Below, in pieces: positions 1 to 64,000 of a DNA stretch of 64,000 nt (the stretch's first letter is position 1; every line of letters starts with the position of its first letter). This DNA is from Paracoccaceae bacterium (GTDB taxonomy: Bacteria > Pseudomonadota > Alphaproteobacteria > Rhodobacterales > Rhodobacteraceae): positions 1 through 64,000 of the forward strand of contig JAIXPH010000030.1 of assembly GCA_027486345.1 (NCBI GenBank). The letters are read 5' to 3'. The notes under the pieces are model-generated. The model worked only from the letters and a program-made list of their open reading frames with translations, was not told the origin of the DNA and searched no databases. The position numbers and the translations under genes are program-made.

Positions 1-39
1 CGCCTTGAAGGCCGCGTCGTGGTTCCTGCGTTTCGACAT
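1..39 (-). CDS. IS3-family transposase OrfA, first 13 codons only
   Basis: The minus strand starts with ATG at position 39 and reads MSKRRNHDAAFKA before leaving the window. This is the usual N-terminus of IS3-family OrfA, the DNA-binding helix-turn-helix subunit whose frameshift fusion with OrfB gives the active transposase. A purine-rich stretch lies just upstream of the ATG. Only 13 residues are visible, so the family call rests on this N-terminus plus the terminal sequence described for the element. Confidence 0.65.
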   Translation of the reverse strand, partial: MSKRRNHDAAFKA

Positions 40-119
40 GTCTGTTCTCCTCGTTCTTGGAGACCAGCAGACTTTAGATCGTAGCTTCCGTCACTGTCCG
101 ATTTTCGGGGGGTAGCTCA
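1..119 (-). mobile_element. Left end of an IS3-family insertion sequence (partial)
   Basis: On the minus strand the sequence from position 119 begins TGAGCTACCCCCCGAAAAT and continues with a GGACA motif, the layout of an IS3-family terminal inverted repeat. About 80 bases later comes the orfA start at 39. Immediately beyond position 119 the plus strand resumes as IS66 transposase coding sequence, so 119/120 is the likely insertion junction. The rest of the element and its target duplication lie outside the window. Confidence 0.6.
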
Positions 120-1306
120 GCGAGATGCTGGACCTGATCGCGGCGCAGATGAAGGTTATCCAGATCACCCGTCCCAAGAAATCCTGCCGCCGCTGCGAAC
201 GCATGGTGCAGGTGCCTGCACCCAGCCGACCGATCCCGGGCAGCATGGCCGGTGCGGGCCTGCTGGCGCATATTCTTGTCTCCAAATTCGACGACCACCT
301 TCCCTTGTATCGCCAGCACGAGATATTCGCCCGGATGGGTGCCGACATCCCGGACAGCACCTTGGTCGACTGGTGCGGTCGCGCCATGAGGGTTCTGGCT
401 CCGCTGATCGAGAGGATCGAGGCGGATGTCATGGCCAGTGACCTGCTGCATGCCGACGACACGCCGATCCGGGTTCTCGATCGGTCCGGGCGGGACAAGG
501 GACTGGGCAAAGGCGTGAAGAAGGGGCGGATCTGGGCCTATATTCGCGACCAGCGCCCCTGGGCAGGCGCGTCGCCACCCGGCGCGGTCTATGCCTTCGC
601 GCCGGATTGGAAGGAAGAACACGTCCATCGCCATCTGGCCCAGACCCGCGGCATCCTGCAGGCCGATGGCTACAAGGGCTATGCCAAGCTTTACGGTCCT
701 GACCCCGACGGGCCGCCTCGCCTGCGCGAGGCGGCCTGCTGGGCCCATCTGCGCCGTGACTTCCACGATGAATGGGACAAGACCAAATCCGCGATCGCCC
801 GCGAGGCGCTCGACCGTATCGGTGCGCTCTATGACATCGAGCGCGAGATCACCGGCCGTGCCGCCGACATCCGCCTTCCCGCACGTCAGACGCACAGCGC
901 CCCGAAAGTCGCGGCCTTCTTCGCATGGGCCGAGAGCCAACTCACCCTGATCCCAGGCAAGGGCGATCTGGCCAAGGCCTTCCGCTATGGCCTCAGCCGA
1001 CGTGCCGCGTTCAGCCTGTTTCTCGAGGATGGCCGTGTGGCCATCGACAACAACCCCGCCGAGCGCGCCTTACGCCCGATTGGCGTCGGACGGAAGAACT
1101 GGCTCTTTGCCGGGGCCGACACCGGTGCCGAAACGCTGGCCCGTGCGATGACCATCATTGAAACATCCAAACTGAATGGTCTCGATCCGCAGGCCTATCT
1201 CGCCGACATCCTGGCCCGCATCAACGATCACAAGATCAATCGGCTTGGCGACCTGCTGCCATGGAATTGGTCGCCGCCGCCCACCTCTGTGCCCGAGGCC
1301 GCCTGA
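120..1306 (+). pseudogene. tnpC: IS66-family transposase TnpC, 5'-truncated by an IS3 insertion
   Basis: An open frame of about 395 codons covers the zinc-finger tail and catalytic core of IS66 TnpC, normally about 500-550 residues long. The acidic catalytic residues are present in the contexts LLHADDTP, QADGYKGY and NNPAERALRP. In frame, a stop (TAG, 113-115) lies just upstream of the first recognisable residues SEMLDLIAAQMKV, and the sequence on its far side belongs to the IS3 end. The normal N-terminal part is therefore missing here. An ATG at 125 could start a shortened protein, but without the N-terminal domain it is probably inactive. Confidence 0.85.
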
Positions 1307-1602
1307 TGGCAACCGTCACCCATGTCTGCACCCTCGACTACGTCGCCAAGATGCTGGGCGAAGATCCCGAGCTTCTCGAAGCAATCGTCTACAATGACGA
1401 CAACCTGAGCTATGGCGCGATCATCAGCGTCTATACCGGCCCGGAAGACACCATCACCGCCCTGACCGATGACGGCATCGATGAGCTAAAAGACATGCTC
1501 AGGGACGCGCGCATCACCACCGAAACCTGGCACGCCTTCCTCGACGACTTCGTCGATGACGCAGAACTCGTCGCCCGCATCAAGACCCAGTCCCCGCGGT
1601 AG
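1306..1602 (+). CDS. Small IS66-associated hypothetical protein
   Basis: A 98-residue acidic protein starts MATVTHVCTLDYVAKML. Its ATG overlaps the tnpC stop (TGATG, 1304-1308), so it is translationally coupled to the transposase. It ends 15 bases before the IS66 right terminus and thus belongs to the element. Proteins of this kind often follow tnpC in alphaproteobacterial IS66 elements; their function is not known. No membrane segment or catalytic motif is visible. An upstream in-frame ATG at 1261 would lie inside tnpC and is less likely. Confidence 0.7.
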   Translation: MATVTHVCTLDYVAKMLGEDPELLEAIVYNDDNLSYGAIISVYTGPEDTITALTDDGIDELKDMLRDARITTETWHAFLDDFVDDAELVARIKTQSPR

Positions 1603-1882
1603 AAACCGGCCGGTTACTGCCAAAAGCAGCAAAGTGCGGCTCGTTCTTCCGGAATAGCATACCTAAGAGCGCGAGGTACCTTCAGCGGTTTTGGGGGGGT
1701 ACCCCCCGGGTGGGGGTAGGATCAGGCCGGATTTTTTGCCCCCCGGCTAAGGCGGCGGAGGATTTGCCCCGTCCAACCAGCATCTGTGACGGAGCAAGCG
1801 CGCCTAGCAGTTTAGCCATAGGGGAGCGCATTAGGGAACTTCCCTAAGAAAAACGAAAAAATTTAATAAAATCAATTGAAAA

Positions 1883-1972
1883 TGGCGGACAGTGAGGGAT
1901 TCGAACCCTCGAGACGGTTCCCCGCCTACACACTTTCCAGGCGTGCGCCTTCGACCACTCGGCCAACTGTCC
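1883..1972 (-). tRNA. tRNA-Ser(GGA)
   Basis: The minus strand folds as a class II tRNA: acceptor stem GGACAGT paired with ACTGTCC, an anticodon stem CACGC/GTGTG around the loop CTGGAAA (anticodon GGA), a long variable arm, and a T-arm containing GGTTCGAATCC. The discriminator is G and CCA is encoded (1883-1885 on the plus strand as TGG). Its total length of 90 with CCA fits tRNA-Ser. It lies about 265 bases from the IS66 right end. Confidence 0.97.
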
Positions 1973-2176
1973 GTGCGGCAACTCCCTAGCCGCTGGCGGC
2001 AAGGGGCGCAAGGGGGCAAAGGGGGAAAACTGTCGGGTTCTTTGGCGGAGCGGGCAGGACATAAGGCGGGGTGCGGGGTCAAGGCCGGCATCTGGCCCAC
2101 GATCCCGCGCAGGTGCGGCGCCGGGCCGACCGAGAGACCGGCCCCGCTGCCGTGCGGTGGCGGGCGGAGGGCTGCG

Positions 2177-2899
2177 TCAGTCCACCAGCGTGATCGATAC
2201 CCGCCTGTTCTGGCGGCCCTTTTTCTCGATCTTGCCGATCTCGACCCGGCCGATTTCGGCGGTGCGGGCGACATGGGTGCCGCCGCAGGGTTGCAGGTCC
2301 ACCTGGCTCGCCTCGGTTCCGATGCGCACGAGCCGGACCCGGCCCTGCCCCATCGGCGGCATCACCGACATGGTCTTGACAAGGCCGGGATTGGCCAGAA
2401 GCTCTTCATCCGTGATCCATTGATCCGTGACCCCCAGATCCAGACCGATCAATTCGTTCAGCCGCGCCTCAAGGGCCACGATATCGCCCGGCGGGTCGGG
2501 CATGTCGAAGTCCAACCGCCCCCGCTCTGCCCCGATCTGGCCCCCGGTCACCGGCAGAGGGATCACCACCGACAGAAGATGCAGCGCCGTGTGTACGCGC
2601 ATGTGGCGGTGGCGGCGGTCCCAATCCAGCCGTTGCCGCAGGGCGGTGCCCACGGGCGGCAGCGCCACGACCTCGGCCGGGACCAGCGCGATCAATCCGC
2701 CCTCGGCCTTGACGGCGGTGGCGATGGACACCCGCCCTCCGGCCCAAGCCACCTGCCCGCAGTCGCCCGGCTGGCCGCCGCCTGTGGCGTATAACACCGT
2801 GCGATCGACAAGGATGCCCCCTTCGGGCGTGTAGCCGATCACGAGGGAGTCGCAGTCGCGCAAGTAAGCATCCGCGCGGAACAATAGCTCTGTGGTCAC
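2177..2899 (-). CDS. alaX: Alanyl-tRNA editing protein AlaX-type (trans-editing domain)
   Basis: A 240-residue free-standing relative of the AlaRS editing domain. It hydrolyses mischarged Ser- or Gly-tRNA-Ala in the cytoplasm. The zinc-binding residues are present: H103 and H107 in RVHTALHLL, and C205 and H209 in PCGGTH. The N-terminal GGGQPGD loop (40-46) is also typical. The start is GTG at 2899; no in-frame ATG fits the N-terminal alignment. It lies 27 bases downstream of the mechanosensitive channel gene on the same strand and is probably the last gene of the cysK operon. The length fits the medium AlaX-M type. Confidence 0.88.
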
Positions 2900-2926
2900 G
2901 TCAGGTCTCTTTCATGGGCCGGGACG

Positions 2927-5419
2927 TCACAGGGACGACGTGCCACCGGCATTGGGCAGGGCGTCGGTGGATTCGGGCTTGGCCTTACGCGACGCTTTGG
3001 GCGGGGCCACAGGCTCGGGCGGGGGGGGCGGCAAGAGGCCGGGGCGCATCTCGACCCCTTCGGCGGCAAAGCGCTGCACGATCTGGTGGTTCACTTCAGA
3101 CCGGACGCTGACCGAGAAATTCACGTCGCGCAGGATCATCCGCATCTCGAACTGGATGCCGTCCAGGGTGAAGCCCATCAGCGCGATCACGGGTGGCGGG
3201 TTCAGCACGACCAGCGTCTGCGCCTCGGCGATCTCGCGCAGGATGCGCTCCACCTTGCGGGTGTCGGAGTTGTGCACGACCAGCACCGGCACCACCAACC
3301 GCCCGGTCAGGTTGAAGCGCGTCCAGTTGGTCACGCGCCCCGTCACAAGATCCGCGTTCGGCACGATCACGTCCGAGCGGTCAAAGGTCTGGATGCGGGT
3401 GGAGCGGACGGAGATCGCCTTGACGATGCCCTGCACGGTCCCGACCTCGATCCAGTCGCCCTCGCTGACGGGGCGTTCGACCAGCAGGATGATGCCCGAG
3501 ATGAAGTTCGACACGATGTTCTGCAGGCCGAAACCGATGCCGACCGACAGGGCACCGGCGACGATGGCCAGACCCGACAGATCGATGCCAGCGGAGTTGA
3601 TGGCGATCAGCGCGGCAAGGAAGATGCCGACATAGCCCACCCCCGACACAACCGCCGTCTGGCCGCCGGGATCAAGCGTGGTGCGCGGCAGGACCGACCC
3701 TTTCAGCGCGCCCTGCACCGCCCGCGTCACGGCATAGCCGATGGCGAAGATCACGACGAAGACCATGAAGTCGGTGGGCGAAACCCGCGTCTCGCCCAGT
3801 TGGAAGCCTTCGAGGAAGCGTTGCCACAACTCGGTCAGGTCATCGGCCCGCGCGCCCCAGATCATGGCAAAAATCGGCAGGGACAGCAGCACCATGGCAA
3901 AGCCGATCAGCACCGGCACCAGCCCGTCCTGATCGGCCGCATCCGACCCGGTCACCAATCCGTAAAGGTCCGCCACCAGCCGTTGCAACACGATCAAAAG
4001 CGCGATCAGCCCGATGGAGAGCGCCGCCGAATAGACCAGCGCCGAGGCGGCCGAGACATAGCCCACCGCGCCCAGCCCAGTTCCAAGCACGCCCAGCACC
4101 ATCACCCCGCGCCCGACCCAGCCGACGAAGCGGCCTGGCGTCGCGGCATCCTCTGCCGCGCTGGCGGGTTGGGCGTGGCGGTACAGCAACTGGCCCAAGC
4201 GCATCAGCAGCACGGCGGCGGTCACGAGGAACGGGAAGCTCAGGACAGAAATCGCGGCCTCGTTGCGCGGGATGCTGGCTTGCAGCAGGCTTCGCACTTC
4301 CTCGGCGGCGACGACGGTGCCCAAGGCGACGGCGAGGAACCGCCCCTCGCCCCGACGCTCCTCGGGCAGGGTGAACTGGCCGGCGCTGGCCTCATCGCCG
4401 CCAAAGACCAACCCGCCCAGCCAAAGGGCCGCGAAGATTGTCAGACCGGCGGCGGGAAGGGACTCGACCAGAGAAGTCATCGACGGGCCAAGCAATCCCG
4501 AAAGGAGCGGGGCCGCAGCCAGCAGCACAAGACCAAAGGCCGGGACCAGCACGCGCAGAAGCGAGCGCAAAAAGGCCACGACGCGCCGTCCCCGTGTGGT
4601 GGCCGGGCGCAGGAAGCGGGCGATGCCCTGATCCAGAAGCCGTTGACCGCGCCACATCAGCACGGTCCCCACCACGGTCAGCACGATGATGGCGGGCAGG
4701 TTGTCCAGAAACGACTTGCGCCCCGCCCCTTTCCAACGCGCCGCCGTCTCGGTCCAGACGGAGAGGGCAAGGTCGCGCATCGACAGCGCGGCCTCGGGCC
4801 AATTCGCCGGGTTCATGGGCGAGGGGTAAAGCTCCAGCAGCTGATCCGTCTGCCGTTCACGCAGGGTGCGGTCGATCTCACCGATCAGGCCGTCGGCGCG
4901 GTTATAGGCCTCTTCCGCCGCGATGCGCGGGGCTTGCAGGCGCACCAGCGTTTCGGTCAGGGTCTGGCGGCGCTGCGCGATTTCGGGCGCTTCCGTCTCG
5001 CCCTCGGCCGGGGCCGGGCCCAAAGCGTCGATCTGCTTGCGCAGGGTGGCGATGCGCGCGGAATTGGCGTTCTGCTGGCTCAGGAAGGCCGCCCGCCAAT
5101 CGACCAGTTGCGCGCGCAGGAAATCCAGCGTCGCCTGCCCGGTGTCCGGGCTGGCCAGCGTGCGTTCCGACCGCTCCGCGATTCCTTCCCATGCCTTGTA
5201 GTCAGGGGCCTTGGCGCGGTCATCGGTCGGCTTGACGGTAAACGTGCCGCCCTTGCCGATGGTCTGGCTCTTGGTGGCAGGTTTGGTCGCAGGGGGCGTC
5301 TCGGCCGCAGGCGGCGTGGTCGCCGTCTGCGCCAGAACGGGCTGCCCCCAGCCAAGGATCAGCGCCAGCGCCGCCGCCAGCCGCCACATCCCAAACCGAG
5401 GCTTCCGCCCCGCCGTCAT
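2927..5419 (-). CDS. MscS-family mechanosensitive ion channel with N-terminal DUF3772-like domain
   Basis: An 830-residue inner-membrane channel. A signal peptide (MTAGRKPRFGMWRLAAAL, cleavage near VLAQ) leads a periplasmic, Ala/Thr/Pro-rich and then helical region of the DUF3772 type, followed by about ten membrane segments. The last segments and the C-terminal part form the MscS pore and beta domain (SVGIGFGLQNIVSNFISGIILL; ERPVSEGDWIEVG). The protein ends in a proline-rich tail. The family releases solutes on hypo-osmotic shock. The start at 5419 overlaps the cysK stop (ATGA), so the two are co-translated; an upstream in-frame start would lie inside cysK. Confidence 0.88.
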   Translation of the reverse strand: MTAGRKPRFGMWRLAAALALILGWGQPVLAQTATTPPAAETPPATKPATKSQTIGKGGTFTVKPTDDRAKAPDYKAWEGIAERSERTLASPDTGQATLDFLRAQLVDWRAAFLSQQNANSARIATLRKQIDALGPAPAEGETEAPEIAQRRQTLTETLVRLQAPRIAAEEAYNRADGLIGEIDRTLRERQTDQLLELYPSPMNPANWPEAALSMRDLALSVWTETAARWKGAGRKSFLDNLPAIIVLTVVGTVLMWRGQRLLDQGIARFLRPATTRGRRVVAFLRSLLRVLVPAFGLVLLAAAPLLSGLLGPSMTSLVESLPAAGLTIFAALWLGGLVFGGDEASAGQFTLPEERRGEGRFLAVALGTVVAAEEVRSLLQASIPRNEAAISVLSFPFLVTAAVLLMRLGQLLYRHAQPASAAEDAATPGRFVGWVGRGVMVLGVLGTGLGAVGYVSAASALVYSAALSIGLIALLIVLQRLVADLYGLVTGSDAADQDGLVPVLIGFAMVLLSLPIFAMIWGARADDLTELWQRFLEGFQLGETRVSPTDFMVFVVIFAIGYAVTRAVQGALKGSVLPRTTLDPGGQTAVVSGVGYVGIFLAALIAINSAGIDLSGLAIVAGALSVGIGFGLQNIVSNFISGIILLVERPVSEGDWIEVGTVQGIVKAISVRSTRIQTFDRSDVIVPNADLVTGRVTNWTRFNLTGRLVVPVLVVHNSDTRKVERILREIAEAQTLVVLNPPPVIALMGFTLDGIQFEMRMILRDVNFSVSVRSEVNHQIVQRFAAEGVEMRPGLLPPPPPEPVAPPKASRKAKPESTDALPNAGGTSSL

Positions 5420-6450
5420 GCGTCCTCGAACACCGTGGGGATGGCGCGCGGCGCGCGGTCCAGCCACTCCGGCACGGGCAGACCCTTTTCCTTCAGGAAG
5501 GTCGGGTTGTAGAGCTTGGACTGGTAGCGGTTGCCATAGTCACACAGGATGGTGACGATAGTGTGCCCCGGACCCATGTCCTTTGCCATCCGGATCGCGC
5601 CCGCGATGTTGATGCCCGACGATCCGCCCAGACAGATGCCCTCATCCTCCAGCATCTCAAAGACCAGGGGCAGCGCCTCGGCGTCGGGGATGCGATAGCT
5701 GTAATCGGGGGTGAAGCCTTCGAGGTTGGCGGTGATCCGCCCCTGCCCGATGCCTTCGGTGATCGAATTGCCCGGCGCGTCAAAGGTGCCGTCGGTGTAG
5801 AAGGAATGCAGCGCCGCACCTTCCGGATCGGCCAGACCGATCTTCACGCCCTTGGGCTGCAAGGCCATGCCAACGCCCGCCAAGGTGCCGCCCGATCCGA
5901 CCGCGCAGATGAAGCCATCCACCTTGCCGCCGGTCTGGTCCCAGATTTCCGGCCCGGTGGTTTCGATATGGGCCAGACGGTTGGCCACATTGTCAAACTG
6001 GTTGGCCCAGATCGCGCCATTGGGTTCCGTGCGCGCCAGCGCCTCGGCCAGTCGGCCGGAATAGCGGACGTAGTTGTTGGGGTTCTTGTAGGGGGCTGCG
6101 GGCACCTGCACCAGTTCCGCCCCCGCCAGACGCAGCATGTCCTTCTTTTCCTGGCTTTGGGTTTCGGGAATCACGATCACCGTCTTGAACCCCATCGAGG
6201 ACCCCACCAGCGCGAGGCCGATGCCCGTGTTGCCCGCCGTGCCTTCGACAATGGTGCCGCCCGGCTTCAGATGCCCCTTCGCCACCGCGTCCTTGATGAT
6301 GTAAAGCGCCGCGCGATCCTTGACCGACTGGCCGGGATTGAGGAATTCGCATTTGCCGAGGATGGTGCAGCCCGTCATCTCGCTGGCACGTTTCAGCTTG
6401 ATCAGCGGGGTGTTCCCGATCGCTTCGGCCAGATCGCCATAAATCCGCAT
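5416..6450 (-). CDS. cysK: Cysteine synthase A (O-acetylserine sulfhydrylase)
   Basis: A 344-residue PLP enzyme that makes cysteine from O-acetylserine and sulfide. The PLP lysine is K44 in NPGQSVKDRA; the phosphate loop is EGTAGNTGIG, the substrate-binding ETQSQEKKDML follows, and GSGGTLAG and GGSSGIN are conserved. ATG at 6450 is preceded by AAGGAA, which decides this start over longer open frame upstream. The first gene of a minus-strand operon with the MscS channel (4-base overlap) and alaX. The length is slightly above E. coli CysK, typical of the alphaproteobacterial form with a C-terminal extension. CBS-type activity cannot be excluded by eye. Confidence 0.92.
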   Translation of the reverse strand: MRIYGDLAEAIGNTPLIKLKRASEMTGCTILGKCEFLNPGQSVKDRAALYIIKDAVAKGHLKPGGTIVEGTAGNTGIGLALVGSSMGFKTVIVIPETQSQEKKDMLRLAGAELVQVPAAPYKNPNNYVRYSGRLAEALARTEPNGAIWANQFDNVANRLAHIETTGPEIWDQTGGKVDGFICAVGSGGTLAGVGMALQPKGVKIGLADPEGAALHSFYTDGTFDAPGNSITEGIGQGRITANLEGFTPDYSYRIPDAEALPLVFEMLEDEGICLGGSSGINIAGAIRMAKDMGPGHTIVTILCDYGNRYQSKLYNPTFLKEKGLPVPEWLDRAPRAIPTVFEDA

Positions 6451-6684
6451 CGCGCGTTCCTTCTTCACTTTGCTCAAGGTGTAGGCGCGGGCGCTGGAAA
6501 TCTCAAGCCATGCGACGGCATCGGGCAGTTTCAGTCTCTCGGTCCGGGCCAAACAGTTTCATTTATTTCCAGAAGGCCCCGGAGCGCAGCACCTTCTATC
6601 CTGCTGGACCATCGGCCCGCGCGGTCCCGGCCTTCATCGGCGGGCGCACGCATCGACGGCCAGACCTAACCGGACCGCAAGCCA

Positions 6685-6723
6685 GAGGGGGGCGGCGGAG
6701 ACGGCGCGAAGATAACCCCCCTC
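6685..6723 (+). promoter_or_regulatory. Structured leader of the xanthine permease gene; candidate xanthine (NMT1-type) riboswitch
   Basis: Arms GAGGGGGG (6685-6692) and CCCCCCTC (6716-6723) form a perfect 8-bp stem around a 23-base asymmetric, purine-rich interior (CGGCGGAGACGGCGCGAAG then ATAA). The 3' arm ends two bases before the ribosome-binding stretch GGGAAAGGG (6725-6733) and 16 bases before the ATG, so the fold could gate translation. The downstream gene is a xanthine/urate-type permease. NMT1 xanthine riboswitches are compact internal-loop hairpins found in front of such genes in proteobacteria. The match to that family is by context and shape only. Confidence 0.35.
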
Positions 6724-6739
6724 AGGGAAAGGGAACACA

Positions 6740-8227
6740 ATGACCACATCGGTCCATCCGGTGGATGAGCGTTTGCCATCGACCAGACTTTTCACACTCG
6801 GGCTTCAACATGTGCTGGTGATGTATGCCGGGGCCGTCGCGGTGCCGCTGATCGTCGGGCGGGCGCTGAAACTGGAACCGGCCGACGTGGCCTTCCTGAT
6901 TTCGGCGGACCTCTTCGTCTGCGGGATCGTCACGCTGATCCAGTCGCTGGGCGCGACGCAATGGTTCGGCATCCGCCTGCCCGTGATGATGGGCGTGACC
7001 TTCGCCGCCGTGGGACCGATGGTCGCCATGGCAAATGCCAATGGCGGGGCCGAAGGCGCGCGCGCCATCTTTGGTGCGATCATCGCGGCGGGGGTGATTT
7101 CCATGATCATCGCCCCGGTGGTCAGCCGCCTGCTGCGCTTTTTCCCCCCGGTGGTGACGGGGACGATCATCCTCGTGATCGGGGTCAGCCTGATGCGGAT
7201 CGGCATCAACTGGATCTTCGGCAATCCCGTCGGCCCGACCGCGCCGCAGATCGTGGACCCAGCCCATGCCGACTGGTTGAAGGCGGTGACCGATGGTCTG
7301 ACGGCGGGCAGCGTCACCGGCCTGCCGGCCGTGCCCGAAGGGCTGGCGCTGGCCGCCAAGATGAACAACCCCGCTTATGCGCCGCTGTCGTCGGTCCTCG
7401 TCTCGGCCATCGTGCTGGTGTCGATCCTTGTCATCGCGCGCTTTGCCAAAGGCTTTGTCGCCAACATCGCCGTCCTGCTGGGCATCATCATCGGCGCGGT
7501 CATCGCCATCGCCATGGGAACGATGACCTTCGGCAAAGTGGCCGACGCGGCATGGTTCGGGGTGATCACACCGTTCCATTTCGGACTGCCGACCTTTGAT
7601 CTGGTGATGATCGTCACCATGACGCTGGTGATGATCGTGGTGATGATCGAATCCACCGGGATGTTCCTCGCCCTTGGGGACATGACCGGCAAGAAGGTGG
7701 ATCAGCCGATGCTCTCGGCGGGTCTGCGCACGGATGGTCTGGGCACGCTGATCGGCGGCATCTTCAACACCTTCCCCTATACCTCCTTCTCGCAGAACGT
7801 CGGGCTTGTCGGTGTCACCGGCGTGCGCTCGCGCTTTGTCTGTGTGGCGGGCGGGATCATCCTGATCGTGCTGGGCCTTGTGCCGAAGATGGGCGCGCTG
7901 GTGGAATCGGTGCCGACGATGGTGCTGGGCGGCGCGGGTCTGGTGATGTTCGGCATGGTCGCGGCCACCGGCATCCGCATCCTTGCGGGCGTAGACTTCG
8001 CGAAGAACCGCAACAACCTGTTCGTCGTCGCAGTCAGCCTCGGCTTTGGCATGATCCCGTTGATCGCGCCGAACTTCAAGCAGTGGATGCCCCATGACAT
8101 CCACCCGCTGATCGAAAGCGGCATCCTGCTCGCCTCCTTGTCGGCGGTTCTGCTAAACGCCTTCTTCAACGGCACCAAGCTGAACGAGGCCGAAATCAAG
8201 GCTGCCGCCGCCACCGCCGATCACTGA
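6740..8227 (+). CDS. NCS2 nucleobase:cation symporter, xanthine/uric acid type
   Basis: A 495-residue inner-membrane permease with about 14 hydrophobic segments. The conserved NCS2 signature near residue 350 reads SQNVGLVGVTGVRSRFV, whose QNxG and TGVxSR pattern is that of the xanthine/urate branch (YgfU/UacT/PbuX) rather than the uracil branch. An acidic residue in MIESTGMFLA is also conserved. The start follows a strong GGGAAAGGG ribosome site. The gene is monocistronic, with a structured leader upstream and a hairpin terminator downstream. Likely role: purine base uptake for nitrogen. Exact substrate not provable here. Confidence 0.88.
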   Translation: MTTSVHPVDERLPSTRLFTLGLQHVLVMYAGAVAVPLIVGRALKLEPADVAFLISADLFVCGIVTLIQSLGATQWFGIRLPVMMGVTFAAVGPMVAMANANGGAEGARAIFGAIIAAGVISMIIAPVVSRLLRFFPPVVTGTIILVIGVSLMRIGINWIFGNPVGPTAPQIVDPAHADWLKAVTDGLTAGSVTGLPAVPEGLALAAKMNNPAYAPLSSVLVSAIVLVSILVIARFAKGFVANIAVLLGIIIGAVIAIAMGTMTFGKVADAAWFGVITPFHFGLPTFDLVMIVTMTLVMIVVMIESTGMFLALGDMTGKKVDQPMLSAGLRTDGLGTLIGGIFNTFPYTSFSQNVGLVGVTGVRSRFVCVAGGIILIVLGLVPKMGALVESVPTMVLGGAGLVMFGMVAATGIRILAGVDFAKNRNNLFVVAVSLGFGMIPLIAPNFKQWMPHDIHPLIESGILLASLSAVLLNAFFNGTKLNEAEIKAAAATADH

Positions 8228-8243
8228 GCGGCGCGGAAACGAA

Positions 8244-8276
8244 AAAGGGCGGCGGTCCGCGCGACCGCCGCCCTTT
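8244..8276. terminator. Bidirectional hairpin terminator between permease and aminotransferase genes
   Basis: Perfect 14-base arms AAAGGGCGGCGGTC (8244-8257) and GACCGCCGCCCTTT (8263-8276) around a 5-base loop. A-rich sequence before and T-rich after let it work for the plus-strand permease and the converging minus-strand aminotransferase. Confidence 0.85.
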
Positions 8277-8294
8277 GTCATTGCCCTGCCGGGA

Positions 8295-9695
8295 TCACTC
8301 CTGCTTGGCGACCATCAGCCCCTCGGCCTTGAGGATGGCATAGCTTTCATCCAGCGACTTTTTCGCCCGCTCGATCAGCACATCAATTTCAGCCGGTGTG
8401 ATGACCAAGGGCGGCGAGATGATCATCCGGTCCCCAACATGGCGCATGATCAGGTTGTTGGCAAAGCAGCGCTCGCGGGTCTTGAAGCCCACGGTCCCGG
8501 CCTCGGACGCGAACTTCGCCCGCTTGGCCTTGTCCGGCGTCAGCGCGATGGAGCCCATCAGGCCCACCAGTTTCGCCTCGCCCACCAGCGGATGGTCGGT
8601 CAGCGCGTCCCAACGCTCCTTGAGGTAGGGATGCGCGACGGTGCGGACATGGTCGATGATGCCCTCTTCCTGAATGACACGCAGGTTTTCCAAAGCCACC
8701 GCCGCCGCGACCGGATGGCCGGAATAGGTGTAGCCGTGGAAGAACTCGCCGCCTTCTGCCACCACTGCCGCCACCTCGTCACAGACGATTGACCCGCCGA
8801 TGGGCTGGTAGCCCGAGGACAGGCCCTTGGCGATGGTCATGATATGCGGCTTGATCCCAAAGGTCTGTGAGCCGAACCAGTTGCCGGTGCGGCCAAAGCC
8901 GGTGATGACCTCATCCGCTATCAGCAGAATTCCATACTTGTCACAGATGCGCTGGATTTCCGGCCAATAGGTCGCCGGCGGCACGATCACGCCCCCTGCC
9001 CCCTGAATGGGTTCCCCGATGAAGGCCGCGACGTTTTCGACGCCGAGTTCAAGGATCTTGTCCTCCAACTGCTTGGCGCGGGCGAGGCCGAAGTCGGCCT
9101 CGGTCATGTCCTCGCCCTCCCCCCACCAATAGGGCTGGTCAATGTGGACGATGCCGTCAATCATGCCGCCATGGGCGTGGATCGGGGACATCCCGCCCAA
9201 GGAACCGCCGCCCATGGTCGAGCCGTGATAGCCATTCTTCCTCGCGATGATCACGCGCTTGTCGGGCTGGCCCTTCACCTGCCAATAGCGGCGAACCAGA
9301 CGGATGTTGGTGTCATTTGCCTCTGACCCGGACCCGGCGAAGAACACATGGTTCAGATCACCCGGTGCCAGTTCGGCGATCTTGGCGGCCAGCGCGATGG
9401 CCGGAACATGGGTGGTCTGGAAGAAGGTGTTGTAATAGGCCAACTCCTCCATCTGCCGCGCGGCCACCTCGGCCAGCGATTTGCGGCCATAGCCGATGTT
9501 GACGCACCACAGGCCCGCCATGCCGTCGATGATCTGGTTGCCTTCGCTGTCGGTCAGCCAGACCCCCTTGCCGCGCGTGATGATGCGCGCGCCCTTGGTC
9601 GCCAGACCATTGGCATCGGTGAAGGGATGCATGTGATGCGCGGCGTCCAGCGCCTGCAATTCTGCCGTGGGCAGGTGGTTGGTAATCATGTTCAT
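8295..9695 (-). CDS. Class III PLP aminotransferase (omega-amino acid/polyamine:pyruvate type)
   Basis: A 466-residue fold-type I aminotransferase. The cofactor phosphate loop is GSGSEAND (121-128), the PLP-ring aspartate is in DEVITGFGR (261-269), and the Schiff-base lysine is K290 in IAKGLSSGYQP. The sequence resembles putrescine:pyruvate and beta-alanine:pyruvate aminotransferases; the amine donor is unknown. Start: ATG at 9695 has GAGGGG eight bases upstream; a GTG three codons earlier would overlap that site. Two TGATCA-centred palindromes lie just upstream, shared in type with one before the GntR gene that follows, so control by that regulator is inferred. Confidence 0.87.
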   Translation of the reverse strand: MNMITNHLPTAELQALDAAHHMHPFTDANGLATKGARIITRGKGVWLTDSEGNQIIDGMAGLWCVNIGYGRKSLAEVAARQMEELAYYNTFFQTTHVPAIALAAKIAELAPGDLNHVFFAGSGSEANDTNIRLVRRYWQVKGQPDKRVIIARKNGYHGSTMGGGSLGGMSPIHAHGGMIDGIVHIDQPYWWGEGEDMTEADFGLARAKQLEDKILELGVENVAAFIGEPIQGAGGVIVPPATYWPEIQRICDKYGILLIADEVITGFGRTGNWFGSQTFGIKPHIMTIAKGLSSGYQPIGGSIVCDEVAAVVAEGGEFFHGYTYSGHPVAAAVALENLRVIQEEGIIDHVRTVAHPYLKERWDALTDHPLVGEAKLVGLMGSIALTPDKAKRAKFASEAGTVGFKTRERCFANNLIMRHVGDRMIISPPLVITPAEIDVLIERAKKSLDESYAILKAEGLMVAKQE

Positions 9696-9758
9696 GTCGG
9701 GCACCCCTCAGGCGGAATCAACGGCCGCAGCGCCTCGGGCGCTGGCTTTGGGGTCAGC

Positions 9759-9800
9759 TTATGATCAAAAAACCGGGCAGGCAAGAAATTTGATCAAATT
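9759..9800. promoter_or_regulatory. Candidate GntR operators upstream of the aminotransferase gene
   Basis: AATTTGATCAAATT (9787-9800) is a perfect 14-bp palindrome. A second, looser copy TTATGATCAAAA lies at 9759-9770, 29 bp away centre to centre. Both sit in the 114-base gap between the GntR gene stop and the aminotransferase start. A third copy, AATTTGATCAAGT (10527-10539), precedes the GntR gene itself. Confidence 0.55.
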
Positions 9801-9809
9801 CACGAATGC

Positions 9810-10487
9810 CTAGACCGCGCCCTGTGCTTGCGCCAGACGGATCTGGTCGATGCCCTGCTGGATGTCATTCTGGATGGCCAGCGCCAAGGCCGCCGTGTCG
9901 CCCGCGCGCATCGCCGCCAAGGCCTCCTCATGCCGATCCGGCAGGTTGGCTGCCCCCCCGCGCTGCATCACCACCCTGAGCGACGGGCCAAAGCGCAGCC
10001 AGAGCGAGCGTGCCATGTCCAGGAGGATCGGCGCATCCGCCGCCTCATAGAGCGCGAAATGGAAGGCATGGTTGGACCGCAGATACCCCGGCAAGTCCCC
10101 CGCGCGGATGGCGTGATCCACCGCGCTGTCAATCTCATCCAACTGGTCGATCAGCGCGGGCGTCAGGTTGCGCAGCGCAAGTTCCGCCAGTTTCGGTTCC
10201 AGTGTCAGCCGCGCAAATGCCACCTGCTCCAAAGCCGAGCCATCCATCTGCGGCACCGCCACCCGGCGATTGCCCTGCGGCAACAGCGCCCCTTCGGCGG
10301 TCAGCCTGCGGATCGCCTCGCGCACCGGGGTCATGCCGCTGTCAAGATCGCGGATCAGCCCCTGGATCGTCACCGGCTGGCCGGGTTCGAGGAGGCCAAA
10401 GAGGATCATGTCCCGCAAGCGACCATAGGTCAGCTCATGCGAGGGGATCTTGCGCAAGGTATCGTCTGCGGTGCCGGCCATCGTCAT
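9810..10487 (-). CDS. GntR-family (FCD/FadR-type) transcriptional regulator
   Basis: A 225-residue regulator. An N-terminal winged helix (PSHELTYGRLRDMILFG, then SGMTPVREAIRRLTAEGAL, the recognition helix) is followed by an all-helical FCD ligand domain whose metal-binding histidines appear in HAFHFALYEA and the later RHEEAL. These regulators usually sense an organic or amino acid. ATG at 10487 and ATG at 10481 both have purine-rich sites; 10487 is chosen because GGGGG lies six bases upstream. Nearby TTGATCAA-type palindromes upstream of this gene and of the aminotransferase suggest autoregulation and control of the latter. Confidence 0.88.
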   Translation of the reverse strand: MTMAGTADDTLRKIPSHELTYGRLRDMILFGLLEPGQPVTIQGLIRDLDSGMTPVREAIRRLTAEGALLPQGNRRVAVPQMDGSALEQVAFARLTLEPKLAELALRNLTPALIDQLDEIDSAVDHAIRAGDLPGYLRSNHAFHFALYEAADAPILLDMARSLWLRFGPSLRVVMQRGGAANLPDRHEEALAAMRAGDTAALALAIQNDIQQGIDQIRLAQAQGAV

Positions 10488-10526
10488 CCTCGTCCCCCAC
10501 GGGAGAACCGTTATGCCGCATGGGGC

Positions 10527-10539
10527 AATTTGATCAAGT
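10527..10539. promoter_or_regulatory. Candidate autoregulatory operator of the GntR gene
   Basis: AATTTGATCAAGT shares the first 11 bases of the perfect palindrome upstream of the aminotransferase and lies 40 bases upstream of the regulator start (10487, minus strand). Confidence 0.5.
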
Positions 10540-10558
10540 CGCTTTTGGCTTGAGCGAC

Positions 10559-10610
10559 GGGAGCGGGGGCCAGCCCCCGCACCCCCGGGATATTTGAGCA
10601 ACGGGGAAGG
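10559..10610. repeat. Dispersed intergenic C/G-hairpin repeat, copy A
   Basis: A GCGGGGGCCAGCCCCCGC hairpin followed by CACCCCCGGGATATTTGAGC and an AACGGGGAAG tail. It lies directly at the 3' end of the GH43 gene. The same block recurs at 23274-23329 and 34231-34276, and in a variant form at 61029-61142. Probably works as a transcription terminator. Confidence 0.75.
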
Positions 10611-10612
10611 GG

Positions 10613-12196
10613 TCAGAGGGTTTGGGGGATATAGTCAAAGCGGGTGAAATCCGCCGTCCACCCCTGCCCCGTCAGATCATGCGCCAGCATGCCGACGAAT
10701 GCCCCGGTGAAAGAGGCATGTTCCCCCCGCCCGCCCTCATCGCTGATGATGCTTGCGTCCAGTTCCGGGCCTGCGGGGTGCATCGGGCCGCCTTCGGGGC
10801 CGACATGGAATTGCTGGGTAGCGCCTTTGACCGAGACTTCGATGCGGATCGGGCCTTCTGGCAGGGGCAGTTTGGCATGGAAGGTCAGCGCCTCACCCGG
10901 CCAATCGCCAAGGCAGGACAGAACCGTCAGGCAGCGGCCGATCTCCGGCTCATGGGTCACGAGGGCAGCATGGAATTTGTGGCGGCTGTAGTAGGTCGTC
11001 AGCCCCGCTGCGCGTTGCCAGTTCGGGGGCGCGCAGTCCACCACCGTGGCGGCGGTATAGGCGTGGTGCTCTTGCCGCCGCGCGACGAGAGATTGTTCGA
11101 ACCACGACCCGATGCTTTCGCGCCCCGTCATCCGAAGTGCGCTTCCGGTCAGGGTGAACAGCCGTTCGGGGTAAGGCGTGCGCAGCCATTGGAATTCGGG
11201 CGGCAGGTGATCGGCGAAGCGGCGGTGGATCGGCGCATCGGGCGCGCGTTCCGCCATCGCGGGCAGGGTCAGGGACGGGACGGTGCCGCCGCCTTTCAGG
11301 TAAAGCCAGCCGTCCTCGTGCCATTCGCAGGCGGCAAGACCGGTTTCGCGTCCAAGCGGGCAGAACCCGCCCGGCAAGGGGCGACCGCACAGGAAGGAGT
11401 GGTAAACCTCGCCTTCCGGCGTTTCGACATATTGGCCGTGACCGACGCGCTGCAACGGGCTGGTAGGTAAGTTGACAACTGTCAACAGGTGCTTCTGCGG
11501 GTGTGTCTCATAGGGGCCGGTGATGCTGCGCGACCGGGCCATGGTCACGGCATGGTCATAACCCGTGCCGCCCTCTGCCGTGGTCAGATAATACCAACCG
11601 TCCCGCTTGAAGAGATGCGGTGCCTCGGTCAGGCCGCGATCGGTGCCGGTGAAGATGGTGTGCAGCGGGCCTGTCAGGCCGTGCTCGGGGTGCCATTCCT
11701 GCAGCTCAATCCCGTCGAAACTGTCATGCGCCGGATTGAGGCCCGTCCCCGGGCCGCGATGGTTCCAGCGCATGTTGAGAAACCATTTCCGCCCGTCGTC
11801 ATCATGGAACAGCGAGGGATCAAAGCCCGAGGAGGTGACGTAGGTGGGATCGCTCCATTCGCCGTCGATGGTCTCGCCAGTGGTGATGTAATTGTGCGCG
11901 TCCTTGAACGCGCCGTCGAAGCGTTTGACATCCGTGTAGACCAACCAGAACTTGCCATCCGCATGGCTCAGGCAGGGCGCCCAGACGCCGCAACTGTCAG
12001 GGTTGCCGCGCATGTCCAGAAGCGCGGCGCGGTTCAGCGGACGCGCCACCAGACGCCAATTCACCAGATCGGTGGAGTGGTGGATTTGCACGCCGGGATA
12101 CCATTCAAAGGTCGATGTGGCGATGTAGTAATCGCCCCCCACCCGGCAGAACGAGGGATCGGCATTGAAGCCGCGCAGGATGGGGTTTTCGATCAT
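10613..12196 (-). CDS. Glycoside hydrolase family 43 (beta-xylosidase/arabinofuranosidase type)
   Basis: A 527-residue two-domain enzyme. The N-terminal five-bladed propeller holds the three GH43 acids: base D13 in NADPSF, pKa-tuning D126 in GFDPSLF and acid E191 in TEAPHLF. The C-terminal beta-sandwich (about 330-527) is typical of the xylosidase (XynB) subgroup. No signal peptide, so it acts in the cytoplasm on imported oligosaccharides. ATG at 12196 has AAGG eight bases upstream; a GTG eight codons earlier is less well placed. The last gene of the minus-strand sugar operon. Arabinofuranosidase activity is an alternative. Confidence 0.9.
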   Translation of the reverse strand: MIENPILRGFNADPSFCRVGGDYYIATSTFEWYPGVQIHHSTDLVNWRLVARPLNRAALLDMRGNPDSCGVWAPCLSHADGKFWLVYTDVKRFDGAFKDAHNYITTGETIDGEWSDPTYVTSSGFDPSLFHDDDGRKWFLNMRWNHRGPGTGLNPAHDSFDGIELQEWHPEHGLTGPLHTIFTGTDRGLTEAPHLFKRDGWYYLTTAEGGTGYDHAVTMARSRSITGPYETHPQKHLLTVVNLPTSPLQRVGHGQYVETPEGEVYHSFLCGRPLPGGFCPLGRETGLAACEWHEDGWLYLKGGGTVPSLTLPAMAERAPDAPIHRRFADHLPPEFQWLRTPYPERLFTLTGSALRMTGRESIGSWFEQSLVARRQEHHAYTAATVVDCAPPNWQRAAGLTTYYSRHKFHAALVTHEPEIGRCLTVLSCLGDWPGEALTFHAKLPLPEGPIRIEVSVKGATQQFHVGPEGGPMHPAGPELDASIISDEGGRGEHASFTGAFVGMLAHDLTGQGWTADFTRFDYIPQTL

Positions 12197-12297
12197 TTGG
12201 GGACCTTGCGAGTTTTTCACGAAAATTCCGGCCCCCTGTGAGGGGGACCGGACTGCGTGGGAGGAACCTGACGTTTCGCAGAAAAATCGTTGGCGCG

Positions 12298-13428
12298 TCA
12301 GGCCAGCAGCGCCTGCGCCTCGGCGATGCCAAGGGCGGCGGGGCGGCTGCAGGTGGTGGTCATGGTCAGGAATTCCCCGCGCTCGCCGGATTTGATGCAG
12401 GCGGTCATCACCTCTACCCCGTGCAGGGTCCGCTCCAGCGAGCAGCGTGCATCGCGGCCATCGCGCAGGGCGGCGACCATGTCGGCCAGACCGGCGGTGC
12501 GGTAATTAGCCAGATCGCGCCCATTGTGGTACTGGTTGATCTTGCCGAAGGGGTGATCCCATGCGTCCAGCGCGGTCAGGCTGCCATCCTTGTTGCCGAT
12601 TTCGACGCCACCGCCAAAGAAGTTGGGATCGGGGACGTAGAGCGTGCCTTCCGTGCCATAAAGCTCAAAATGGTTGCGCTTGTGGTGCCAGACGTCCCAG
12701 CTTGTCGACAGGTTGATGGTCGCGCCATTGTGGAATTCCAGCAGGGCATGGATGTTGGTCGGCGTCTTGACCGGCACCTTCTCGCCCAAGCGCGCGCCGT
12801 TGGCGATGGTGCGCTCCAGCGTCTCGGAGGAGGTCAGCGCGCCCACCCGTTTCACCGGACCCAAGAGGTTGATCAGGTTGGCGATGTAATAGGGCCCAAG
12901 GTCCAGCATCGGGCCAGCACCGGGCAGGAAGAAGAAATCGGGGTTCGGATGCCAATGCTCCATCCCGTGGTTCAGCACCGCCGCACAGCCTGCGGTGATG
13001 GTGCCGATGCGGCCTTCGTCCAGCACGGCGCGGGCCTGTTGATGAGCCCCGCCAAGGAAGGTGTCGGGCGCACAACCGACGGCAAGGCCCTTGGAGGCCG
13101 CCAGATCACGCAGGGTGGTGCCTTCCTCAAGCGTCAGGACCAGCGGCTTTTCGGAATAGGCGTGCTTGCCCGCCTCAAGGATCGACTTCGTCACCGCGAA
13201 ATGCGCGCCGGGGACGGTCAGGTTGATGACGACGTCGACCGACTTGTTTGCCAACAGATCGTCAACAGACTGCGCGGTGGTGTTGTAGGCGGCCGCCTGC
13301 GCCTCGGCGTTGGACATGTTCAAATCGGCAATCGCGCGCACCTCAAGCCCTTTGAACATGGGGGCGAGGCGCAGGTACGAGGTCGAGATATTGCCGGCAC
13401 CGATGATGCCGATACCCAGTTTTTCCAT
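12298..13428 (-). CDS. Gfo/Idh/MocA-family NAD(P)-dependent sugar dehydrogenase (first copy)
   Basis: A 376-residue oxidoreductase. The Rossmann motif GIIGAGNIS (7-15) binds the nucleotide; the catalytic lysine is K94 in SEKPL; an active-site aspartate/histidine region follows in the C-terminal beta-sheet domain (LDLGPYYI). The family oxidises or reduces sugar hydroxyls, often at C3 of glycosides. The gene lies 3 bases downstream of a TIM-barrel isomerase gene in the sugar operon, a pairing repeated at 22.2-24.5 kb. The substrate is unknown. Confidence 0.88.
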   Translation of the reverse strand: MEKLGIGIIGAGNISTSYLRLAPMFKGLEVRAIADLNMSNAEAQAAAYNTTAQSVDDLLANKSVDVVINLTVPGAHFAVTKSILEAGKHAYSEKPLVLTLEEGTTLRDLAASKGLAVGCAPDTFLGGAHQQARAVLDEGRIGTITAGCAAVLNHGMEHWHPNPDFFFLPGAGPMLDLGPYYIANLINLLGPVKRVGALTSSETLERTIANGARLGEKVPVKTPTNIHALLEFHNGATINLSTSWDVWHHKRNHFELYGTEGTLYVPDPNFFGGGVEIGNKDGSLTALDAWDHPFGKINQYHNGRDLANYRTAGLADMVAALRDGRDARCSLERTLHGVEVMTACIKSGERGEFLTMTTTCSRPAALGIAEAQALLA

Positions 13429-13431
13429 GTC

Positions 13432-14181
13432 TCAGTAGCCTTTCACAGCAGCGATCGACGCGGCGGCAAAGCCTGCGTGATCCTTGGGGTTGTCATGTTC
13501 CATTACGAAATGCTGCACCCCGATGGCGCGCAGCGCCGGGAGAAGTCGCGCCCAAGGCACGGTCCCCGCCCCCACATCCGACCAGCCGTCTTGGTCAAGG
13601 TTCTGCCCCGCCGGGGCGATGTCCTTGACATGGGCGGCGGTGATGCGGGCCTTTTCCTGTTCGATCCACGCGAAAGGATCGGCCCCGCCGCGCACCACCC
13701 AAGCGACGTCCATCTCCCATTCCAGATCGGGACCGCCCTTGAAGAGTTCCTCTTGCGGGATCGTGCCATCGGCGCAGGGCTTGAATTCAAAGTCATGGTT
13801 GTGCCAGCCAAAGCCCAGATCGGCATCGCGGATCGGCGCGCCGGCCTTTTGCAGCCGTGCCCCCAGCGCGCGCCAGCCCGCGCCATCGGTGGGGCGCATG
13901 TCAGGGTGAATCCACGGGCAGTAGATGCGGCGGATGCCCAGACGCTTGGCGATGGCGACGACCTTGTCCGGGGCGGCCTCGATCATGTCCAGACCGAAAT
14001 GCGCGGTCGGCATGGTCAGGCCGGTGGAGCGCAGACCCGCCTCCATCGCGTCCACCGCCGCCTCGTCGGCGTAGAGGCCACCGTAGCCTTCGACGGACCC
14101 ATAGCCTGCAGCGGCGAGCATCTTCAGCGTGCCGTCAACCGGCGGGAAGTTGCGCGAGGAATAGAGTTGATAGGAAAACAT
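13432..14181 (-). CDS. Sugar phosphate isomerase/epimerase-type TIM-barrel protein (first copy)
   Basis: A 249-residue xylose-isomerase-like/AP-endonuclease-2 barrel. Metal-ligand motifs are visible: FGWHNHDFEF, EMDVAW, AAHVKDI and the late VMEHDNPK. The family includes epimerases, isomerases, dehydratases and the metal-dependent lyases that cleave 3-keto-glycosides. It sits immediately upstream of the Gfo/Idh gene and downstream of the GH2 gene. A cytoplasmic protein with no signal peptide. The reaction cannot be read from sequence; coupling to the adjacent dehydrogenase is inferred. Confidence 0.8.
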   Translation of the reverse strand: MFSYQLYSSRNFPPVDGTLKMLAAAGYGSVEGYGGLYADEAAVDAMEAGLRSTGLTMPTAHFGLDMIEAAPDKVVAIAKRLGIRRIYCPWIHPDMRPTDGAGWRALGARLQKAGAPIRDADLGFGWHNHDFEFKPCADGTIPQEELFKGGPDLEWEMDVAWVVRGGADPFAWIEQEKARITAAHVKDIAPAGQNLDQDGWSDVGAGTVPWARLLPALRAIGVQHFVMEHDNPKDHAGFAAASIAAVKGY

Positions 14182-14196
14182 GGGCGTATCCTTTGA

Positions 14197-16575
14197 TCAG
14201 TGGTGCGGCCCGTAGGTCGCGGAATGCAGGTCGCGCAGGGTAAAGCGCGGCATGGCTGCGGGATTTTCGGGCGTAAAGGTCACTGTGGCCGGATGGCCGG
14301 GAAACAGGGTGAAGCCGTTGGAAGAGAACCGCCCCGGCACATCCGCCTCGATCGCGGTGAAGGGGGCGAGGGTCTGGGCGGTCAGGGTCAGGTCATGGCG
14401 GCCCGACGTGGCGCGGTGTGTCAGGGTCACATGCGGCGCGCGCAGGTCATAGGCCTTCCACGGCTTCGGTGCGAAAACGTCGCCCCCCGTGGCATCGCCG
14501 CCCCAGGTGAAGGCCAGCACCTCATCCGCGGCGAGGGAGGTGCGTTTCACCCGCAGCACCTCCACCGCGCGGTCGGTGGGAACGGTGATCTGCGTCTGCG
14601 ACAGGGGCCGGGTCTCGCCGGTCGTGGCCGCCGCGGTGGCGCTGACGGTCAGGGCAACGGGCGTCAGGGTATCGTTCACCGCCTTCAGCACCAGATCATC
14701 GCCGTCGGGGATGCAGACCACCGTGACCGGGGCGAAGAACTCTTTGGCCATGTGGTGCATCAGCTTCCACCCGCCACCGTGATCGAGCGAGGACCACGAA
14801 CAGACAGGCCAAGTGTCATTGAGCTGCCAGTAGAGCGCGCCCATGCAATGCGGCTTCAGGCTGCGCCATTGGGTGACGGCGGTCTTGATCGCGAGGCCCT
14901 GCTGGATTTGGCTCAGGTACACGAAGTTCGGAAAATCCACCGGAAAGCGGAAGTAGCGGAACATCGTCTCGGCAATCCGGGCATTGCCGCCCGCGTTCTT
15001 CTGATGCGCCTCCATCACCGGGGCGGCGATGTTGAAATCGGCCGGGTCGGCAAAGCGGCGGATGACGTCCATCGACGGGTAAGACTGGAAGCCGAATTCG
15101 GAACAGAAACGCGGGTTCACATCGCGGTAATGGTCAAAGTCGCGGCCTTCGTGCCAGACCGACCAGAAATGCATGTCGCCGCTGCTGTCATCGTGCCACG
15201 CATCGCCGAAGGACAAGACGCCGGGGGAAGGTGAGGATGGCCACCAATTCGCCGACGGATGAACCGCCTTGATCGCGGTTTCCACCGTGCGGTTCAGGCG
15301 GTCATAGCTGACGAGGTAGCGGTCGCGGTCCTTGCGGCTTTCGGGATACCACGTCAGCGCGCCGATGAGTTCGTTGTCGCCGCACCACAGCGCAAGGCAG
15401 GCGTGGTGGTTCAGCCGGGCGACGTTTTCCCGCACCTCGGCGTCCATTTCGGACAGGAAGTCGGGGGTCGAGGGGTAGAGGTGGCAGGACAGCATGACGT
15501 CCTGCCAGATCATCAACCCCATCTCATCGCAGAGGTCATAGAACCAATCCGGTTCATACCGCCCGCCGCCCCAGACGCGCAGCATGTTCATGTTGGCGTC
15601 GATGGCCGATTGCAGCAGGTCGCGCACACCTTCGGGCGTGATCCGACCGGCGAGGGCATCGGCGGGAATCCAGTTGGCCCCCCGCGCAAAGACCGGGTGG
15701 CCGTTGACGCTGAACCCGAAAGAGCGGCCTGCGGCGTCAGGCTCGGAGACCAGTTTCAGATCGCGCAGGCCAATGCGGCGCTGCGCCCGCGCCTGCCCCA
15801 TCGTCACCGTCAGGTCATGCAGCGCCTGCGCGCCCAGACCCGTGGGCCACCACAGCACCGGATCGTCGATCACCAGCCGCACGCTGCCCACCCCGCCCGT
15901 CGCGGGGGCGGAGGCAGTGACGCCACAGAGCGTCGCCGTCACCTCATCCCCGTCGCCATGGGCGGTCACGGTCACCGTCACGCGGCCGGGTTCGTGGTCC
16001 TGCGCCACGAGTATGTCCCGGATGCGCGGCCCCTGAGGTTCCAGCCGGATCGCGCCATAGACGCCAAAGCCGCCCAAGGCGATGTTCCAATCCCAGCCGA
16101 AATCGCATTGCTGTTTGCGCAGCATGTTGCCGTTGGGAATGGGACAGTTGCCCGTATGCCACGGCACGAAGAACGGCTGTGCCGCCTGCGCCGCATCTGC
16201 GGCGGCAGAGGGGGAGCGGAAGGTGATCTCGATCTCGTTCACGCCCTTGCGGATCAGCCCTGCCGCGCTGACGCGCCAGCGGCGGAACATGTTGGCGGCG
16301 GACAGGACCAGCGTGCCGTTCAGCCGCACCTCGGCCACGGTGTCCAACTCTTCGATCACCAGATCGCAGGCGCTGCCGTCATGCTCAAACGACCGCCGCG
16401 CCACCCAGTCGCGCGCCACGATCCAGCGCAGGTCCAGCTCGTTCCGGCCCCAGTAGGGATCAGGGATCGCACCCGCGCGATGCAGCGCGGTGATGCCGTC
16501 GCCCGGCAGGGTCAGGGGAACGGAATGCTCCCCCTGCCCGTCCGTCAGGGCCCAGAGGCCGGAAAGGTCAGTCAT
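14197..16575 (-). CDS. Glycoside hydrolase family 2, beta-mannosidase type
   Basis: A 792-residue cytoplasmic exo-glycosidase. An N-terminal jelly-roll sugar-binding domain is followed by an immunoglobulin-like domain and the TIM barrel. In the barrel WGGGRYEPDWFYDLCDEMG (336-354) is the beta-mannosidase signature, acid/base E402 lies in WCGDNE and nucleophile E493 in FCSEFGFQS. It removes terminal beta-mannose from oligosaccharides. It follows the UgpC-type ATPase gene by two bases, so it belongs to the uptake operon and probably acts on what the transporter brings in. Confidence 0.9.
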   Translation of the reverse strand: MTDLSGLWALTDGQGEHSVPLTLPGDGITALHRAGAIPDPYWGRNELDLRWIVARDWVARRSFEHDGSACDLVIEELDTVAEVRLNGTLVLSAANMFRRWRVSAAGLIRKGVNEIEITFRSPSAAADAAQAAQPFFVPWHTGNCPIPNGNMLRKQQCDFGWDWNIALGGFGVYGAIRLEPQGPRIRDILVAQDHEPGRVTVTVTAHGDGDEVTATLCGVTASAPATGGVGSVRLVIDDPVLWWPTGLGAQALHDLTVTMGQARAQRRIGLRDLKLVSEPDAAGRSFGFSVNGHPVFARGANWIPADALAGRITPEGVRDLLQSAIDANMNMLRVWGGGRYEPDWFYDLCDEMGLMIWQDVMLSCHLYPSTPDFLSEMDAEVRENVARLNHHACLALWCGDNELIGALTWYPESRKDRDRYLVSYDRLNRTVETAIKAVHPSANWWPSSPSPGVLSFGDAWHDDSSGDMHFWSVWHEGRDFDHYRDVNPRFCSEFGFQSYPSMDVIRRFADPADFNIAAPVMEAHQKNAGGNARIAETMFRYFRFPVDFPNFVYLSQIQQGLAIKTAVTQWRSLKPHCMGALYWQLNDTWPVCSWSSLDHGGGWKLMHHMAKEFFAPVTVVCIPDGDDLVLKAVNDTLTPVALTVSATAAATTGETRPLSQTQITVPTDRAVEVLRVKRTSLAADEVLAFTWGGDATGGDVFAPKPWKAYDLRAPHVTLTHRATSGRHDLTLTAQTLAPFTAIEADVPGRFSSNGFTLFPGHPATVTFTPENPAAMPRFTLRDLHSATYGPHH

Positions 16576-16577
16576 GG

Positions 16578-17663
16578 TCAGATCCGCTGTTCGGTCCTTG
16601 CGTCGAAAATCGACGCCTTGGGGATGTCCACGCGCAGATGCACCGCCGCACCATGGGCCGGGCGGCGTTCCACCGGGACGCGGACGGAGATGGTCGCCTC
16701 GCCCGCTTTCAGCCAGACGAGGCTGTCTGCCCCCATCGGCTCGTCGATTTCCACGATGGCGGGGATGGTGCGGCCGGGTTCCGCCGTGTCGGTGATGGTC
16801 AGGTGTTCGGGGCGCAGGCCGAGGATGGCCTTGTCGCGCGCGCCCACCGCCCCGCCGTCATAGCCCGCCAGATCAATCCGGGTTCCGCCGAAATCAAAGG
16901 CGCGGCCCCCGTCCACCGTGGCCCCGTTCAGGAAGTTCATCGACGGGCTGCCGATGAAGCCCGCGACGAAAAGGTTGGTGGGGCGGTTGTAAATCTCTTG
17001 CGGGGCGGCCAGTTGCTGGATGATCCCGCCCCGCATGACGGCGATGCGGTCGGCCAGCGTCAGCGCTTCGATCTGGTCATGAGTTACATAGACCATGGTG
17101 TTCTGCAAGCGGCTGTGCAGTCGCTTGATTTCCACCCGCAGTTCAGACCGCAGCTTGGCGTCAAGGTTCGACAGCGGTTCGTCGAACAGGAACACATCCA
17201 CATCGCGCACCAAGGCGCGCCCGATGGCCACGCGCTGGCGCTGCCCGCCCGACAGGGCGGCGGGTTTGCGGTCCAGAAGCGGTCCGATCTGCAGAATCTC
17301 CGCTGCCCGTGCCACGCGCTTGTCAATCTCGGCCTGAGGCATCTTGGCGTTCTTCAGGCCAAAGGACAGGTTCCCGCGCACCGTCATCTGCGGATAAAGC
17401 GCATAGGACTGGAACACCATGCCGATCCCCCGCTCGGACGGTTCGGCCCAAGTGACGTTCTGGCCCTTGATCCAGATTTGCCCGTCGCTGGGGTCCAGCA
17501 ATCCGGCCAGACAGTTCAGAAGCGTGGATTTCCCGCAGCCCGAAGGACCGAGGAGGACGATGAACTCCCCCTCTGCCACATCAAGGTTCAGGGTCTTCAA
17601 GACCGAGACCGCGCCGAAGTTCAGCGTCAGGTCACGGACAGAGATAGAGGTTGCAGCGGTCAT
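16578..17663 (-). CDS. ugpC: Sugar ABC transporter ATP-binding protein (UgpC/MalK type)
   Basis: A 361-residue ATPase of the carbohydrate CUT1 family. Walker A is GPSGCGKST (39-47), then the Q-loop FQSYALYPQM, the signature LSGGQRQRVAIGRAL, Walker B VFLFDEP and the H-loop VTHDQIEA. A C-terminal OB-fold (TOBE) regulatory domain follows (about 240-361). It works as a dimer under the two permeases encoded just upstream. The gene is 6 bases downstream of the MalG-type permease gene. The symbol reflects subfamily, not proven substrate. Confidence 0.93.
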   Translation of the reverse strand: MTAATSISVRDLTLNFGAVSVLKTLNLDVAEGEFIVLLGPSGCGKSTLLNCLAGLLDPSDGQIWIKGQNVTWAEPSERGIGMVFQSYALYPQMTVRGNLSFGLKNAKMPQAEIDKRVARAAEILQIGPLLDRKPAALSGGQRQRVAIGRALVRDVDVFLFDEPLSNLDAKLRSELRVEIKRLHSRLQNTMVYVTHDQIEALTLADRIAVMRGGIIQQLAAPQEIYNRPTNLFVAGFIGSPSMNFLNGATVDGGRAFDFGGTRIDLAGYDGGAVGARDKAILGLRPEHLTITDTAEPGRTIPAIVEIDEPMGADSLVWLKAGEATISVRVPVERRPAHGAAVHLRVDIPKASIFDARTEQRI

Positions 17664-17669
17664 GTCGGA

Positions 17670-18599
17670 TCAGCCTTTCACCGCACCCGCCGCGATACCG
17701 CGGACGAAGAGCTTGCCGGAAGCGAAGTAAACGATCAGGGGAACAAGGCCGGTCAACAGCGTCGCCGCCATATTGACGTTGTATTCCTTGACCCCTTGGA
17801 CGGAGTTGACGATGTTGTTGAGCTGCACCGTCATCGGGTAAAGCTCGGGCTTGGTGTAGACCACGCCGAACAGGAAATCGTTCCAGATCCCCGTGACTTG
17901 CAGGATGATGGCCACCACGAAGATCGGCAGGCTCATCGGCAGCATGATGCGGAAATAGATTCCCCAGAAGCCCGCGCCATCGACGCGCGCCGCCTTGAAC
18001 AATTCCTCGGGCAACGAGGAAAAATAGTTGCGGAACAAGAGCGTCAGGATCGGCATGCCAAAGATGGTATGCACCAGCACCAGACCCCAGAGCGTGCCGT
18101 AAATCCCCATTTCCCGCAGCAGGATCACGATGGGATAAAGCATGATCTGATAGGGGATAAAGGAGCCGAAGATCAGGATGGTGAAGAAGATGTCCGATCC
18201 CTTGAAGCGCCAGTTCACCAGCGCATAGCCGTTGATCGAGGCCACAATGATCGAAAAGAACACCGACGGGATCAGGATCTGCACCGAATTCCAGAAGCCG
18301 CGCGACAGGCCGTCACAGTTCAGGCCGGTGCAGGCCTCGGACCACGCCTTGACCCAGGGCTGGAAGGTCACCTCAACCGGCGGGGCAAAGATGTTGCCCA
18401 TGCGGATTTCGGGCATGCCCTTCAACGAGGTCATGATCATCACCCACAGCGGCAAGAGGTAATAGACCGAGACCACGAACAGCGTGCCGTAGAGCATGAT
18501 GTTGCCCGGCGAGAGGCGGCGGCGCGGTTTGGGGCCGCGCGGGCCGCTGCCAAGCGCGGAGCGCGCAGAGGCGGGGATTTGGCTTGTGATGTCAGCCAT
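17670..18599 (-). CDS. Carbohydrate ABC transporter permease, MalG type
   Basis: A 309-residue inner-membrane subunit with six membrane segments and the coupling EAA motif ELFKAARVDGAGFWGIYFRI. The N-terminus is cytoplasmic and proline/arginine-rich. ATG at 18599 has GGAGG eleven bases upstream and overlaps the preceding permease gene's end, so the two are translationally coupled; an ATG five codons earlier would destroy this site. It pairs with the MalF-type subunit to form the channel of a CUT1 importer. Confidence 0.92.
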   Translation of the reverse strand: MADITSQIPASARSALGSGPRGPKPRRRLSPGNIMLYGTLFVVSVYYLLPLWVMIMTSLKGMPEIRMGNIFAPPVEVTFQPWVKAWSEACTGLNCDGLSRGFWNSVQILIPSVFFSIIVASINGYALVNWRFKGSDIFFTILIFGSFIPYQIMLYPIVILLREMGIYGTLWGLVLVHTIFGMPILTLLFRNYFSSLPEELFKAARVDGAGFWGIYFRIMLPMSLPIFVVAIILQVTGIWNDFLFGVVYTKPELYPMTVQLNNIVNSVQGVKEYNVNMAATLLTGLVPLIVYFASGKLFVRGIAAGAVKG

Positions 18600-19485
18600 T
18601 CTTCTTGCCTCCAAATTCCAGATAGGCCCATGGGATCAGCACGATCAGCACCGACAGAAGCATCATGGTGGATGCCGCAAAGCCTTGGCCAAGGTTCTGC
18701 GCGGTGAACATGTAGCGGTAGACATACATCGCGGGGACCTGACTGGCGTTGCCGGGTCCCCCCGAGGTCTGGGCGACGACCAGATCGTAAAGCTTGATGA
18801 TGCCCGAGGCGACGAGGACCAGCGTGGTGATGAACACCGGGCGCATCATCGGGATGACCACGAAGACATAGGTTTTCCAACGCGGGATGCCGTCCACGCG
18901 CACGGCCTTCCAGATATCCTCGTCGATGCCCCGCAGACCGGCAAGCATGATGCACATGACAAAGCCCGTGCCCTGCCACAGCCCCGCGATCAGCAGCCCG
19001 TAAAGCACGGTGTCGGGATTGGAGAGCGGGTCGAATTCAAAGCCGGTGAAGCCAAGCCCCCGCACGAATTCCTGAATCCCCAGTTCGGGATTCAGCAGCC
19101 ATTGCCACACAAGCCCCGTCACGATGAAGGACAGCGCGAAGGGATAGAGCATGATGGTGCGGAAGGTGTCCTCGAACCGGATCTTCTGATCCATCAGCAC
19201 GGCCAGCAAGAACCCCATCGTGATCGTCAGCACCAGCGACAGCACGCCGAAGATCATCAGGTTCTGGATCGAGGTCAGCCAGAGGCTGTTGCTCCACAGC
19301 CGCTCATACTGGTCGAGGCCGACGAAGTTCAGCTTGGGCAGCAGTTTCGAATTGGTAAAGGAATAGGTGACCGTCCAGAGCGTGCCACCGACAAAGACGA
19401 CCAGTGCCGTCAGGACCATCGGGATGGCCGCGATCTTGGCGTAGAGGTTGCGCAGGGGACGCATGCGCCGAGGGTTGCCCGCCAT
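18592..19485 (-). CDS. Carbohydrate ABC transporter permease, MalF type
   Basis: A 297-residue inner-membrane subunit with six membrane segments. The coupling EAA motif is DIWKAVRVDGIPRWKTYVFV. It ends in FGGKKNG, its stop overlapping the MalG-type start. The binding-protein gene lies 83 bases upstream. It is one half of the translocation pore of the sugar importer. Confidence 0.92.
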   Translation of the reverse strand: MAGNPRRMRPLRNLYAKIAAIPMVLTALVVFVGGTLWTVTYSFTNSKLLPKLNFVGLDQYERLWSNSLWLTSIQNLMIFGVLSLVLTITMGFLLAVLMDQKIRFEDTFRTIMLYPFALSFIVTGLVWQWLLNPELGIQEFVRGLGFTGFEFDPLSNPDTVLYGLLIAGLWQGTGFVMCIMLAGLRGIDEDIWKAVRVDGIPRWKTYVFVVIPMMRPVFITTLVLVASGIIKLYDLVVAQTSGGPGNASQVPAMYVYRYMFTAQNLGQGFAASTMMLLSVLIVLIPWAYLEFGGKKNG

Positions 19486-19568
19486 GTCCGGTCTCGCTTG
19501 CGAAGGGGAAGGGAAGAGTGACGAAAGAAGGGCTGGCGGTCACGCCAGCCCTTCCGACCAGAAGTCGA

Positions 19569-20798
19569 TCAGAGACCGGACTTCAGGATTTCCAGATACT
19601 TGGCATGGGCATCGGCGGCTGCCATGTCGGACTTCCAGAACTCGGCCTGCAAATCGCCCAGCTGGGTCTGCACGTCCGGCGACCAGAGCTGGTCACCCGA
19701 GGGCATGATGTTCCCGCCCGCAAGGATTTCCAGACCCTTCTTCATGCAGTCGTTGGCCGCGTCCAGATTGACGTCGCCCCGGATCGGCAGCGAGCCCTTC
19801 TTCAGGTTGAAAGCCACCTGCACGTCAGGAGACACCAGAAGGGCGGCCAGACGCTTCTGCGCGGCTTCCTTTTCCGGATCGTCCAGTTTCGGGAAGTAGA
19901 AGGCGTCGCCACCCGTGGACAGGTACTTGTTCAGGCCCAGACCCGGAAGGCAGGTGTAGTCCTTGCCCGCCACTTCGCCCGCGACCTGGAATTCGCCCTG
20001 CGCCCAGTCGCCCATGATCTGACCGGCGGCCTGATCGGTGATGACAAGGTTGGTGGCCTGGTTCCAGTCCTGCACGGTGGACTTGGCGGCCAGTTTGCGC
20101 GCGTCAGCGGCGGCGGTGAAGACGGCGGCCATTTCCGGACCGGCGGCAACATCCATGTTCTTTTCGATGTTCACCTGTTTCCAGATGTCCAGACCGGCGA
20201 CAGCGACGGTCAGCGCACCGAAGGCGAGGTTGGACTGCCAAGGCTGGCCACCCAGCGCCAGCGGGATTTTCCCGGCGGCTTCGACCTGCGGGGCGGAGGC
20301 CACGAACTCGTTCCAGTTCTGCGGAACCGGGAGGCCGAGATCCTCATAGACCTTGTTGGACAGCCACAGCCATTCCGGCGAGTGGATGTTCACAGGGGCG
20401 CAATAGATGCGGCCATCAACGGTGCAGCTGTCCAGGAGCGACGGCGGGAAGATCTTGTCCTTCCAGCCCTCAGCCTCGGCCACGTCGGTCAGGTCGAGCA
20501 TCAGGCCCGCTTCGACCAGTTCCAGCGCCTGCTGGCCGTGGTTGAACTGAGTGGCGCCCATCGGGTCGCCGCCGGTGATGCGGCTGATCATGATCGGACG
20601 CGCGGTGTCACCGCCGCCAGCGATGGCGCCGTCGACCCACTTGTCGCCCGAGGCGTCAAACGCCTTGGCCAGTTCGGCCACAGCGGCGGCTTCACCGCCC
20701 GACGTCCACCAGTGGGTAACTTCAAGTTCGACCGCCGACGCCATGGACGGCAGCGCGACACTGGCCGCCAAGAAGGCAGCAAGTTTCAGTGATTTCAT
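19569..20798 (-). CDS. Carbohydrate ABC transporter substrate-binding protein (CUT1)
   Basis: A 409-residue periplasmic protein. The signal peptide MKSLKLAAFLAASVALPS ends at MASA, and the mature protein begins VELEVTHWWTSGGE, the extracellular solute-binding family 1 start. It delivers an oligosaccharide or glycoside to the two permeases. It is the promoter-proximal gene of the minus-strand operon; a GGAGG-like site (GGGAGGAACC on the minus strand) precedes the ATG. The 83-base gap to the next gene may lower expression of the downstream genes. Confidence 0.92.
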   Translation of the reverse strand: MKSLKLAAFLAASVALPSMASAVELEVTHWWTSGGEAAAVAELAKAFDASGDKWVDGAIAGGGDTARPIMISRITGGDPMGATQFNHGQQALELVEAGLMLDLTDVAEAEGWKDKIFPPSLLDSCTVDGRIYCAPVNIHSPEWLWLSNKVYEDLGLPVPQNWNEFVASAPQVEAAGKIPLALGGQPWQSNLAFGALTVAVAGLDIWKQVNIEKNMDVAAGPEMAAVFTAAADARKLAAKSTVQDWNQATNLVITDQAAGQIMGDWAQGEFQVAGEVAGKDYTCLPGLGLNKYLSTGGDAFYFPKLDDPEKEAAQKRLAALLVSPDVQVAFNLKKGSLPIRGDVNLDAANDCMKKGLEILAGGNIMPSGDQLWSPDVQTQLGDLQAEFWKSDMAAADAHAKYLEILKSGL

Positions 20799-21157
20799 TG
20801 GTTCCTCCCAGTTTCTAAATCGTTATAGAAATAGCCTATAACGTTGTAGTTTTGCCTGTAAAGCAATCTTTTCGCTTGTTTCGAAAAGGGCGAAAGCGCT
20901 TCATTGGGGGCGAATCAACCCCCGCATGGACCGCCAACAACGATGCGCCCGACCTGTTCCGCACAGTTGAAAATGCGCCGCCAAGCTGTTGCCGCGCGGG
21001 CGCTTTCCGACGTTTGCGCGCATCGTCACCCCCCCTCGCGCATCGCCCTTGGCCATCGGTCAGCCCCGGTCGCGCCTGCGGGGCCGTCCGCCCCCTCTCG
21101 ACTTCGCTGCGCGGGCGCAGCATGGCTTTCCGCAGCGCCGCGAAAAGGACAGCCGCT
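20799..21157. other. Intergenic control region between the divergent sugar operons
   Basis: This 359-base gap holds the promoter/operator above and, at 20892-20903, GAAAGCGCTTCA, whose AAGCGCTT core (20894-20901) matches the AANCGNTT pattern of LacI-family operators. The rest (20910-21140) is GC-rich, codes for nothing convincing, and leads to the AAAAGGA ribosome site at 21143-21149 of the LacI gene. An open frame continues upstream of that start but lacks family similarity. Confidence 0.5.
20821..20862 (-). promoter_or_regulatory. Promoter of the sugar operon with an overlapping inverted-repeat operator
   Basis: Minus-strand -35 TTTACA (20857-20862) and -10 TATAGG (20835-20840) are 16 bases apart. 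The perfect inverted repeat CGTTATAG (20821-20828) / CTATAACG (20836-20843), with a 7-base spacer, covers the -10 and start region, a typical repressor position. The AT-rich composition contrasts with the surrounding sequence. The LacI-family regulator encoded divergently is the obvious candidate to bind here. Confidence 0.6.
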
Positions 21158-22198
21158 GTGACAGATTCGCCCCCTCATGCCCCCATGGACCTGCCGCACC
21201 TTCTGGTGGCCGCCGACGAGCGTCCCACGCTCAAGACCATCGCGGCGGCGACCGGGCTGGCCATCGCCACCGTGTCACGCGCGTTGAAGGACGCCCCCGA
21301 CATCGGCGAAGAGACCAAGCGGCGGGTGCGCGAGACGGCGGAACGGCTGGGCTACCGGCCCAACCGCGCGGGCGTGCGCCTGCGCACCGGCAAGACCAAT
21401 GTCATCGCGCTGGTGTTGTCGACCGAAGCGGATGTGATGAACCACACCTCGCAACTGCTGTATTCCATCGCGCGCACGCTGAAGGGGACGGCCTATCATC
21501 TGGTGGTGATGCCCTTCTTCCCCGAAGAGGACCCGATGGCACCGATCCGCTACATCGTGGAAACCGGCAGCGCGGACGGGATCATCCTGAACCAGACCCG
21601 CCCCGATGACCCGCGCATCCGCTACATGGTGGAACGCGGCTTTCCCTTTGCCACCCATGGCCGCACCGACATGGGGCTGGACCACGCCTATTTCGACTAT
21701 GACAACGAGGCTTACGGCCGCGTCGCCGTGCGCCGTCTGGCGTCACGCGGGCGCAAGCGCCTGTTGATCGTCGCCCCGCCCCGGTCCCACAGCTATGCGC
21801 GGCACATGCTGACCGGCTTTTCGGACGAGGCGGCCCATCTGGGCTTGAGCTTCGAGGTGGGCGAAGGCTACACCTCGGACAGTCCCGGCGGCGTGATCGA
21901 GGACGGTGTGGCGCAGCGCTTTCTTGCCCCGAACCCGCCGGATGGTCTTGTGCTCGGCTCCACCACCGCGTCAATGGCGGCGGTGGCCGGGGCGGAACGC
22001 ATGGGCAAGGTCTTGGGGCAGGATTTCGATGCCGTGGGAAAAGAGGCGATCCCCTTTCTCAACCGCTTCCGGCGCGAGATGATCGTGCTGCACGAAGATG
22101 TGGGCAAGGCGGGACATTTCCTTGCCAAGGCGATCATGGCGGCCATCGAACGCCGCGCGCCGGAGCAATCGCAATATCTGGATGGGCCGGAAGACTGA
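21158..22198 (+). CDS. LacI-family transcriptional regulator of the sugar locus
   Basis: A 346-residue repressor. The helix-turn-helix is TLKTIAAATGLAIATVSRAL followed by a hinge helix; the C-terminal part is a periplasmic-binding-protein-like sensor domain. GTG at 21158 is chosen because AAAAGGA ends eight bases upstream; ATG at 21185 is an alternative that keeps the whole DNA-binding domain. It is divergent from the ABC operon and co-oriented with the second TIM-barrel/dehydrogenase pair. It probably represses both sides and is relieved by an imported sugar. Confidence 0.9.
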   Translation: MTDSPPHAPMDLPHLLVAADERPTLKTIAAATGLAIATVSRALKDAPDIGEETKRRVRETAERLGYRPNRAGVRLRTGKTNVIALVLSTEADVMNHTSQLLYSIARTLKGTAYHLVVMPFFPEEDPMAPIRYIVETGSADGIILNQTRPDDPRIRYMVERGFPFATHGRTDMGLDHAYFDYDNEAYGRVAVRRLASRGRKRLLIVAPPRSHSYARHMLTGFSDEAAHLGLSFEVGEGYTSDSPGGVIEDGVAQRFLAPNPPDGLVLGSTTASMAAVAGAERMGKVLGQDFDAVGKEAIPFLNRFRREMIVLHEDVGKAGHFLAKAIMAAIERRAPEQSQYLDGPED

Positions 22199-22210
22199 GG
22201 AGAGTTGCAG

Positions 22211-23266
22211 ATGAAGACGATCAAGGGACCGGCGCTGTTTCTGGCGCAATTCGCGGGGGATGCGGCCCCGTTCAACTCGTGGAAATCCATCACCGCATGG
22301 GCGGCGGACTGCGGCTATCTGGGCGTGCAGGTGCCAAGCTGGGACGGGCGGCTGTTCGATCTGGACAAGGCGGCCAGCTCGCAGACCTATTGCGACGAAT
22401 TCAAGGGTGTCGCGGCGGAAAATGGCATCGCGGTGACGGAGCTTTCCACCCACCTGCAAGGCCAGTTGGTCGCGGTGCATCCGGCCTATGACGTGGCCTT
22501 TGACGGCTTTGCCGCGCCATCGGTGCGGGGCAATCCCTCCGCGCGGGCCGAATGGGCGGTGGATCAGGTCAAAAAGGCGCTGACCGCCTCGCGCAACCTT
22601 GGCCTTTCGGCGCAGGCCACATTCTCGGGCGCGCTGGCCTGGCCCTATGTCTATCCTTGGCCACAGCGCCCGGCGGGGCTGGTGGAAGAGGCGTTCGACG
22701 AATTGGCCCGCCGCTGGCTGCCGATCCTGAACCATGCCGAAGAGATGGGGGTGGACCTGTGTTATGAAATTCACCCCGGCGAAGATCTGCATGATGGCAT
22801 CAGCTATGAGATGTTCCTTGAGCGCGTGGGCAACCATGCGCGGGCGAACATGCTCTATGACCCGTCGCACTATGTGCTGCAACACCTTGATTATCTGGAG
22901 CATATCGACATCTACCACGACCGCATCCGCATGTTCCACGTCAAGGACGCCGAGTTGAACCCCACCGGGCGGCAGGGCGTCTATGGCGGTTTCCAATCCT
23001 GGGTCAACCGCGCGGGGCGGTTCCGCAGCCTTGGCGATGGGCAGGTGGATTTCGGCGGCATCTTCTCGAAGCTCACGCAATACGGCTTTGACGGCTGGGC
23101 CGTGGTGGAATGGGAATGCGCGTTGAAACACCCCGAGGACGGGGCCCGCGAAGGGTCTGACTTCGTGCGCGCCCATATCATCCGGGTGACGGAAAAGGCG
23201 TTTGACGATTTTGCCGGATCGGGTGCGGATCGGGCTGCGAACCGGAAGATGCTCGGCTTGGGCTGA
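22211..23266 (+). CDS. Sugar phosphate isomerase/epimerase-type TIM-barrel protein (second copy)
   Basis: A 351-residue xylose-isomerase-like barrel. Metal-ligand motifs are visible in CYEIHPGEDLHD, MLYDPSHYVLQ, MFHVKDAEL and the final AVVEWEC. ATG at 22211 has GGAG just upstream and lies 12 bases after the LacI stop, so the two are co-transcribed. It is longer than the first-copy barrel and belongs to a different subgroup. Related enzymes act on 3-keto-sugars, inosose or hydroxypyruvate; the substrate is unknown. Confidence 0.82.
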   Translation: MKTIKGPALFLAQFAGDAAPFNSWKSITAWAADCGYLGVQVPSWDGRLFDLDKAASSQTYCDEFKGVAAENGIAVTELSTHLQGQLVAVHPAYDVAFDGFAAPSVRGNPSARAEWAVDQVKKALTASRNLGLSAQATFSGALAWPYVYPWPQRPAGLVEEAFDELARRWLPILNHAEEMGVDLCYEIHPGEDLHDGISYEMFLERVGNHARANMLYDPSHYVLQHLDYLEHIDIYHDRIRMFHVKDAELNPTGRQGVYGGFQSWVNRAGRFRSLGDGQVDFGGIFSKLTQYGFDGWAVVEWECALKHPEDGAREGSDFVRAHIIRVTEKAFDDFAGSGADRAANRKMLGLG

Positions 23267-23273
23267 CCCGACA

Positions 23274-23329
23274 GGAGCGGGGGTTTCACACCCCCGCACC
23301 CCCGTGAGATATTTGAACAACGGGGAAGC
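23274..23329. repeat. Dispersed intergenic C/G-hairpin repeat, copy B
   Basis: GAGCGGGGGTTTCACACCCCCG forms the hairpin, followed by CACCCCCGTGAGATATTTGAAC and an AACGGGGAAGC tail, closely matching copies A and C. It lies between the second TIM-barrel gene and the second Gfo/Idh gene, inside an apparent operon. Confidence 0.75.
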
Positions 23330-23366
23330 AGGCGAGCGCTTCCCGAGACGCAGAGGAGGGTTTTGC

Positions 23367-24542
23367 ATGGCCATCACAGGGGCACATGTGGCGCGGGCGC
23401 CGCGCATTCGGTTGGGCATGGTGGGCGGCGGGCGCGATGCCTTTATCGGCGCCGTGCATCGCATCGCGGCGCGGCTGGATGACCAGTATGAGCTGGTGGC
23501 GGGGTGTTTTTCCTCGAACGCCGAAAAGTCGATGGCATCGGGGGCTGATCTGGGCGTGGACCCCAAGCGCACCTATGCCGATTTTTCCGAGATGGCCGCG
23601 CGCGAGGCCCGGCGCAAGGACGGGATCGAGGCGGTGGCGATTGTCACGCCCAATCACATGCATGCGCCCGTGGCGTTGCAATTCCTGAAACGCGGCATCC
23701 ATGTCATCTGCGACAAGCCGCTGACCGCGACGCTGCCGGAGGCCAAGAAATTGGCCAAGGCGGCAGAGGCCTCGGGCGTGGTCTTTGCGCTGACGCATAA
23801 CTACACCGGCTATCCGATGATCCGCCAAGCCGCCGCCATGGTGAAGGCCGGGGAATTGGGCGACATCCGTCTGGTGCAGGTGGAATACGCACAGGATTGG
23901 CTGGCCGAACCGATCGAACAGACCGGGCAGAAGCAGGCCGATTGGCGCACCGATCCGGCGCGATCCGGCGCGGGCGGGGCGACGGGGGATATCGGCACCC
24001 ATGCCTTCAACCTTGCCGGTTTTGTGACCGGGTTGGAGGTGGAGACCTTGGCCGCCGATCTGCAATCCTTCGTCCCGGGACGGCGGGTGGATGACAACGG
24101 CCATATCCTGATGCGCTACAAGGGCGGCGCGCGGGGGATGCTGTGGTGCTCGCAAGTGGCGACGGGTTTGGAGAATAACCTGCGCCTGCGGGTCTATGGC
24201 ACCAAGTCGAGCATCGAATGGTCACAGGAGGACCCGAATTACCTGTGGGTCGGGCCTTTGGGCCAGCCGCGCTATCGCCTGACGCGGGGCGGGGCGAGCA
24301 CCGGGGCCGAGGCGGGGCGTCTGACCCGCATCCCGCCCGGGCATCCCGAAGGCTATCTGGAAGGCTTTGCCAATATCTATGCCGAAGCCGCCCGCGCCAT
24401 TCTGGCACGGCGGGACGGCACGGCGCTGGATGCGGCGGTCACCTTCCCCGGCCTGAAAGAGGGCGTCGCGGGTGTGGCCTTTGTCGATGCCTGCGTGCGC
24501 TCATCCGGGCGCAATGGGGCCTGGGTCAGCCTGAACGTCTGA
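23367..24542 (+). CDS. Gfo/Idh/MocA-family dehydrogenase (second copy)
   Basis: A 391-residue oxidoreductase. The nucleotide-binding loop is GMVGGGRDAF (17-26), TPNHMH (94-99) is the second conserved strand, and the catalytic lysine is K117 in CDKPL. Active-site residues in the C-terminal domain include GDIGTHAFNL. ATG at 23367 follows GAGGAGGG. Only about 30% similar by eye to the first copy, so it is not a recent duplication. It forms a pair with the TIM-barrel gene upstream. A myo-inositol- or 3-keto-glycoside-type reaction is plausible. Confidence 0.88.
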   Translation: MAITGAHVARAPRIRLGMVGGGRDAFIGAVHRIAARLDDQYELVAGCFSSNAEKSMASGADLGVDPKRTYADFSEMAAREARRKDGIEAVAIVTPNHMHAPVALQFLKRGIHVICDKPLTATLPEAKKLAKAAEASGVVFALTHNYTGYPMIRQAAAMVKAGELGDIRLVQVEYAQDWLAEPIEQTGQKQADWRTDPARSGAGGATGDIGTHAFNLAGFVTGLEVETLAADLQSFVPGRRVDDNGHILMRYKGGARGMLWCSQVATGLENNLRLRVYGTKSSIEWSQEDPNYLWVGPLGQPRYRLTRGGASTGAEAGRLTRIPPGHPEGYLEGFANIYAEAARAILARRDGTALDAAVTFPGLKEGVAGVAFVDACVRSSGRNGAWVSLNV

Positions 24543-24565
24543 CCACTCTGCTAAGGGATTGGGGG

Positions 24566-24585
24566 GGGGCCGAATGCGGCCCCCA
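24566..24585. terminator. Hairpin terminator between converging genes
   Basis: GGGGGCCG (24566-24573) and CGGCCCCC (24578-24585) pair around an AATG loop, immediately before the stop of the antiporter gene and 24 bases after the dehydrogenase stop. There is no long T-run, so termination strength is uncertain. Confidence 0.6.
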
Positions 24586-26484
24586 CTATTCTGCCGCCCG
24601 CGCCGGGGACTCGTCGAGGGACTGGATCAGGGCGGTTTCCAGATCGCGGTCCAACTGCTTGGCGCGGTCGATATAGGCCTGATTGAGGTGGACCGGTTGC
24701 CCCGGCACCCAGAGCGCCGCCAGATCGCGCATCGCGGCGCGGTCCATGTCGAAATACGTCCGGCTCATCTGCGCGGCCTCGTATTCGGTAAATCCCATGT
24801 TTTCCAACACATAGCGCCCGGCCCGGATGGAGCTGTCGAAAGTCTCGCGCACGATGTCATTGGCCCCGGCCTGATAGAGTTCATAGACATGCAGCCGGTC
24901 CCGCGCGCGGGCGACGATGTGCAGGTCGGGGCGTTCGTGGCGGGCGAAACGGACGATCTTGTTGGCATTCTCGCGATCATCCACGGCGACGACCAGCACC
25001 TCTGCCTCGCGCAGGCCCGCGGCCTCCAGCATCTCGGGGCGTGAGGGGTCGCCGAAGAAGCCTTTGACGCCGAAGCGGCGCATGGTTTCGATCGCGGCCA
25101 TGTCACTGTCCAGCACGACCGTGGACAGGCCGCTGGTGCGCACCAGACGGTTGACGACCTGACCGAAGCGGCCGATTCCCGCGATGATGACACGGCCCTT
25201 TTCGTCGATGGTATCGGGCTCCTGTTCGGGGTTGAGCGCGGCCATCCGCTTGGCCAATTGCTCATACCCGATGAAGAGCAGCGGGGTCAGCAGCATCGAG
25301 AGCGAGACCACAAGCTGTGCCATTTGCCCCTCGGCCTGGGACAGCACGCCCTGTTGGCGCGCGAAGGTGGTCAGCACGAAGCCGAACTCTCCGGCCTGTG
25401 CGAGGCCGAGGGCGAAAAGCCAGCGGTCCTTGCCCTGCATCTTGAAGACCACGCCAAGGACCAGCAGCACCGCGACCTTGACCGCGATCATGCCAAGGGT
25501 CAGGCCAAGCAGCGTCACCGGCTGCGAGAACAGCGTCCCGGTATCGATGCCGACGCCCACGGTCATGAAGAACAGGCCCAGCAGCAGGCCCTTGAAGGGT
25601 TTGATGTCCGCCTCGATCTGGTGGCGGAATTCCGAGTTGGCCAGCACCACCCCGGCCACGAAGGTGCCCAGCGCGGGCGAGAGGCCGACCAGCATCATCA
25701 GGAAGGCGATGGCCAGCACCAGAAGCAAAGAGACGAAGGTGGACATCTCGGGCAGGTGGGCGGCATGGACGAAGCGGAACAGCGGGCGGGCAAGGAAATG
25801 ACCGCCAAGCACGATCCCCGCCACGATGGCCAGGGTCAGGAACGTGACGCCCCAAGGCGGCAGATGGTCGATCCACAGCAACAGCGTTGCGGCAGGGCCG
25901 GTGGCGGCATGGGCGTCCTGGGCCGCGGCGCTGGCCATGACCTCGGGATCGGGGGCCTGCCCCGCGATCAGCGGCAAGGCCAGCAAGGGCAGCACAGCCA
26001 GCATTGGGATCACGGCGATATCTTGCGTCAACAGGACCGAAAAGGACGCCCGCCCCCCTGCCGTCCGCATCAGGTGCTTTTCCGACAGGGTTTGCAGCAC
26101 GATGGCGGTCGAGGACAGCGACAGCATCAGCCCGAGGGTCAGCGACACCTGCCAGACAAAGCCCAAGGCAAGCCCGCCCAGCGTCAGCGCCGCCGTGGTC
26201 AGCACGACCTGCGCCCCGCCCAGACCGATCAGCTTGTGTCGCATCTCCCACAGGGCGCGGGGCTCCAGTTCCAGCCCGATCAGGAACAGCATCAGCACCA
26301 CACCGAATTCGGCAAAATGCTGCAAATCCGCCGTTTCCGCCCCGGCCAGCCCCATCACCGGCCCGACGAGGATGCCCGCCGCCAGATAGCCCAGCACGGA
26401 CCCGAGACCGAAGCGCACGGCAAAAGGCACCACCAGCACCGCAGCACCAAGGTAGATGCTGGCCTGCAACAAAAGGCTTTCCAT
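24586..26484 (-). CDS. Kef-type monovalent cation:proton antiporter (CPA2) with TrkA-N domain
   Basis: A 632-residue inner-membrane protein. About 12-13 hydrophobic segments (1-400) carry the CPA2 exchanger motifs (LLTQDIAVIPML, GLAQAGEFGFVL, ALGTFVAGVVLANS). A cytoplasmic Rossmann-type RCK_N/TrkA-N domain follows, with IAGIGRFGQVVNRL near 465. Related proteins exchange K+ for H+ and are gated by glutathione adducts or nucleotides. ATG at 26484 has AAAGGA upstream. It follows the 957-residue protein gene by 49 bases; co-transcription is likely but a functional link is not evident. Confidence 0.9.
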   Translation of the reverse strand: MESLLLQASIYLGAAVLVVPFAVRFGLGSVLGYLAAGILVGPVMGLAGAETADLQHFAEFGVVLMLFLIGLELEPRALWEMRHKLIGLGGAQVVLTTAALTLGGLALGFVWQVSLTLGLMLSLSSTAIVLQTLSEKHLMRTAGGRASFSVLLTQDIAVIPMLAVLPLLALPLIAGQAPDPEVMASAAAQDAHAATGPAATLLLWIDHLPPWGVTFLTLAIVAGIVLGGHFLARPLFRFVHAAHLPEMSTFVSLLLVLAIAFLMMLVGLSPALGTFVAGVVLANSEFRHQIEADIKPFKGLLLGLFFMTVGVGIDTGTLFSQPVTLLGLTLGMIAVKVAVLLVLGVVFKMQGKDRWLFALGLAQAGEFGFVLTTFARQQGVLSQAEGQMAQLVVSLSMLLTPLLFIGYEQLAKRMAALNPEQEPDTIDEKGRVIIAGIGRFGQVVNRLVRTSGLSTVVLDSDMAAIETMRRFGVKGFFGDPSRPEMLEAAGLREAEVLVVAVDDRENANKIVRFARHERPDLHIVARARDRLHVYELYQAGANDIVRETFDSSIRAGRYVLENMGFTEYEAAQMSRTYFDMDRAAMRDLAALWVPGQPVHLNQAYIDRAKQLDRDLETALIQSLDESPARAAE

Positions 26485-26533
26485 ACAAGGTCCTTTCACC
26501 CGGAGCGGGGACAGGACGGGTGGTGAACCGGTC

Positions 26534-29407
26534 TCAGCCCTGCGGCATTTCCAGCACCAGCATGCGCCCGCCTTTCTGGTAGCGCAACTCTGAGTCGGTG
26601 ATGGCGGCGACGCGGCCACCGTCGATGCGGTCGCCGACGGCCACCTTGACGTAGCGGCCATTCGACTGGCGCACCAGCGCGTGGCGGTTCGACGGCGTGC
26701 CGTAGATGCCGATCAGGCTGAGCTTGGACAGGTTCAGCACATTCGCCACCGTCGCCTGCTTGGCCACGCTGGCACGGGTGGGCACGGCGGGCATCGCGGC
26801 TTCGGGCTCATCGCTTTCCGCCTCGGCCAGCATTTCCGGCGCGATGTCGGGGGTTGCGGCCTGCTGCGGTTCGGGTTCGGGCTGCGGTGCAGGCTCGGGC
26901 AGCCGTGCGGCGGCGGCGACGGCGGCCTCCACCGCGCGGGCCATGTCGGCGGGACGGGCGGCGGGGCGGCGCGAGACGGCGATGGCCAGCACAGAGCGGT
27001 TGGGATCGGCCAAAGCCCCCGAGGCGAGCGAGGCCGCAGCAAGTTGGGCCTGCTGCGCCTCAAGCCCGGCCACCACGATGGATTGCGGACGGGCGGCAGG
27101 ACGCAGACCGGTGTTCGGGACCGCGGCAAGCAGCGGGTCCGTCAGCGCACTGGCCGGGATCAGCGCGCCGCTGTTGGTCGGCGGGGGCGAAAGGTCGGCC
27201 GGGCGGGCGCGCGGCCGGGCCCCGGCGAGTGCGGGATCGGCAAAGAACGATTCCGCCGCGACAGGGGTTGCGGCGGTGGCGTCCACGGTCTGCGGGAGCA
27301 GCCCTTCGGGCACCAGACCTTCGGGACGGGCGGGCGGTTTCAGTGGCGGCGCGCCGGCCACAAGCAGAACGCCCTCGGGGGTGCGTATCCCTTCGGGCGT
27401 CGGAACGATCAGCCCTTTGTCATCGAACTGGTACACCGTGCCGAACGGGGGGGGTGCGGCCACAGCGGTGGGCGGCGGATCGCCCTGCGCCTGCAGATCG
27501 GGCAACGCCCCGGCATCGCTGGCGGCGGGCGCCTGATCGGCGGAGGACAGGATGATCTCTTCGGGCGAAGGCGTGGCTACGGCGACCGTGGCGGGTGTCC
27601 CCTCCACAGTCGGGGCAGGCTCGATCGCGGCCGTGGCGGCCGGGTCTGCGGGCGGCGGTGCGGTCTCTGCAACAGCGGGCGCGGCGTCTGGCGCGGTCGC
27701 GGAAGGCGCTGTGGAAGGCGTCGCGGTGGCGGTCGTCTCAACCGCAGGCATTTCGGTCGCCGAGGGCGCACTTGCCGTTATCGTGGGGGCGGTCGCATCT
27801 GGCACCGTTGCAGGCGTGCCATCCGATGTGGCCGTCTGCGCCTCGGGCGCGGCATCGCCCCAGCCCAGACCCGCGATCAGGTAATTTGACAGGGCCGCCG
27901 CGATGGCAAGGAACAACAGCAGCACCCCGGTCAGGATCAGACCCAGATAGCGCGGTTTGCCCCCCACCGGGGGGCGCGGCTTGGGATTGAACTCGGTCGG
28001 CTTGCCTGCGGCTGCGGCACCGGCAGGGGATTGCTTGGCCGTCACCCGCACCGTGCTGCGCCGTTCTGGCGCGGGCGGTGCGGCCATCTTCGGGCGCGCC
28101 ACATCGGCTTTGGCGGGCACGGTGGCAGGGGCGGCGGCAAAGGGTGGCAGGGTGACAGGCTCTGGTCCGACAGGCGGCGCGCTTGTCTGGCCTGACCGGG
28201 CCTGTGGCGCGGTCAGGCCGGGCTGGCCACGGGTGGCCCCCCCGACACTGCGCGCCGACTTGGCGGCATCGGCGCGCGGCAGGCTCGCCTCGACCGTGCG
28301 GCGCGACGCGAAGGACAACGAGGCCGCGATGCTGGAGGGCACCGGCGTCAAGCCCTCGTCCTCCTCGGCGGGGGTTTCGGGGGCGGTGACCGCCAACCCG
28401 TCCCCGGCCCGCAGGGTAAAGCGGGGCGGCTCGTATTCGTCCGGCACATCCAGCGCAATGGGGGCCTCTTCGACCTCGACCATGGCGGGGGGCGTGGGCG
28501 GGACGGGCAGCGGATCAAAGGCCAGCACGTCCTGCGCCTGCAACAGCGGCTCTGCGACCGGCGTCTCGGTCTGCGCTTCGGGCGCGGAGGCTGGCACGGG
28601 GTCTTCGGACGCGGTTTCAGGCGCGGCGTCCGCTTCCGGCTCTGGTTCCGTCACAGCGGCGACGGGTTGGGGAAGCGGATCAACCTCTGTCGCGGCGGCG
28701 CGGTCCGTGACGGCCAGCGGTTCCGGCACGATCTGTGGCGCAACCTCTGCCACAGGGTCCGACACCGCCTCCGGCTTGACGGCATCGGCAGGCGCTACCT
28801 CGTCTGCGGGTTCTTCTGCGGGTTCGGCTACCACCGGCGTCGCGGCGATGGCCGGGTCCGCCTTGGCGGGCGCGACCGCGACGGGCCGCGCCTCGCGCCG
28901 CAGCACCTTGCCGGGAAACAGCATGGCCGACGCCGCCGTCATGCCAAAGAACGGCGCGGCGTCAAAAGCCCCTGCCCCGGGCACAGCGGTAAATCCCACC
29001 GGGAACAGACCGTGCTGAACGGCAAAGCCTTCGGCCTCTTCCAATGTCTCGCGCGCGACGACGGCAACCTGCGCCACCTGCCCGTTCAGGACGAAATCAT
29101 AGACCAGATCGGCCACGTCATAGGGGGTACGCCCCTCCAGCGCCGCCGCGATGCTGGCGCGATGGGCCGCCGCATCGGTCCCCTCCACCGCAACGTCGGT
29201 GTAGAGGATCTGCGAATTGGGCAGAACAAGCCAGGTCTCGAACCCTTCGGGCGACAGACCCAAGGCAGAGGCGCGCAGCCATGCCATGGCCTGATCAAGA
29301 TCGGGCGTATCAAAGGCTGTGTCACCGACCTCAACCCAGCCGCGCCGGTCACGGTGCAGCAGGGCGAGACCGTCATCGGCGAAACGGATGGCAAATCTGG
29401 GTTTCAT
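26534..29407 (-). CDS. Single-pass membrane protein with GspL/PilM-like N-terminus and PilP/GspC-like C-terminus
   Basis: A 957-residue protein of unknown function. Residues 1-165 resemble the cytoplasmic actin-like domain of GspL/PilM (WLVLPNSQILYTDV, then GRTPYDVADLVYD and VAVVARETLEEAEGF). A long Ala/Pro/Glu/Val-rich low-complexity linker runs to about 480; one membrane segment lies near 486-510; a second Ala/Pro/Thr-rich linker follows; residues 890-957 (SLIGIYGTPSNRHALVR, VAVGDRIDGGRVAAI) look like the small PilP/GspC homology-region beta domain. Similar proteins in this family are sometimes mislabelled translation initiation factor 2. No other pilus or secretion genes are nearby. Confidence 0.7.
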   Translation of the reverse strand: MKPRFAIRFADDGLALLHRDRRGWVEVGDTAFDTPDLDQAMAWLRASALGLSPEGFETWLVLPNSQILYTDVAVEGTDAAAHRASIAAALEGRTPYDVADLVYDFVLNGQVAQVAVVARETLEEAEGFAVQHGLFPVGFTAVPGAGAFDAAPFFGMTAASAMLFPGKVLRREARPVAVAPAKADPAIAATPVVAEPAEEPADEVAPADAVKPEAVSDPVAEVAPQIVPEPLAVTDRAAATEVDPLPQPVAAVTEPEPEADAAPETASEDPVPASAPEAQTETPVAEPLLQAQDVLAFDPLPVPPTPPAMVEVEEAPIALDVPDEYEPPRFTLRAGDGLAVTAPETPAEEDEGLTPVPSSIAASLSFASRRTVEASLPRADAAKSARSVGGATRGQPGLTAPQARSGQTSAPPVGPEPVTLPPFAAAPATVPAKADVARPKMAAPPAPERRSTVRVTAKQSPAGAAAAGKPTEFNPKPRPPVGGKPRYLGLILTGVLLLFLAIAAALSNYLIAGLGWGDAAPEAQTATSDGTPATVPDATAPTITASAPSATEMPAVETTATATPSTAPSATAPDAAPAVAETAPPPADPAATAAIEPAPTVEGTPATVAVATPSPEEIILSSADQAPAASDAGALPDLQAQGDPPPTAVAAPPPFGTVYQFDDKGLIVPTPEGIRTPEGVLLVAGAPPLKPPARPEGLVPEGLLPQTVDATAATPVAAESFFADPALAGARPRARPADLSPPPTNSGALIPASALTDPLLAAVPNTGLRPAARPQSIVVAGLEAQQAQLAAASLASGALADPNRSVLAIAVSRRPAARPADMARAVEAAVAAAARLPEPAPQPEPEPQQAATPDIAPEMLAEAESDEPEAAMPAVPTRASVAKQATVANVLNLSKLSLIGIYGTPSNRHALVRQSNGRYVKVAVGDRIDGGRVAAITDSELRYQKGGRMLVLEMPQG

Positions 29408-29637
29408 TGCACGGGTCTAGCACGTCTGCGATTGGGGCGGGAACGCCGCCCAGGGGGTTCGAAACTTCCTACAGCAGCTTTCCGCCGAAGGGAAGAAAAA
29501 GCCCGTGATCGCAGAGCGGCGTCACGCGGATGTGGCTGTTGCGGCTGCGCAAGGCATGCGACCTTGGGGCGTGGCGGTCCGCCGCCATGCTGCGCGGTGC
29601 AAATCGCGCAGCTCCATCCGCAGAAAGGTTTCCCGCG

Positions 29638-30333
29638 ATGCGATTTTTCCGTCTTCCCGCCGCCGCCGTGATGCTGGCGCTTTCCACCCTGCCGCTGGCC
29701 GCGATGGCCCAGGATCCCGCCCTGATCACCGTCACGGGAGAGAGCACTGCCCAAGCCGCCCCGGACCTCGCCACGGTCGATCTGGGTGTGACCACCGAAG
29801 GCCCCTCCGCCGCCGAGGCGCTGTCGGCCAACAGCACGGCGGTCAAGGCGATCATGGACCGGCTGGCGGCAGCGGGGATCGAGGCGCGGGACATCCAGAC
29901 CTCGAACCTGTCGTTGAACCCGAACTGGACCAGCACGCCCGACGGCGCGGGCTCGGTCATCAGCGGCTACATGGCGATGAACATGCTGTCGGTACGGGTG
30001 CGTGATCTGACCAAGCTGGGCACTGTCTTGGACGCGGTGGTGACGGATGGTGCCAACACGCTGAACGGCATCACCTTTGGCCTGCAGGACCCAAAGCCCG
30101 TGATGACCGCCGCCCGCAAGGATGCGGTGGCCGATGCCCGGACGCGGGCCGAGGAATTGGCGGCAGCGGCAGGGGTGAGTTTGGGCCGTCTGGTGTCGAT
30201 CACCGAGGGCAGCGCCTATATGGCCCCGCAGCCGATGTACCGCAAAGAGATGGTGCAGGATGCCGCGGTGCCCGTCGCCGGGGGTGAGGTCGGCATGACC
30301 GCCAGCGTCACACTGGTCTTTGAGGCGCAGTAA
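29638..30333 (+). CDS. SIMPL-domain (DUF541) exported protein
   Basis: A 231-residue protein with a signal peptide (MRFFRLPAAAVMLALST, cleavage after AMAQ). The mature part begins with ITVTGESTAQAAPDLATV, the SIMPL-domain start, and has the usual VSITEGS near the C-terminus. The family is periplasmic or outer-membrane associated, with roles in oxidative stress reported; the molecular function is unclear. ATG at 29638 has GAAAGG upstream. It is divergent from the 957-residue protein across a 230-base gap in which nothing else is seen. Confidence 0.85.
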   Translation: MRFFRLPAAAVMLALSTLPLAAMAQDPALITVTGESTAQAAPDLATVDLGVTTEGPSAAEALSANSTAVKAIMDRLAAAGIEARDIQTSNLSLNPNWTSTPDGAGSVISGYMAMNMLSVRVRDLTKLGTVLDAVVTDGANTLNGITFGLQDPKPVMTAARKDAVADARTRAEELAAAAGVSLGRLVSITEGSAYMAPQPMYRKEMVQDAAVPVAGGEVGMTASVTLVFEAQ

Positions 30334-30356
30334 CCCCGATTGTCGCAAAATGAAAA

Positions 30357-30384
30357 GCGCGGCCCGGTTAGACCCGGACCGCGC
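30357..30384. terminator. Hairpin terminator between SIMPL and metY genes
   Basis: GCGCGGCCCGG (30357-30367) pairs with CCGGACCGCGC (30374-30384) with one mismatch. On the minus strand a TTTTCATTTT tract follows, so it best serves metY. Confidence 0.75.
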
Positions 30385-30401
30385 AATCGGAAAGGTTCGA
30401 T

Positions 30402-31694
30402 TCAGGTGCTCGCGATGGTCAGCGCCTGATCGAGATCGGCGATGATATCCTCGACATTCTCGATCCCGATGGACAGGCGCACCACATTCGGCGCGGCCCC
30501 GGCCTTGATCTGCTGTTCTTCGGTCAACTGGCGATGGGTGGTGCTGGCCGAATGGATGATCAGGCTGCGGGTATCGCCAAGGTTCGCGACATGACTGAAG
30601 AGTTTGAGGTTGTCGATCAGCTTGATGCAGCCCTCATAGCCCGATTTCAGCGCAAAGGTGAACAAGGCCCCCGCCCCGCGCGGGCAGATGCGGGCGATGC
30701 GGTCGTGGTAGGGCGAGGATTTCAGGCCCGCGTAAGTGACCGTCGCCACGCGCGGGTCTTTCTCCAGCCATTCCGCCACCTTTTGGGCGTTTTCGACATG
30801 GCGCTGCATGCGCAGGGACAGGGTCTCGATCCCCATCAGCGTGTAATGCGCGCCCTGCGGGTTCATGGTCATGCCCAGATCACGCAGCCCGATGGCGATG
30901 GAGTGGAAGGTGAAGGCCTTCGCGCCGAGCGTCGGGTGGAAGGTCAGGCCGTGATAGGCGGGTTCGGGTTCCGACAGGGACGGGAATTTGCCCGAGGCTG
31001 ACCAATCGAACTTGCCCGAGTCGACCACAATGCCACCAGTGACGGTGCCGTTGCCGGTCAGATACTTCGTCGCCGAATGCACGACCAAGGTGGCCCCGTG
31101 CTTGATCGGGTTGCACAGGTATGGCGAGGCTGAGGTGTTGTCCACGATCAGCGGCAAGCCCACCTTGTCCGCCACCGCCGCGACAGCATCGAGGTCCGTG
31201 ATATAGCCGCCCGGATTGGCGATGGATTCGCAGAAGATCGCGCGGGTGTCGCCGTCCACGGCGGCTTCAAGTGCGGCAAGGTCATCGAAATCGACGAACT
31301 TCGCCGACCAGCCAAAGCGTTTGATGGTCTGGCTGAACTGCGTCATGGTCCCGCCGTAAAGCCTTGTGGAGGCGACGACATTCCGCCCCGGCCCCATCAG
31401 CGGGAACAGCGCCATGATCTGCGCCGCATGACCCGACGAGCAGGCAATCGCCCCTGCCCCGCCTTCCAGCGCGCAGACGCGATTGGCGAGTGCGGACACC
31501 GTGGGATTGGTCAGGCGGGAATAGATGTAGCCCACTTCTTGCAGGTTGAAGAGCCGGGCCGCGTGATCGGCGTCTTTGAACACATAGGCGGTGGTCTGGT
31601 AGATCGGCACCTGCCGTGCGCCCGTGGCCGGATCAGGCTCTGCCCCGGCGTGGATGGCCAGCGTATCGAACCCCAGTTGGCGTGCGTCTGTCAT
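30402..31694 (-). CDS. metY: O-acetylhomoserine sulfhydrylase (aminocarboxypropyltransferase)
   Basis: A 430-residue Cys/Met-metabolism PLP enzyme making homocysteine from O-acetylhomoserine and sulfide (or methionine with methanethiol). The PLP lysine is K210 in VHSATKYLTGNG; YSRLTNPT (58-65), SSGHAAQ and VDNTSASPYL are conserved. The length and the long insertion after FDWS fit MetY rather than MetB. ATG at 31694 has GGAGGGG upstream. No SAM riboswitch was recognised in the 250-base upstream gap. Confidence 0.92.
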   Translation of the reverse strand: MTDARQLGFDTLAIHAGAEPDPATGARQVPIYQTTAYVFKDADHAARLFNLQEVGYIYSRLTNPTVSALANRVCALEGGAGAIACSSGHAAQIMALFPLMGPGRNVVASTRLYGGTMTQFSQTIKRFGWSAKFVDFDDLAALEAAVDGDTRAIFCESIANPGGYITDLDAVAAVADKVGLPLIVDNTSASPYLCNPIKHGATLVVHSATKYLTGNGTVTGGIVVDSGKFDWSASGKFPSLSEPEPAYHGLTFHPTLGAKAFTFHSIAIGLRDLGMTMNPQGAHYTLMGIETLSLRMQRHVENAQKVAEWLEKDPRVATVTYAGLKSSPYHDRIARICPRGAGALFTFALKSGYEGCIKLIDNLKLFSHVANLGDTRSLIIHSASTTHRQLTEEQQIKAGAAPNVVRLSIGIENVEDIIADLDQALTIAST

Positions 31695-31944
31695 AGTCCC
31701 CTCCATCAGGTGCGGTTGCGCGCGAAGCCTATGCCGGGGCGGGGCGTGACGGAAGGGTCTCAGCGGGTGCGCGGCACGAAAAGCAGGCTTCTCCTGCGGC
31801 ATGGCCGGGAGGGGACAGAAACTGCCCCGCTGGCGGCGGTGGGCGGGTTTCCCTTTCTTTGTCGCGGATTATCTTTGCGCGGGCGGGGGCATGTTGTATC
31901 CGGCCTCCGACGGGGTTTGGTTCGGATGAAGTGGACTGCGGAAC

Positions 31945-32781
31945 GTGCCAAGGAATTGCTGCGCCGCTCTGAGTGTTGCCATTGCGCTGGCCGTGACCGG
32001 CGTGGCGCGCGCGCAAGCCACGCCCTGCCACAGCACCCCACCCGGTGCGGGCCTGGAGGCCACCGTGCCCTGGCGGGATTATCTGCCGCGCGACCGGGTG
32101 CGGCTGCATTTCATCGAACAATCCACCTTCGTCATCGGCACACGCAATGTGATGGCGGTGGCGGATTTCGCAGGCTTCATCAGCCATGACCCCGACATCC
32201 TGCCTACTGTGGTGACGATGAACAGCACCCACCTGACCCACAAGACCGACCGCCCCGATCCGCGCATTCCGCATGTCCTGCGCGGTTGGCCGGTGGAGGG
32301 CGTCCCGGCGCGGCACAGGTTGGAGTTGCCGGAAATGGTGATCCGCAACGTGACCACCGACACCTTGGGCACCTATGACGACCAGCCCCCGGTCAAGGAC
32401 GGCAATTCGGTTTTCGTGTTCGAGGCGGCGGGGCTGTGCATCGGCCATTTCAGCCACCTGCAAACCCCACTGACGCCGGATCAGCAACAGGCGATTGGCC
32501 ATCTGGATGTGGCCATCGTGCCGGTGGACAATGGCTGGGCGATGGAACCGATTGAGATGGCCGCCATCGCCCGCACCTTGGGTGCAAGGATTGTCATCCC
32601 CTCGCATTGGTTTTCCGAAACCACGCTGGAGGTGTTTTTGTCCGACCTCACCGCCGAATGGGCGGTGGTGGATATTGACCAACCGTCCGTCGATCTGTCG
32701 CCCGACACCCTCCCCGGCACGCCGATGGTGATGGTGCTGCGTCCCGGTTTCCTGCCCTGCACCGCACCCGCGCGCTGTTGA
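31945..32781 (+). CDS. Exported MBL-fold (UlaG-like) protein, divergent copy
   Basis: A 278-residue protein with a probable signal peptide (ALSVAIALAVTGVARAQA). It is clearly related, strand for strand, to the protein at 39072-39878 (shared VTMN, DPRIPHVL.GWP, VRNVTTDT-like, PVD and HWFS blocks). Unlike that paralog, which has GHASF, this one reads EQSTF, and GHLH is replaced by SHLQ, so two likely metal-site histidines are missing. The start is probably GTG at 31945 with a weak ribosome site; an ATG at 31926 is in another frame. Its function is unknown. Confidence 0.7.
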   Translation: MPRNCCAALSVAIALAVTGVARAQATPCHSTPPGAGLEATVPWRDYLPRDRVRLHFIEQSTFVIGTRNVMAVADFAGFISHDPDILPTVVTMNSTHLTHKTDRPDPRIPHVLRGWPVEGVPARHRLELPEMVIRNVTTDTLGTYDDQPPVKDGNSVFVFEAAGLCIGHFSHLQTPLTPDQQQAIGHLDVAIVPVDNGWAMEPIEMAAIARTLGARIVIPSHWFSETTLEVFLSDLTAEWAVVDIDQPSVDLSPDTLPGTPMVMVLRPGFLPCTAPARC

Positions 32782-32802
32782 GGGCGCGCGGGCCGGGTCA
32801 GT

Positions 32803-34035
32803 TTACAGGTGCTTGTCCAGCGCGGTGATCAGGCGGCTGACATCCTCGGCGCTGGTGTAATGGACCAAGGACAGCCGCAATACGCCTTTCTCAAGGTCCA
32901 CCCCCATCGCCTGCAACGGGCGCACGGCATAGAAATCCCCCGCCCAACAGGCGATGCCGTCACGGCCCAGAGCCTCGGACACCGGTTCCGCCGCGCGGTC
33001 CAGCGCCACGGCCACGGTCGGCGCACGATCCGCAGCCTGACGCGGGCCGATCAGGCGCAGGTCATTGCGGGCGGCGAGGTAGTCGAGCAAGGGCGCAACC
33101 ACCGCCTCTTCCTGCGCGCGCATCAGGTGATGCACGGCGTTGTTGCGCTCACGCGGCGCAGCCTCAGCCGTGAAGTGATGGGCATAAAGCGCGTCGATGT
33201 AATCGGCCATCCCGGCGCAGGCGGCGATCTGGGCGTGATCGGGGCCTGCGGGGGTACAGCGCTTATACAGGCTGCCCGCGTTGAAGTAATGGCACTGCGC
33301 GGGCAGCTCCATCCCCCAGTCGCGGGTGACGACCATGATGCCCTGATGCGGGCCATAGGTTTTATAGGCCGAAAACAGATAGACATCCGGGCCAAGGGCC
33401 GGAATGTCGGGAAAGCCATGGGGCGCGTAGCTGACGCCATCCACCACTGTGCGCACGCCCGCGGCACGGGCGATGGCGCAAATCTCGGCCACCGGATTGA
33501 TCGCGGCCACGACGTTCGAGCAATGCGGGAAACACAGCACCCGTGCCCGGCCATCGGCCATCAGGGCGCGAAGATCCTCAAGCCGCAGCAATCCGGTCTG
33601 GGGGTCGATGCGCCATTCACGCACCTCGATCCCGTCTTCGGCCAAGCGGCGCCAAACGCCGGAATTCGCCTCATGGTCCTGATTGGTGACGATCACCGCG
33701 CCATCGCTGCCCGCCAGCCAGCGGCGCACGGCTTGGGCGAGGGTGTAGGTGTTGGCGCTGGTCGAGGGGCCAAAGGACACCTCATCCGGTGCCACGCCCA
33801 TCAGCGCGGCAAGGCGGGTGCGGGCCTCATCCATCTCATCCCCGCCCGCCTGCGCACCGGGATAGGGCGCATAGGGCTGCACCTTGCGGTCGGTGTAAAA
33901 GCGGTGCAGGCGGTCCACCACTTGGCGGCAAGGGAATGATCCGCCCGCATTTTCGAAAAACGCATGGGTGGAGAGGACCGGCGAGGAAAAGGCCGGAAAC
34001 TGCGCGCGGACGAAATCAAGGTCGAGGGTGGGCAT
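32803..34035 (-). CDS. Class V PLP aminotransferase, cysteine-desulfurase-like
   Basis: A 410-residue enzyme of the SufS/NifS superfamily. The PLP lysine is K225 in FSAYKTYGPH; PLP contacts include NQDHEANSG and VVDGVSYAPH. The catalytic cysteine loop of SufS is not visible; the C-terminal part instead reads RLSLVHYTSAEDV, as in the cysteine-desulfurase-like subfamily lacking proven desulfurase activity. It stands alone without suf or isc genes, so a role in Fe-S assembly is not supported. It converges with the MBL-fold gene upstream. Confidence 0.82.
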   Translation of the reverse strand: MPTLDLDFVRAQFPAFSSPVLSTHAFFENAGGSFPCRQVVDRLHRFYTDRKVQPYAPYPGAQAGGDEMDEARTRLAALMGVAPDEVSFGPSTSANTYTLAQAVRRWLAGSDGAVIVTNQDHEANSGVWRRLAEDGIEVREWRIDPQTGLLRLEDLRALMADGRARVLCFPHCSNVVAAINPVAEICAIARAAGVRTVVDGVSYAPHGFPDIPALGPDVYLFSAYKTYGPHQGIMVVTRDWGMELPAQCHYFNAGSLYKRCTPAGPDHAQIAACAGMADYIDALYAHHFTAEAAPRERNNAVHHLMRAQEEAVVAPLLDYLAARNDLRLIGPRQAADRAPTVAVALDRAAEPVSEALGRDGIACWAGDFYAVRPLQAMGVDLEKGVLRLSLVHYTSAEDVSRLITALDKHL

Positions 34036-34230
34036 CGGGTCTTTCCTTCACATCTGCGCCAAGGCCCCGGATGGCCCCGCACGGGCCGGTGTCTCCGGGT
34101 CCGTGGCGGGTCTTCCAGCCGGGCCGCGCGAGATGTCGCCCCGACGGCAGAGGCGTGACGCCTCAAGGGCATTGATGGCAAAGCGGCGCGGGCTGTGCAA
34201 GGGCCGGATGCGGCGGGCGGGCGTCTTTGG

Positions 34231-34276
34231 CGGGAGCGGGGGCCAGCCCCCGCACCCCCGGGATATTTAAGGACAG
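34231..34276. repeat. Dispersed intergenic C/G-hairpin repeat, copy C
   Basis: GGGAGCGGGGGCCAGCCCCCG then CACCCCCGGGATATTTAAGGACAG; the first 37 bases equal copy A, and the tail differs. It lies 40 bases from the acuI stop. The rest of the 34036-34317 gap holds no gene or other recognised signal. Confidence 0.75.
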
Positions 34277-34317
34277 AAAATGCGGGACCTCAGCTCGTTC
34301 CGCCGCTTTCGTTCCTC

Positions 34318-35307
34318 TCAGGCGTTCACATCCACCACGACGCGGCCCTGCACCTGACCTTGCAGGATCGCAGCGCCAAGCGCAGGCAGATCGGCGAGGG
34401 TGGCGGGCTGGATCATCGCCTCAAGCTTGGCCATCGGCAATTCGGCGGCGATGCGCTGCCATGCGGTCACGCGCTTGGCGTAAGGCACGGTGACCGAGTT
34501 GATGCCCAAGAGGTTCACGCCGCGCAGGATGAAGGGGGTGACCTTGGCGGGCAAATCCGCGCCGCCCGCCAGACCGATGGCCGCGACCGAGGCGTCGGAT
34601 TTCATCTGGCCGAGCAGCCGCGCCAGCATCGGCCCGCCGACATTGTCGATGGCCCCGGCCCAGATTTCTGATTCCAGCGGTTTCTTGACCGTCTCGGCCA
34701 GATCGGCGCGCGGCACGATGCGGGTGGCGCCCAGATCGCGCAGGTAGCCTTCGGTTTCCGGGCGGCCCGTGACGGCCGCGGTCTGGTAGCCATTCGCGGC
34801 CAGCATCGCCACGGCGATGGAGCCCACGCCCCCCGCGGCCCCGGTGACCAGCACCTCACCCTGATCGGGGGTCAGGCCATGCGACTCGAGGGCCATCAGG
34901 GCGAGCATGGCGGTAAAGCCTGCCGTGCCCACCGCCATGGCCTGACGGGTGGTGAGGCCTGCGGGCAGCGGGACCAGCCAATCGGCCTTGACCCGCGCCT
35001 TTTGCGCATAGCCGCCCCACCAGCTTTCGCCAACGCGCCAGCCGGTCAGCACCACGCGGTCGCCGGGGGCAAAGCGCGGATCGTCGGACGCCTCGACCGT
35101 GCCCGCAAAGTCGATGCCCGGCACATGCGGCCAGACCCGGACCATGCCGCCGCCCGACCCCATGCAGAGACCATCCTTGTAATTCAGCGTGGAATATTCG
35201 ACCGCGACGGTCACATCACCCGCCGGCAGCCGCGCTTCGGCCACGTCCTGCACGCTGGCCAACGTTGTGCCTGCCGCGTCCTTTTCAACCACCAATGCCC
35301 GGAACAT
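34318..35307 (-). CDS. acuI: NADPH-dependent acrylyl-CoA reductase-type MDR oxidoreductase
   Basis: A 329-residue zinc-independent medium-chain dehydrogenase of the YhdH/AcuI subfamily. It begins MFRALVVEKD; the nucleotide-binding motif is VTGAAGGVGSIAVAML, and STLNYKDGL and GIDFAGTV are subfamily marks. AcuI reduces acryloyl-CoA to propionyl-CoA and protects against acrylate, including acrylate from DMSP. No other DMSP genes are nearby. ATG at 35307 is best spaced from the GGGGGGA site; ATG at 35313 is too close to it. It is divergent from the binding-protein gene. Confidence 0.88.
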   Translation of the reverse strand: MFRALVVEKDAAGTTLASVQDVAEARLPAGDVTVAVEYSTLNYKDGLCMGSGGGMVRVWPHVPGIDFAGTVEASDDPRFAPGDRVVLTGWRVGESWWGGYAQKARVKADWLVPLPAGLTTRQAMAVGTAGFTAMLALMALESHGLTPDQGEVLVTGAAGGVGSIAVAMLAANGYQTAAVTGRPETEGYLRDLGATRIVPRADLAETVKKPLESEIWAGAIDNVGGPMLARLLGQMKSDASVAAIGLAGGADLPAKVTPFILRGVNLLGINSVTVPYAKRVTAWQRIAAELPMAKLEAMIQPATLADLPALGAAILQGQVQGRVVVDVNA

Positions 35308-35506
35308 CGCCATTTCCCCCCGCTTGTCGGAACCCTTTGGCGATATTGCACGGATTTGATCCGTCTGCCACTTGCCGTGGCGGCACGCCGCCCCAATCTG
35401 AACATTGCGCTTGCGGGGGATGCGCCGCCTTCGTAGCGTTTTGGCACCTTCCACGGCGGCGGGGGCAAACTCCCGCCCTGACAGTTTCAACAGGACAGAG
35501 GATCGA

Positions 35507-36559
35507 ATGACCCGCTTCACACGCCTGCTTGCCTCCACCGCCCTTGCGCTTTCGGTCGCCGCCCCGGCGATGGCCGCCGATTCCGAACTGACCGTCTTCG
35601 ACTGGTCCGGGTTCGAGATTGACGGGCTGTTCACCGATTACGTCGCCAAACATGGCGACAAGCCCACCTTCGCCTTCTTCGGCGACGATGATGAGGCGTT
35701 CCAGAAGGTGGCGTCGGGCTTCAAGGCGGATGCGGTGCATCCCTGCTCGCAAATGGTGTCGAAATACCGTGATGCCGGGCTGATCGAGCCTTGGGACACG
35801 TCGAAGCTGACCTCGCTTGACCAGCTGGACCCGACGATGCTGGAAAGCCCGGTGTTCAAGGATGATCAGGGCCTGTGGTACCTGCCCTCTTACTGGGGCG
35901 CCACCGCCGTTGCCTACAACACCAAGGAAGTCCCGGCCGAGGATGTGGCGACCCTGCAGGTCTTTGCCGATCCGAAATACGCGGGCCGTATCTCACTGCC
36001 CGATTCGTCGGATGACGTCTGGGCGCTGGCCTACCTTGCCACCGGTGTGACCGACTGGACCGCCATCACCGAAGAGCAGTTCCAGGCCGCCGCCGCATGG
36101 CTGCGCAGCGTGCATCCGAATGTGCGCGCCTATTGGGCCGACCCGTCGGAACAGACGCAGTTGATGATGTCGGGTGAAGTGCTGATCGCCTGGTCGTGGA
36201 ACGACGGCGTGGCGCTGTTGCAGGCCGAGGGCTTCCCCGTCGGCTTCCAGCGCGAGGCGAAAGAGGGGGCTTCCACCTTCGTCTGCGGCTGGGTCAACAT
36301 GAAGGACGGCCCCGGCAACGAGGACAAGCTCTATGACTTCGTCAACAGCTGGCTGCGCCATGACGCTGCCAAGGCGCTGGTCGAAGGCTTGGGCTATGGC
36401 CATTCCAACAAGGTCGGCATGGGCGAGATCGCGCCCGAGGAACTGGTGACCGCCGGTCTGCAGCCCGTGAATGCCCTGTCGCTGCCGCAGGTCCCCAATG
36501 ACCCCTCGCTGCGCGAGCGTCAGTTGCAGGAGTTCGAGCTGATCAAGCAGGGGTTCTGA
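35507..36559 (+). CDS. Polyamine-type ABC transporter substrate-binding protein (PotD/PotF-like), orphan
   Basis: A 350-residue periplasmic protein. The signal peptide MTRFTRLLASTALALSVA ends at AMAA; the mature part starts with ELTVFDWSGFE. Conserved blocks include LPSYWGATAVAYNT and the late VNSWLRHDAAK. Bacterial PotD/F-like proteins bind putrescine, spermidine or other small amines. AGAGG precedes the ATG. No permease or ATPase gene follows; a terminator does, so its transporter partners must be encoded elsewhere. Confidence 0.85.
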   Translation: MTRFTRLLASTALALSVAAPAMAADSELTVFDWSGFEIDGLFTDYVAKHGDKPTFAFFGDDDEAFQKVASGFKADAVHPCSQMVSKYRDAGLIEPWDTSKLTSLDQLDPTMLESPVFKDDQGLWYLPSYWGATAVAYNTKEVPAEDVATLQVFADPKYAGRISLPDSSDDVWALAYLATGVTDWTAITEEQFQAAAAWLRSVHPNVRAYWADPSEQTQLMMSGEVLIAWSWNDGVALLQAEGFPVGFQREAKEGASTFVCGWVNMKDGPGNEDKLYDFVNSWLRHDAAKALVEGLGYGHSNKVGMGEIAPEELVTAGLQPVNALSLPQVPNDPSLRERQLQEFELIKQGF

Positions 36560-36592
36560 TCCCTGTCGCCAAATGACTTTGGCATTCAACAG

Positions 36593-36625
36593 GGGGTCGC
36601 CCGTCAAAGGGCGGCCCCTTCCTTT
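36593..36625 (+). terminator. Rho-independent terminator of the binding-protein gene
   Basis: GGGGTCGCCC (36593-36602) pairs with GGGCGGCCCC (36609-36618), with one G-T pair, then TTCCTTTT. Confidence 0.85.
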
Positions 36626-36698
36626 TGACAGACCGGACCAAACGGTCCGGCCGGGCAGCTGTCATGTGCTTGTGATCCCTGCGGCGCACCATGATGCC

Positions 36699-37160
36699 AT
36701 GTACGAACTGCGCCCCGCCCTTCCCGATGACGCTCCGTTCCTTGCCGCGCTGGAGGCAGAGGTGATGGAAGCCCATGCCCGCGCGCAATGGGGGTCTTTC
36801 CATCCGGCTGATCTGTCGGCCTTTGACCTGTCGAACACCCGGCTTGTTCACGTCGCGGGGAAGCGGATCGGGTACGTGACCGTGGAACGCGAGGTCGGGC
36901 ATCTGCGCTTGCGAAAGCTTTATCTCACCGCCTCTCATCAGAGGCAGGGATTCGGCGGTGCGTTGCTGGCCATGGTGCGGGCCGAGGCAGCGGCGCAAGG
37001 CCTGCCCGTGCGGTTGAGCGTGCTGCGGGCCAACACGCGTGCATTGGCCTTCTATCGGCGCGAAGGGCTGGTCGTGACGGACACGACCCCGGACCGGATC
37101 TTTCTGGAAGCGCCGTTGCAGATGGCCCGAACAGACGACAGGACAGAAAGCGCGGCCTGA
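36699..37160 (+). CDS. GNAT-family N-acetyltransferase
   Basis: A 153-residue acetyltransferase starting MYELRPALPDDAPFL. Motif A, which binds acetyl-CoA, is HQRQGFGGALLAMV, and ANTRALAFYRREG is motif B. The acceptor substrate is unknown. The ATG at 36699 has no strong ribosome site, so the start is uncertain; in-frame codons exist upstream but add residues unlike the family. The gene ends just before the ssrA promoter. Confidence 0.82.
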   Translation: MYELRPALPDDAPFLAALEAEVMEAHARAQWGSFHPADLSAFDLSNTRLVHVAGKRIGYVTVEREVGHLRLRKLYLTASHQRQGFGGALLAMVRAEAAAQGLPVRLSVLRANTRALAFYRREGLVVTDTTPDRIFLEAPLQMARTDDRTESAA

Positions 37161-37174
37161 TCGCGGCGGGGCCC

Positions 37175-37203
37175 TTGTGACGCGGCCCGGACCGGCCTAT
37201 ATC
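37175..37203 (+). promoter_or_regulatory. ssrA promoter
   Basis: TTGTGA (37175-37180), a 17-base spacer and TATATC (37198-37203) form a good housekeeping promoter with a start expected near 37210, matching the first hairpin of the tmRNA precursor. Confidence 0.7.
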
Positions 37204-37210
37204 TCGTCTT

Positions 37211-37540
37211 GTCCGGGGCAACCCGGACTATGGCGATAAACGCACCTGTAATAGACGGCTCGGACCCGGGGGCGGTACCCGGCGGCTCCACCATTCCACC
37301 CGATCATTGCGGGGGTTAGGGGCCGAAACAGGATCGACGGACGTTCAAAGAGGCCAGCTTTCGCTCGGTGAGGTACCACCGTTATCGGTCCAAGATCACA
37401 GTTGCCAATGACAACCGTGCTCCGGTGGCGCTGGCTGCGTAAGCAGCTCGCAATACCAAAACTAAGCCCTTGCGGGTAGCACCGTAAGGCGGGGTTCGCA
37501 GGTACCTGGCAACAGAAACCTGCACCTTTCCCCAGATTTG
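37211..37540 (+). ncRNA. ssrA: tmRNA, circularly permuted two-piece alphaproteobacterial form
   Basis: The gene gives a precursor cut into two pieces. The acceptor piece comes first and ends CGGCTCC-A-CCA at 37293. After a 25-base excised segment (37294-37318) the coding piece begins GGGGCCG (37319-37325), which pairs with CGGCTCC over seven base pairs to rebuild the tRNA-like acceptor stem. The mRNA-like tag at 37404-37442 encodes ANDNRAPVALAA and a TAA stop. A 5' precursor hairpin GTCCGGG-GCAA-CCCGGAC (37211-37228) closes on a GNRA loop. tmRNA rescues stalled ribosomes with SmpB. The exact 3' end is uncertain by about 20 bases. Confidence 0.95.
37404..37442 (+). other. tmRNA proteolysis-tag reading frame
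   Basis: GCC resume codon through TAA gives ANDNRAPVALAA, the degradation tag added to stalled proteins. The hydrophobic ALAA end is the usual ClpXP signal. Confidence 0.95.
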
Positions 37541-37582
37541 CTTGTGGTGCGGGGTTGTTCCGCTTCGGGTCGCAGGTTTGCG

Positions 37583-38992
37583 TCAGCGCAGCATCGCGCC
37601 CGGGTTCAAGATCCCCAGCGGGTCCAGCGCCGCCTTGATCGCGCGCATGGCCGCGAGCTTTGCCGGATCGCAGTAGCGTTCCAGATCGCCCACTTTCAGC
37701 CGCCCGATGCCATGTTCGGCGCTGACCGATCCGCCCATCTGATCGACCAGATCATGCACGCAGGCCTTGACCGCGTCGCGCTGCGCGTCGTGGTCGCGGC
37801 GTGTGCGTCCCGGCACCGGAAAGACGTTGAAATGCAGGTTGCCGTCGCCCAGATGGCCAAAGCAGTTCACGCGGAAGTCGTCGATCCGGGCCAGTGCGTC
37901 CTGCGCCTGCGGGATGAATTCCGGCACCGCCGACAAGGGCAGGCTGATGTCATGCGACGAAACCGCGCCGATCCTGCGGTTCGCCTCGGGAATCGATTCG
38001 CGGATGCGCCAAAGCTGGGCGCGCTGGGTTTCAGAGGCGGCGATGACGCCATCCAGCACCAGACCCGCCGCGTCGGCCTGTTCGTACAGCGTGGCCATCA
38101 TTTCCTCTGCCGGGACAGAGGACGGCAGACCCAGTTCCAGCAGCACCGACCATTCGGGCGCGGTGGCAAAGGGTTGGGTCACTTCGGGCATGGTCTGGGC
38201 CAGAAAATCAAAACCCATGCGGTGCATCAGTTCAAAGGCGGAAACCATGCCGGGGGCCAGCGCGCCCGTCATCGTCAGAAGTTTCAATGCAGCAGCGGGC
38301 GAGGGCACCACCAGCATCGCCGTCAGGTTCACATCCGGGCGCGGGAACAGCCGCAAGCTCGCCGCCGTGATCACGCCGAGCGTCCCTTCAGAGCCGATCA
38401 GCAGATGGCGGAGGTCGTAGCCCGTATTGTCCTTGCGCAGGCGTTTCAGGCCGTGGTGGATGCTGCCATCGGCCATCACCGCCTCAACCCCCAGACAGAG
38501 GTCGCGCGCATTGCCGTAGCGCAGCACGTTCAGACCGCCCGCATTGGTGCCCAGCGCCCCGCCGATCTGCGCCGTGCCTTCGGAGGCGAGCGAGAGCGGG
38601 AACAACCGCCCCACCCTTTCGGCGGCCTCTTGCACCTGTTGCAGGGTCATCCCGGCCTCGACCGTCAGGGCGTTCTCTTCGGGCCAGAGGCCACGAACGG
38701 CGGTCATCCGTTCCAAGGACAACAGGATCGGCGCCGGGCCTTCGGGCAGGATCTGCCCGCCGACAAGCCCGGTGCCCCCGCCCCAAGGCACGATCCCCAC
38801 CCGCGCAGCCCCACAGGCGCGGACGACTTCGGCCACCTGCTCGGTCGTGCGCGGCAGGGCCACCGCCCCGGCCAGCCCCTGCCAACGCCCGCGCGGTTCT
38901 TCCAGATAGCGCGCCTCGGCGGGTCGCAGGCTGCCTTCGGGCAGGCGCGCGGCAAGGCTTTCGACAAAAGCGGCATCGGCGGGGTTCAACAT
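37583..38992 (-). CDS. FAD-linked 2-hydroxyacid dehydrogenase (GlcD/D-lactate/D-2-hydroxyglutarate type)
   Basis: A 469-residue flavoprotein of the VAO family. The N-terminal PCMH-type FAD domain carries PWGGGTGLVGG and GTNAGGLNVLRYGNARDLCLG; the C-terminal domain ends with the metal/substrate motif NCFGHLGDGNLHFN and VSAEHGIGRLK. Such enzymes oxidise D-lactate, D-2-hydroxyglutarate or glycolate and pass electrons to quinone or ETF. No partner subunits are adjacent, which favours a single-subunit D-lactate or D-2-hydroxyglutarate dehydrogenase. Confidence 0.88.
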   Translation of the reverse strand: MLNPADAAFVESLAARLPEGSLRPAEARYLEEPRGRWQGLAGAVALPRTTEQVAEVVRACGAARVGIVPWGGGTGLVGGQILPEGPAPILLSLERMTAVRGLWPEENALTVEAGMTLQQVQEAAERVGRLFPLSLASEGTAQIGGALGTNAGGLNVLRYGNARDLCLGVEAVMADGSIHHGLKRLRKDNTGYDLRHLLIGSEGTLGVITAASLRLFPRPDVNLTAMLVVPSPAAALKLLTMTGALAPGMVSAFELMHRMGFDFLAQTMPEVTQPFATAPEWSVLLELGLPSSVPAEEMMATLYEQADAAGLVLDGVIAASETQRAQLWRIRESIPEANRRIGAVSSHDISLPLSAVPEFIPQAQDALARIDDFRVNCFGHLGDGNLHFNVFPVPGRTRRDHDAQRDAVKACVHDLVDQMGGSVSAEHGIGRLKVGDLERYCDPAKLAAMRAIKAALDPLGILNPGAMLR

Positions 38993-39071
38993 GGGGCACC
39001 TCTTTCGTCCCGCATAACCTACGGCGCGCGCCGGGAAAAGCGCTGTGGTGCACCGGGATGGCGCGAAACCC

Positions 39072-39878
39072 TCAGGGGATCGGCGTGGGGTCGAGGATCA
39101 GGATCGCGGGTCTGCCCGGCAGCTCGGACGGCGCGAAGTCCATCTCGGAAAGCCCGGTTTCGACGATGTCGAATTCGCCCTCCATCCGGGTCTTGAACAC
39201 CTCAAGCGAGGCGCCGGAAAACCAGTGCATCGGGATCACCACGCTGGCGCGCAGGCGTTTGACGATGCCCGCCATGTCATCGATCCCCAGCGTGTAACCG
39301 CCATCGACCGGCACCATCAACACGTCCAAGCGCCCGATGGCGGCATATTGTTCGTCATTGGGGATCTGGTGCAGGTGGCCCAGATGGCCAATGCACAGCC
39401 CCCCCGCCTCGAACACGAAGATCGAATTACCATCCGCCCGCGCGCCCTCGCCAAAGGGGCCGCGCGTGTCGGTGGTGACGTTGCGCACCAGCATCGCGCC
39501 GAGGTCCAGTTCGTATTGCGCCGGGCCGTTGGCATCGGGCCATCCTGCCAGCACATGCGGGATGCGCGGGTCGGGATTGGCGGTCCAATGGGTGGAATGG
39601 GCGTTGTTCATCGTCACCACATCCGGCACCACATCGGGATTGCCGATCCAGCCGGTGTAATCCGTGACCGCCATCACCCCGCCCGAGGTGATGGCAAAGC
39701 TGGCATGACCCAGATAGCGGATGCGGGCATGGTCGGTCTGCACCTCCTCCCCCCAGCTTGCGGGCATCACGCGCGGCGCGTCCGGGCCTTGGGCAAGGGC
39801 AAAGCAATTCGACGGCGGGCGTTCCTGCGCTGTGGCGGGCAGGGCAAGGACGGCAAGGCACAGGGCAAGAATCCGCAT
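39072..39878 (-). CDS. Exported MBL-fold (UlaG-like) metal-dependent hydrolase
   Basis: A 268-residue protein with a signal peptide (MRILALCLAVLALPATAQ). Metal-site candidates are GHASF, VTMNNAHSTH, IGHLGHLH and the late IPMHWFSG, all present here but partly lost in the paralog at 31945-32781. It belongs to a beta-lactamase-fold branch without an assigned reaction. The gene stands between the FAD oxidase and the divergent photolyase. Confidence 0.78.
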   Translation of the reverse strand: MRILALCLAVLALPATAQERPPSNCFALAQGPDAPRVMPASWGEEVQTDHARIRYLGHASFAITSGGVMAVTDYTGWIGNPDVVPDVVTMNNAHSTHWTANPDPRIPHVLAGWPDANGPAQYELDLGAMLVRNVTTDTRGPFGEGARADGNSIFVFEAGGLCIGHLGHLHQIPNDEQYAAIGRLDVLMVPVDGGYTLGIDDMAGIVKRLRASVVIPMHWFSGASLEVFKTRMEGEFDIVETGLSEMDFAPSELPGRPAILILDPTPIP

Positions 39879-40037
39879 CGGCAGGCTCCGGGTCTGTCGG
39901 GGAGGGTGATTGGCAGATAGAGTGCCACTCCCGCAGGTCCACGTCGCCTCACGGATGCGTCATTTTCGGGTGATCCGAACGCGGCGCGGCGGCGTATCTG
40001 ATCACCTGACCAAACCATAACAAAAAGCAGACCCCCC

Positions 40038-41483
40038 ATGGCCAGCCCGCCGCTCCCCTCCACCGCCCCCCTGATCCTGTGGTTCCGGCGCGACTTGCGG
40101 CTGGACGATCTGCCGATGCTGACGGCGGCTTTGGCGACGGGGCGACCCGTGGTGCCGGTGTTCATCCTTGATCCCGAAACCGAAGGTCTGGGGGCCGCGC
40201 CGAAGTGGCGGCTGGGTTTGGGGATCGCGCAGTTTGCCGAACGGCTGGCGGCGATGGGATCGCGGCTGATCCTGCGGCGCGGTCCCGCGCTTGCGGTGCT
40301 TGAGGCCTTGGTGGCCGAGGTCGGGGCGGCGGGGGTGATGTGGTCGCGCCTTTATGATCCGGCGGCCAAGGCGCGGGATGCGTCGGTGAAGTCGGCGCTA
40401 AAGGCGCGGGGTCTGATCGCCGAAAGCCATTCCGGCCATCTGCTGCATGAGCCATGGACGGTTGAGACGGGAACGGGCGGCTTTTACCGCGTCTACACGC
40501 CTTATTGGCGCGCGGTGCGTGGGCGCGATATACCTGCGCCGGTGCCCGCGCCCAGCGCCCTGCCCACGCCCGATCACTGGCCCGCCTCTGACCGGCTGGA
40601 CGACTGGCAGATGGGGGCCGCCATGCGGCGCGGTGCGGCCGTGGTGCTGCCCCACACGCGGGTGGGTGAGGCTGCGGCGCTGGACCGGCTGCAATCCTTC
40701 CTGTCCGGCCCGGTGGAGCGCTATGCCACCGACCGCGACCTGCCCGACACGCCTGCCACCTCGCGCCTGTCGGAAAACCTGACCTATGGCGAGATCGGCC
40801 CCCGCCGCATCTGGCACGCAGGCTGGGCCGCGATGGACCAGGGCCGCGCCGGGGCGGAAACGTTCCTGAAGGAACTGGTCTGGCGCGAGTTTTCCTATCA
40901 CCTGATGCACCACACCCCGCATATCCTGACTGCGAACTGGAAGCCCGATTGGGACAGTTTCGGCTGGCAGGGTGACAGCGCGGCGGTGGAGCGCTGGCGG
41001 CAGGGCATGACCGGCGAGCCCTTTGTCGATGCCGCCATGCGAGAGATGTATGTGACCGGCACCATGCACAACCGCGCGCGGATGATCGCGGCCTCCTACC
41101 TGACCAAGCACATGCTGACGCATTGGAAACTGGGGCTGGACTGGTTCGCCGAGTGCCTGATCGACTGGGACCCCGCCGCCAATGCGATGGGCTGGCAATG
41201 GGCGGCAGGCTCCGGCCCGGATGCCGCACCCTATTTCCGCATCTTCAATCCGGCCACGCAGGCGGAAAAGTTCGATCCCCTGCAACGCTACCGCAAACGC
41301 TTCATCGCGGAACTGTCGCGCGCGCCGGGGGCGGAGGCGCTGTCCTTCTTTGACGCCGCGCCGCGCGCATGGGGGATGGATGCGAAACGCCCCTACCCTC
41401 GCCCGTTGGTTGATCTGGCGGCAGGGCGGGATCGCGCCTTGGCGGCCTATCAGGCCAATCGCGCTGCGCCTGTGGCGGATTGA
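40038..41483 (+). CDS. phrB: Deoxyribodipyrimidine photolyase (class I, FAD-binding)
   Basis: A 481-residue cryptochrome/photolyase. The N-terminal antenna domain begins with LWFRRDLRLDDLPML; the FAD-binding helical domain has LVWREFSYHLMHH, the MHNRARMIAASYLTK loop and WQWAAGSGPDAAPYFRIF, in which the tryptophan and asparagine-type lesion contacts lie. It uses blue light to split cyclobutane pyrimidine dimers. No SOS box was found upstream. It is followed after 75 bases by cfa on the same strand. Confidence 0.95.
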   Translation: MASPPLPSTAPLILWFRRDLRLDDLPMLTAALATGRPVVPVFILDPETEGLGAAPKWRLGLGIAQFAERLAAMGSRLILRRGPALAVLEALVAEVGAAGVMWSRLYDPAAKARDASVKSALKARGLIAESHSGHLLHEPWTVETGTGGFYRVYTPYWRAVRGRDIPAPVPAPSALPTPDHWPASDRLDDWQMGAAMRRGAAVVLPHTRVGEAAALDRLQSFLSGPVERYATDRDLPDTPATSRLSENLTYGEIGPRRIWHAGWAAMDQGRAGAETFLKELVWREFSYHLMHHTPHILTANWKPDWDSFGWQGDSAAVERWRQGMTGEPFVDAAMREMYVTGTMHNRARMIAASYLTKHMLTHWKLGLDWFAECLIDWDPAANAMGWQWAAGSGPDAAPYFRIFNPATQAEKFDPLQRYRKRFIAELSRAPGAEALSFFDAAPRAWGMDAKRPYPRPLVDLAAGRDRALAAYQANRAAPVAD

Positions 41484-41558
41484 CGCGATGAAACCCTTGA
41501 GCGCCGCCTGCGTATCTGATTGCATCGCGATCTTGGGAATTGGTCCCTTGGGGGGAAA

Positions 41559-42773
41559 ATGGACGTCCTGACAACGACAAAAGGGCAGGCCAACCTGCCC
41601 CGCTACTTTGCATCGGCGCTTGAGGTGCTCAAGGGGCTGCGCTGTGGCCGCATCGACTTCGTGCTGCCGGATGGTCGCCGCTTTCGGGTGGAGGGAAAGG
41701 ACCCCGGCCCGGTGGGTGAAATCGCCGTGCACAATGCGGATGTCTTTGCCCGCCTGATCCGCGAAGGCGATCTGGGCTTTTGCGATGCCTATCTGGATGG
41801 CTGGTGGTCCACACCCGACCTGCAAGCGCTGCTGGATCTGGTGCAACTGCCGCAGAACACGGCGGTCAATGACGGCTTTCCGGGCATGGGCCTCGTGCGG
41901 ATGTACGAACGCCTGCGTTTCTGGCTGCAATCCAACTCCAAGCGGCAGGCCAAGAAGAACATCCAGTATCACTATGATCTTGGGAATGACTTCTACCGCC
42001 TCTGGCTGGATGACACGATGACCTATTCCTCGGCCATCTTCCACACCGGGCAGGAAAGTCTGGAAAAGGCCCAGACCGAGAAATACAAATCCATGGTCGA
42101 TCAGATGGGTGCGCAACCCGGCGACCACGTGCTGGAGATCGGCTGCGGCTGGGGTGGTTTCGCCGAATATGCCGCCCGTGAACGCGGCCTGCGTGTCACC
42201 TGCCTGACCATCAGCCCCTCGCAATTCGAATACGCCGTCGCGCGGATGGAAAAGGCGGGCCTGTCGGACCGTGTGACGATCAAGCTGCAGGATTACCGCG
42301 ATGAGCGCGGCACCTATGACGGCATCGCCTCGATCGAGATGTTCGAAGCCGTGGGCGAGAAGTATTGGCCCACCTATTTCGACACGCTGCGCGACCGCCT
42401 GAAACCCGGCAAGAACGCGACGTTGCAGATCATCACCATCGCCGATCATCGGTGGGAGATTTACCGCAACACGGTGGATTTTATCCAGAAATACATCTTC
42501 CCCGGCGGGATGCTGCCCGCGCCCAAGGTGCTGCGCGCCGAGGTGGAAAAGGCGGGCCTGCGCGTCAAAGGCTCCATCGAGTTTGGCAAGAGTTATAGCC
42601 AGACCCTGCGCCGCTGGCATGAGACCTTCAACGCCCGCTGGGATGAGGTGGCGAAACTGGGGTTCGATGACCGCTTCCGGCGGATGTGGAACTTTTACCT
42701 CACCTCTTGCGCCGGGGCGTTTGAGGGTGGAAATTGTGACGTGACCCAGATCACCGTGACCCGTCCCGTCTGA
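41559..42773 (+). CDS. cfa: Cyclopropane-fatty-acyl-phospholipid synthase
   Basis: A 404-residue SAM-dependent enzyme. The SAM-binding loop is VLEIGCGWGGFAEYAA; the N-terminal lipid-binding region and the YHYDLGNDFYRLWLD and the SIEMFEAVGEKYW motifs are typical of the family. It methylenates the double bond of unsaturated acyl chains in membrane phospholipids. ATG at 41559 has GGGGGAAA upstream. It may be co-transcribed with phrB. Confidence 0.93.
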   Translation: MDVLTTTKGQANLPRYFASALEVLKGLRCGRIDFVLPDGRRFRVEGKDPGPVGEIAVHNADVFARLIREGDLGFCDAYLDGWWSTPDLQALLDLVQLPQNTAVNDGFPGMGLVRMYERLRFWLQSNSKRQAKKNIQYHYDLGNDFYRLWLDDTMTYSSAIFHTGQESLEKAQTEKYKSMVDQMGAQPGDHVLEIGCGWGGFAEYAARERGLRVTCLTISPSQFEYAVARMEKAGLSDRVTIKLQDYRDERGTYDGIASIEMFEAVGEKYWPTYFDTLRDRLKPGKNATLQIITIADHRWEIYRNTVDFIQKYIFPGGMLPAPKVLRAEVEKAGLRVKGSIEFGKSYSQTLRRWHETFNARWDEVAKLGFDDRFRRMWNFYLTSCAGAFEGGNCDVTQITVTRPV

Positions 42774-42800
42774 CGGCGACGGGGCCGGTTGTCCGTAACC

Positions 42801-42833
42801 GACCTTGTGCCCGACCCTGTGCCCGACCCTGTG
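42801..42833 (+). repeat. 12-bp tandem repeat upstream of trgA
   Basis: GACCTTGTGCCC, GACCCTGTGCCC, then GACCCTGTG: nearly three units in the cfa-trgA gap, ending seven bases before the trgA ribosome site (AGAGGTGA). Confidence 0.8.
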
Positions 42834-42845
42834 TAAGAGGTGACC

Positions 42846-43289
42846 ATGCCGACTGCGGCCAAGCTCACGGGCTGTCTGCTCTTTGCGCTGATTGGCGCGG
42901 CAGTGGCGCTTCGTCTGCCTGTCTATCTGCCGCAAGGCATGAAGACCGGCCTCCTTTTGCCGATCACGGTGGTCGTGGCCGCCGTCCTCGGCTGGCGCAT
43001 CGCGGGGACCCGCAGCGGGCGGCAGACCTATGCCGACGGCGCTGCGACGGGGGTCTTGACGGTCGCCGTCACGCTGCTGACACTGCTGTTCACCTTTGGC
43101 CTCTTTGAGATGCTGCGCCTGACCCAGCGCATGATCTACAAGGGCCCGATGGAGGCGATCATCGGCATCTTCGAACAGGCGCTGAAATTCGCGCCGATGC
43201 TGTTGCACACGGACCTGATGTTGGTCATGGCGGTGGGCGGGTTGATGGCGGGCCTCGCCTGCGAAGCCGTGGGCCGGCGCTGGCCCTGA
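42846..43289 (+). CDS. trgA: TrgA-family membrane protein (tellurite resistance-associated)
   Basis: A 147-residue protein with four hydrophobic segments starting MPTAAKLTGCLLFALIG, the TrgA-family start. The Rhodobacter sphaeroides trgAB genes contribute to tellurite resistance; the mechanism of TrgA is unknown. The ATG follows AGAGGTGA. The trgB gene follows after 17 bases, so the pair forms an operon. Confidence 0.82.
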   Translation: MPTAAKLTGCLLFALIGAAVALRLPVYLPQGMKTGLLLPITVVVAAVLGWRIAGTRSGRQTYADGAATGVLTVAVTLLTLLFTFGLFEMLRLTQRMIYKGPMEAIIGIFEQALKFAPMLLHTDLMLVMAVGGLMAGLACEAVGRRWP

Positions 43290-43306
43290 CCAAAGGACAA
43301 GCGTTG

Positions 43307-44407
43307 ATGACCGAGTGTTTCGTGACCGGCCCAATGGCCGACCCCAGCCTTTATGGGGTGGTGATCGGCCCTGTTCCGGCGCGTCCCGCATGGCTGGACG
43401 GGCACCGTCTGGCCACCTTTGCCGGGGGGGCGGTGGCCCATCCTGTGCCGGGCGGGGAAGGTGTGGCCGGTCTGGTGGTGACGCTGGACGACAGCGGCCG
43501 CGACCGGTTGGAGCATGTGATGCACTCCCTGGGCGGTCAGGGCCGTCAGATGACGGTGCGGGTGGGGGAGACGGAGCGCACCCTGCGGCTGTGGTGCGGG
43601 GCCGAGACCGGCGCGCCCGACTGGCACCCGCGCGCCGCCCTGACCGATGCGCTGCGGGCCACCCTGCCCGATATCCTTGCCCTGCACGGCACCGACCCCG
43701 CCGCCATCGCCCGCCGTCTGGTGCCGATGCTGGTCCGCGCCGCCTCGCGTCTGCGGGCGGGCATGGACCCCGCGCCGCACAGCCTGCGCCGGGCCCCCTC
43801 AATCGGGGATGTCGCGGTGCAGGCCCGCCGTCAGCCCTATGCCAATTTCTTTGCGGTCGAGGAGCTGGACCTGTCCTTCCGCCGCTTTGACGGCTCCATG
43901 AGCCCGGTGGTCAACCGCGCGGCCTTCATCTCGGGCGATGCGGTGACGCTTCTGCCCTATGATGCCCGACGCGACCGGGTGCTGGTCATCGAGCAATTCC
44001 GCCCCGGCCCCCATATGCGCGGCGACACAAACCCATGGAGCCTTGAGGCCATCGCCGGACGCATCGACCCCGGCGAGACACCCGAAGCGGCCGGACGGCG
44101 CGAAGCGATGGAAGAGGCAGGGCTGACCCTCGGCGCCCTGCTGCCGGTTGCGGGCTATTACCCCAGCCCGGCGGCCAAGATCGAATATCTCTATTCCTTT
44201 GTCGCCCTCTGCGATCTGCCCGATGGCGCGGCGGGCGTCTTCGGCGTGGAGGGCGAGGCCGAGGATATTCGCGGCCACCTGATCCCCTTTGACCGCCTGA
44301 TGGCGCTGGTCGCCAGCGGTGAGGTGGGCAATGCGCCGCTGATCCTCACCGCGCTTTGGCTGCAACGCGAGCGAACCCGTCTGCGCGGGACCGTCAGCCC
44401 GCGCTGA
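43307..44407 (+). CDS. trgB: TrgB: two-domain protein with C-terminal NUDIX hydrolase (ADP-ribose pyrophosphatase type)
   Basis: A 366-residue protein. Residues 1-150 resemble a gamma-glutamylcyclotransferase-like fold ([16 protein letters not shown]). The C-terminal NUDIX domain has a complete box, [20 protein letters not shown] then AGL, and resembles ADP-ribose pyrophosphatases. ATG at 43307 has AAAGGA nine bases upstream; a TTG one codon earlier is possible. Its last 14 bases overlap the end of the converging cobT. Its role in tellurite resistance is known from the family, not from this sequence. Confidence 0.85.
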
Positions 44408-45404
44408 CGCCCGCTTCGCCAAAGGTCGCCATGCCGGAATGGCAGGCGAGCGCACCCTTGACCACGCCCAAGGCCAGCGCCGCGCCCGATCCCTCGCCCA
44501 AGCGCAGGCCCAGCGACAAGAGCGGCTCCTTGCCCAGCGCCGCCAGCAGGCGGCCATGCGCGGCCTCGGCGCTGACATGACCCGCGAGGCAGTGATCCAG
44601 CGCGCCCGGAACCGCGCGCGCCAGCACGGCGGCAGAGGCGGTGCAGATGAACCCGTCCAGCACCACCGGAATCCGCTCCATCCGCGCCCGCGCGATGGCC
44701 CCGGCCATGGCGGCAAGCTCACGCCCGCCCAGACAGCGCAACACCTCCAGCGGGTCATCGCTGGCAAGCAGCGCCACGCCCGCCGCCACGACCTGCGCCT
44801 TGCGCGCCAGCCCCGCATCATCGACGCCGGTGCCCCGCCCGACCCACTCCGCCGCATCGCCGCCGAACAGCGCGCAGGCCAAGGCGGCGGCGGGGGTGGT
44901 GTTGCCGATCCCCATCTCCCCCACCACAAGCGCATCCGCGGCGGGGTCCACCGCATCCCAGCCCGTGGCGAGGGCCGCGACCACCTCGGCTTCGGTCATG
45001 GCGGGGCCTTGGGTGAAATCGGCGGTGGGCCGGTCCAGATCCAGCGCGTGCACCGACATCGACGCGCCAAAGGCCCGCGACAATTGGTTGATCGCCGCCC
45101 CGCCCGCGCGGAAGTTGGCCACCATCTGCACGGTCACTTCCGCCGGAAAGGCCGAAACCCCCTGCGCCACCACGCCATGATTGCCCGCAAAGACGATGAC
45201 CTGCGGGCGGTCGAGATGCGGCCGGTCCGTGCCCTGCCACCCGGCGAACCAGATCGCCACCTCCTCCAGCCGCCCAAGCGCACCCGGCGGCTTGGTCAAT
45301 TGCCCGTTGCGCGCCTCTGCCCCGACCCGCGCCGCAGCATCGGCTGCGGGCATCTGCGACAGGATCTGGCGAAAGGCGGCAAGGCTGGTAAAGGGGGCGG
45401 TCAT
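44394..45404 (-). CDS. cobT: Nicotinate-nucleotide:dimethylbenzimidazole phosphoribosyltransferase
   Basis: A 336-residue enzyme that makes alpha-ribazole phosphate for the cobalamin lower loop. Conserved blocks include [44 protein letters not shown] and the C-terminal [13 protein letters not shown] with the catalytic glutamate. ATG at 45404 has GAGG upstream. It is divergent from cobS with a 78-base gap, too short for a cobalamin riboswitch plus promoter, and none is visible. Confidence 0.95.
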
Positions 45405-45482
45405 GGCAATCCTCGTTGAAAGCGGGCAGGACAGGAAGTAGCCAAGACCCCGCCCGCCCGCCAGCCCGGAAAGGACCCAAGC

Positions 45483-46241
45483 ATGACCCTGCGCGACATC
45501 CTGGCGCGAGGTGCCAATGACCTCGTCAGCGGCTTCGGCCTGCTCAGCCGCCTGCCCGTCCCCAGCCGCGCCTTTACCGGTGCGCGGTCGGTCTGGGTCT
45601 GGCCGGTGGTGGGTGCGGTGGTCGGTGCGGCGGCGGGGCTGGTCGCGGTGGCCGCGACCGCCAGCGGCCTGTCGCCCGGCGTCACGGCGGCGCTGGTCAT
45701 GGCGACGGCGACGCTGCTGACCGGGGCCATGCATGACGATGGTCTGGCCGACAGCGCCGACGGCCTGTTCGGTGGCTGGACGCCCGAACGGCGGCTTGAG
45801 ATCATGAAGGACAGCCGCATCGGCAGTTATGGCCTGTTGGCGCTGCTGATCACCGGATTGGCGCGCTGGTCGGCGCTGACCCTGCTGGTCTCGTCCACCT
45901 TTGCCCTTCCCGTTCTGATCGCCGCAGGGGCACTGTCGCGCGCGCCGATGGCGGTGATGATGGCGGTGATGCCGGGTGCCCGTCCGGGCGGCCTGTCCGC
46001 CGGCACCGGTCGCCCCGGCCTGCCCCGGACGCTTCTGACCTGCGCCATCGCGCTGGCCATTGGGCTGGCCACCCTCGGCCCGGCCATCCTGCCCCTGCTA
46101 CCCGCCGCCATCCTGCCCGCCGTGGCGATGGGCTGGCTGGCGCGGCGACGCATCGGCGGTCAGACTGGCGACATCCTTGGCGCGGCGCAGCATCTGGCCG
46201 AGACCGCGATCCTGATCACGGCCAGCGCGGCCCTGACCTGA
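45483..46241 (+). CDS. cobS: Adenosylcobinamide-GDP ribazoletransferase (cobalamin synthase)
   Basis: A 252-residue inner-membrane protein joining adenosylcobinamide-GDP with alpha-ribazole. [16 protein letters not shown] and [11 protein letters not shown] are the conserved active-site blocks; about seven hydrophobic segments surround them. AAAGGA precedes the ATG. With the divergent cobT it completes the nucleotide-loop step. Confidence 0.95.
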
Positions 46242-46274
46242 CGTCCCCGTGGCGCGGACCTTCTGAAAGGCCCA

Positions 46275-46296
46275 CAGGGGGCGCGCGCGCCCCCTG
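46275..46296. terminator. Perfect palindrome between cobS and tex
   Basis: CAGGGGGCGCG pairs with its complement CGCGCCCCCTG (22 bases, no loop excess) between two converging genes; no T-run, so it may be a weak terminator. Confidence 0.6.
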
Positions 46297-46333
46297 ATCT
46301 TTCGCCACAGGAACGGGCGCCTCAGGATCGGGA

Positions 46334-48661
46334 TCAGCGCCCGAACTTGCCCTTCAGCGCATCGGCAAAGGCATTGCCCCCGCCTGACGCCGGTGCCGAG
46401 CTCATCGGGCCGCGCGGGGCGGGTTTGCCGCCCTTGGGCGCGGGGCCACGATCCTCACGCCGTTCGCGGACCTGTTCGCGGGCTTCGGAGGAGTCCGACT
46501 TCATGGTCAGGGCGATGCGCTTGCGCGGGGCGTCCACCTCGACCACCCGGACCTTGACCACATCGCCCGCCTTGACCACCTCATGCGGGTCCTTGACGAA
46601 ACGGTCGGCCAGTTGGCTGACATGCACCAGCCCGTCCTGATGCACCCCGATATCGACGAAAGCGCCAAAGGCCGCGACGTTGGTGACCGTGCCTTCCAGC
46701 AGCATTCCCACCTTCAGGTCGCGGATTTCGTTGACACCTTCGGCAAAGCTGGCGGTCTTGAAGCTGGGGCGCGGGTCGCGGCCGGGCTTTTCCAACTCGG
46801 CCAGAATATCCTTGACCGTGGGCAGGCCGAACCGCGCATCGACAAAGGCGCGGGGGTCCACTTGTTTCAGGGCGGCGCTATCGCCCATCAGCGCGCGGAT
46901 GTCCCGCCCGCAGGCCGCCACGATCTTGCGCGCCAGATCATAGGCTTCGGGGTGGACACTGGAGGCATCGAGCGGTTCCGTCCCACCTGCAATCCGCAAG
47001 AACCCTGCCGCCTGTTCAAAGGCCTTCGGCCCCAGCCGCGCGACCTTGAGCAACTCCTTGCGGGTCTTGAACGGGCCATTGGCGTCGCGGTGGGCCACGA
47101 TCGCCTCGGCCAGTGACGGGCCGACACCCGACACACGGGCCAGCAAAGGGGCCGAGGCCGTGTTCACATCCACCCCCACCGCGTTCACGGCATCCTCGAC
47201 CACCGCCTCAAGCGAGCGGCCCAGACGGTGCTGATCGACGTCGTGCTGATACTGGCCCACACCGATGGATTTCGGTTCGATCTTGACCAGTTCGGCCAAG
47301 GGGTCTTGCAGCCGCCGCGCGATGGACACCGCGCCGCGCAGGGACACATCCAGATCGGGGAATTCGCGGGCGGCAAGTTCTGAGGCCGAATAGACCGAGG
47401 CCCCGGCTTCCGACACGATCACCTTGACCGGCTTTTCGCTGCCCGGCAGATGCGCCAGCAGATCGCCCACCATCTTTTCCGTCTCACGGCTGGCGGTGCC
47501 GTTGCCGATGGCGATCAACGCCACGCGGTGCTTGGTGATCAGTTGCGCCAGCGCAACCTGTGCGCCGCGCAGATCGTTCTTGGGCTGGAAGGGATAGACC
47601 GTGTCCGTCCCCAGCACCTTGCCCGTCGCATCGATCACCGCGGCCTTCACGCCGGTGCGGATGCCGGGGTCCAGCCCCATCGTGGCCTTGCCGCCTGCCG
47701 GGGCTGCCAAGAGCAGGTCTTTCAGGTTGCGGGCAAAGACGCGGATCGCCTCTTCTTCCGCCTTCTCGCGCAGTTCCGCCATCAGATCGAGGCTGAGCGA
47801 GGTTTTGATCTTCACCCGCCACGCCCAGCTTGCCGCGTCGCGCAGCCATTTGTCGCCTGCACCGGGGCCACTGGCGGACAGCATCGCCGCGCAGGCGCGT
47901 TCCGCGGGGCTTTCGCCGCGCGGGGCGTCGGCATCCACCTCAAGGTCCAGCGACAGGAAGCCTTCGTTACGCCCGCGCAGCATGGCCAGAACGCGGTGCG
48001 AGGGCGCGGTGGACCATGCCTCCTCATGCTGGAAATAGTCGGAAAACTTGGCCCCTTCGGCCTCTTTCCCGGCCACCACCTTGGCCGACAGACGGCCTGC
48101 CTGCCGCATGTGGCTGCGCAAACGGCCCAGAAGGTCGGCGTTTTCGGCCAGCCCTTCGGCGAGGATATCGCGTGCGCCCTCAAGGGCGGCTTTCACATCC
48201 GGCACAGCCTCGGTCACATAGCCCGACGCCAAGGCCGCAGGATCGGCGCGGCGGTCGGCGAGGATGGCATCGTGCAGGGGCTGCAAACCATTTTCGCGCG
48301 CGATCATCGCCTTGGTGCGGCGCTTGGGCTTGTAGGGCAGATAGATATCCTCAAGCTCTGCCTTGGTTCCGGCCTTGGTCAGGCTGGCAGACAGCGCATC
48401 GGTCATTTTCCCCTGTTCGGTGATCGAGGCGATAATGGCCGCGCGCCGCGCCTCCATCTCGCGCAGGTAGGACAGGCGTTCCGCCAGATTGCGCAACTGG
48501 GTGTCATCCAATCCCCCCGTCACCTCCTTGCGGTAGCGCGCGATAAAGGGGACGGTGGCACCCTCATCCAGCAGGGTGATGGCGGCGGCGACCTGACCCA
48601 CGGCGGCCCCGATTTCGGCAGCGATCACATGCGGAATGCGGCGGAGAGCGGCGTCAGACAT
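46334..48661 (-). CDS. tex: Tex-family RNA-binding transcriptional accessory protein
   Basis: A 775-residue cytoplasmic protein. In order: helical Tex N-terminal domain ([18 protein letters not shown]), an RNase-H-like YqgF domain ([16 protein letters not shown]), a helix-hairpin-helix region ([15 protein letters not shown]) and a C-terminal S1 RNA-binding domain ([20 protein letters not shown]). A basic Gly/Pro-rich tail follows. The family binds nucleic acids and influences transcription and sRNA decay. Stands alone. Confidence 0.94.
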
Positions 48662-48847
48662 CGGGCGGTCCTTCTTGGGTCAGATCACAGGTTCAAGTAA
48701 CTGGGCGGCAACGCGAACGCGCGGCGGAGGGCGACCATAGCGCCCGGCGCGGGTGGGGCCAAGGGGTGCGGTCCCGACGATCCCGACGACGGAAAGCGCG
48801 GCACGCGGCGTAGAACGTGCTTAACCCGTGTTGCCAAAGGCCAAATC

Positions 48848-49345
48848 ATGTCCCAACTGTTCCACCGTTACGCCACGCCCCTGATCACCGGGCTGTTCCT
48901 TGTCTCGCTGATTTCCGGCCTTGCGCTGTTCTTCCATGTCGGGCCTGCGGGCTTTCACGGCATGCACGAGATCCTGAGCCTTGTGCTGATCCTGCCCTGT
49001 GGCCTGCACCTGTGGAAGAACTGGCGGCCCATGCTGGGCTACTTTCGCCGCGCGCCGATGGCGATCGCCTTGGTCCTGTCGGTCTTGGCGGCAGGGGCAT
49101 TCCTGATTCCCACCGGCACGGCGACGGCGGGCGGTCCGCCGCAGTTCCAACTGTTCAACCGGGTGATGGGTCAACCGCTGGAGCGCGTCGCCCCGGCCCT
49201 CGGCGCGGATGCCACGACTTTGGCAGATGCGCTGACCTCGGCAGGGTTCACCGTGGGTGAGGGGCAGTCGCTGGCGCAGATCGCCAGCGCCTCGGGCAAG
49301 ACGGATGCCGATGTGGCGGCGACCCTGATGGGGGCCTTGCGGTGA
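48848..49345 (+). CDS. DUF4405-type membrane protein
   Basis: A 165-residue protein with three hydrophobic segments (about 11-33, 39-57, 70-92). The cytochrome-b-like HxxH spacing around HGMHEILSLVLILPCGLHLW suggests a haem-binding helical core as in DUF4405. The C-terminal half is soluble and looks like a small helical module. The role is unknown. ATG at 48848 has AAAGG upstream. Divergent from tex. Confidence 0.68.
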   Translation: MSQLFHRYATPLITGLFLVSLISGLALFFHVGPAGFHGMHEILSLVLILPCGLHLWKNWRPMLGYFRRAPMAIALVLSVLAAGAFLIPTGTATAGGPPQFQLFNRVMGQPLERVAPALGADATTLADALTSAGFTVGEGQSLAQIASASGKTDADVAATLMGALR

Positions 49346-49386
49346 GCGAGCGGGGGGCTGGCTGTCGCGCGGCCCCCTCACCCTGA

Positions 49387-49410
49387 CCCTCTCCCCCGGA
49401 GGGGAGAGGG
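49387..49410. terminator. Perfect hairpin between the DUF4405 gene and the glycerate kinase gene
   Basis: CCCTCTCCCC (49387-49396) and GGGGAGAGGG (49401-49410) pair around CGGA, preceded by CTCACCCTGA; a common bidirectional terminator-like repeat in proteobacteria. Confidence 0.65.
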
Positions 49411-49466
49411 GATCGCGCCTTTCCTCACCGCGTTTCCTGATGTCCGCGCCTTCGGTCTGGCGGTCC

Positions 49467-50723
49467 CTACCAGATCAAAATGGCGCGGAAGTCGTTGACA
49501 TTGGTCAGCGTCGGTCCGGTCAGGACCTGATCGCCCAGCGCGGCAAAGAAGCTGTGGGCGTCGTTGCGCGTCAGATGCGCGGCGGCGTCCAGCCCCATGG
49601 CCGTCGCGCGGGACAGCGTATCGGGGCCGATCACCGCCCCCGCCACCTCTGCCGCGCCGTCGACGCCATCGGTGTCGCAGGCGATGGCATGGATACCCGC
49701 CGCCCCATCCAGCGCCAACGCCAGGGCCAGCGCATATTCGGCATTCGGCCCGCCGATGCCATCGCCGCGCCGCGTCACCGTCAGTTCCCCCCCGGACAGC
49801 AGCACCAAGGGCATGGCCCCGGCCCCCCGCCGCGCGGCATGTTCGCGGGCCAAGGCCGCATGGACGCGGGCGATCTCGCGGGCCTCGCCCTCGACCCGGT
49901 CGCCGAGGATCACCACCTCGCATCCCGATTGCCGCGCCAGATCGGCCGCGGCGGCCAGCGATTGCGCGGGCGCGGCGATCACGCGGTTGCTCACCCGCGA
50001 CAACCGCGCGTCCCCCGGCGGCACCACCCCCGAGCCCCAGGTCAACGTCGCGCGGACCGAGGCCGGAACGGCCACCGACCAGCGCGCCAGCACGGCCAAG
50101 GCCTCCTGCGGCGTCGAGGCATCCCCCACCGTCGGACCCGATCCGATGAAGGCCGGATCATCCCCCGGCACGTCCGAGATCATCAGGGACAGCATCCGCG
50201 CCGGATAGGCCGCAGCGGCCAATTGGCCGCCCTTCACCCGGCTGAGGTGCTTGCGCACCGTGTTCATCCGGTCAATCGGTGCACCGCTGGCCAGCAGGGC
50301 GGCATTGACCGCGCGCTTGTCGTCCAGACTGACTCCCGCCACCGGGGCCACCATCAGCGCCGAGGCCCCGCCCGACATCAGCGCCAGCACGAAATCCGCT
50401 GCCGTGAGCCCGGTCAGCAGCGCGAGCATCCGCGCCGTCGCCTCTGCCCCCGCCGTGTCGGGCACGGGATGCGCCGCCTCGATCACCTCAACCGCCTGAC
50501 AGGGGCGGGCATGGCCGTAGCGGGTGATGACGATCCCTTCGCAGGGTCCCCAGACGGACTCCACCGCTTCGGCCATGCGGGCGCTGGCCTTGCCCGCGCC
50601 GACCACCACCACCCGGCCCTTGGGGCGCGGGGGCAGCGCTTGGGGAATGGCGCGCATCGGATCGGCTACCGCGACCGCCCGGTCGAACAGCGCCCGCAGC
50701 AGCGCAGGGGGCGGCAGGGTCAC
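49467..50723 (-). CDS. Glycerate 2-kinase / MOFRL-family protein (GckA/TtuD type)
   Basis: A 418-residue enzyme. The N-terminal glycerate kinase domain has GAGKASARMAEAVE, LMSGGASALM, NTVRKHLSRVKGGQLA and ISDVPGDDPAFIGSGP; the C-terminal MOFRL domain has LLSGGELTVT and DTDGVDG. It phosphorylates glycerate to 2-phosphoglycerate. Some relatives are misnamed hydroxypyruvate reductase. GTG at 50723 follows GGAGGGCGGC and overlaps the upstream PfkB-type gene's stop (GTGA), so translation is coupled to that gene. Confidence 0.88.
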   Translation of the reverse strand: MTLPPPALLRALFDRAVAVADPMRAIPQALPPRPKGRVVVVGAGKASARMAEAVESVWGPCEGIVITRYGHARPCQAVEVIEAAHPVPDTAGAEATARMLALLTGLTAADFVLALMSGGASALMVAPVAGVSLDDKRAVNAALLASGAPIDRMNTVRKHLSRVKGGQLAAAAYPARMLSLMISDVPGDDPAFIGSGPTVGDASTPQEALAVLARWSVAVPASVRATLTWGSGVVPPGDARLSRVSNRVIAAPAQSLAAAADLARQSGCEVVILGDRVEGEAREIARVHAALAREHAARRGAGAMPLVLLSGGELTVTRRGDGIGGPNAEYALALALALDGAAGIHAIACDTDGVDGAAEVAGAVIGPDTLSRATAMGLDAAAHLTRNDAHSFFAALGDQVLTGPTLTNVNDFRAILIW

Positions 50724-51586
50724 GCCGCCCTCCGCCGTGCGATGGCCCGGGCGGCGACCTGCGCGCCCAGGGCGCAGGCCTCTGCCGCCGTCGCGCCCTG
50801 CAGCACGGCGGCGATATAGCCCGCGTTGAAGCCTTCGGGGGCCGATGCCGCCGCTTCGGCGGGTTGGGTTGTCAACTGTCCGTCCAATGCCAAGACCGCC
50901 CGTCCTTCGGGTTGCAGGACCACCACTTGTCCCGCCCCCATCTTGGCATATCGCGCCGCCGATGCCAGCGGGCTTGCATCGTGAAAGATCGCGGCCTCGG
51001 CCCGCGCCGTGGTCAGCACGATCCGCGCCAAGGCGGCTGCCACGCCGATCACCGCACGCGCCGTGGTGGCATCCGGCCACAAGCCAAGGCGCGAGGCCGG
51101 GATCAGCGCCAGCGGGCGCTTCATTTCGGCCAGCAGCGCCAGCAGGGCATAGCGATGCGCGGGGGGCAGGACCGCCAGCATGTCGCCGCCAAGGATCACC
51201 AGATCGGCCCCGGCAAGCGCCTGCCGCACGGCGGCGGGTTCGCGCATCAGCCCATGCGCGGCACTGTCGCCCAGCCAATGGCAGAATCGGCGCTGCGTGT
51301 CGTCGCGCGCCAGCAGATATTGCCCGACACCCCGGCGCGGATCGGGCGGCACCGGCGGGCAGTCGAGGCCAGACCGCGCGAGATAGGCCGCCAGCGCCGC
51401 CGATCCGTCATCAGTGCCAAGCCGGGTCAGGAAGGCGACGCGCCAGTCTTCGGGCACCAGACGGCGCAGATACCATGCGGTGGCGAGGGCCTCTCCGGCA
51501 AAACCGATTGGCGTGGCGGGGGTTGGGGCGGCCGGTCGCGCCTCGGTCAATTCGATCAACCCCTCACCGATACACACGATCCGCAT
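50720..51586 (-). CDS. PfkB/KdgK-like sugar kinase homolog lacking the catalytic aspartate
   Basis: A 288-residue ribokinase-fold protein. It resembles 2-keto-3-deoxygluconate kinase throughout (IVCIGEGLIELTE at the N-terminus; GFNAGYIAAVLQG near the C-terminus). The usual kinase block GAGD(S/T)F reads APEGF, so the catalytic Asp is replaced by Glu or absent; the substrate loop GGD.LNTAWYL reads AGEALATAWYL, and the expected arginine in the substrate block FTYWR is a leucine (FCHWL). It may be an inactive regulator or have a changed substrate. It is coupled to the glycerate kinase gene by a 4-base overlap. Confidence 0.75.
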   Translation of the reverse strand: MRIVCIGEGLIELTEARPAAPTPATPIGFAGEALATAWYLRRLVPEDWRVAFLTRLGTDDGSAALAAYLARSGLDCPPVPPDPRRGVGQYLLARDDTQRRFCHWLGDSAAHGLMREPAAVRQALAGADLVILGGDMLAVLPPAHRYALLALLAEMKRPLALIPASRLGLWPDATTARAVIGVAAALARIVLTTARAEAAIFHDASPLASAARYAKMGAGQVVVLQPEGRAVLALDGQLTTQPAEAAASAPEGFNAGYIAAVLQGATAAEACALGAQVAARAIARRRAA

Positions 51587-51757
51587 TTACCCTGCCCTGT
51601 CTTGCACCTGCCCGGGAGGGCCGTGCAAAAATCGGACCAAACCGGCCGAGACGGCGCTTCTGTCGTCGCGAAACTCCGGCTAGGCTGGGGCTGAAAACGA
51701 TTTCAGACCTGCGCCGCACCGCTTTGGCCACAGCCATGACCCGAAAGGAACGCCGCC

Positions 51758-52975
51758 ATGACCGCCGCCCCGCTGACCGACGCCGCCCACCGCGCCTTTC
51801 TGTGGCAGGATGCCCGGCGGCAGGTGGATTTCTTTCGCGCCAGCCTGAAGGCGGATGGCAGCTTTGCTGTTCTGGCCGCCGATGGCAGCCCCCTGCCCGA
51901 TGGGCCGCAGGAATTGCACACCACGACGCGGCTGGTGCATTCCTACGCCTTGGCGAAAGCGGCCGGAGAGGCGGACTGCGACGCCATTATCGATGCCGGG
52001 ATGGCCTGCCTGTTCGGCCAGCACCATGACGCGCAGCATGGTGGCTGGGTCTGGTCCTTTGACGCGGCGGGCGTGGCCGATGGGGTCAAGCTGGCTTACG
52101 GGCATGTCTTTGTCCTGCTGGCAGGCGCAAGCGCGCATCTGGTGGGCCACCCCGACGGTGCCCGCCTGATCGCCCAAGCAACCGAGGTGATTGAGGCCCG
52201 CTATTGGGACGAGGATCACGGCCTGTTGCGCGATGAATACGCCCGCGACTGGACGCCGTTTTCCACTTATCGCGGCATGAACGCCAACATGCACGGGGTT
52301 GAGGCGCTGCTTGCGGCCTATGAGGCGACAGGAACCCGGCGCTATCTCGATCAGGCGGGCCGCATCCTTGACTTCTTCACCCGCCGCATTGCCCCCGCGC
52401 ATGATTGGCGCATCCCCGAACACTACGACCAGAACTGGCAGATCGACACGGGCTATGAGGGCAACCCGATGTTCCGCCCCGCAGGCTCTACCCCCGGCCA
52501 TTCGTTCGAACTGGGGCGCCTGCTGATCCAGCATTGGGACCTCACCGGACGGGCCGACACCACCGCCCCCACCCGCGCCCGCGCGCTGATCGAGGCCGCG
52601 CTGCGTGACGGCTGGCGGCAGGACAAGGGCGGCATCGCCTATACGCTGAACCCCGTAACGGGCGCGATTGCCCGGCGTGACCGCTATTGGTGGCCGGTGA
52701 CCGAGGCGATCGGCGCGCTGTCAGCGCTGATGAAGATCGACCCGCAGCCGCAGGATGCCGATTGGTATGCCCGCCTGTGGGACTTTGCCCGCGCGCATTT
52801 CATCGACGCCCGGCACGGCGGCTGGTTTCCTGAGATTGACGAGGATGGCCAGCCCGACGCGCGCCAATTCCTTGGCAAACCCGACATCTATCACGCGGTG
52901 CAGGCGGATCTGATCCCGCTGGTCCCCGGCGTGTCCCGCTTGATCGACGGGTTGCGCGCCATCCCGCGCGGGTGA
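51758..52975 (+). CDS. AGE-family sugar epimerase/isomerase (N-acylglucosamine epimerase/YihS-like)
   Basis: A 405-residue (alpha/alpha)6-barrel enzyme. Likely active-site elements include HTTTRLVHSYAL, FSTYRGMNANMHGVEALL, TPGHSFELGRLLI and WWPVTEAIGAL, in line with the His-rich cleft of YihS and renin-binding-type epimerases. The family interconverts aldoses and ketoses (e.g., mannose/fructose) or 2-epimers. GAAAGGA precedes the ATG. It is divergent from the KdgK-like gene across 171 bases, so a linked sugar-acid or sugar pathway is suggested but unproven. Confidence 0.85.
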   Translation: MTAAPLTDAAHRAFLWQDARRQVDFFRASLKADGSFAVLAADGSPLPDGPQELHTTTRLVHSYALAKAAGEADCDAIIDAGMACLFGQHHDAQHGGWVWSFDAAGVADGVKLAYGHVFVLLAGASAHLVGHPDGARLIAQATEVIEARYWDEDHGLLRDEYARDWTPFSTYRGMNANMHGVEALLAAYEATGTRRYLDQAGRILDFFTRRIAPAHDWRIPEHYDQNWQIDTGYEGNPMFRPAGSTPGHSFELGRLLIQHWDLTGRADTTAPTRARALIEAALRDGWRQDKGGIAYTLNPVTGAIARRDRYWWPVTEAIGALSALMKIDPQPQDADWYARLWDFARAHFIDARHGGWFPEIDEDGQPDARQFLGKPDIYHAVQADLIPLVPGVSRLIDGLRAIPRG

Positions 52976-52998
52976 CTGTCGGGGCATGAAGGGGAGGA

Positions 52999-53075
52999 TG
53001 GTACAGCTTCCCCGGCTCGAACGGGGGACCCCCAGATCCACAATCTGGTGCTCTAACCAACTGAGCTAAAGCTGC
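52999..53075 (-). tRNA. tRNA-His(GTG)
   Basis: On the minus strand GCAGCTT pairs with AAGCTGT in the acceptor stem, the anticodon stem CCAGA/TCTGG encloses TTGTGGA (anticodon GTG), and the T-arm contains GTTCGAGCC. CCA is encoded after discriminator A73. Position -1 is T, not G, which matches the alphaproteobacterial tRNA-His group that lacks an encoded G-1. Confidence 0.96.
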
Positions 53076-53257
53076 ACTGATGCGCCGTTTACCCCCGGCT
53101 TTCGCGGATTGCAAGGGGCCGTCCGCCATCACAGGGCAGGTTTTCGCTGCCCCGTCTTGGGGGGGTGCCAGCCCGGCGGAAGGCCTTGCGGATCGGCCCG
53201 CCCTTGCGGAAGCGGCCCGCGCGCGTTAGGCGAAAGCGACAAGGAACGGAGGCTGCC

Positions 53258-53479
53258 ATGGGCATCGACAAGGAAAGCGACATCGCCGCGAATCTGCAGA
53301 TCGGCCCCACCTCGGCCGGGATGGTCCGCATTTATGTCGAGGCGGAGGGCGGAATCGAACTGCCGCTGGATTTCGACCCCGATGAGGCCGAAGAGATCGC
53401 CGAAGAGTTGCGCGCCGCCGCCGAGGCAGCTCGCAGCATGGGGTCGGCCCCCGCACCCAAAGGCAAGAAGGGCCGCTAA
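53258..53479 (+). CDS. Small conserved acidic protein (DUF6324-like)
   Basis: A 73-residue cytoplasmic protein starting MGIDKESDIAANLQIGPT, with a central VRIYVEAEGGIELPLDFD and an acidic helix (DEAEEIAEELRAAAEAAR). The function is unknown; similar proteins are widespread in Rhodobacteraceae and may correspond to DUF6324. GGAGG precedes the ATG. Its stop overlaps the stop of the converging mmcB by four bases. GTG or ATG starts upstream would enlarge it with Arg-rich sequence and are rejected. Confidence 0.75.
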   Translation: MGIDKESDIAANLQIGPTSAGMVRIYVEAEGGIELPLDFDPDEAEEIAEELRAAAEAARSMGSAPAPKGKKGR

Positions 53480-53937
53480 GGCCCCCACCCCGCGCCCGGA
53501 TCGCGCAGCGCTTGCAGCCGCAGGGCCGCGTGGCGGGCGAATTTCTGCACCATCACCTTGCGCCGCGCCGGGGCCAAGGGCTGTTCGGGCGGCATCCGCA
53601 CCACTTCGGCATCATAGGCATCGGCAAGGATCAACCCGGTTTCGGGCGGCAAGAGGTCGGTCGGGAAATCGGCATCCACCGCCCAGAAGAAGCGGTCACA
53701 CCACTCCAGATAGCCCTGCCACTTGCGGTCAGCCAGATAATCGGCGCGGCCGGATTTGCATTCGATCACCCAAAGCTCGCCCTTCGGGCCCAGCGCCATC
53801 ACATCGACGCGCAGGCCGGGCGTGGGGACCATTTCTTCGACCGTGACGAAATCCAGCGCCCTGAGCGCGCGGCAAACCCCGCGCGCAAGACGCACGCCGG
53901 GCAACGCAGGCAAGAAGGGGTCTGACAGCTGATCCAT
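53476..53937 (-). CDS. mmcB: MmcB-family DNA repair protein
   Basis: A 153-residue protein with the restriction-endonuclease-like core of MmcB: VDVMALGPKGELWVIECKSG (the acidic ExK nuclease motif) and WCDRFFWAVDADFP. In Caulobacter, MmcB belongs to the SOS-induced mutagenesis-related set. The start at 53937 is preferred because the family begins with a short LSDPFLPALPGVRLARGV stretch; no strong ribosome site is visible. A canonical SOS box lies 12 bases upstream. Confidence 0.88.
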   Translation of the reverse strand: MDQLSDPFLPALPGVRLARGVCRALRALDFVTVEEMVPTPGLRVDVMALGPKGELWVIECKSGRADYLADRKWQGYLEWCDRFFWAVDADFPTDLLPPETGLILADAYDAEVVRMPPEQPLAPARRKVMVQKFARHAALRLQALRDPGAGWGP

Positions 53938-53948
53938 GCCATAAACAT

Positions 53949-53963
53949 GAACGAAAGATGAAC
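53949..53963 (-). promoter_or_regulatory. SOS (LexA) box of mmcB
   Basis: On the minus strand GTTC-ATCTTTC-GTTC (15 bases) is an exact match to the alphaproteobacterial LexA motif GTTC-N7-GTTC, 12 bases upstream of the proposed mmcB start. Confidence 0.85.
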
Positions 53964-54021
53964 CACCTGCAAGCCCGGCCGAGGCCACGCTTGCCATCCC
54001 CCCTGACAGTGCCTATCTGTT

Positions 54022-54190
54022 GGGACGGCGGGTGCTGCTCCTCACGTGAGAGGCTCTTTTCCAGTGGCCGATAAGCAACCGAACGGGGGCTGGCTCTGGC
54101 AGGATCCTGGTCCTGTTATCTGGCGCCCACCTGAGACCTCTGGCTCTCGGGAAAACCATGCCATCCACGGTTGCTGCGGGCCCGCCACCC
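54022..54190 (+). ncRNA. Highly structured intergenic RNA candidate (possibly 6S RNA, ssrS)
   Basis: A 240-base non-coding gap folds extensively. Closing pairs: GGG (54022-54024) with CCC (54188-54190), then GGCGGG (54027-54032) with CCCGCC (54181-54186). Inside: AGCAACCG (54074-54081) with CGGTTGCT (54168-54175), and a hairpin CCTGAGA (54130-54136) / TCTCGGG (54145-54151). The length (about 170-185) and a long duplex with an interrupted middle resemble 6S RNA, and GCCGATAA echoes a conserved 6S stretch. The strand is not certain, since the fold exists on both. A terminator-like hairpin follows at 54216-54233. Confidence 0.4.
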
Positions 54191-54215
54191 TTTACCGGAC
54201 GACAGACATGAAAAA

Positions 54216-54233
54216 GGGCGGGAAAACCCGCCC
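54216..54233 (-). terminator. Rho-independent terminator of the small membrane protein gene
   Basis: GGGCGGG (54216-54222) pairs with CCCGCCC (54227-54233) around AAAA; on the minus strand a TTTTTC tract follows. Confidence 0.88.
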
Positions 54234-54256
54234 TGTCGTCTTGTCTGCGATCCCTG

Positions 54257-54568
54257 TCAGCGACGGTGCGGCGCGCCCGGTTTGGATTTGACCGCGACCG
54301 GCACACGGATCGGGATCAGACGGCCGCCGCGCGGCGTATGGTCATCGTCCTGACCCAGGCGCATCACGGCGATGCCGAATTGCGCCCCGGCGAAGATGAT
54401 TCCGTTCGCGACCCACAGCATCAGACCGGCGATCCAGCCCGAGGACGAGGTCAGCACCAGACGCCCGAGACCGGCGATGTCAAACCACAGCAGCATGGCC
54501 ACGAAAACCGCGCCCAGCCCAAAGCCGATGGCCACGCTGACGAGGTAGAGTTTGACAAGTTTCGGCAT
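54257..54568 (-). CDS. Small two-TM membrane protein of unknown function
   Basis: A 103-residue protein starting MPKLVKLYLVSVAIG. Two hydrophobic segments (about 6-30 and 42-68) are followed by a basic tail (LIPIRVPVAVKSKPG). No catalytic motif. GGAGG seven bases upstream supports ATG 54568. It lies 115 bases downstream of nusB and ends at a terminator, so it closes the rib-nusB transcription unit. Confidence 0.78.
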   Translation of the reverse strand: MPKLVKLYLVSVAIGFGLGAVFVAMLLWFDIAGLGRLVLTSSSGWIAGLMLWVANGIIFAGAQFGIAVMRLGQDDDHTPRGGRLIPIRVPVAVKSKPGAPHRR

Positions 54569-54683
54569 GGCATCCTCCCGTTCCCAGAAGCAGGAGCCTA
54601 GCCCCTTTCCCGCGCGCCGCCAGCCCAATTTTCGCCACGATGCGCAAAACGGCCCGCTCCGGCCTGAATCCGCCGAGTTCGGG

Positions 54684-55148
54684 TCAGAATGCCGCAGGCT
54701 TGGCCTCGCGTGCCATGTGATCCAGCACGCCGTTGACGAATTTCGATTCCTTGCCTTCGGGGAAAAAGGCCTTGGCGACATCGACATATTCGGTGATCGC
54801 CACCTTGGGCGGCGTGTCCATGTCCACGAACTCCGCCCCCGCCGCGCGGAAAAGGGCCCGCAGCACCGGGTCGATGCGGTCGATGGGCCATTTCGCCACA
54901 AGGGCGCGGTCGGTCAATTGGTCGATCTTGGCCTGCCAGTTCACCGCCGAACCGACGATGGCGCGGAAATGGTCGACATCGCCTTCGACGAACTCACCCT
55001 CGTCATAGGTCGCGCCAAAGCGGTGCGATTCAAACTCGCGCGTGATGGCCTGCACCGTCTGGCCGGAGCTTTCCATCTGGAACAGCGCCTGCACGGCATA
55101 AAGCCGGGCTGCGGATTTCATCTGGCGCTTTTCGGCGGTGCTGGTCAT
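54684..55148 (-). CDS. nusB: Transcription antitermination factor NusB
   Basis: A 154-residue all-helical protein. It begins MTSTAEKRQMKSAARLYAVQALFQME, and the VAITEYVDVAKAFF and FVNGVLDHMAR helices are the NusB hallmarks. With NusE/S10 it binds boxA RNA in rRNA leaders. ATG at 55148 overlaps the ribH-like stop (ATGA); an ATG 12 codons earlier would lie inside that gene. The conserved rib-nusB order is typical of proteobacteria. Confidence 0.95.
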   Translation of the reverse strand: MTSTAEKRQMKSAARLYAVQALFQMESSGQTVQAITREFESHRFGATYDEGEFVEGDVDHFRAIVGSAVNWQAKIDQLTDRALVAKWPIDRIDPVLRALFRAAGAEFVDMDTPPKVAITEYVDVAKAFFPEGKESKFVNGVLDHMAREAKPAAF

Positions 55149-55570
55149 GGTCGGAATCCGATCCCCTTTGTCTGGCCCGCCCACTTGCGCGAAATGGCGA
55201 TCAGATGCAAGGCCGCAAGGCAGGCTGCGTCCCCCGCCGCTTCGGTGGCCTGTTGCGGGCCTGAGACAACGGCATTCCCGACCGAGGCGCCTTGCAACCC
55301 GATCAGCGCCAAGGTGCGGCCGATCTCGGCCGCGCCATCCGACTGGCCAATCACCACATGCCCGTCAAACCGCGCCTGCCGTTCGGCTATCGCCACAAGG
55401 GCGGGCAATTCCAGTGCGCGGGGCATATCGATCACCTCGACTTCCGCCCCTGCCGCCGCGGCGCGGGCGCGCGCACCGGCGAGCAGCGCCGTGCAATCCT
55501 GATCACGCGCGACCGAGAACAGCAGTTTCACAGGCCTGTCGAAAACTGGCAGCGTGATGGCATCGGTCAT
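55145..55570 (-). CDS. ribH: Degenerate lumazine synthase-like protein (RibH homolog)
   Basis: A 141-residue protein in the ribH position. The N-terminal VKLLFSVARDQDC, the middle AGARARAAAAGAEVEVIDMP and the C-terminal AALHLIAISRKWA.. GIGFRP follow lumazine synthase, but the catalytic segment is broken: where family members have GCVIRGAT(T/P)H(Y/F)E, this reads GQSDGAAEIGRTLAL, about 10 residues shorter and without the catalytic histidine; the GILT-type phosphate loop reads GNAVVSGPQQAT. It is unlikely to make lumazine, although the fold and the operon place are kept. A frame is intact from ATG 55570. Another ribH may exist elsewhere in the genome. Confidence 0.7.
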   Translation of the reverse strand: MTDAITLPVFDRPVKLLFSVARDQDCTALLAGARARAAAAGAEVEVIDMPRALELPALVAIAERQARFDGHVVIGQSDGAAEIGRTLALIGLQGASVGNAVVSGPQQATEAAGDAACLAALHLIAISRKWAGQTKGIGFRP

Positions 55571-55628
55571 GGTCTGGCGGTCCCCGTTCTGGCCCGGCAA
55601 AAGGCGGTTGCGACTGTTCTGCGCCCCG

Positions 55629-56228
55629 TCACACGCCCCACTCCCGCAGGCGTGCCACGTATCGGGCCATGGTGTCCACCTCGAGGTTGACCTTGTCGCC
55701 CAAGGCGACCTCGTCCCATGTCGTGGCCTTTTGTGTGTGGGGAATGAAGTTGATGCCGAAATCGGTGCCCTCCACCTCATTCACCGTCAGCGAGGTGCCA
55801 TTCAGCGCGACCGACCCTTTGGGCGCGATGAAGCCCGCCAGATGATGCGGGGCGCGGAAGGTCACGCGCAGGCTGTCGCCTTCGGGCCGCAGCGCCACCA
55901 CCTCGGCCAGACCATCGACATGGCCTGACACGATATGACCGCCCAATTCGTCCCCCACCTTCAGCGCGCGTTCAAGGTTCAGCCGCTTGCCGGGGGTCCA
56001 GCCGCCGATGGTGGTCTTGGACAGCGACTCGGCCGAGATTTCCACGTCGAACCAGTTCTGCGGCGCGCGGCCCAGCGCGATGACGGTCAGGCACACGCCG
56101 TCGCAGGCGATGGAGGCGCCGATGTCGATGCGCTCCACATCATAGGAGGTGCCGATCCGGGCGCGCAGGTCACCCCGCCGTTCGGTTTCCAGCACCTTGC
56201 CGATGTCGGTGACGATCCCCGTGAACAT
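55629..56228 (-). CDS. ribE: Riboflavin synthase, alpha subunit
   Basis: A 199-residue enzyme that dismutates two lumazine molecules to riboflavin. Two internally repeated barrels start with MFTGIVTDIGKV and IVSGHVDGLAEV; the SIACDGVCLTV and SVALNGTSLTVNEV substrate loops are conserved. GGAGGGAAGC precedes the ATG. No FMN riboswitch was recognised upstream. It is the first gene of the run ribE, ribH-like, nusB. Confidence 0.95.
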   Translation of the reverse strand: MFTGIVTDIGKVLETERRGDLRARIGTSYDVERIDIGASIACDGVCLTVIALGRAPQNWFDVEISAESLSKTTIGGWTPGKRLNLERALKVGDELGGHIVSGHVDGLAEVVALRPEGDSLRVTFRAPHHLAGFIAPKGSVALNGTSLTVNEVEGTDFGINFIPHTQKATTWDEVALGDKVNLEVDTMARYVARLREWGV

Positions 56229-56441
56229 GCTTCCCTCCGGTCCTGCCCTGTCGCCCCAGACCTAGCCCCGCCGCCCGGCCCCGGCAAGGGCAAGGGCGAC
56301 ACCGGGGCGACACCGGTCTGGCCAAGTTCGCACCGTTCAAAGTGCCGCTTAAAATCCGCCGCAGTTTTGCCGTGCTTGTCTGTGACAGATGTGCGCGTTA
56401 GGGGGAGTCTCCGTTGCGATGGCCCCCGGAAAGTGACCAGT

Positions 56442-57734
56442 ATGCGTGTGTCAGGCCAAGGCCGTACCTTTCTGTTCCTGCAAGGGCCGCATGGGCCCTT
56501 TTTCCAGCGGCTGGGCGCCATGCTGCAAGCTGCCGGCGCGACGGTGCGGCGCGTCGGGTTCAATCGCGGCGACCGGGCGTTCTGGACCGATGACGCGACC
56601 TTCCTGCCCTATCGCGGCCCGTTGCAGGATTGGCCGCAGGCTCTGGATGCTCTGCTCACCGCCCATGCCGTGACAGATATCGTGCTTTATGGCGACACGC
56701 GGCCCCTGCATGCCACCGCCGTGGCGGCGGCGCGGGCGCGCGGCCTGACCGTGCATGTGTTCGAGGAAGGCTACCTGCGCCCCTATTGGATCACCTATGA
56801 ACGCGGCGGATCGAACGGCCATTCGCGCCTGATGGACCTGAGCGTGGCGCAGATGCAGGCCGCCTTGGCCAATACCGATACCGACCAGCCCGACGCCCCG
56901 GCCCGCTGGGGCGACATGCGCCAACACATCTTCTGGGGGGCGCTCTATCACTGGTTTGTCTGGTCGGGCGGCTTTTTCGATTTCCGCAATTACCGCCCGC
57001 ATCGGGAAATCACCGTCTGGCAGGAATTCCTGCTGCATTGCAAACGGCTGGTGCTGCAACCGGTGCATCGCTGGCAGCGCATGGCCGCCACCTTCCGCAT
57101 CCGGCATGGCGGCTTTCCCTATCACCTCGTGCTGTTGCAGCTGGAGCATGACGCCAGTTTCCGTGCCCATTCCCCCTTTGCCAGCATGACCGACTTCGTG
57201 GCCACCGTGATGGACGGCTTTGCCCGGGGGGCCGCCCCGCATCACCATCTGGTGTTCAAGGCACACCCGCTTGAGGATGGTCGCGCGCCGCTGGCGCGGG
57301 AAATCGCGCGGCAGGCCCGCGCGCATGGCATCGAGAAACGCGTGCATTTCGTGCGCGGCGGCAAGTTGGCGCAACTCTTGAACCATGCCCGCAGCGTGGT
57401 GACGGTCAACTCCACCGCCGCGCAGCAGGCCTTGTGGCGCGGTCTGCCCACACGCACCTTCGGCGCAGCGGTCTATGCCAAACCGGAGTTCGTCTCTTCC
57501 CAACCCCTGCCGGAGTTCTTTGCCCAGCCCAGCCGTCCCGACAGCCGCGCCTATCGCGATTATCGCCGCTATCTGCTTGAAACCAGCCAGATTGCCGGGG
57601 GGTTCTACTCGGCCAAGGGCCGCCGTGAGCTGTTGCGGCAGGTGGTGGACATGATGCTGTCCCCCGAAGACCCTTATGACGCGTTGCAATCGGGAAACGC
57701 GGCACCTCGGCAACAGTTGCGGCTGGTGAAGTGA
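56442..57734 (+). CDS. kpsS: Capsular polysaccharide export/synthesis protein KpsS-type
   Basis: A 430-residue predicted Kdo glycosyltransferase of the KpsS family. It begins FLFLQGPHGPFFQRL and has ITYERGGSNGHSR, HLVFKAHPLEDGRAPL and VVTVNSTAAQQALWRGLPTR, the last two being the retained donor-binding region. KpsS starts the poly-Kdo lipid linker of ABC-dependent capsules. ATG at 56442 is used; a GTG at 56433 is possible. It is divergent from ribE and followed by kpsD-like and kpsC genes. Confidence 0.88.
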   Translation: MRVSGQGRTFLFLQGPHGPFFQRLGAMLQAAGATVRRVGFNRGDRAFWTDDATFLPYRGPLQDWPQALDALLTAHAVTDIVLYGDTRPLHATAVAAARARGLTVHVFEEGYLRPYWITYERGGSNGHSRLMDLSVAQMQAALANTDTDQPDAPARWGDMRQHIFWGALYHWFVWSGGFFDFRNYRPHREITVWQEFLLHCKRLVLQPVHRWQRMAATFRIRHGGFPYHLVLLQLEHDASFRAHSPFASMTDFVATVMDGFARGAAPHHHLVFKAHPLEDGRAPLAREIARQARAHGIEKRVHFVRGGKLAQLLNHARSVVTVNSTAAQQALWRGLPTRTFGAAVYAKPEFVSSQPLPEFFAQPSRPDSRAYRDYRRYLLETSQIAGGFYSAKGRRELLRQVVDMMLSPEDPYDALQSGNAAPRQQLRLVK

Positions 57735-57822
57735 ACCTGCCAAGGACTATTGGCGTTTTCGCAAGATTCCTGTAGGTTTGACCACAAAACTTGAGGCAAC
57801 TCCATTTCAAGGAGCCCGGGCA

Positions 57823-58962
57823 GTGGCAATGTCAGTATCGAAAGGGGCCAAGACTTTGGCCCTGTTTGCGCTTATAGCGTCTGTTTCCGCCTGCGGCCTG
57901 CCGCGGAGCGGACCCAGCAAAGCCGAGATTTACAAGGGCTCCGTCCTGCGCGGGGGCGATGCCTTCATCGTGTCGGTCAACCCTCGGGTGACGCGGGCCA
58001 CCTCGGTCATGCCGGCCTATGGCTTCGGACCGGGGTTCACCAATGCTGGCCTGATCGGTTCGGACGTGATCGCGGCGGGCGATATCCTGTCGATCACGGT
58101 CTACGAGAACGTCACGGACGAGCCCCTGCTCGGCGCATCAGGCCAGCGGCAATCGCAATTGAACGAAATTCAGGTCGACGGTCAGGGCATGATCTTCATC
58201 CCCTACGCCGGTCGCATCAAGGCGGCGGGCAAGTCGCCCGAAGAACTGCGCCTCATCATCGCCTCCAAGCTCGACACCCAGACGCCGGACCCGCAGGTCA
58301 TTGTCGCCCGCGTGCCTGGGGATGGCTCGACCGTCACGCTCTCGGGGGCCATCGGGCAACAGGGCGTCTTGCCGATCGAGCGCCCCACGCGCACCCTGTC
58401 GGCCATGATCGCCAAGGCGGGTGGTGTCAGCATCGACCCCGAAACCGCCATCATCCGCGTGACACGCGGCAACCAGACCGGATCGGTCTGGCTGGTCGAT
58501 CTCTATGAGAACCCAAGTCTGGACATCGCCTTGCGGCCCGGCGACATCATCGTGGTCGAAGAGGACCGCCGGTCCTTTGTCACCATGGGCGCGGCAGGCA
58601 GCCAGAGCCGGGTGGATTTCCAGACCCAGACCCTGTCGGGGATCGAAGCGCTGGCCCTTGTCGGCGGTCTGAACACCAGTCTCGCCGATCCGACCGGTGT
58701 CTTCGTGTTCCGCAACGAACCGGCAGAGATCGCCAATGTCGTGCTGGGCCGCAACGACCTCGTGGGGGCGCAACGCATGGTCTATGTGCTCGACCTGACC
58801 CGGCCGAACGGCATGTTCGAGGCGCGCGACTTCCTGATCCGCGATGGCGACACGCTCTATGTCACCGAAGCGCCCTATGTGCAGTGGCAAAAGACCATCA
58901 GCGCCATCACCGGGGCTGCGGGCGCGGCCAATTCGCTCACCAGCGCGGGCACGACCAACTGA
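57823..58962 (+). CDS. Polysaccharide export lipoprotein, Wza/KpsD-like
   Basis: A 379-residue periplasmic/outer-membrane lipoprotein. The lipobox is VSAC at the end of the signal peptide (TLALFALIASVSAC). The polysaccharide export (PES) domain follows (SITVYENVTDE, VDGQGMIFIPYAGRI), then two SLBB-type segments (TVTLSGAIGQQG, FVTMGAAG). GTG at 57823 lies eight bases after AAGGAG; ATG 57829 is farther from it. It forms the export channel for capsule polymer. It is eight bases upstream of kpsC. Confidence 0.88.
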   Translation: MAMSVSKGAKTLALFALIASVSACGLPRSGPSKAEIYKGSVLRGGDAFIVSVNPRVTRATSVMPAYGFGPGFTNAGLIGSDVIAAGDILSITVYENVTDEPLLGASGQRQSQLNEIQVDGQGMIFIPYAGRIKAAGKSPEELRLIIASKLDTQTPDPQVIVARVPGDGSTVTLSGAIGQQGVLPIERPTRTLSAMIAKAGGVSIDPETAIIRVTRGNQTGSVWLVDLYENPSLDIALRPGDIIVVEEDRRSFVTMGAAGSQSRVDFQTQTLSGIEALALVGGLNTSLADPTGVFVFRNEPAEIANVVLGRNDLVGAQRMVYVLDLTRPNGMFEARDFLIRDGDTLYVTEAPYVQWQKTISAITGAAGAANSLTSAGTTN

Positions 58963-58970
58963 TCGCCGCC

Positions 58971-61028
58971 ATGGGCAGCGGATCAACGGGCGTCGCGGTG
59001 CCGCGACGCCTTTACTACCGCAACGGCGGGTTCCTGCTACAACACCGTCTGCGCCGGATCATGGCGCTGGCGGGGCACGAGCTGCGCCTCATCGGGACAC
59101 CGACGCCGGAGGATGGCGTCGTGGTCTGGGGCCGATCCCCGACCGCACGGCGGGGGGAGGGATTGGCCGCCCGCCATGGCCTGCCCGTGGTGCGGGTGGA
59201 GGATGCCTTCCTGCGCTCGGTCCGGCCCGGTCGCGCTGGCGCTGCGCCGCTGGGGCTGCTGATTGACCCTATGGGCGTGCATTTCGATCCCGCCGCGCCG
59301 TCACTGGTGGAGCATCTGCTGGCCACCCATCCCTTGGACGATTCGCACCTCCTGACCCGCGCGCGCGTGGGAATAGCCCGTCTGATCGCCTCGGACTTGT
59401 CAAAATACAACATCCACGACACGGCGCTGGCCCCGCCCGCCCCCGGCTATGTGCTGGTGGTGGACCAGACGCGTGGCGATGCCGCGCTGGCGGCATCTGG
59501 TGCCACGACCGCCACGTTTGCGGCGATGCTGGCGCAGGCGCGCGCCGATCACCCCGGAGCGCGGATCGTGATCCGCAGCCATCCCGAAACGGCCCTCGGC
59601 CTGCGCCCCGGCCACTACGGCCCCGCCGATCTGGACGCGGCGACGGTGCTGTCAGCCGATCCGGTTTCCCCTTGGGCGCTGCTGCAAGGGGCGGTGGCGG
59701 TCTATACGATATCGTCTCAACTGGGGTTCGAGGCCATTCTGGCAGGCCACCGCCCCCGCGTCTTTGGCCAGCCCTTCTATGCCGGCTGGGGCCTGACGGT
59801 GGATGAGATGCCCCTGCCCCGCCGCCGCCGCAGCCTGACCCGCGCCCAGCTTTTCGCCGTCGCGATGATCCTTGCGCCCACATGGTACGACCCCTGCCGC
59901 GACCGGCTGTGCAGCTTTGAAGAGGCGGTGGACCAGCTGGAGGCCGAAACCCGCGCCTTTCGCGAGGATCGCCTTGGCCACATCGCCCTTGGCATGCGGC
60001 TGTGGAAGCGCGGGCGGCTGCAACAGGTGTTCGGCGGGGAAAGATCGCTGCGCTTTGTCGATGATCCGGCCAAGGCGGTGGCTGCGGCGCGCGCGCAGGG
60101 AAAGCCGTTGCTGGTCTGGGCGGGGCGCGAACCGCGCGACTTGCCCAAGGACGTGACCGTCCGGCGGGTGGAGGATGGCTTCCTGCGCTCGCGCGGGCTG
60201 GGGGCGGACCTTGTGCCCCCGCTCAGCCTCGTGACCGATGATCTGGGCATCTACTATGATCCGACCCGTGACAGCCGCCTTGAACGCCTGATCGCGGCCC
60301 CCTTGCCGCCCGGCGGGCGCGCGCGGGCGGAGCGGCTGGTGGCGCGGCTGGTGGCGGCAGGTGTGACGAAATACAATCTGCCCGGCCAGAGGCCGGACCT
60401 GCCGCCGGGTCATCGCATCCTCGTGCCAGGACAGGTGGAGGATGACGCCTCCCTCCGCCTTGGCGCAGGAGAGGTGCACAGCAATCTGGCGCTGCTGCAA
60501 GCCGCCCGCGCCGCCCAACCTCAAGCGGTGATCGTCTACAAGCCCCACCCGGATGTCGAGGCGGGCCTGCGCCCCGGTGCCATCCCGGACCATGCCTTGG
60601 CCGGATTGGCCGACGTGGTCGCCCGCAAGGCCGACCCGGTGGCGCTGATCGACGGCTGCGATGCGGTCTGGACCATGACCTCGCTTCTGGGGTTCGAGGC
60701 ACTGTTGCGCGGCAAGCCCGTCACCTGCACCGGCGCCCCCTTCTACGCGGGCTGGGGTCTGACACGCGATGTGGGGATTGTCCCCGACCGCCGCCGCCGC
60801 TCGCCGGATGGTGGCCTGCGGCAAGGGATCGACATCCTCACCCTCGCCCATGCCGCGCTGATCGCCTATCCGCGCTACTTCGACCCCGTCACGCGCCGCG
60901 CCTGCCCGCCCGAGGTGGCGCTGGACCGGCTGGCCAGCGGTGACATCCCCGCCCCCGGTACGATGAACCGCCTGCTGGCCAAGGCGCAGGGCGCACTGGC
61001 GGGGCAAAGCTGGCTCTGGCGGCACTAG
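58971..61028 (+). CDS. kpsC: Capsule biosynthesis protein KpsC (tandem Kdo-transferase domains)
   Basis: A 685-residue protein with an internal duplication. Domain one (1-330) and domain two (345-660) each contain VRVEDAFLRS or VRRVEDGFLRS, LGLLIDPMGVHFD or LVTDDLGIYYD, KYN, SHPE or KPHP, and FGQPFYAGWGLT or CTGAPFYAGWGLT. In KpsC the two domains add beta-Kdo residues alternately to build the capsule linker. The start is ATG at 58971, eight bases after the export gene. Polymerase, transporter and precursor genes of the capsule are not in the window. Confidence 0.92.
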   Translation: MGSGSTGVAVPRRLYYRNGGFLLQHRLRRIMALAGHELRLIGTPTPEDGVVVWGRSPTARRGEGLAARHGLPVVRVEDAFLRSVRPGRAGAAPLGLLIDPMGVHFDPAAPSLVEHLLATHPLDDSHLLTRARVGIARLIASDLSKYNIHDTALAPPAPGYVLVVDQTRGDAALAASGATTATFAAMLAQARADHPGARIVIRSHPETALGLRPGHYGPADLDAATVLSADPVSPWALLQGAVAVYTISSQLGFEAILAGHRPRVFGQPFYAGWGLTVDEMPLPRRRRSLTRAQLFAVAMILAPTWYDPCRDRLCSFEEAVDQLEAETRAFREDRLGHIALGMRLWKRGRLQQVFGGERSLRFVDDPAKAVAAARAQGKPLLVWAGREPRDLPKDVTVRRVEDGFLRSRGLGADLVPPLSLVTDDLGIYYDPTRDSRLERLIAAPLPPGGRARAERLVARLVAAGVTKYNLPGQRPDLPPGHRILVPGQVEDDASLRLGAGEVHSNLALLQAARAAQPQAVIVYKPHPDVEAGLRPGAIPDHALAGLADVVARKADPVALIDGCDAVWTMTSLLGFEALLRGKPVTCTGAPFYAGWGLTRDVGIVPDRRRRSPDGGLRQGIDILTLAHAALIAYPRYFDPVTRRACPPEVALDRLASGDIPAPGTMNRLLAKAQGALAGQSWLWRH

Positions 61029-61142
61029 CGTCACCCCCGGGAGGGTTTTCCACCCTCCCGGACCCTCCCGGAGGATATTTTTCCAGAGAAGACTAGGCGC
61101 AGCGGAGTGTCTTGCCTTGGTCTTCTCTGCTCAAATATCCTC
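61029..61142. repeat. Variant intergenic repeat copies in inverted arrangement
   Basis: After kpsC, a GGGAGGGTTTTCCACCCTCCC hairpin leads to GAGGATATTT-TTCC-AGAGAAGAC (61071-61093). Its reverse complement, GTCTTCTCT-GCTC-AAATATCCTC, lies at 61120-61142. The two arms, 19 of 23 bases matched, flank a 26-base segment. GATATTTGAGC-type sequence relates them to copies A-C. Sequence 61143-61215 is C/G-rich with no gene. Confidence 0.75.
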
Positions 61143-61215
61143 GGGGGGAGGCGCGGCCTGCCGCGCCTTGGGGGGCAGACAGCCCCCCGGCGACGTTGGA
61201 TGAAGGGCGCTGCGG

Positions 61216-61713
61216 TCAGTAGATGTAGCGGATCTGATCGCCCCAGAAGCGTTCCATCCGACGCAGGGCGGAGTTCACCTCTTCCATCCCCGCCGCATCC
61301 AAAAGGGTCTTGCGTTCGATCACCTCGCAATGGCGGTCGAACAGCGCCGCCAGCAGGCCCCGCATCCGCCGTCCCTTTTCGGTCAGCCGCACCCGGACGG
61401 ACCGGCGGTCCAGTTCCGACCTCTGGTGATGCATGTAGCCCAAGTCGACCAGTTTCTTGAGATTGTAGCTGACGTTGGAGCCCTGATAGTAGCCGCGGCT
61501 TTTCAATTCGCCTGCCGTCACCTCATGCTCGCCGATGTTGAACAGCAACAGCGCCTGCACCGGATTGATGTCCTGCACGCCCAGCCGTTCGAATTCATCC
61601 TTGATGACGTCGAGGATCAGCCTGTGCAGCCGTTCGACCAGTGACAGAAGATCGGTATATCCGGCCAGCCGCGCCCTCTGGCTGCCGTCGAGGATCGGGG
61701 ACTGAACGGTCAT
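61216..61713 (-). CDS. ldtR: MarR-family regulator of the LdtR type
   Basis: A 165-residue winged-helix regulator. ERLHRLILDVIKDEFERLGV, FNIGEHEVTAGELKSRGYY, QGSNVSYNLKKLVDLGY and DRRSVRVRLTEKG match the LdtR group of alphaproteobacteria, which controls an L,D-transpeptidase and osmotic tolerance in Liberibacter and Sinorhizobium relatives. AAAGGAG precedes the ATG. Direct targets in this organism are unknown. Confidence 0.85.
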   Translation of the reverse strand: MTVQSPILDGSQRARLAGYTDLLSLVERLHRLILDVIKDEFERLGVQDINPVQALLLFNIGEHEVTAGELKSRGYYQGSNVSYNLKKLVDLGYMHHQRSELDRRSVRVRLTEKGRRMRGLLAALFDRHCEVIERKTLLDAAGMEEVNSALRRMERFWGDQIRYIY

Positions 61714-61827
61714 CGGCTGCTCCTTTCCGCCTGTATCGGCAGAAAGATGCAGCCCCAACCCCCAAGAATCGGTAAACGCCGAAGCTGTGGCGCGACACTC
61801 TGCGCCGCGCCCGCCCCGAACCCGGCA

Positions 61828-62100
61828 TCACCCCTGCATCAGCCGCGCGCGGGCGAAGTCCGTGATCCGCGCCAAAAGCCCCGCCAGAGGGGCGGGCGGC
61901 ACCTGCGTGCCGAAGATGCAGGCCATGAGATCCTGATCGTTCTCTTCCAGCAGCCGGTCATAAAGTGCGAGGTCATCCGCGCTCAGCCCATCCAGATGGG
62001 CATCCGCCCATGGACCCAGCACAAGGTCCATCTCCTTGGTGCCGCGCCGCCAGCTTCGCATCCGCATGCGCTTCAGGCGCGCCTCCGCCGTCTCGGTCAT
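61828..62100 (-). CDS. sdhE: Succinate dehydrogenase assembly factor SdhE
   Basis: A 90-residue protein of the DUF339 family that promotes flavinylation of SdhA. The RMRSWRRGTKEMD segment contains the conserved RGxxE motif needed for FAD attachment. ATG at 62100 is five bases after AAGGA. It is divergent from aspC. Confidence 0.92.
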   Translation of the reverse strand: MTETAEARLKRMRMRSWRRGTKEMDLVLGPWADAHLDGLSADDLALYDRLLEENDQDLMACIFGTQVPPAPLAGLLARITDFARARLMQG

Positions 62101-62144
62101 GGCCATCCTTCGTCCAGCTTGATCCCTCTGCCCGCGCACCCTAA

Positions 62145-63389
<1,245 letters not shown>

Positions 63390-63393
63390 AACC

Positions 63394-63443
63394 GGTCGGG
63401 GCGGCGGTCACGGCGAAATTTTGCGCCACAGGCCGCCCCGACC
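63394..63443 (+). terminator. Long inverted repeat after aspC, terminator-like
   Basis: GGTCGGGGCGGC (63394-63405) and GCCGCCCCGACC (63432-63443) are perfect 12-bp arms, with an inner GGCG...CGCC stem in the 26-base loop. No T-run follows. Confidence 0.6.
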
Positions 63444-63464
63444 CCTTCCCGTCAGGGTCTTTTG

Positions 63465-63875
63465 ATGTCGCATGAGCTTCCCGAGTTCTTTTTTCGCATT
63501 CGTGAGAATGGCGCGACCGTCTTTCGCGTCGATACCGAAAACCGGCAGCGCCGGATCGAGATGGACGAGATCGCTGTCGTCAACATCAAGAACGGCCAGA
63601 TCAAGCCCCATGGCAGCCATGAGCTGACCGAGGCAGAGCAGACCGCCATCCGCGACTGGATGGCCGAGCGGATCGCCATTCTGGCCCGGCGCGACATGGA
63701 TGACATCCACCGCGCGGTGGATCACCTGAACCTGACCGCGCAATGGGTGCAGTCACGCGCCACGGACGCGCAGTTGGAAGAGGTGACGGACACCCTGCTT
63801 CTGACCATGCACGACCTGCGCTCGGCGCTGGTCAAGCGCAAGGCGGAACGGTTGATGAAGAAGGCGGCAGAATAG
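63465..63875 (+). CDS. Conserved hypothetical protein
   Basis: A 136-residue soluble protein starting MSHELPEFFFRIRENGATVFRVDTENR (first residues). A short beta-rich N-terminal half (EIAVVNIKNGQIKPHG) is followed by a helical, charged C-terminal half (IRDWMAERIAILARRD, TMHDLRSALVKRKAERL). Similar proteins occur in Rhodobacterales; no function is known to me. The start is ATG at 63465; a TTG one codon upstream is possible. Confidence 0.72.
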   Translation: MSHELPEFFFRIRENGATVFRVDTENRQRRIEMDEIAVVNIKNGQIKPHGSHELTEAEQTAIRDWMAERIAILARRDMDDIHRAVDHLNLTAQWVQSRATDAQLEEVTDTLLLTMHDLRSALVKRKAERLMKKAAE

Positions 63876-63905
63876 GCCGGGACGCGGCGGCGGGGCGGGC
63901 GGCGC

Positions 63906-64000
63906 TCAGGCCCGCCCCACCTTCAACCAGAAGCGCGCCATCAAAAGACCTGCGGCCACGGCCAGCCCGATCACAAGCCCCAGCCACAAGCCCACGCCGC
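63906..64000 (-). CDS. MATE-family efflux transporter, C-terminal 30 residues
   Basis: The minus strand, from the window edge to TGA at 63906-63908, reads GVGLWLGLVIGLAVAAGLL then MARFWLKVGRA. A hydrophobic GLWLGL helix with a short basic tail is the usual end of NorM-like MATE multidrug exporters. The rest lies outside the window, so the family is a cautious call. Confidence 0.55.
   Translation of the reverse strand, partial: GVGLWLGLVIGLAVAAGLLMARFWLKVGRA

Follow-up and report, generated by a model that had tools for sequence, protein, structure and literature searches.

The riboflavin operon of the Paracoccaceae bacterium analysed here (assembly GCA_027486345.1, contig JAIXPH010000030.1) carries, at the place of the type I lumazine synthase gene, a derived gene that we designate ribH*. 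Comparison with related genomes suggests that the operon copy of RibH1 underwent a single conversion, in the ancestor of a clade of three genomes, into a protein predicted to be no longer a lumazine synthase, and that it has probably been kept since then as a pseudoenzyme that serves the riboflavin module by its structure or by binding a ligand. As such, ribH* appears to be a clear case of an essential-pathway enzyme that became, without leaving its operon, a conserved and apparently non-catalytic protein. The three clade genomes also lack a recognizable 3,4-dihydroxy-2-butanone 4-phosphate (DHBP) synthase, which implies either a partly unknown vitamin B2 route or vitamin B2 import in these bacteria.

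Operon context and family membership of ribH*

The features of the operon in the window, i.e., the whole stretch of 64,000 nucleotides that was analysed, are listed in Table 1. In the window's own genome (G000) and in its two clade relatives (G203 and G211), the kpsS-like gene is followed by ribE, ribH*, and nusB, without ribBA; in G104, a congener read gene by gene, the order is the kpsS-like gene, then ribE, an unassigned frame, ribBA, ribH, and nusB. The initial annotation had proposed that both translational couplings of ribH* are intact. This holds towards nusB, whose start overlaps the ribH* stop in an ATGA (55145-55148), but not upstream, where the gene begins 58 bases after the ribE stop and ribBA is missing.

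Table 1. Coordinates, strand, and supporting evidence of the genes in and around the riboflavin operon of the window
Feature	Position	Strand	Evidence or remark
nusB	54684..55148	(-)	PF01029, 104 bits; ATG overlaps the ribH* stop
ribH*, 141-aa protein derived from RibH1, active-site segments of lumazine synthase missing	55145..55570	(-)	Open reading frame, profile matches, and alignment
ribE-ribH* gap, 58 bases	55571..55628	(-)	Site of ribBA in congener G104; no PF00926 match in the genome
ribE, riboflavin synthase, first gene of the operon	55629..56228	(-)	PF00677, 160 bits; NF006767, 228 bits (cut-off 155)
Divergent capsule-export gene, kpsS-like (named by eye)	56442..57734	(+)	Adjoins ribE also in G203, G211, and G104

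The ribH* product matched the NCBIfam model NF000814 with an E-value of 9.2e-15 and 54.7 bits, below the cut-off of 174, and Pfam PF00885 with 18.3 bits, below the cut-off of 26.7. Its identity to full-length relatives was 50-53% for 10 of 11 and 45% for the remaining one. This homology, real but weak, together with the place between ribE and nusB, argues for descent from RibH1. Considered as a type I lumazine synthase enzyme, the protein falls below the curated cut-offs and lacks both the catalytic His loop and the Arg/Lys segment.

Loss of the active-site segments and predicted structure

The extent of the losses was determined from an alignment of 58 loci, composed of 3 short rows and 55 full-length rows, the latter representing 53 distinct sequences (two pairs of identical copies). 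All three short rows have lost nine residues of the His loop, two residues of the first loop (APYYRDIADN becoming ARDxDC), and nine residues of the segment TVENxxQAxVRADPxGQNKGG, which contains a conserved Arg and Lys. The motifs GETTH and KG occur in 55/55 full-length rows and in none of the short ones, PGALE in every full-length row is PRALE in every short one, and the first aromatic pair is deleted or changed. In lumazine synthase, the conserved Arg and Lys of this second segment have a role in phosphate binding, and we take the segments lost in ribH* to be the substrate-contacting segments of the Bacillus subtilis enzyme. The replacement and shortening of the catalytic His segment described in the initial annotation is thus confirmed, with nine residues gone, and the C-terminus was correctly recognized as intact; the flanks, also held to be intact, carry the two further deletions and the change from GALE to RALE.

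A structural model of ribH*, built from an input of 12 sequences of which 11 were active-type relatives, reached a mean pLDDT of 76.5 and a pTM of 0.78. When this model was used to search the PDB, the top solved matches were lumazine synthases, with a best E-value of 3.4e-4 and a modest TM-score of about 0.6. The medium-confidence model supports the view that ribH* would keep the lumazine synthase fold.

Distribution and selection of the short form

Within the genus, matches to ribH* were found in 19/19 genomes, with the short form in three (G000, G203, and G211, whose completeness is 97.8, 95, and 91%, respectively) and the full form in 16. One genome of the genus, G207, measures 1.5 Mb at 96% completeness, the others being 3.2 to 4.7 Mb. 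The ribH* of G203 and G211 is 86-87% identical to that of the window, compared with 53-57% for the 16 full-form congeners, and the comparison of orthologs proposed earlier identifies the loss as a clade feature. In a sample of the family, 189 of 198 genomes gave a match to ribH*; among the matches listed, only that of G000 spans the whole query in 423 bases.

Within the clade, the dN/dS values of ribH*, obtained from three related sequences, were 0.139, 0.111, and 0.114, compared with a median of 0.133 for full-length RibH1 (45 pairs from 10 congeners); those of the neighbouring genes were 0.035-0.047 (ribE) and 0.031-0.055 (nusB). Judged by these ratios, ribH* is a selected protein, under purifying selection at the level of full-length RibH1. 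In trees of RibH and NusB, the branch leading to the clade has about 6.4 and 0.12 changes per column, respectively. At 103 columns, neither the 16 congeners nor the clade show any internal variation; the clade agrees with the congeners in 56 of them, carries a different residue in 30, and has a deletion in 17, the placement beside gaps being uncertain. Because a burst of change was followed by constraint, the pattern points to a changed function rather than decay. With the catalytic residues gone (GETTH in 0/3 versus 55/55 rows) and selection kept (dN/dS of 0.11-0.14), ribH* is most likely a pseudoenzyme, in agreement with the original description of a retained RibH homolog without its active site. 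No published pseudoenzyme of lumazine synthase and no description of this clade were found in titles and abstract openings, a search with most subscription journals outside its coverage.

A second lumazine synthase behind an FMN riboswitch

The suggestion to search the genome for a second ribH proved well founded. A single PF00885 match was obtained in the window's own genome; it lies on another contig and corresponds to a RibH2 of 145 aa. It is of type II according to NF009084 (219.6 bits, cut-off 160), is nearest to the Brucella RibH2 1t13, and keeps the motifs ARWHAD (Trp motif) and GGIYRH (catalytic His). Its gene is preceded by an FMN riboswitch (RF00050, 115.4 bits), and its identity across the clade is 95-97%. 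In the genus, FMN riboswitches were found in 3/19 genomes, namely the three clade members, with two per genome. The second one precedes, in each of them, the gene of a 298-aa EamA-family transporter, for which no match to the named riboflavin transporter models was obtained. Since the best 29 riboswitch loci of other genera comprise ribH2 in 22 and an EamA gene in 7, these two appear to be the usual FMN-riboswitch genes of the family. Directly 3' of ribH2, a gene encoding an HpaI-like aldolase is situated in G000 (L165 8282-9106, contig C39) and G203 (L077 2138-2875), and the G211 contig ends too soon after ribH2 to show this neighbour. The aldolase was rejected as a general C4 source, as it occurs in 0/22 ribH2 riboswitch loci of other genera, loci that reach ~1.5 kb past the riboswitch.

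Absence of DHBP synthase in the clade and in a few other genomes of the family

The domain PF00926 (DHBP synthase, RibB) was detected in 0/3 clade genomes versus 16/16 congeners, and the same search recovered DHBP synthase in 14/14 controls. RibE, RibH2, and a RibA-like protein are present in all three clade genomes, with ribE intact in each. RibD is encoded in G000 (346 bits, cut-off 156) and G203; no RibD was detected in G211, which is 91% complete. The initial annotation had concluded that another ribH must supply lumazine; RibH2 does exist, but the missing DHBP synthase had been overlooked. Since the C4 substrate is known to come from this enzyme, lumazine has to be made here with a C4 unit of other origin, unless import takes the place of its synthesis. 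Non-enzymatic lumazine formation, or diacetyl as a C4 source, was also considered.

In the family sample, 9/198 genomes lack PF00926, five of them less than 90% complete (G028, G033, G115, G124, and G142). Among the 174 good genomes, those without it are G000, G095, G120, and G127; in all four, and also in G115, an FMN riboswitch stands directly before RibH2. By comparison, RibH2 was inferred, by the criterion of at least two PF00885 matches, in 60/170 good PF00926-bearing genomes. Fisher tests against RibB absence gave P = 0.017 for RibH2 and 0.022 for the riboswitch, values that rest on four genomes and ignore shared descent. One of the four, G127 (98% complete), contains a riboswitch-led operon ribH2-ribE-ribA-ribD without ribB (L171 3207-5897). 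Another, G120, matched ribH* with an E-value of 5.1e-12, at a location that was not found. The incomplete genomes G033, G124, and G142 showed neither a PF00885 nor a ribH* match and may represent auxotrophs or assembly gaps.

The genome G115, which belongs to another genus and is 81% complete, also lacks PF00926, and its sole PF00885 match scores as its RibH2. It is matched by ribH* at an E-value of 2.2e-10 and may hold a second degraded RibH1; a RibH1-like gene was not found by tblastn in about 1.17 of its 2.5 Mb. Among its loci (L172, L191, and L173), ribE is located in L191 and a RibA-like gene in L173. There, ribE adjoins a kpsS-like gene, and neither ribH nor nusB follows.

Proposed role and comparison with known systems

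In the mechanism that we propose, RibH2 would make lumazine when FMN is low, with a C4 donor coming from a source other than RibB, and RibH1 would thereby have been free to lose its site. The remodelled protein, possibly a pentamer, might then act as a binding protein for a flavin or lumazine, or for RibE or a further Rib protein; the assembly partner put forward in the initial annotation is a candidate only. Such a binding role within the riboflavin module seems most likely, by analogy, because RibH1 of Sinorhizobium meliloti is reported to bind other pathway proteins in two-hybrid tests (PMC9478397). More tentatively, and with somewhat less than even confidence, riboflavin could be made in these bacteria without a DHBP synthase of any known kind: the RibB-less genomes of the family carry an FMN-riboswitched RibH2, the RibH1 site may be dispensable, and the remodelled RibH1 could be a working part of the route, as a carrier, a scaffold, or even a C4-supplying enzyme.

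The arrangement resembles the RibH1 and RibH2 pair of Brucella and the Rhizobiales, described as a type I RibH1 in the rib operon and a separate type II RibH2 that has an FMN riboswitch (the RFN element), where either protein alone suffices for growth of Brucella (PMC2828483). The clade differs from that pair in having neither the active-site segments of RibH1 nor a DHBP synthase. S. meliloti and B. abortus, both of which carry RibH1 and RibH2 (PMC9478397, PMC2828483), are reported to stay riboflavin prototrophs without ribBA, and, according to the authors, what replaces RibB there has yet to be discovered (PMC9478397). The clade shares this RibBA-less state, although the deletion of ribBA in those organisms was made in the laboratory, with no alteration of RibH1 reported (PMC9478397), whereas the loss in the clade is natural. 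Unless riboflavin is imported, the clade genomes may thus be natural counterparts of the RibBA-less S. meliloti. The identity of the RibB replacement in alphaproteobacteria that are prototrophic after ribBA deletion is presented as an open question in the same report (PMC9478397), and comparing natural RibB-less genomes with RibE, a RibA-like protein, and RibH2 to their RibB-bearing congeners could reveal the missing enzyme.

Alternative explanations

It is unlikely, though worth weighing, that the clade no longer makes riboflavin and takes it up by means of the EamA-type transporter encoded behind the FMN riboswitch, with RibE, RibD, RibH2, and ribH* as remnants or serving other purposes, ribH* maybe as a flavin-binding protein. 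The lack of PF00926 in 3/3 genomes, the RibD not found in one of them (G211, 91% complete), and the riboswitch before the EamA gene in all three would fit such a loss. A membrane transporter gene immediately preceded by an FMN riboswitch also recalls the ImpX/RibN riboflavin transporters (PMC4418817); unlike these, the EamA gene of the clade matches no named riboflavin transporter model and is a candidate only. Import is opposed by the dN/dS of ribE (0.035-0.047), by a RibH2 that is 95-97% identical across the clade and itself FMN-riboswitched, and by the operon of G127, which likewise lacks PF00926. Moreover, ImpX was restricted, in the survey of PMC4418817, to bacteria that also have biosynthesis genes, a point that would bear on the EamA gene only if it were an ImpX.

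A conversion of ribH* into a new pathway enzyme, e.g., the missing C4 supplier replacing the adjoining lost ribBA, is very improbable. The loss of ribBA and the remodelling of ribH did affect one and the same operon in each of the three genomes, and the burst of change followed by constraint would suit a new activity. However, G095 and G127 have neither PF00926 nor a ribH* match, so the absence of RibB does not require ribH*, and we know of no precedent for a C4-supplying enzyme with the lumazine synthase fold.

Just below this in probability stands a decaying gene retained merely as a translated leader for nusB. The ATGA overlap with nusB would be in keeping with it; the purifying selection acts at the protein level, and around the remodelled site (segment 68-103) 34/36 sites are invariant in the clade, both of which argue against a leader. 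Plain decay was rejected on the basis of dN/dS. An assembly or frame error, conceivable in genomes that consist of many contigs, is refuted by G203 and G211, which show the same gene, frame, and neighbours at 86-87% identity.

GTP cyclohydrolase II genes

A stand-alone GTP cyclohydrolase II is present in 3/3 clade genomes. That of G000 passed the ribA domain model (215.1 versus 205.85 bits) and missed the long-form equivalog (265 versus 464), and the stand-alone protein may have its role outside riboflavin synthesis. In four congeners (G201, G205, G208, and G209), a second GTP cyclohydrolase II is situated ~2.4 kb from a RibD_C-domain protein (open frames of 285 to 381 aa), a pair that perhaps belongs to a separate pterin- or flavin-like pathway.
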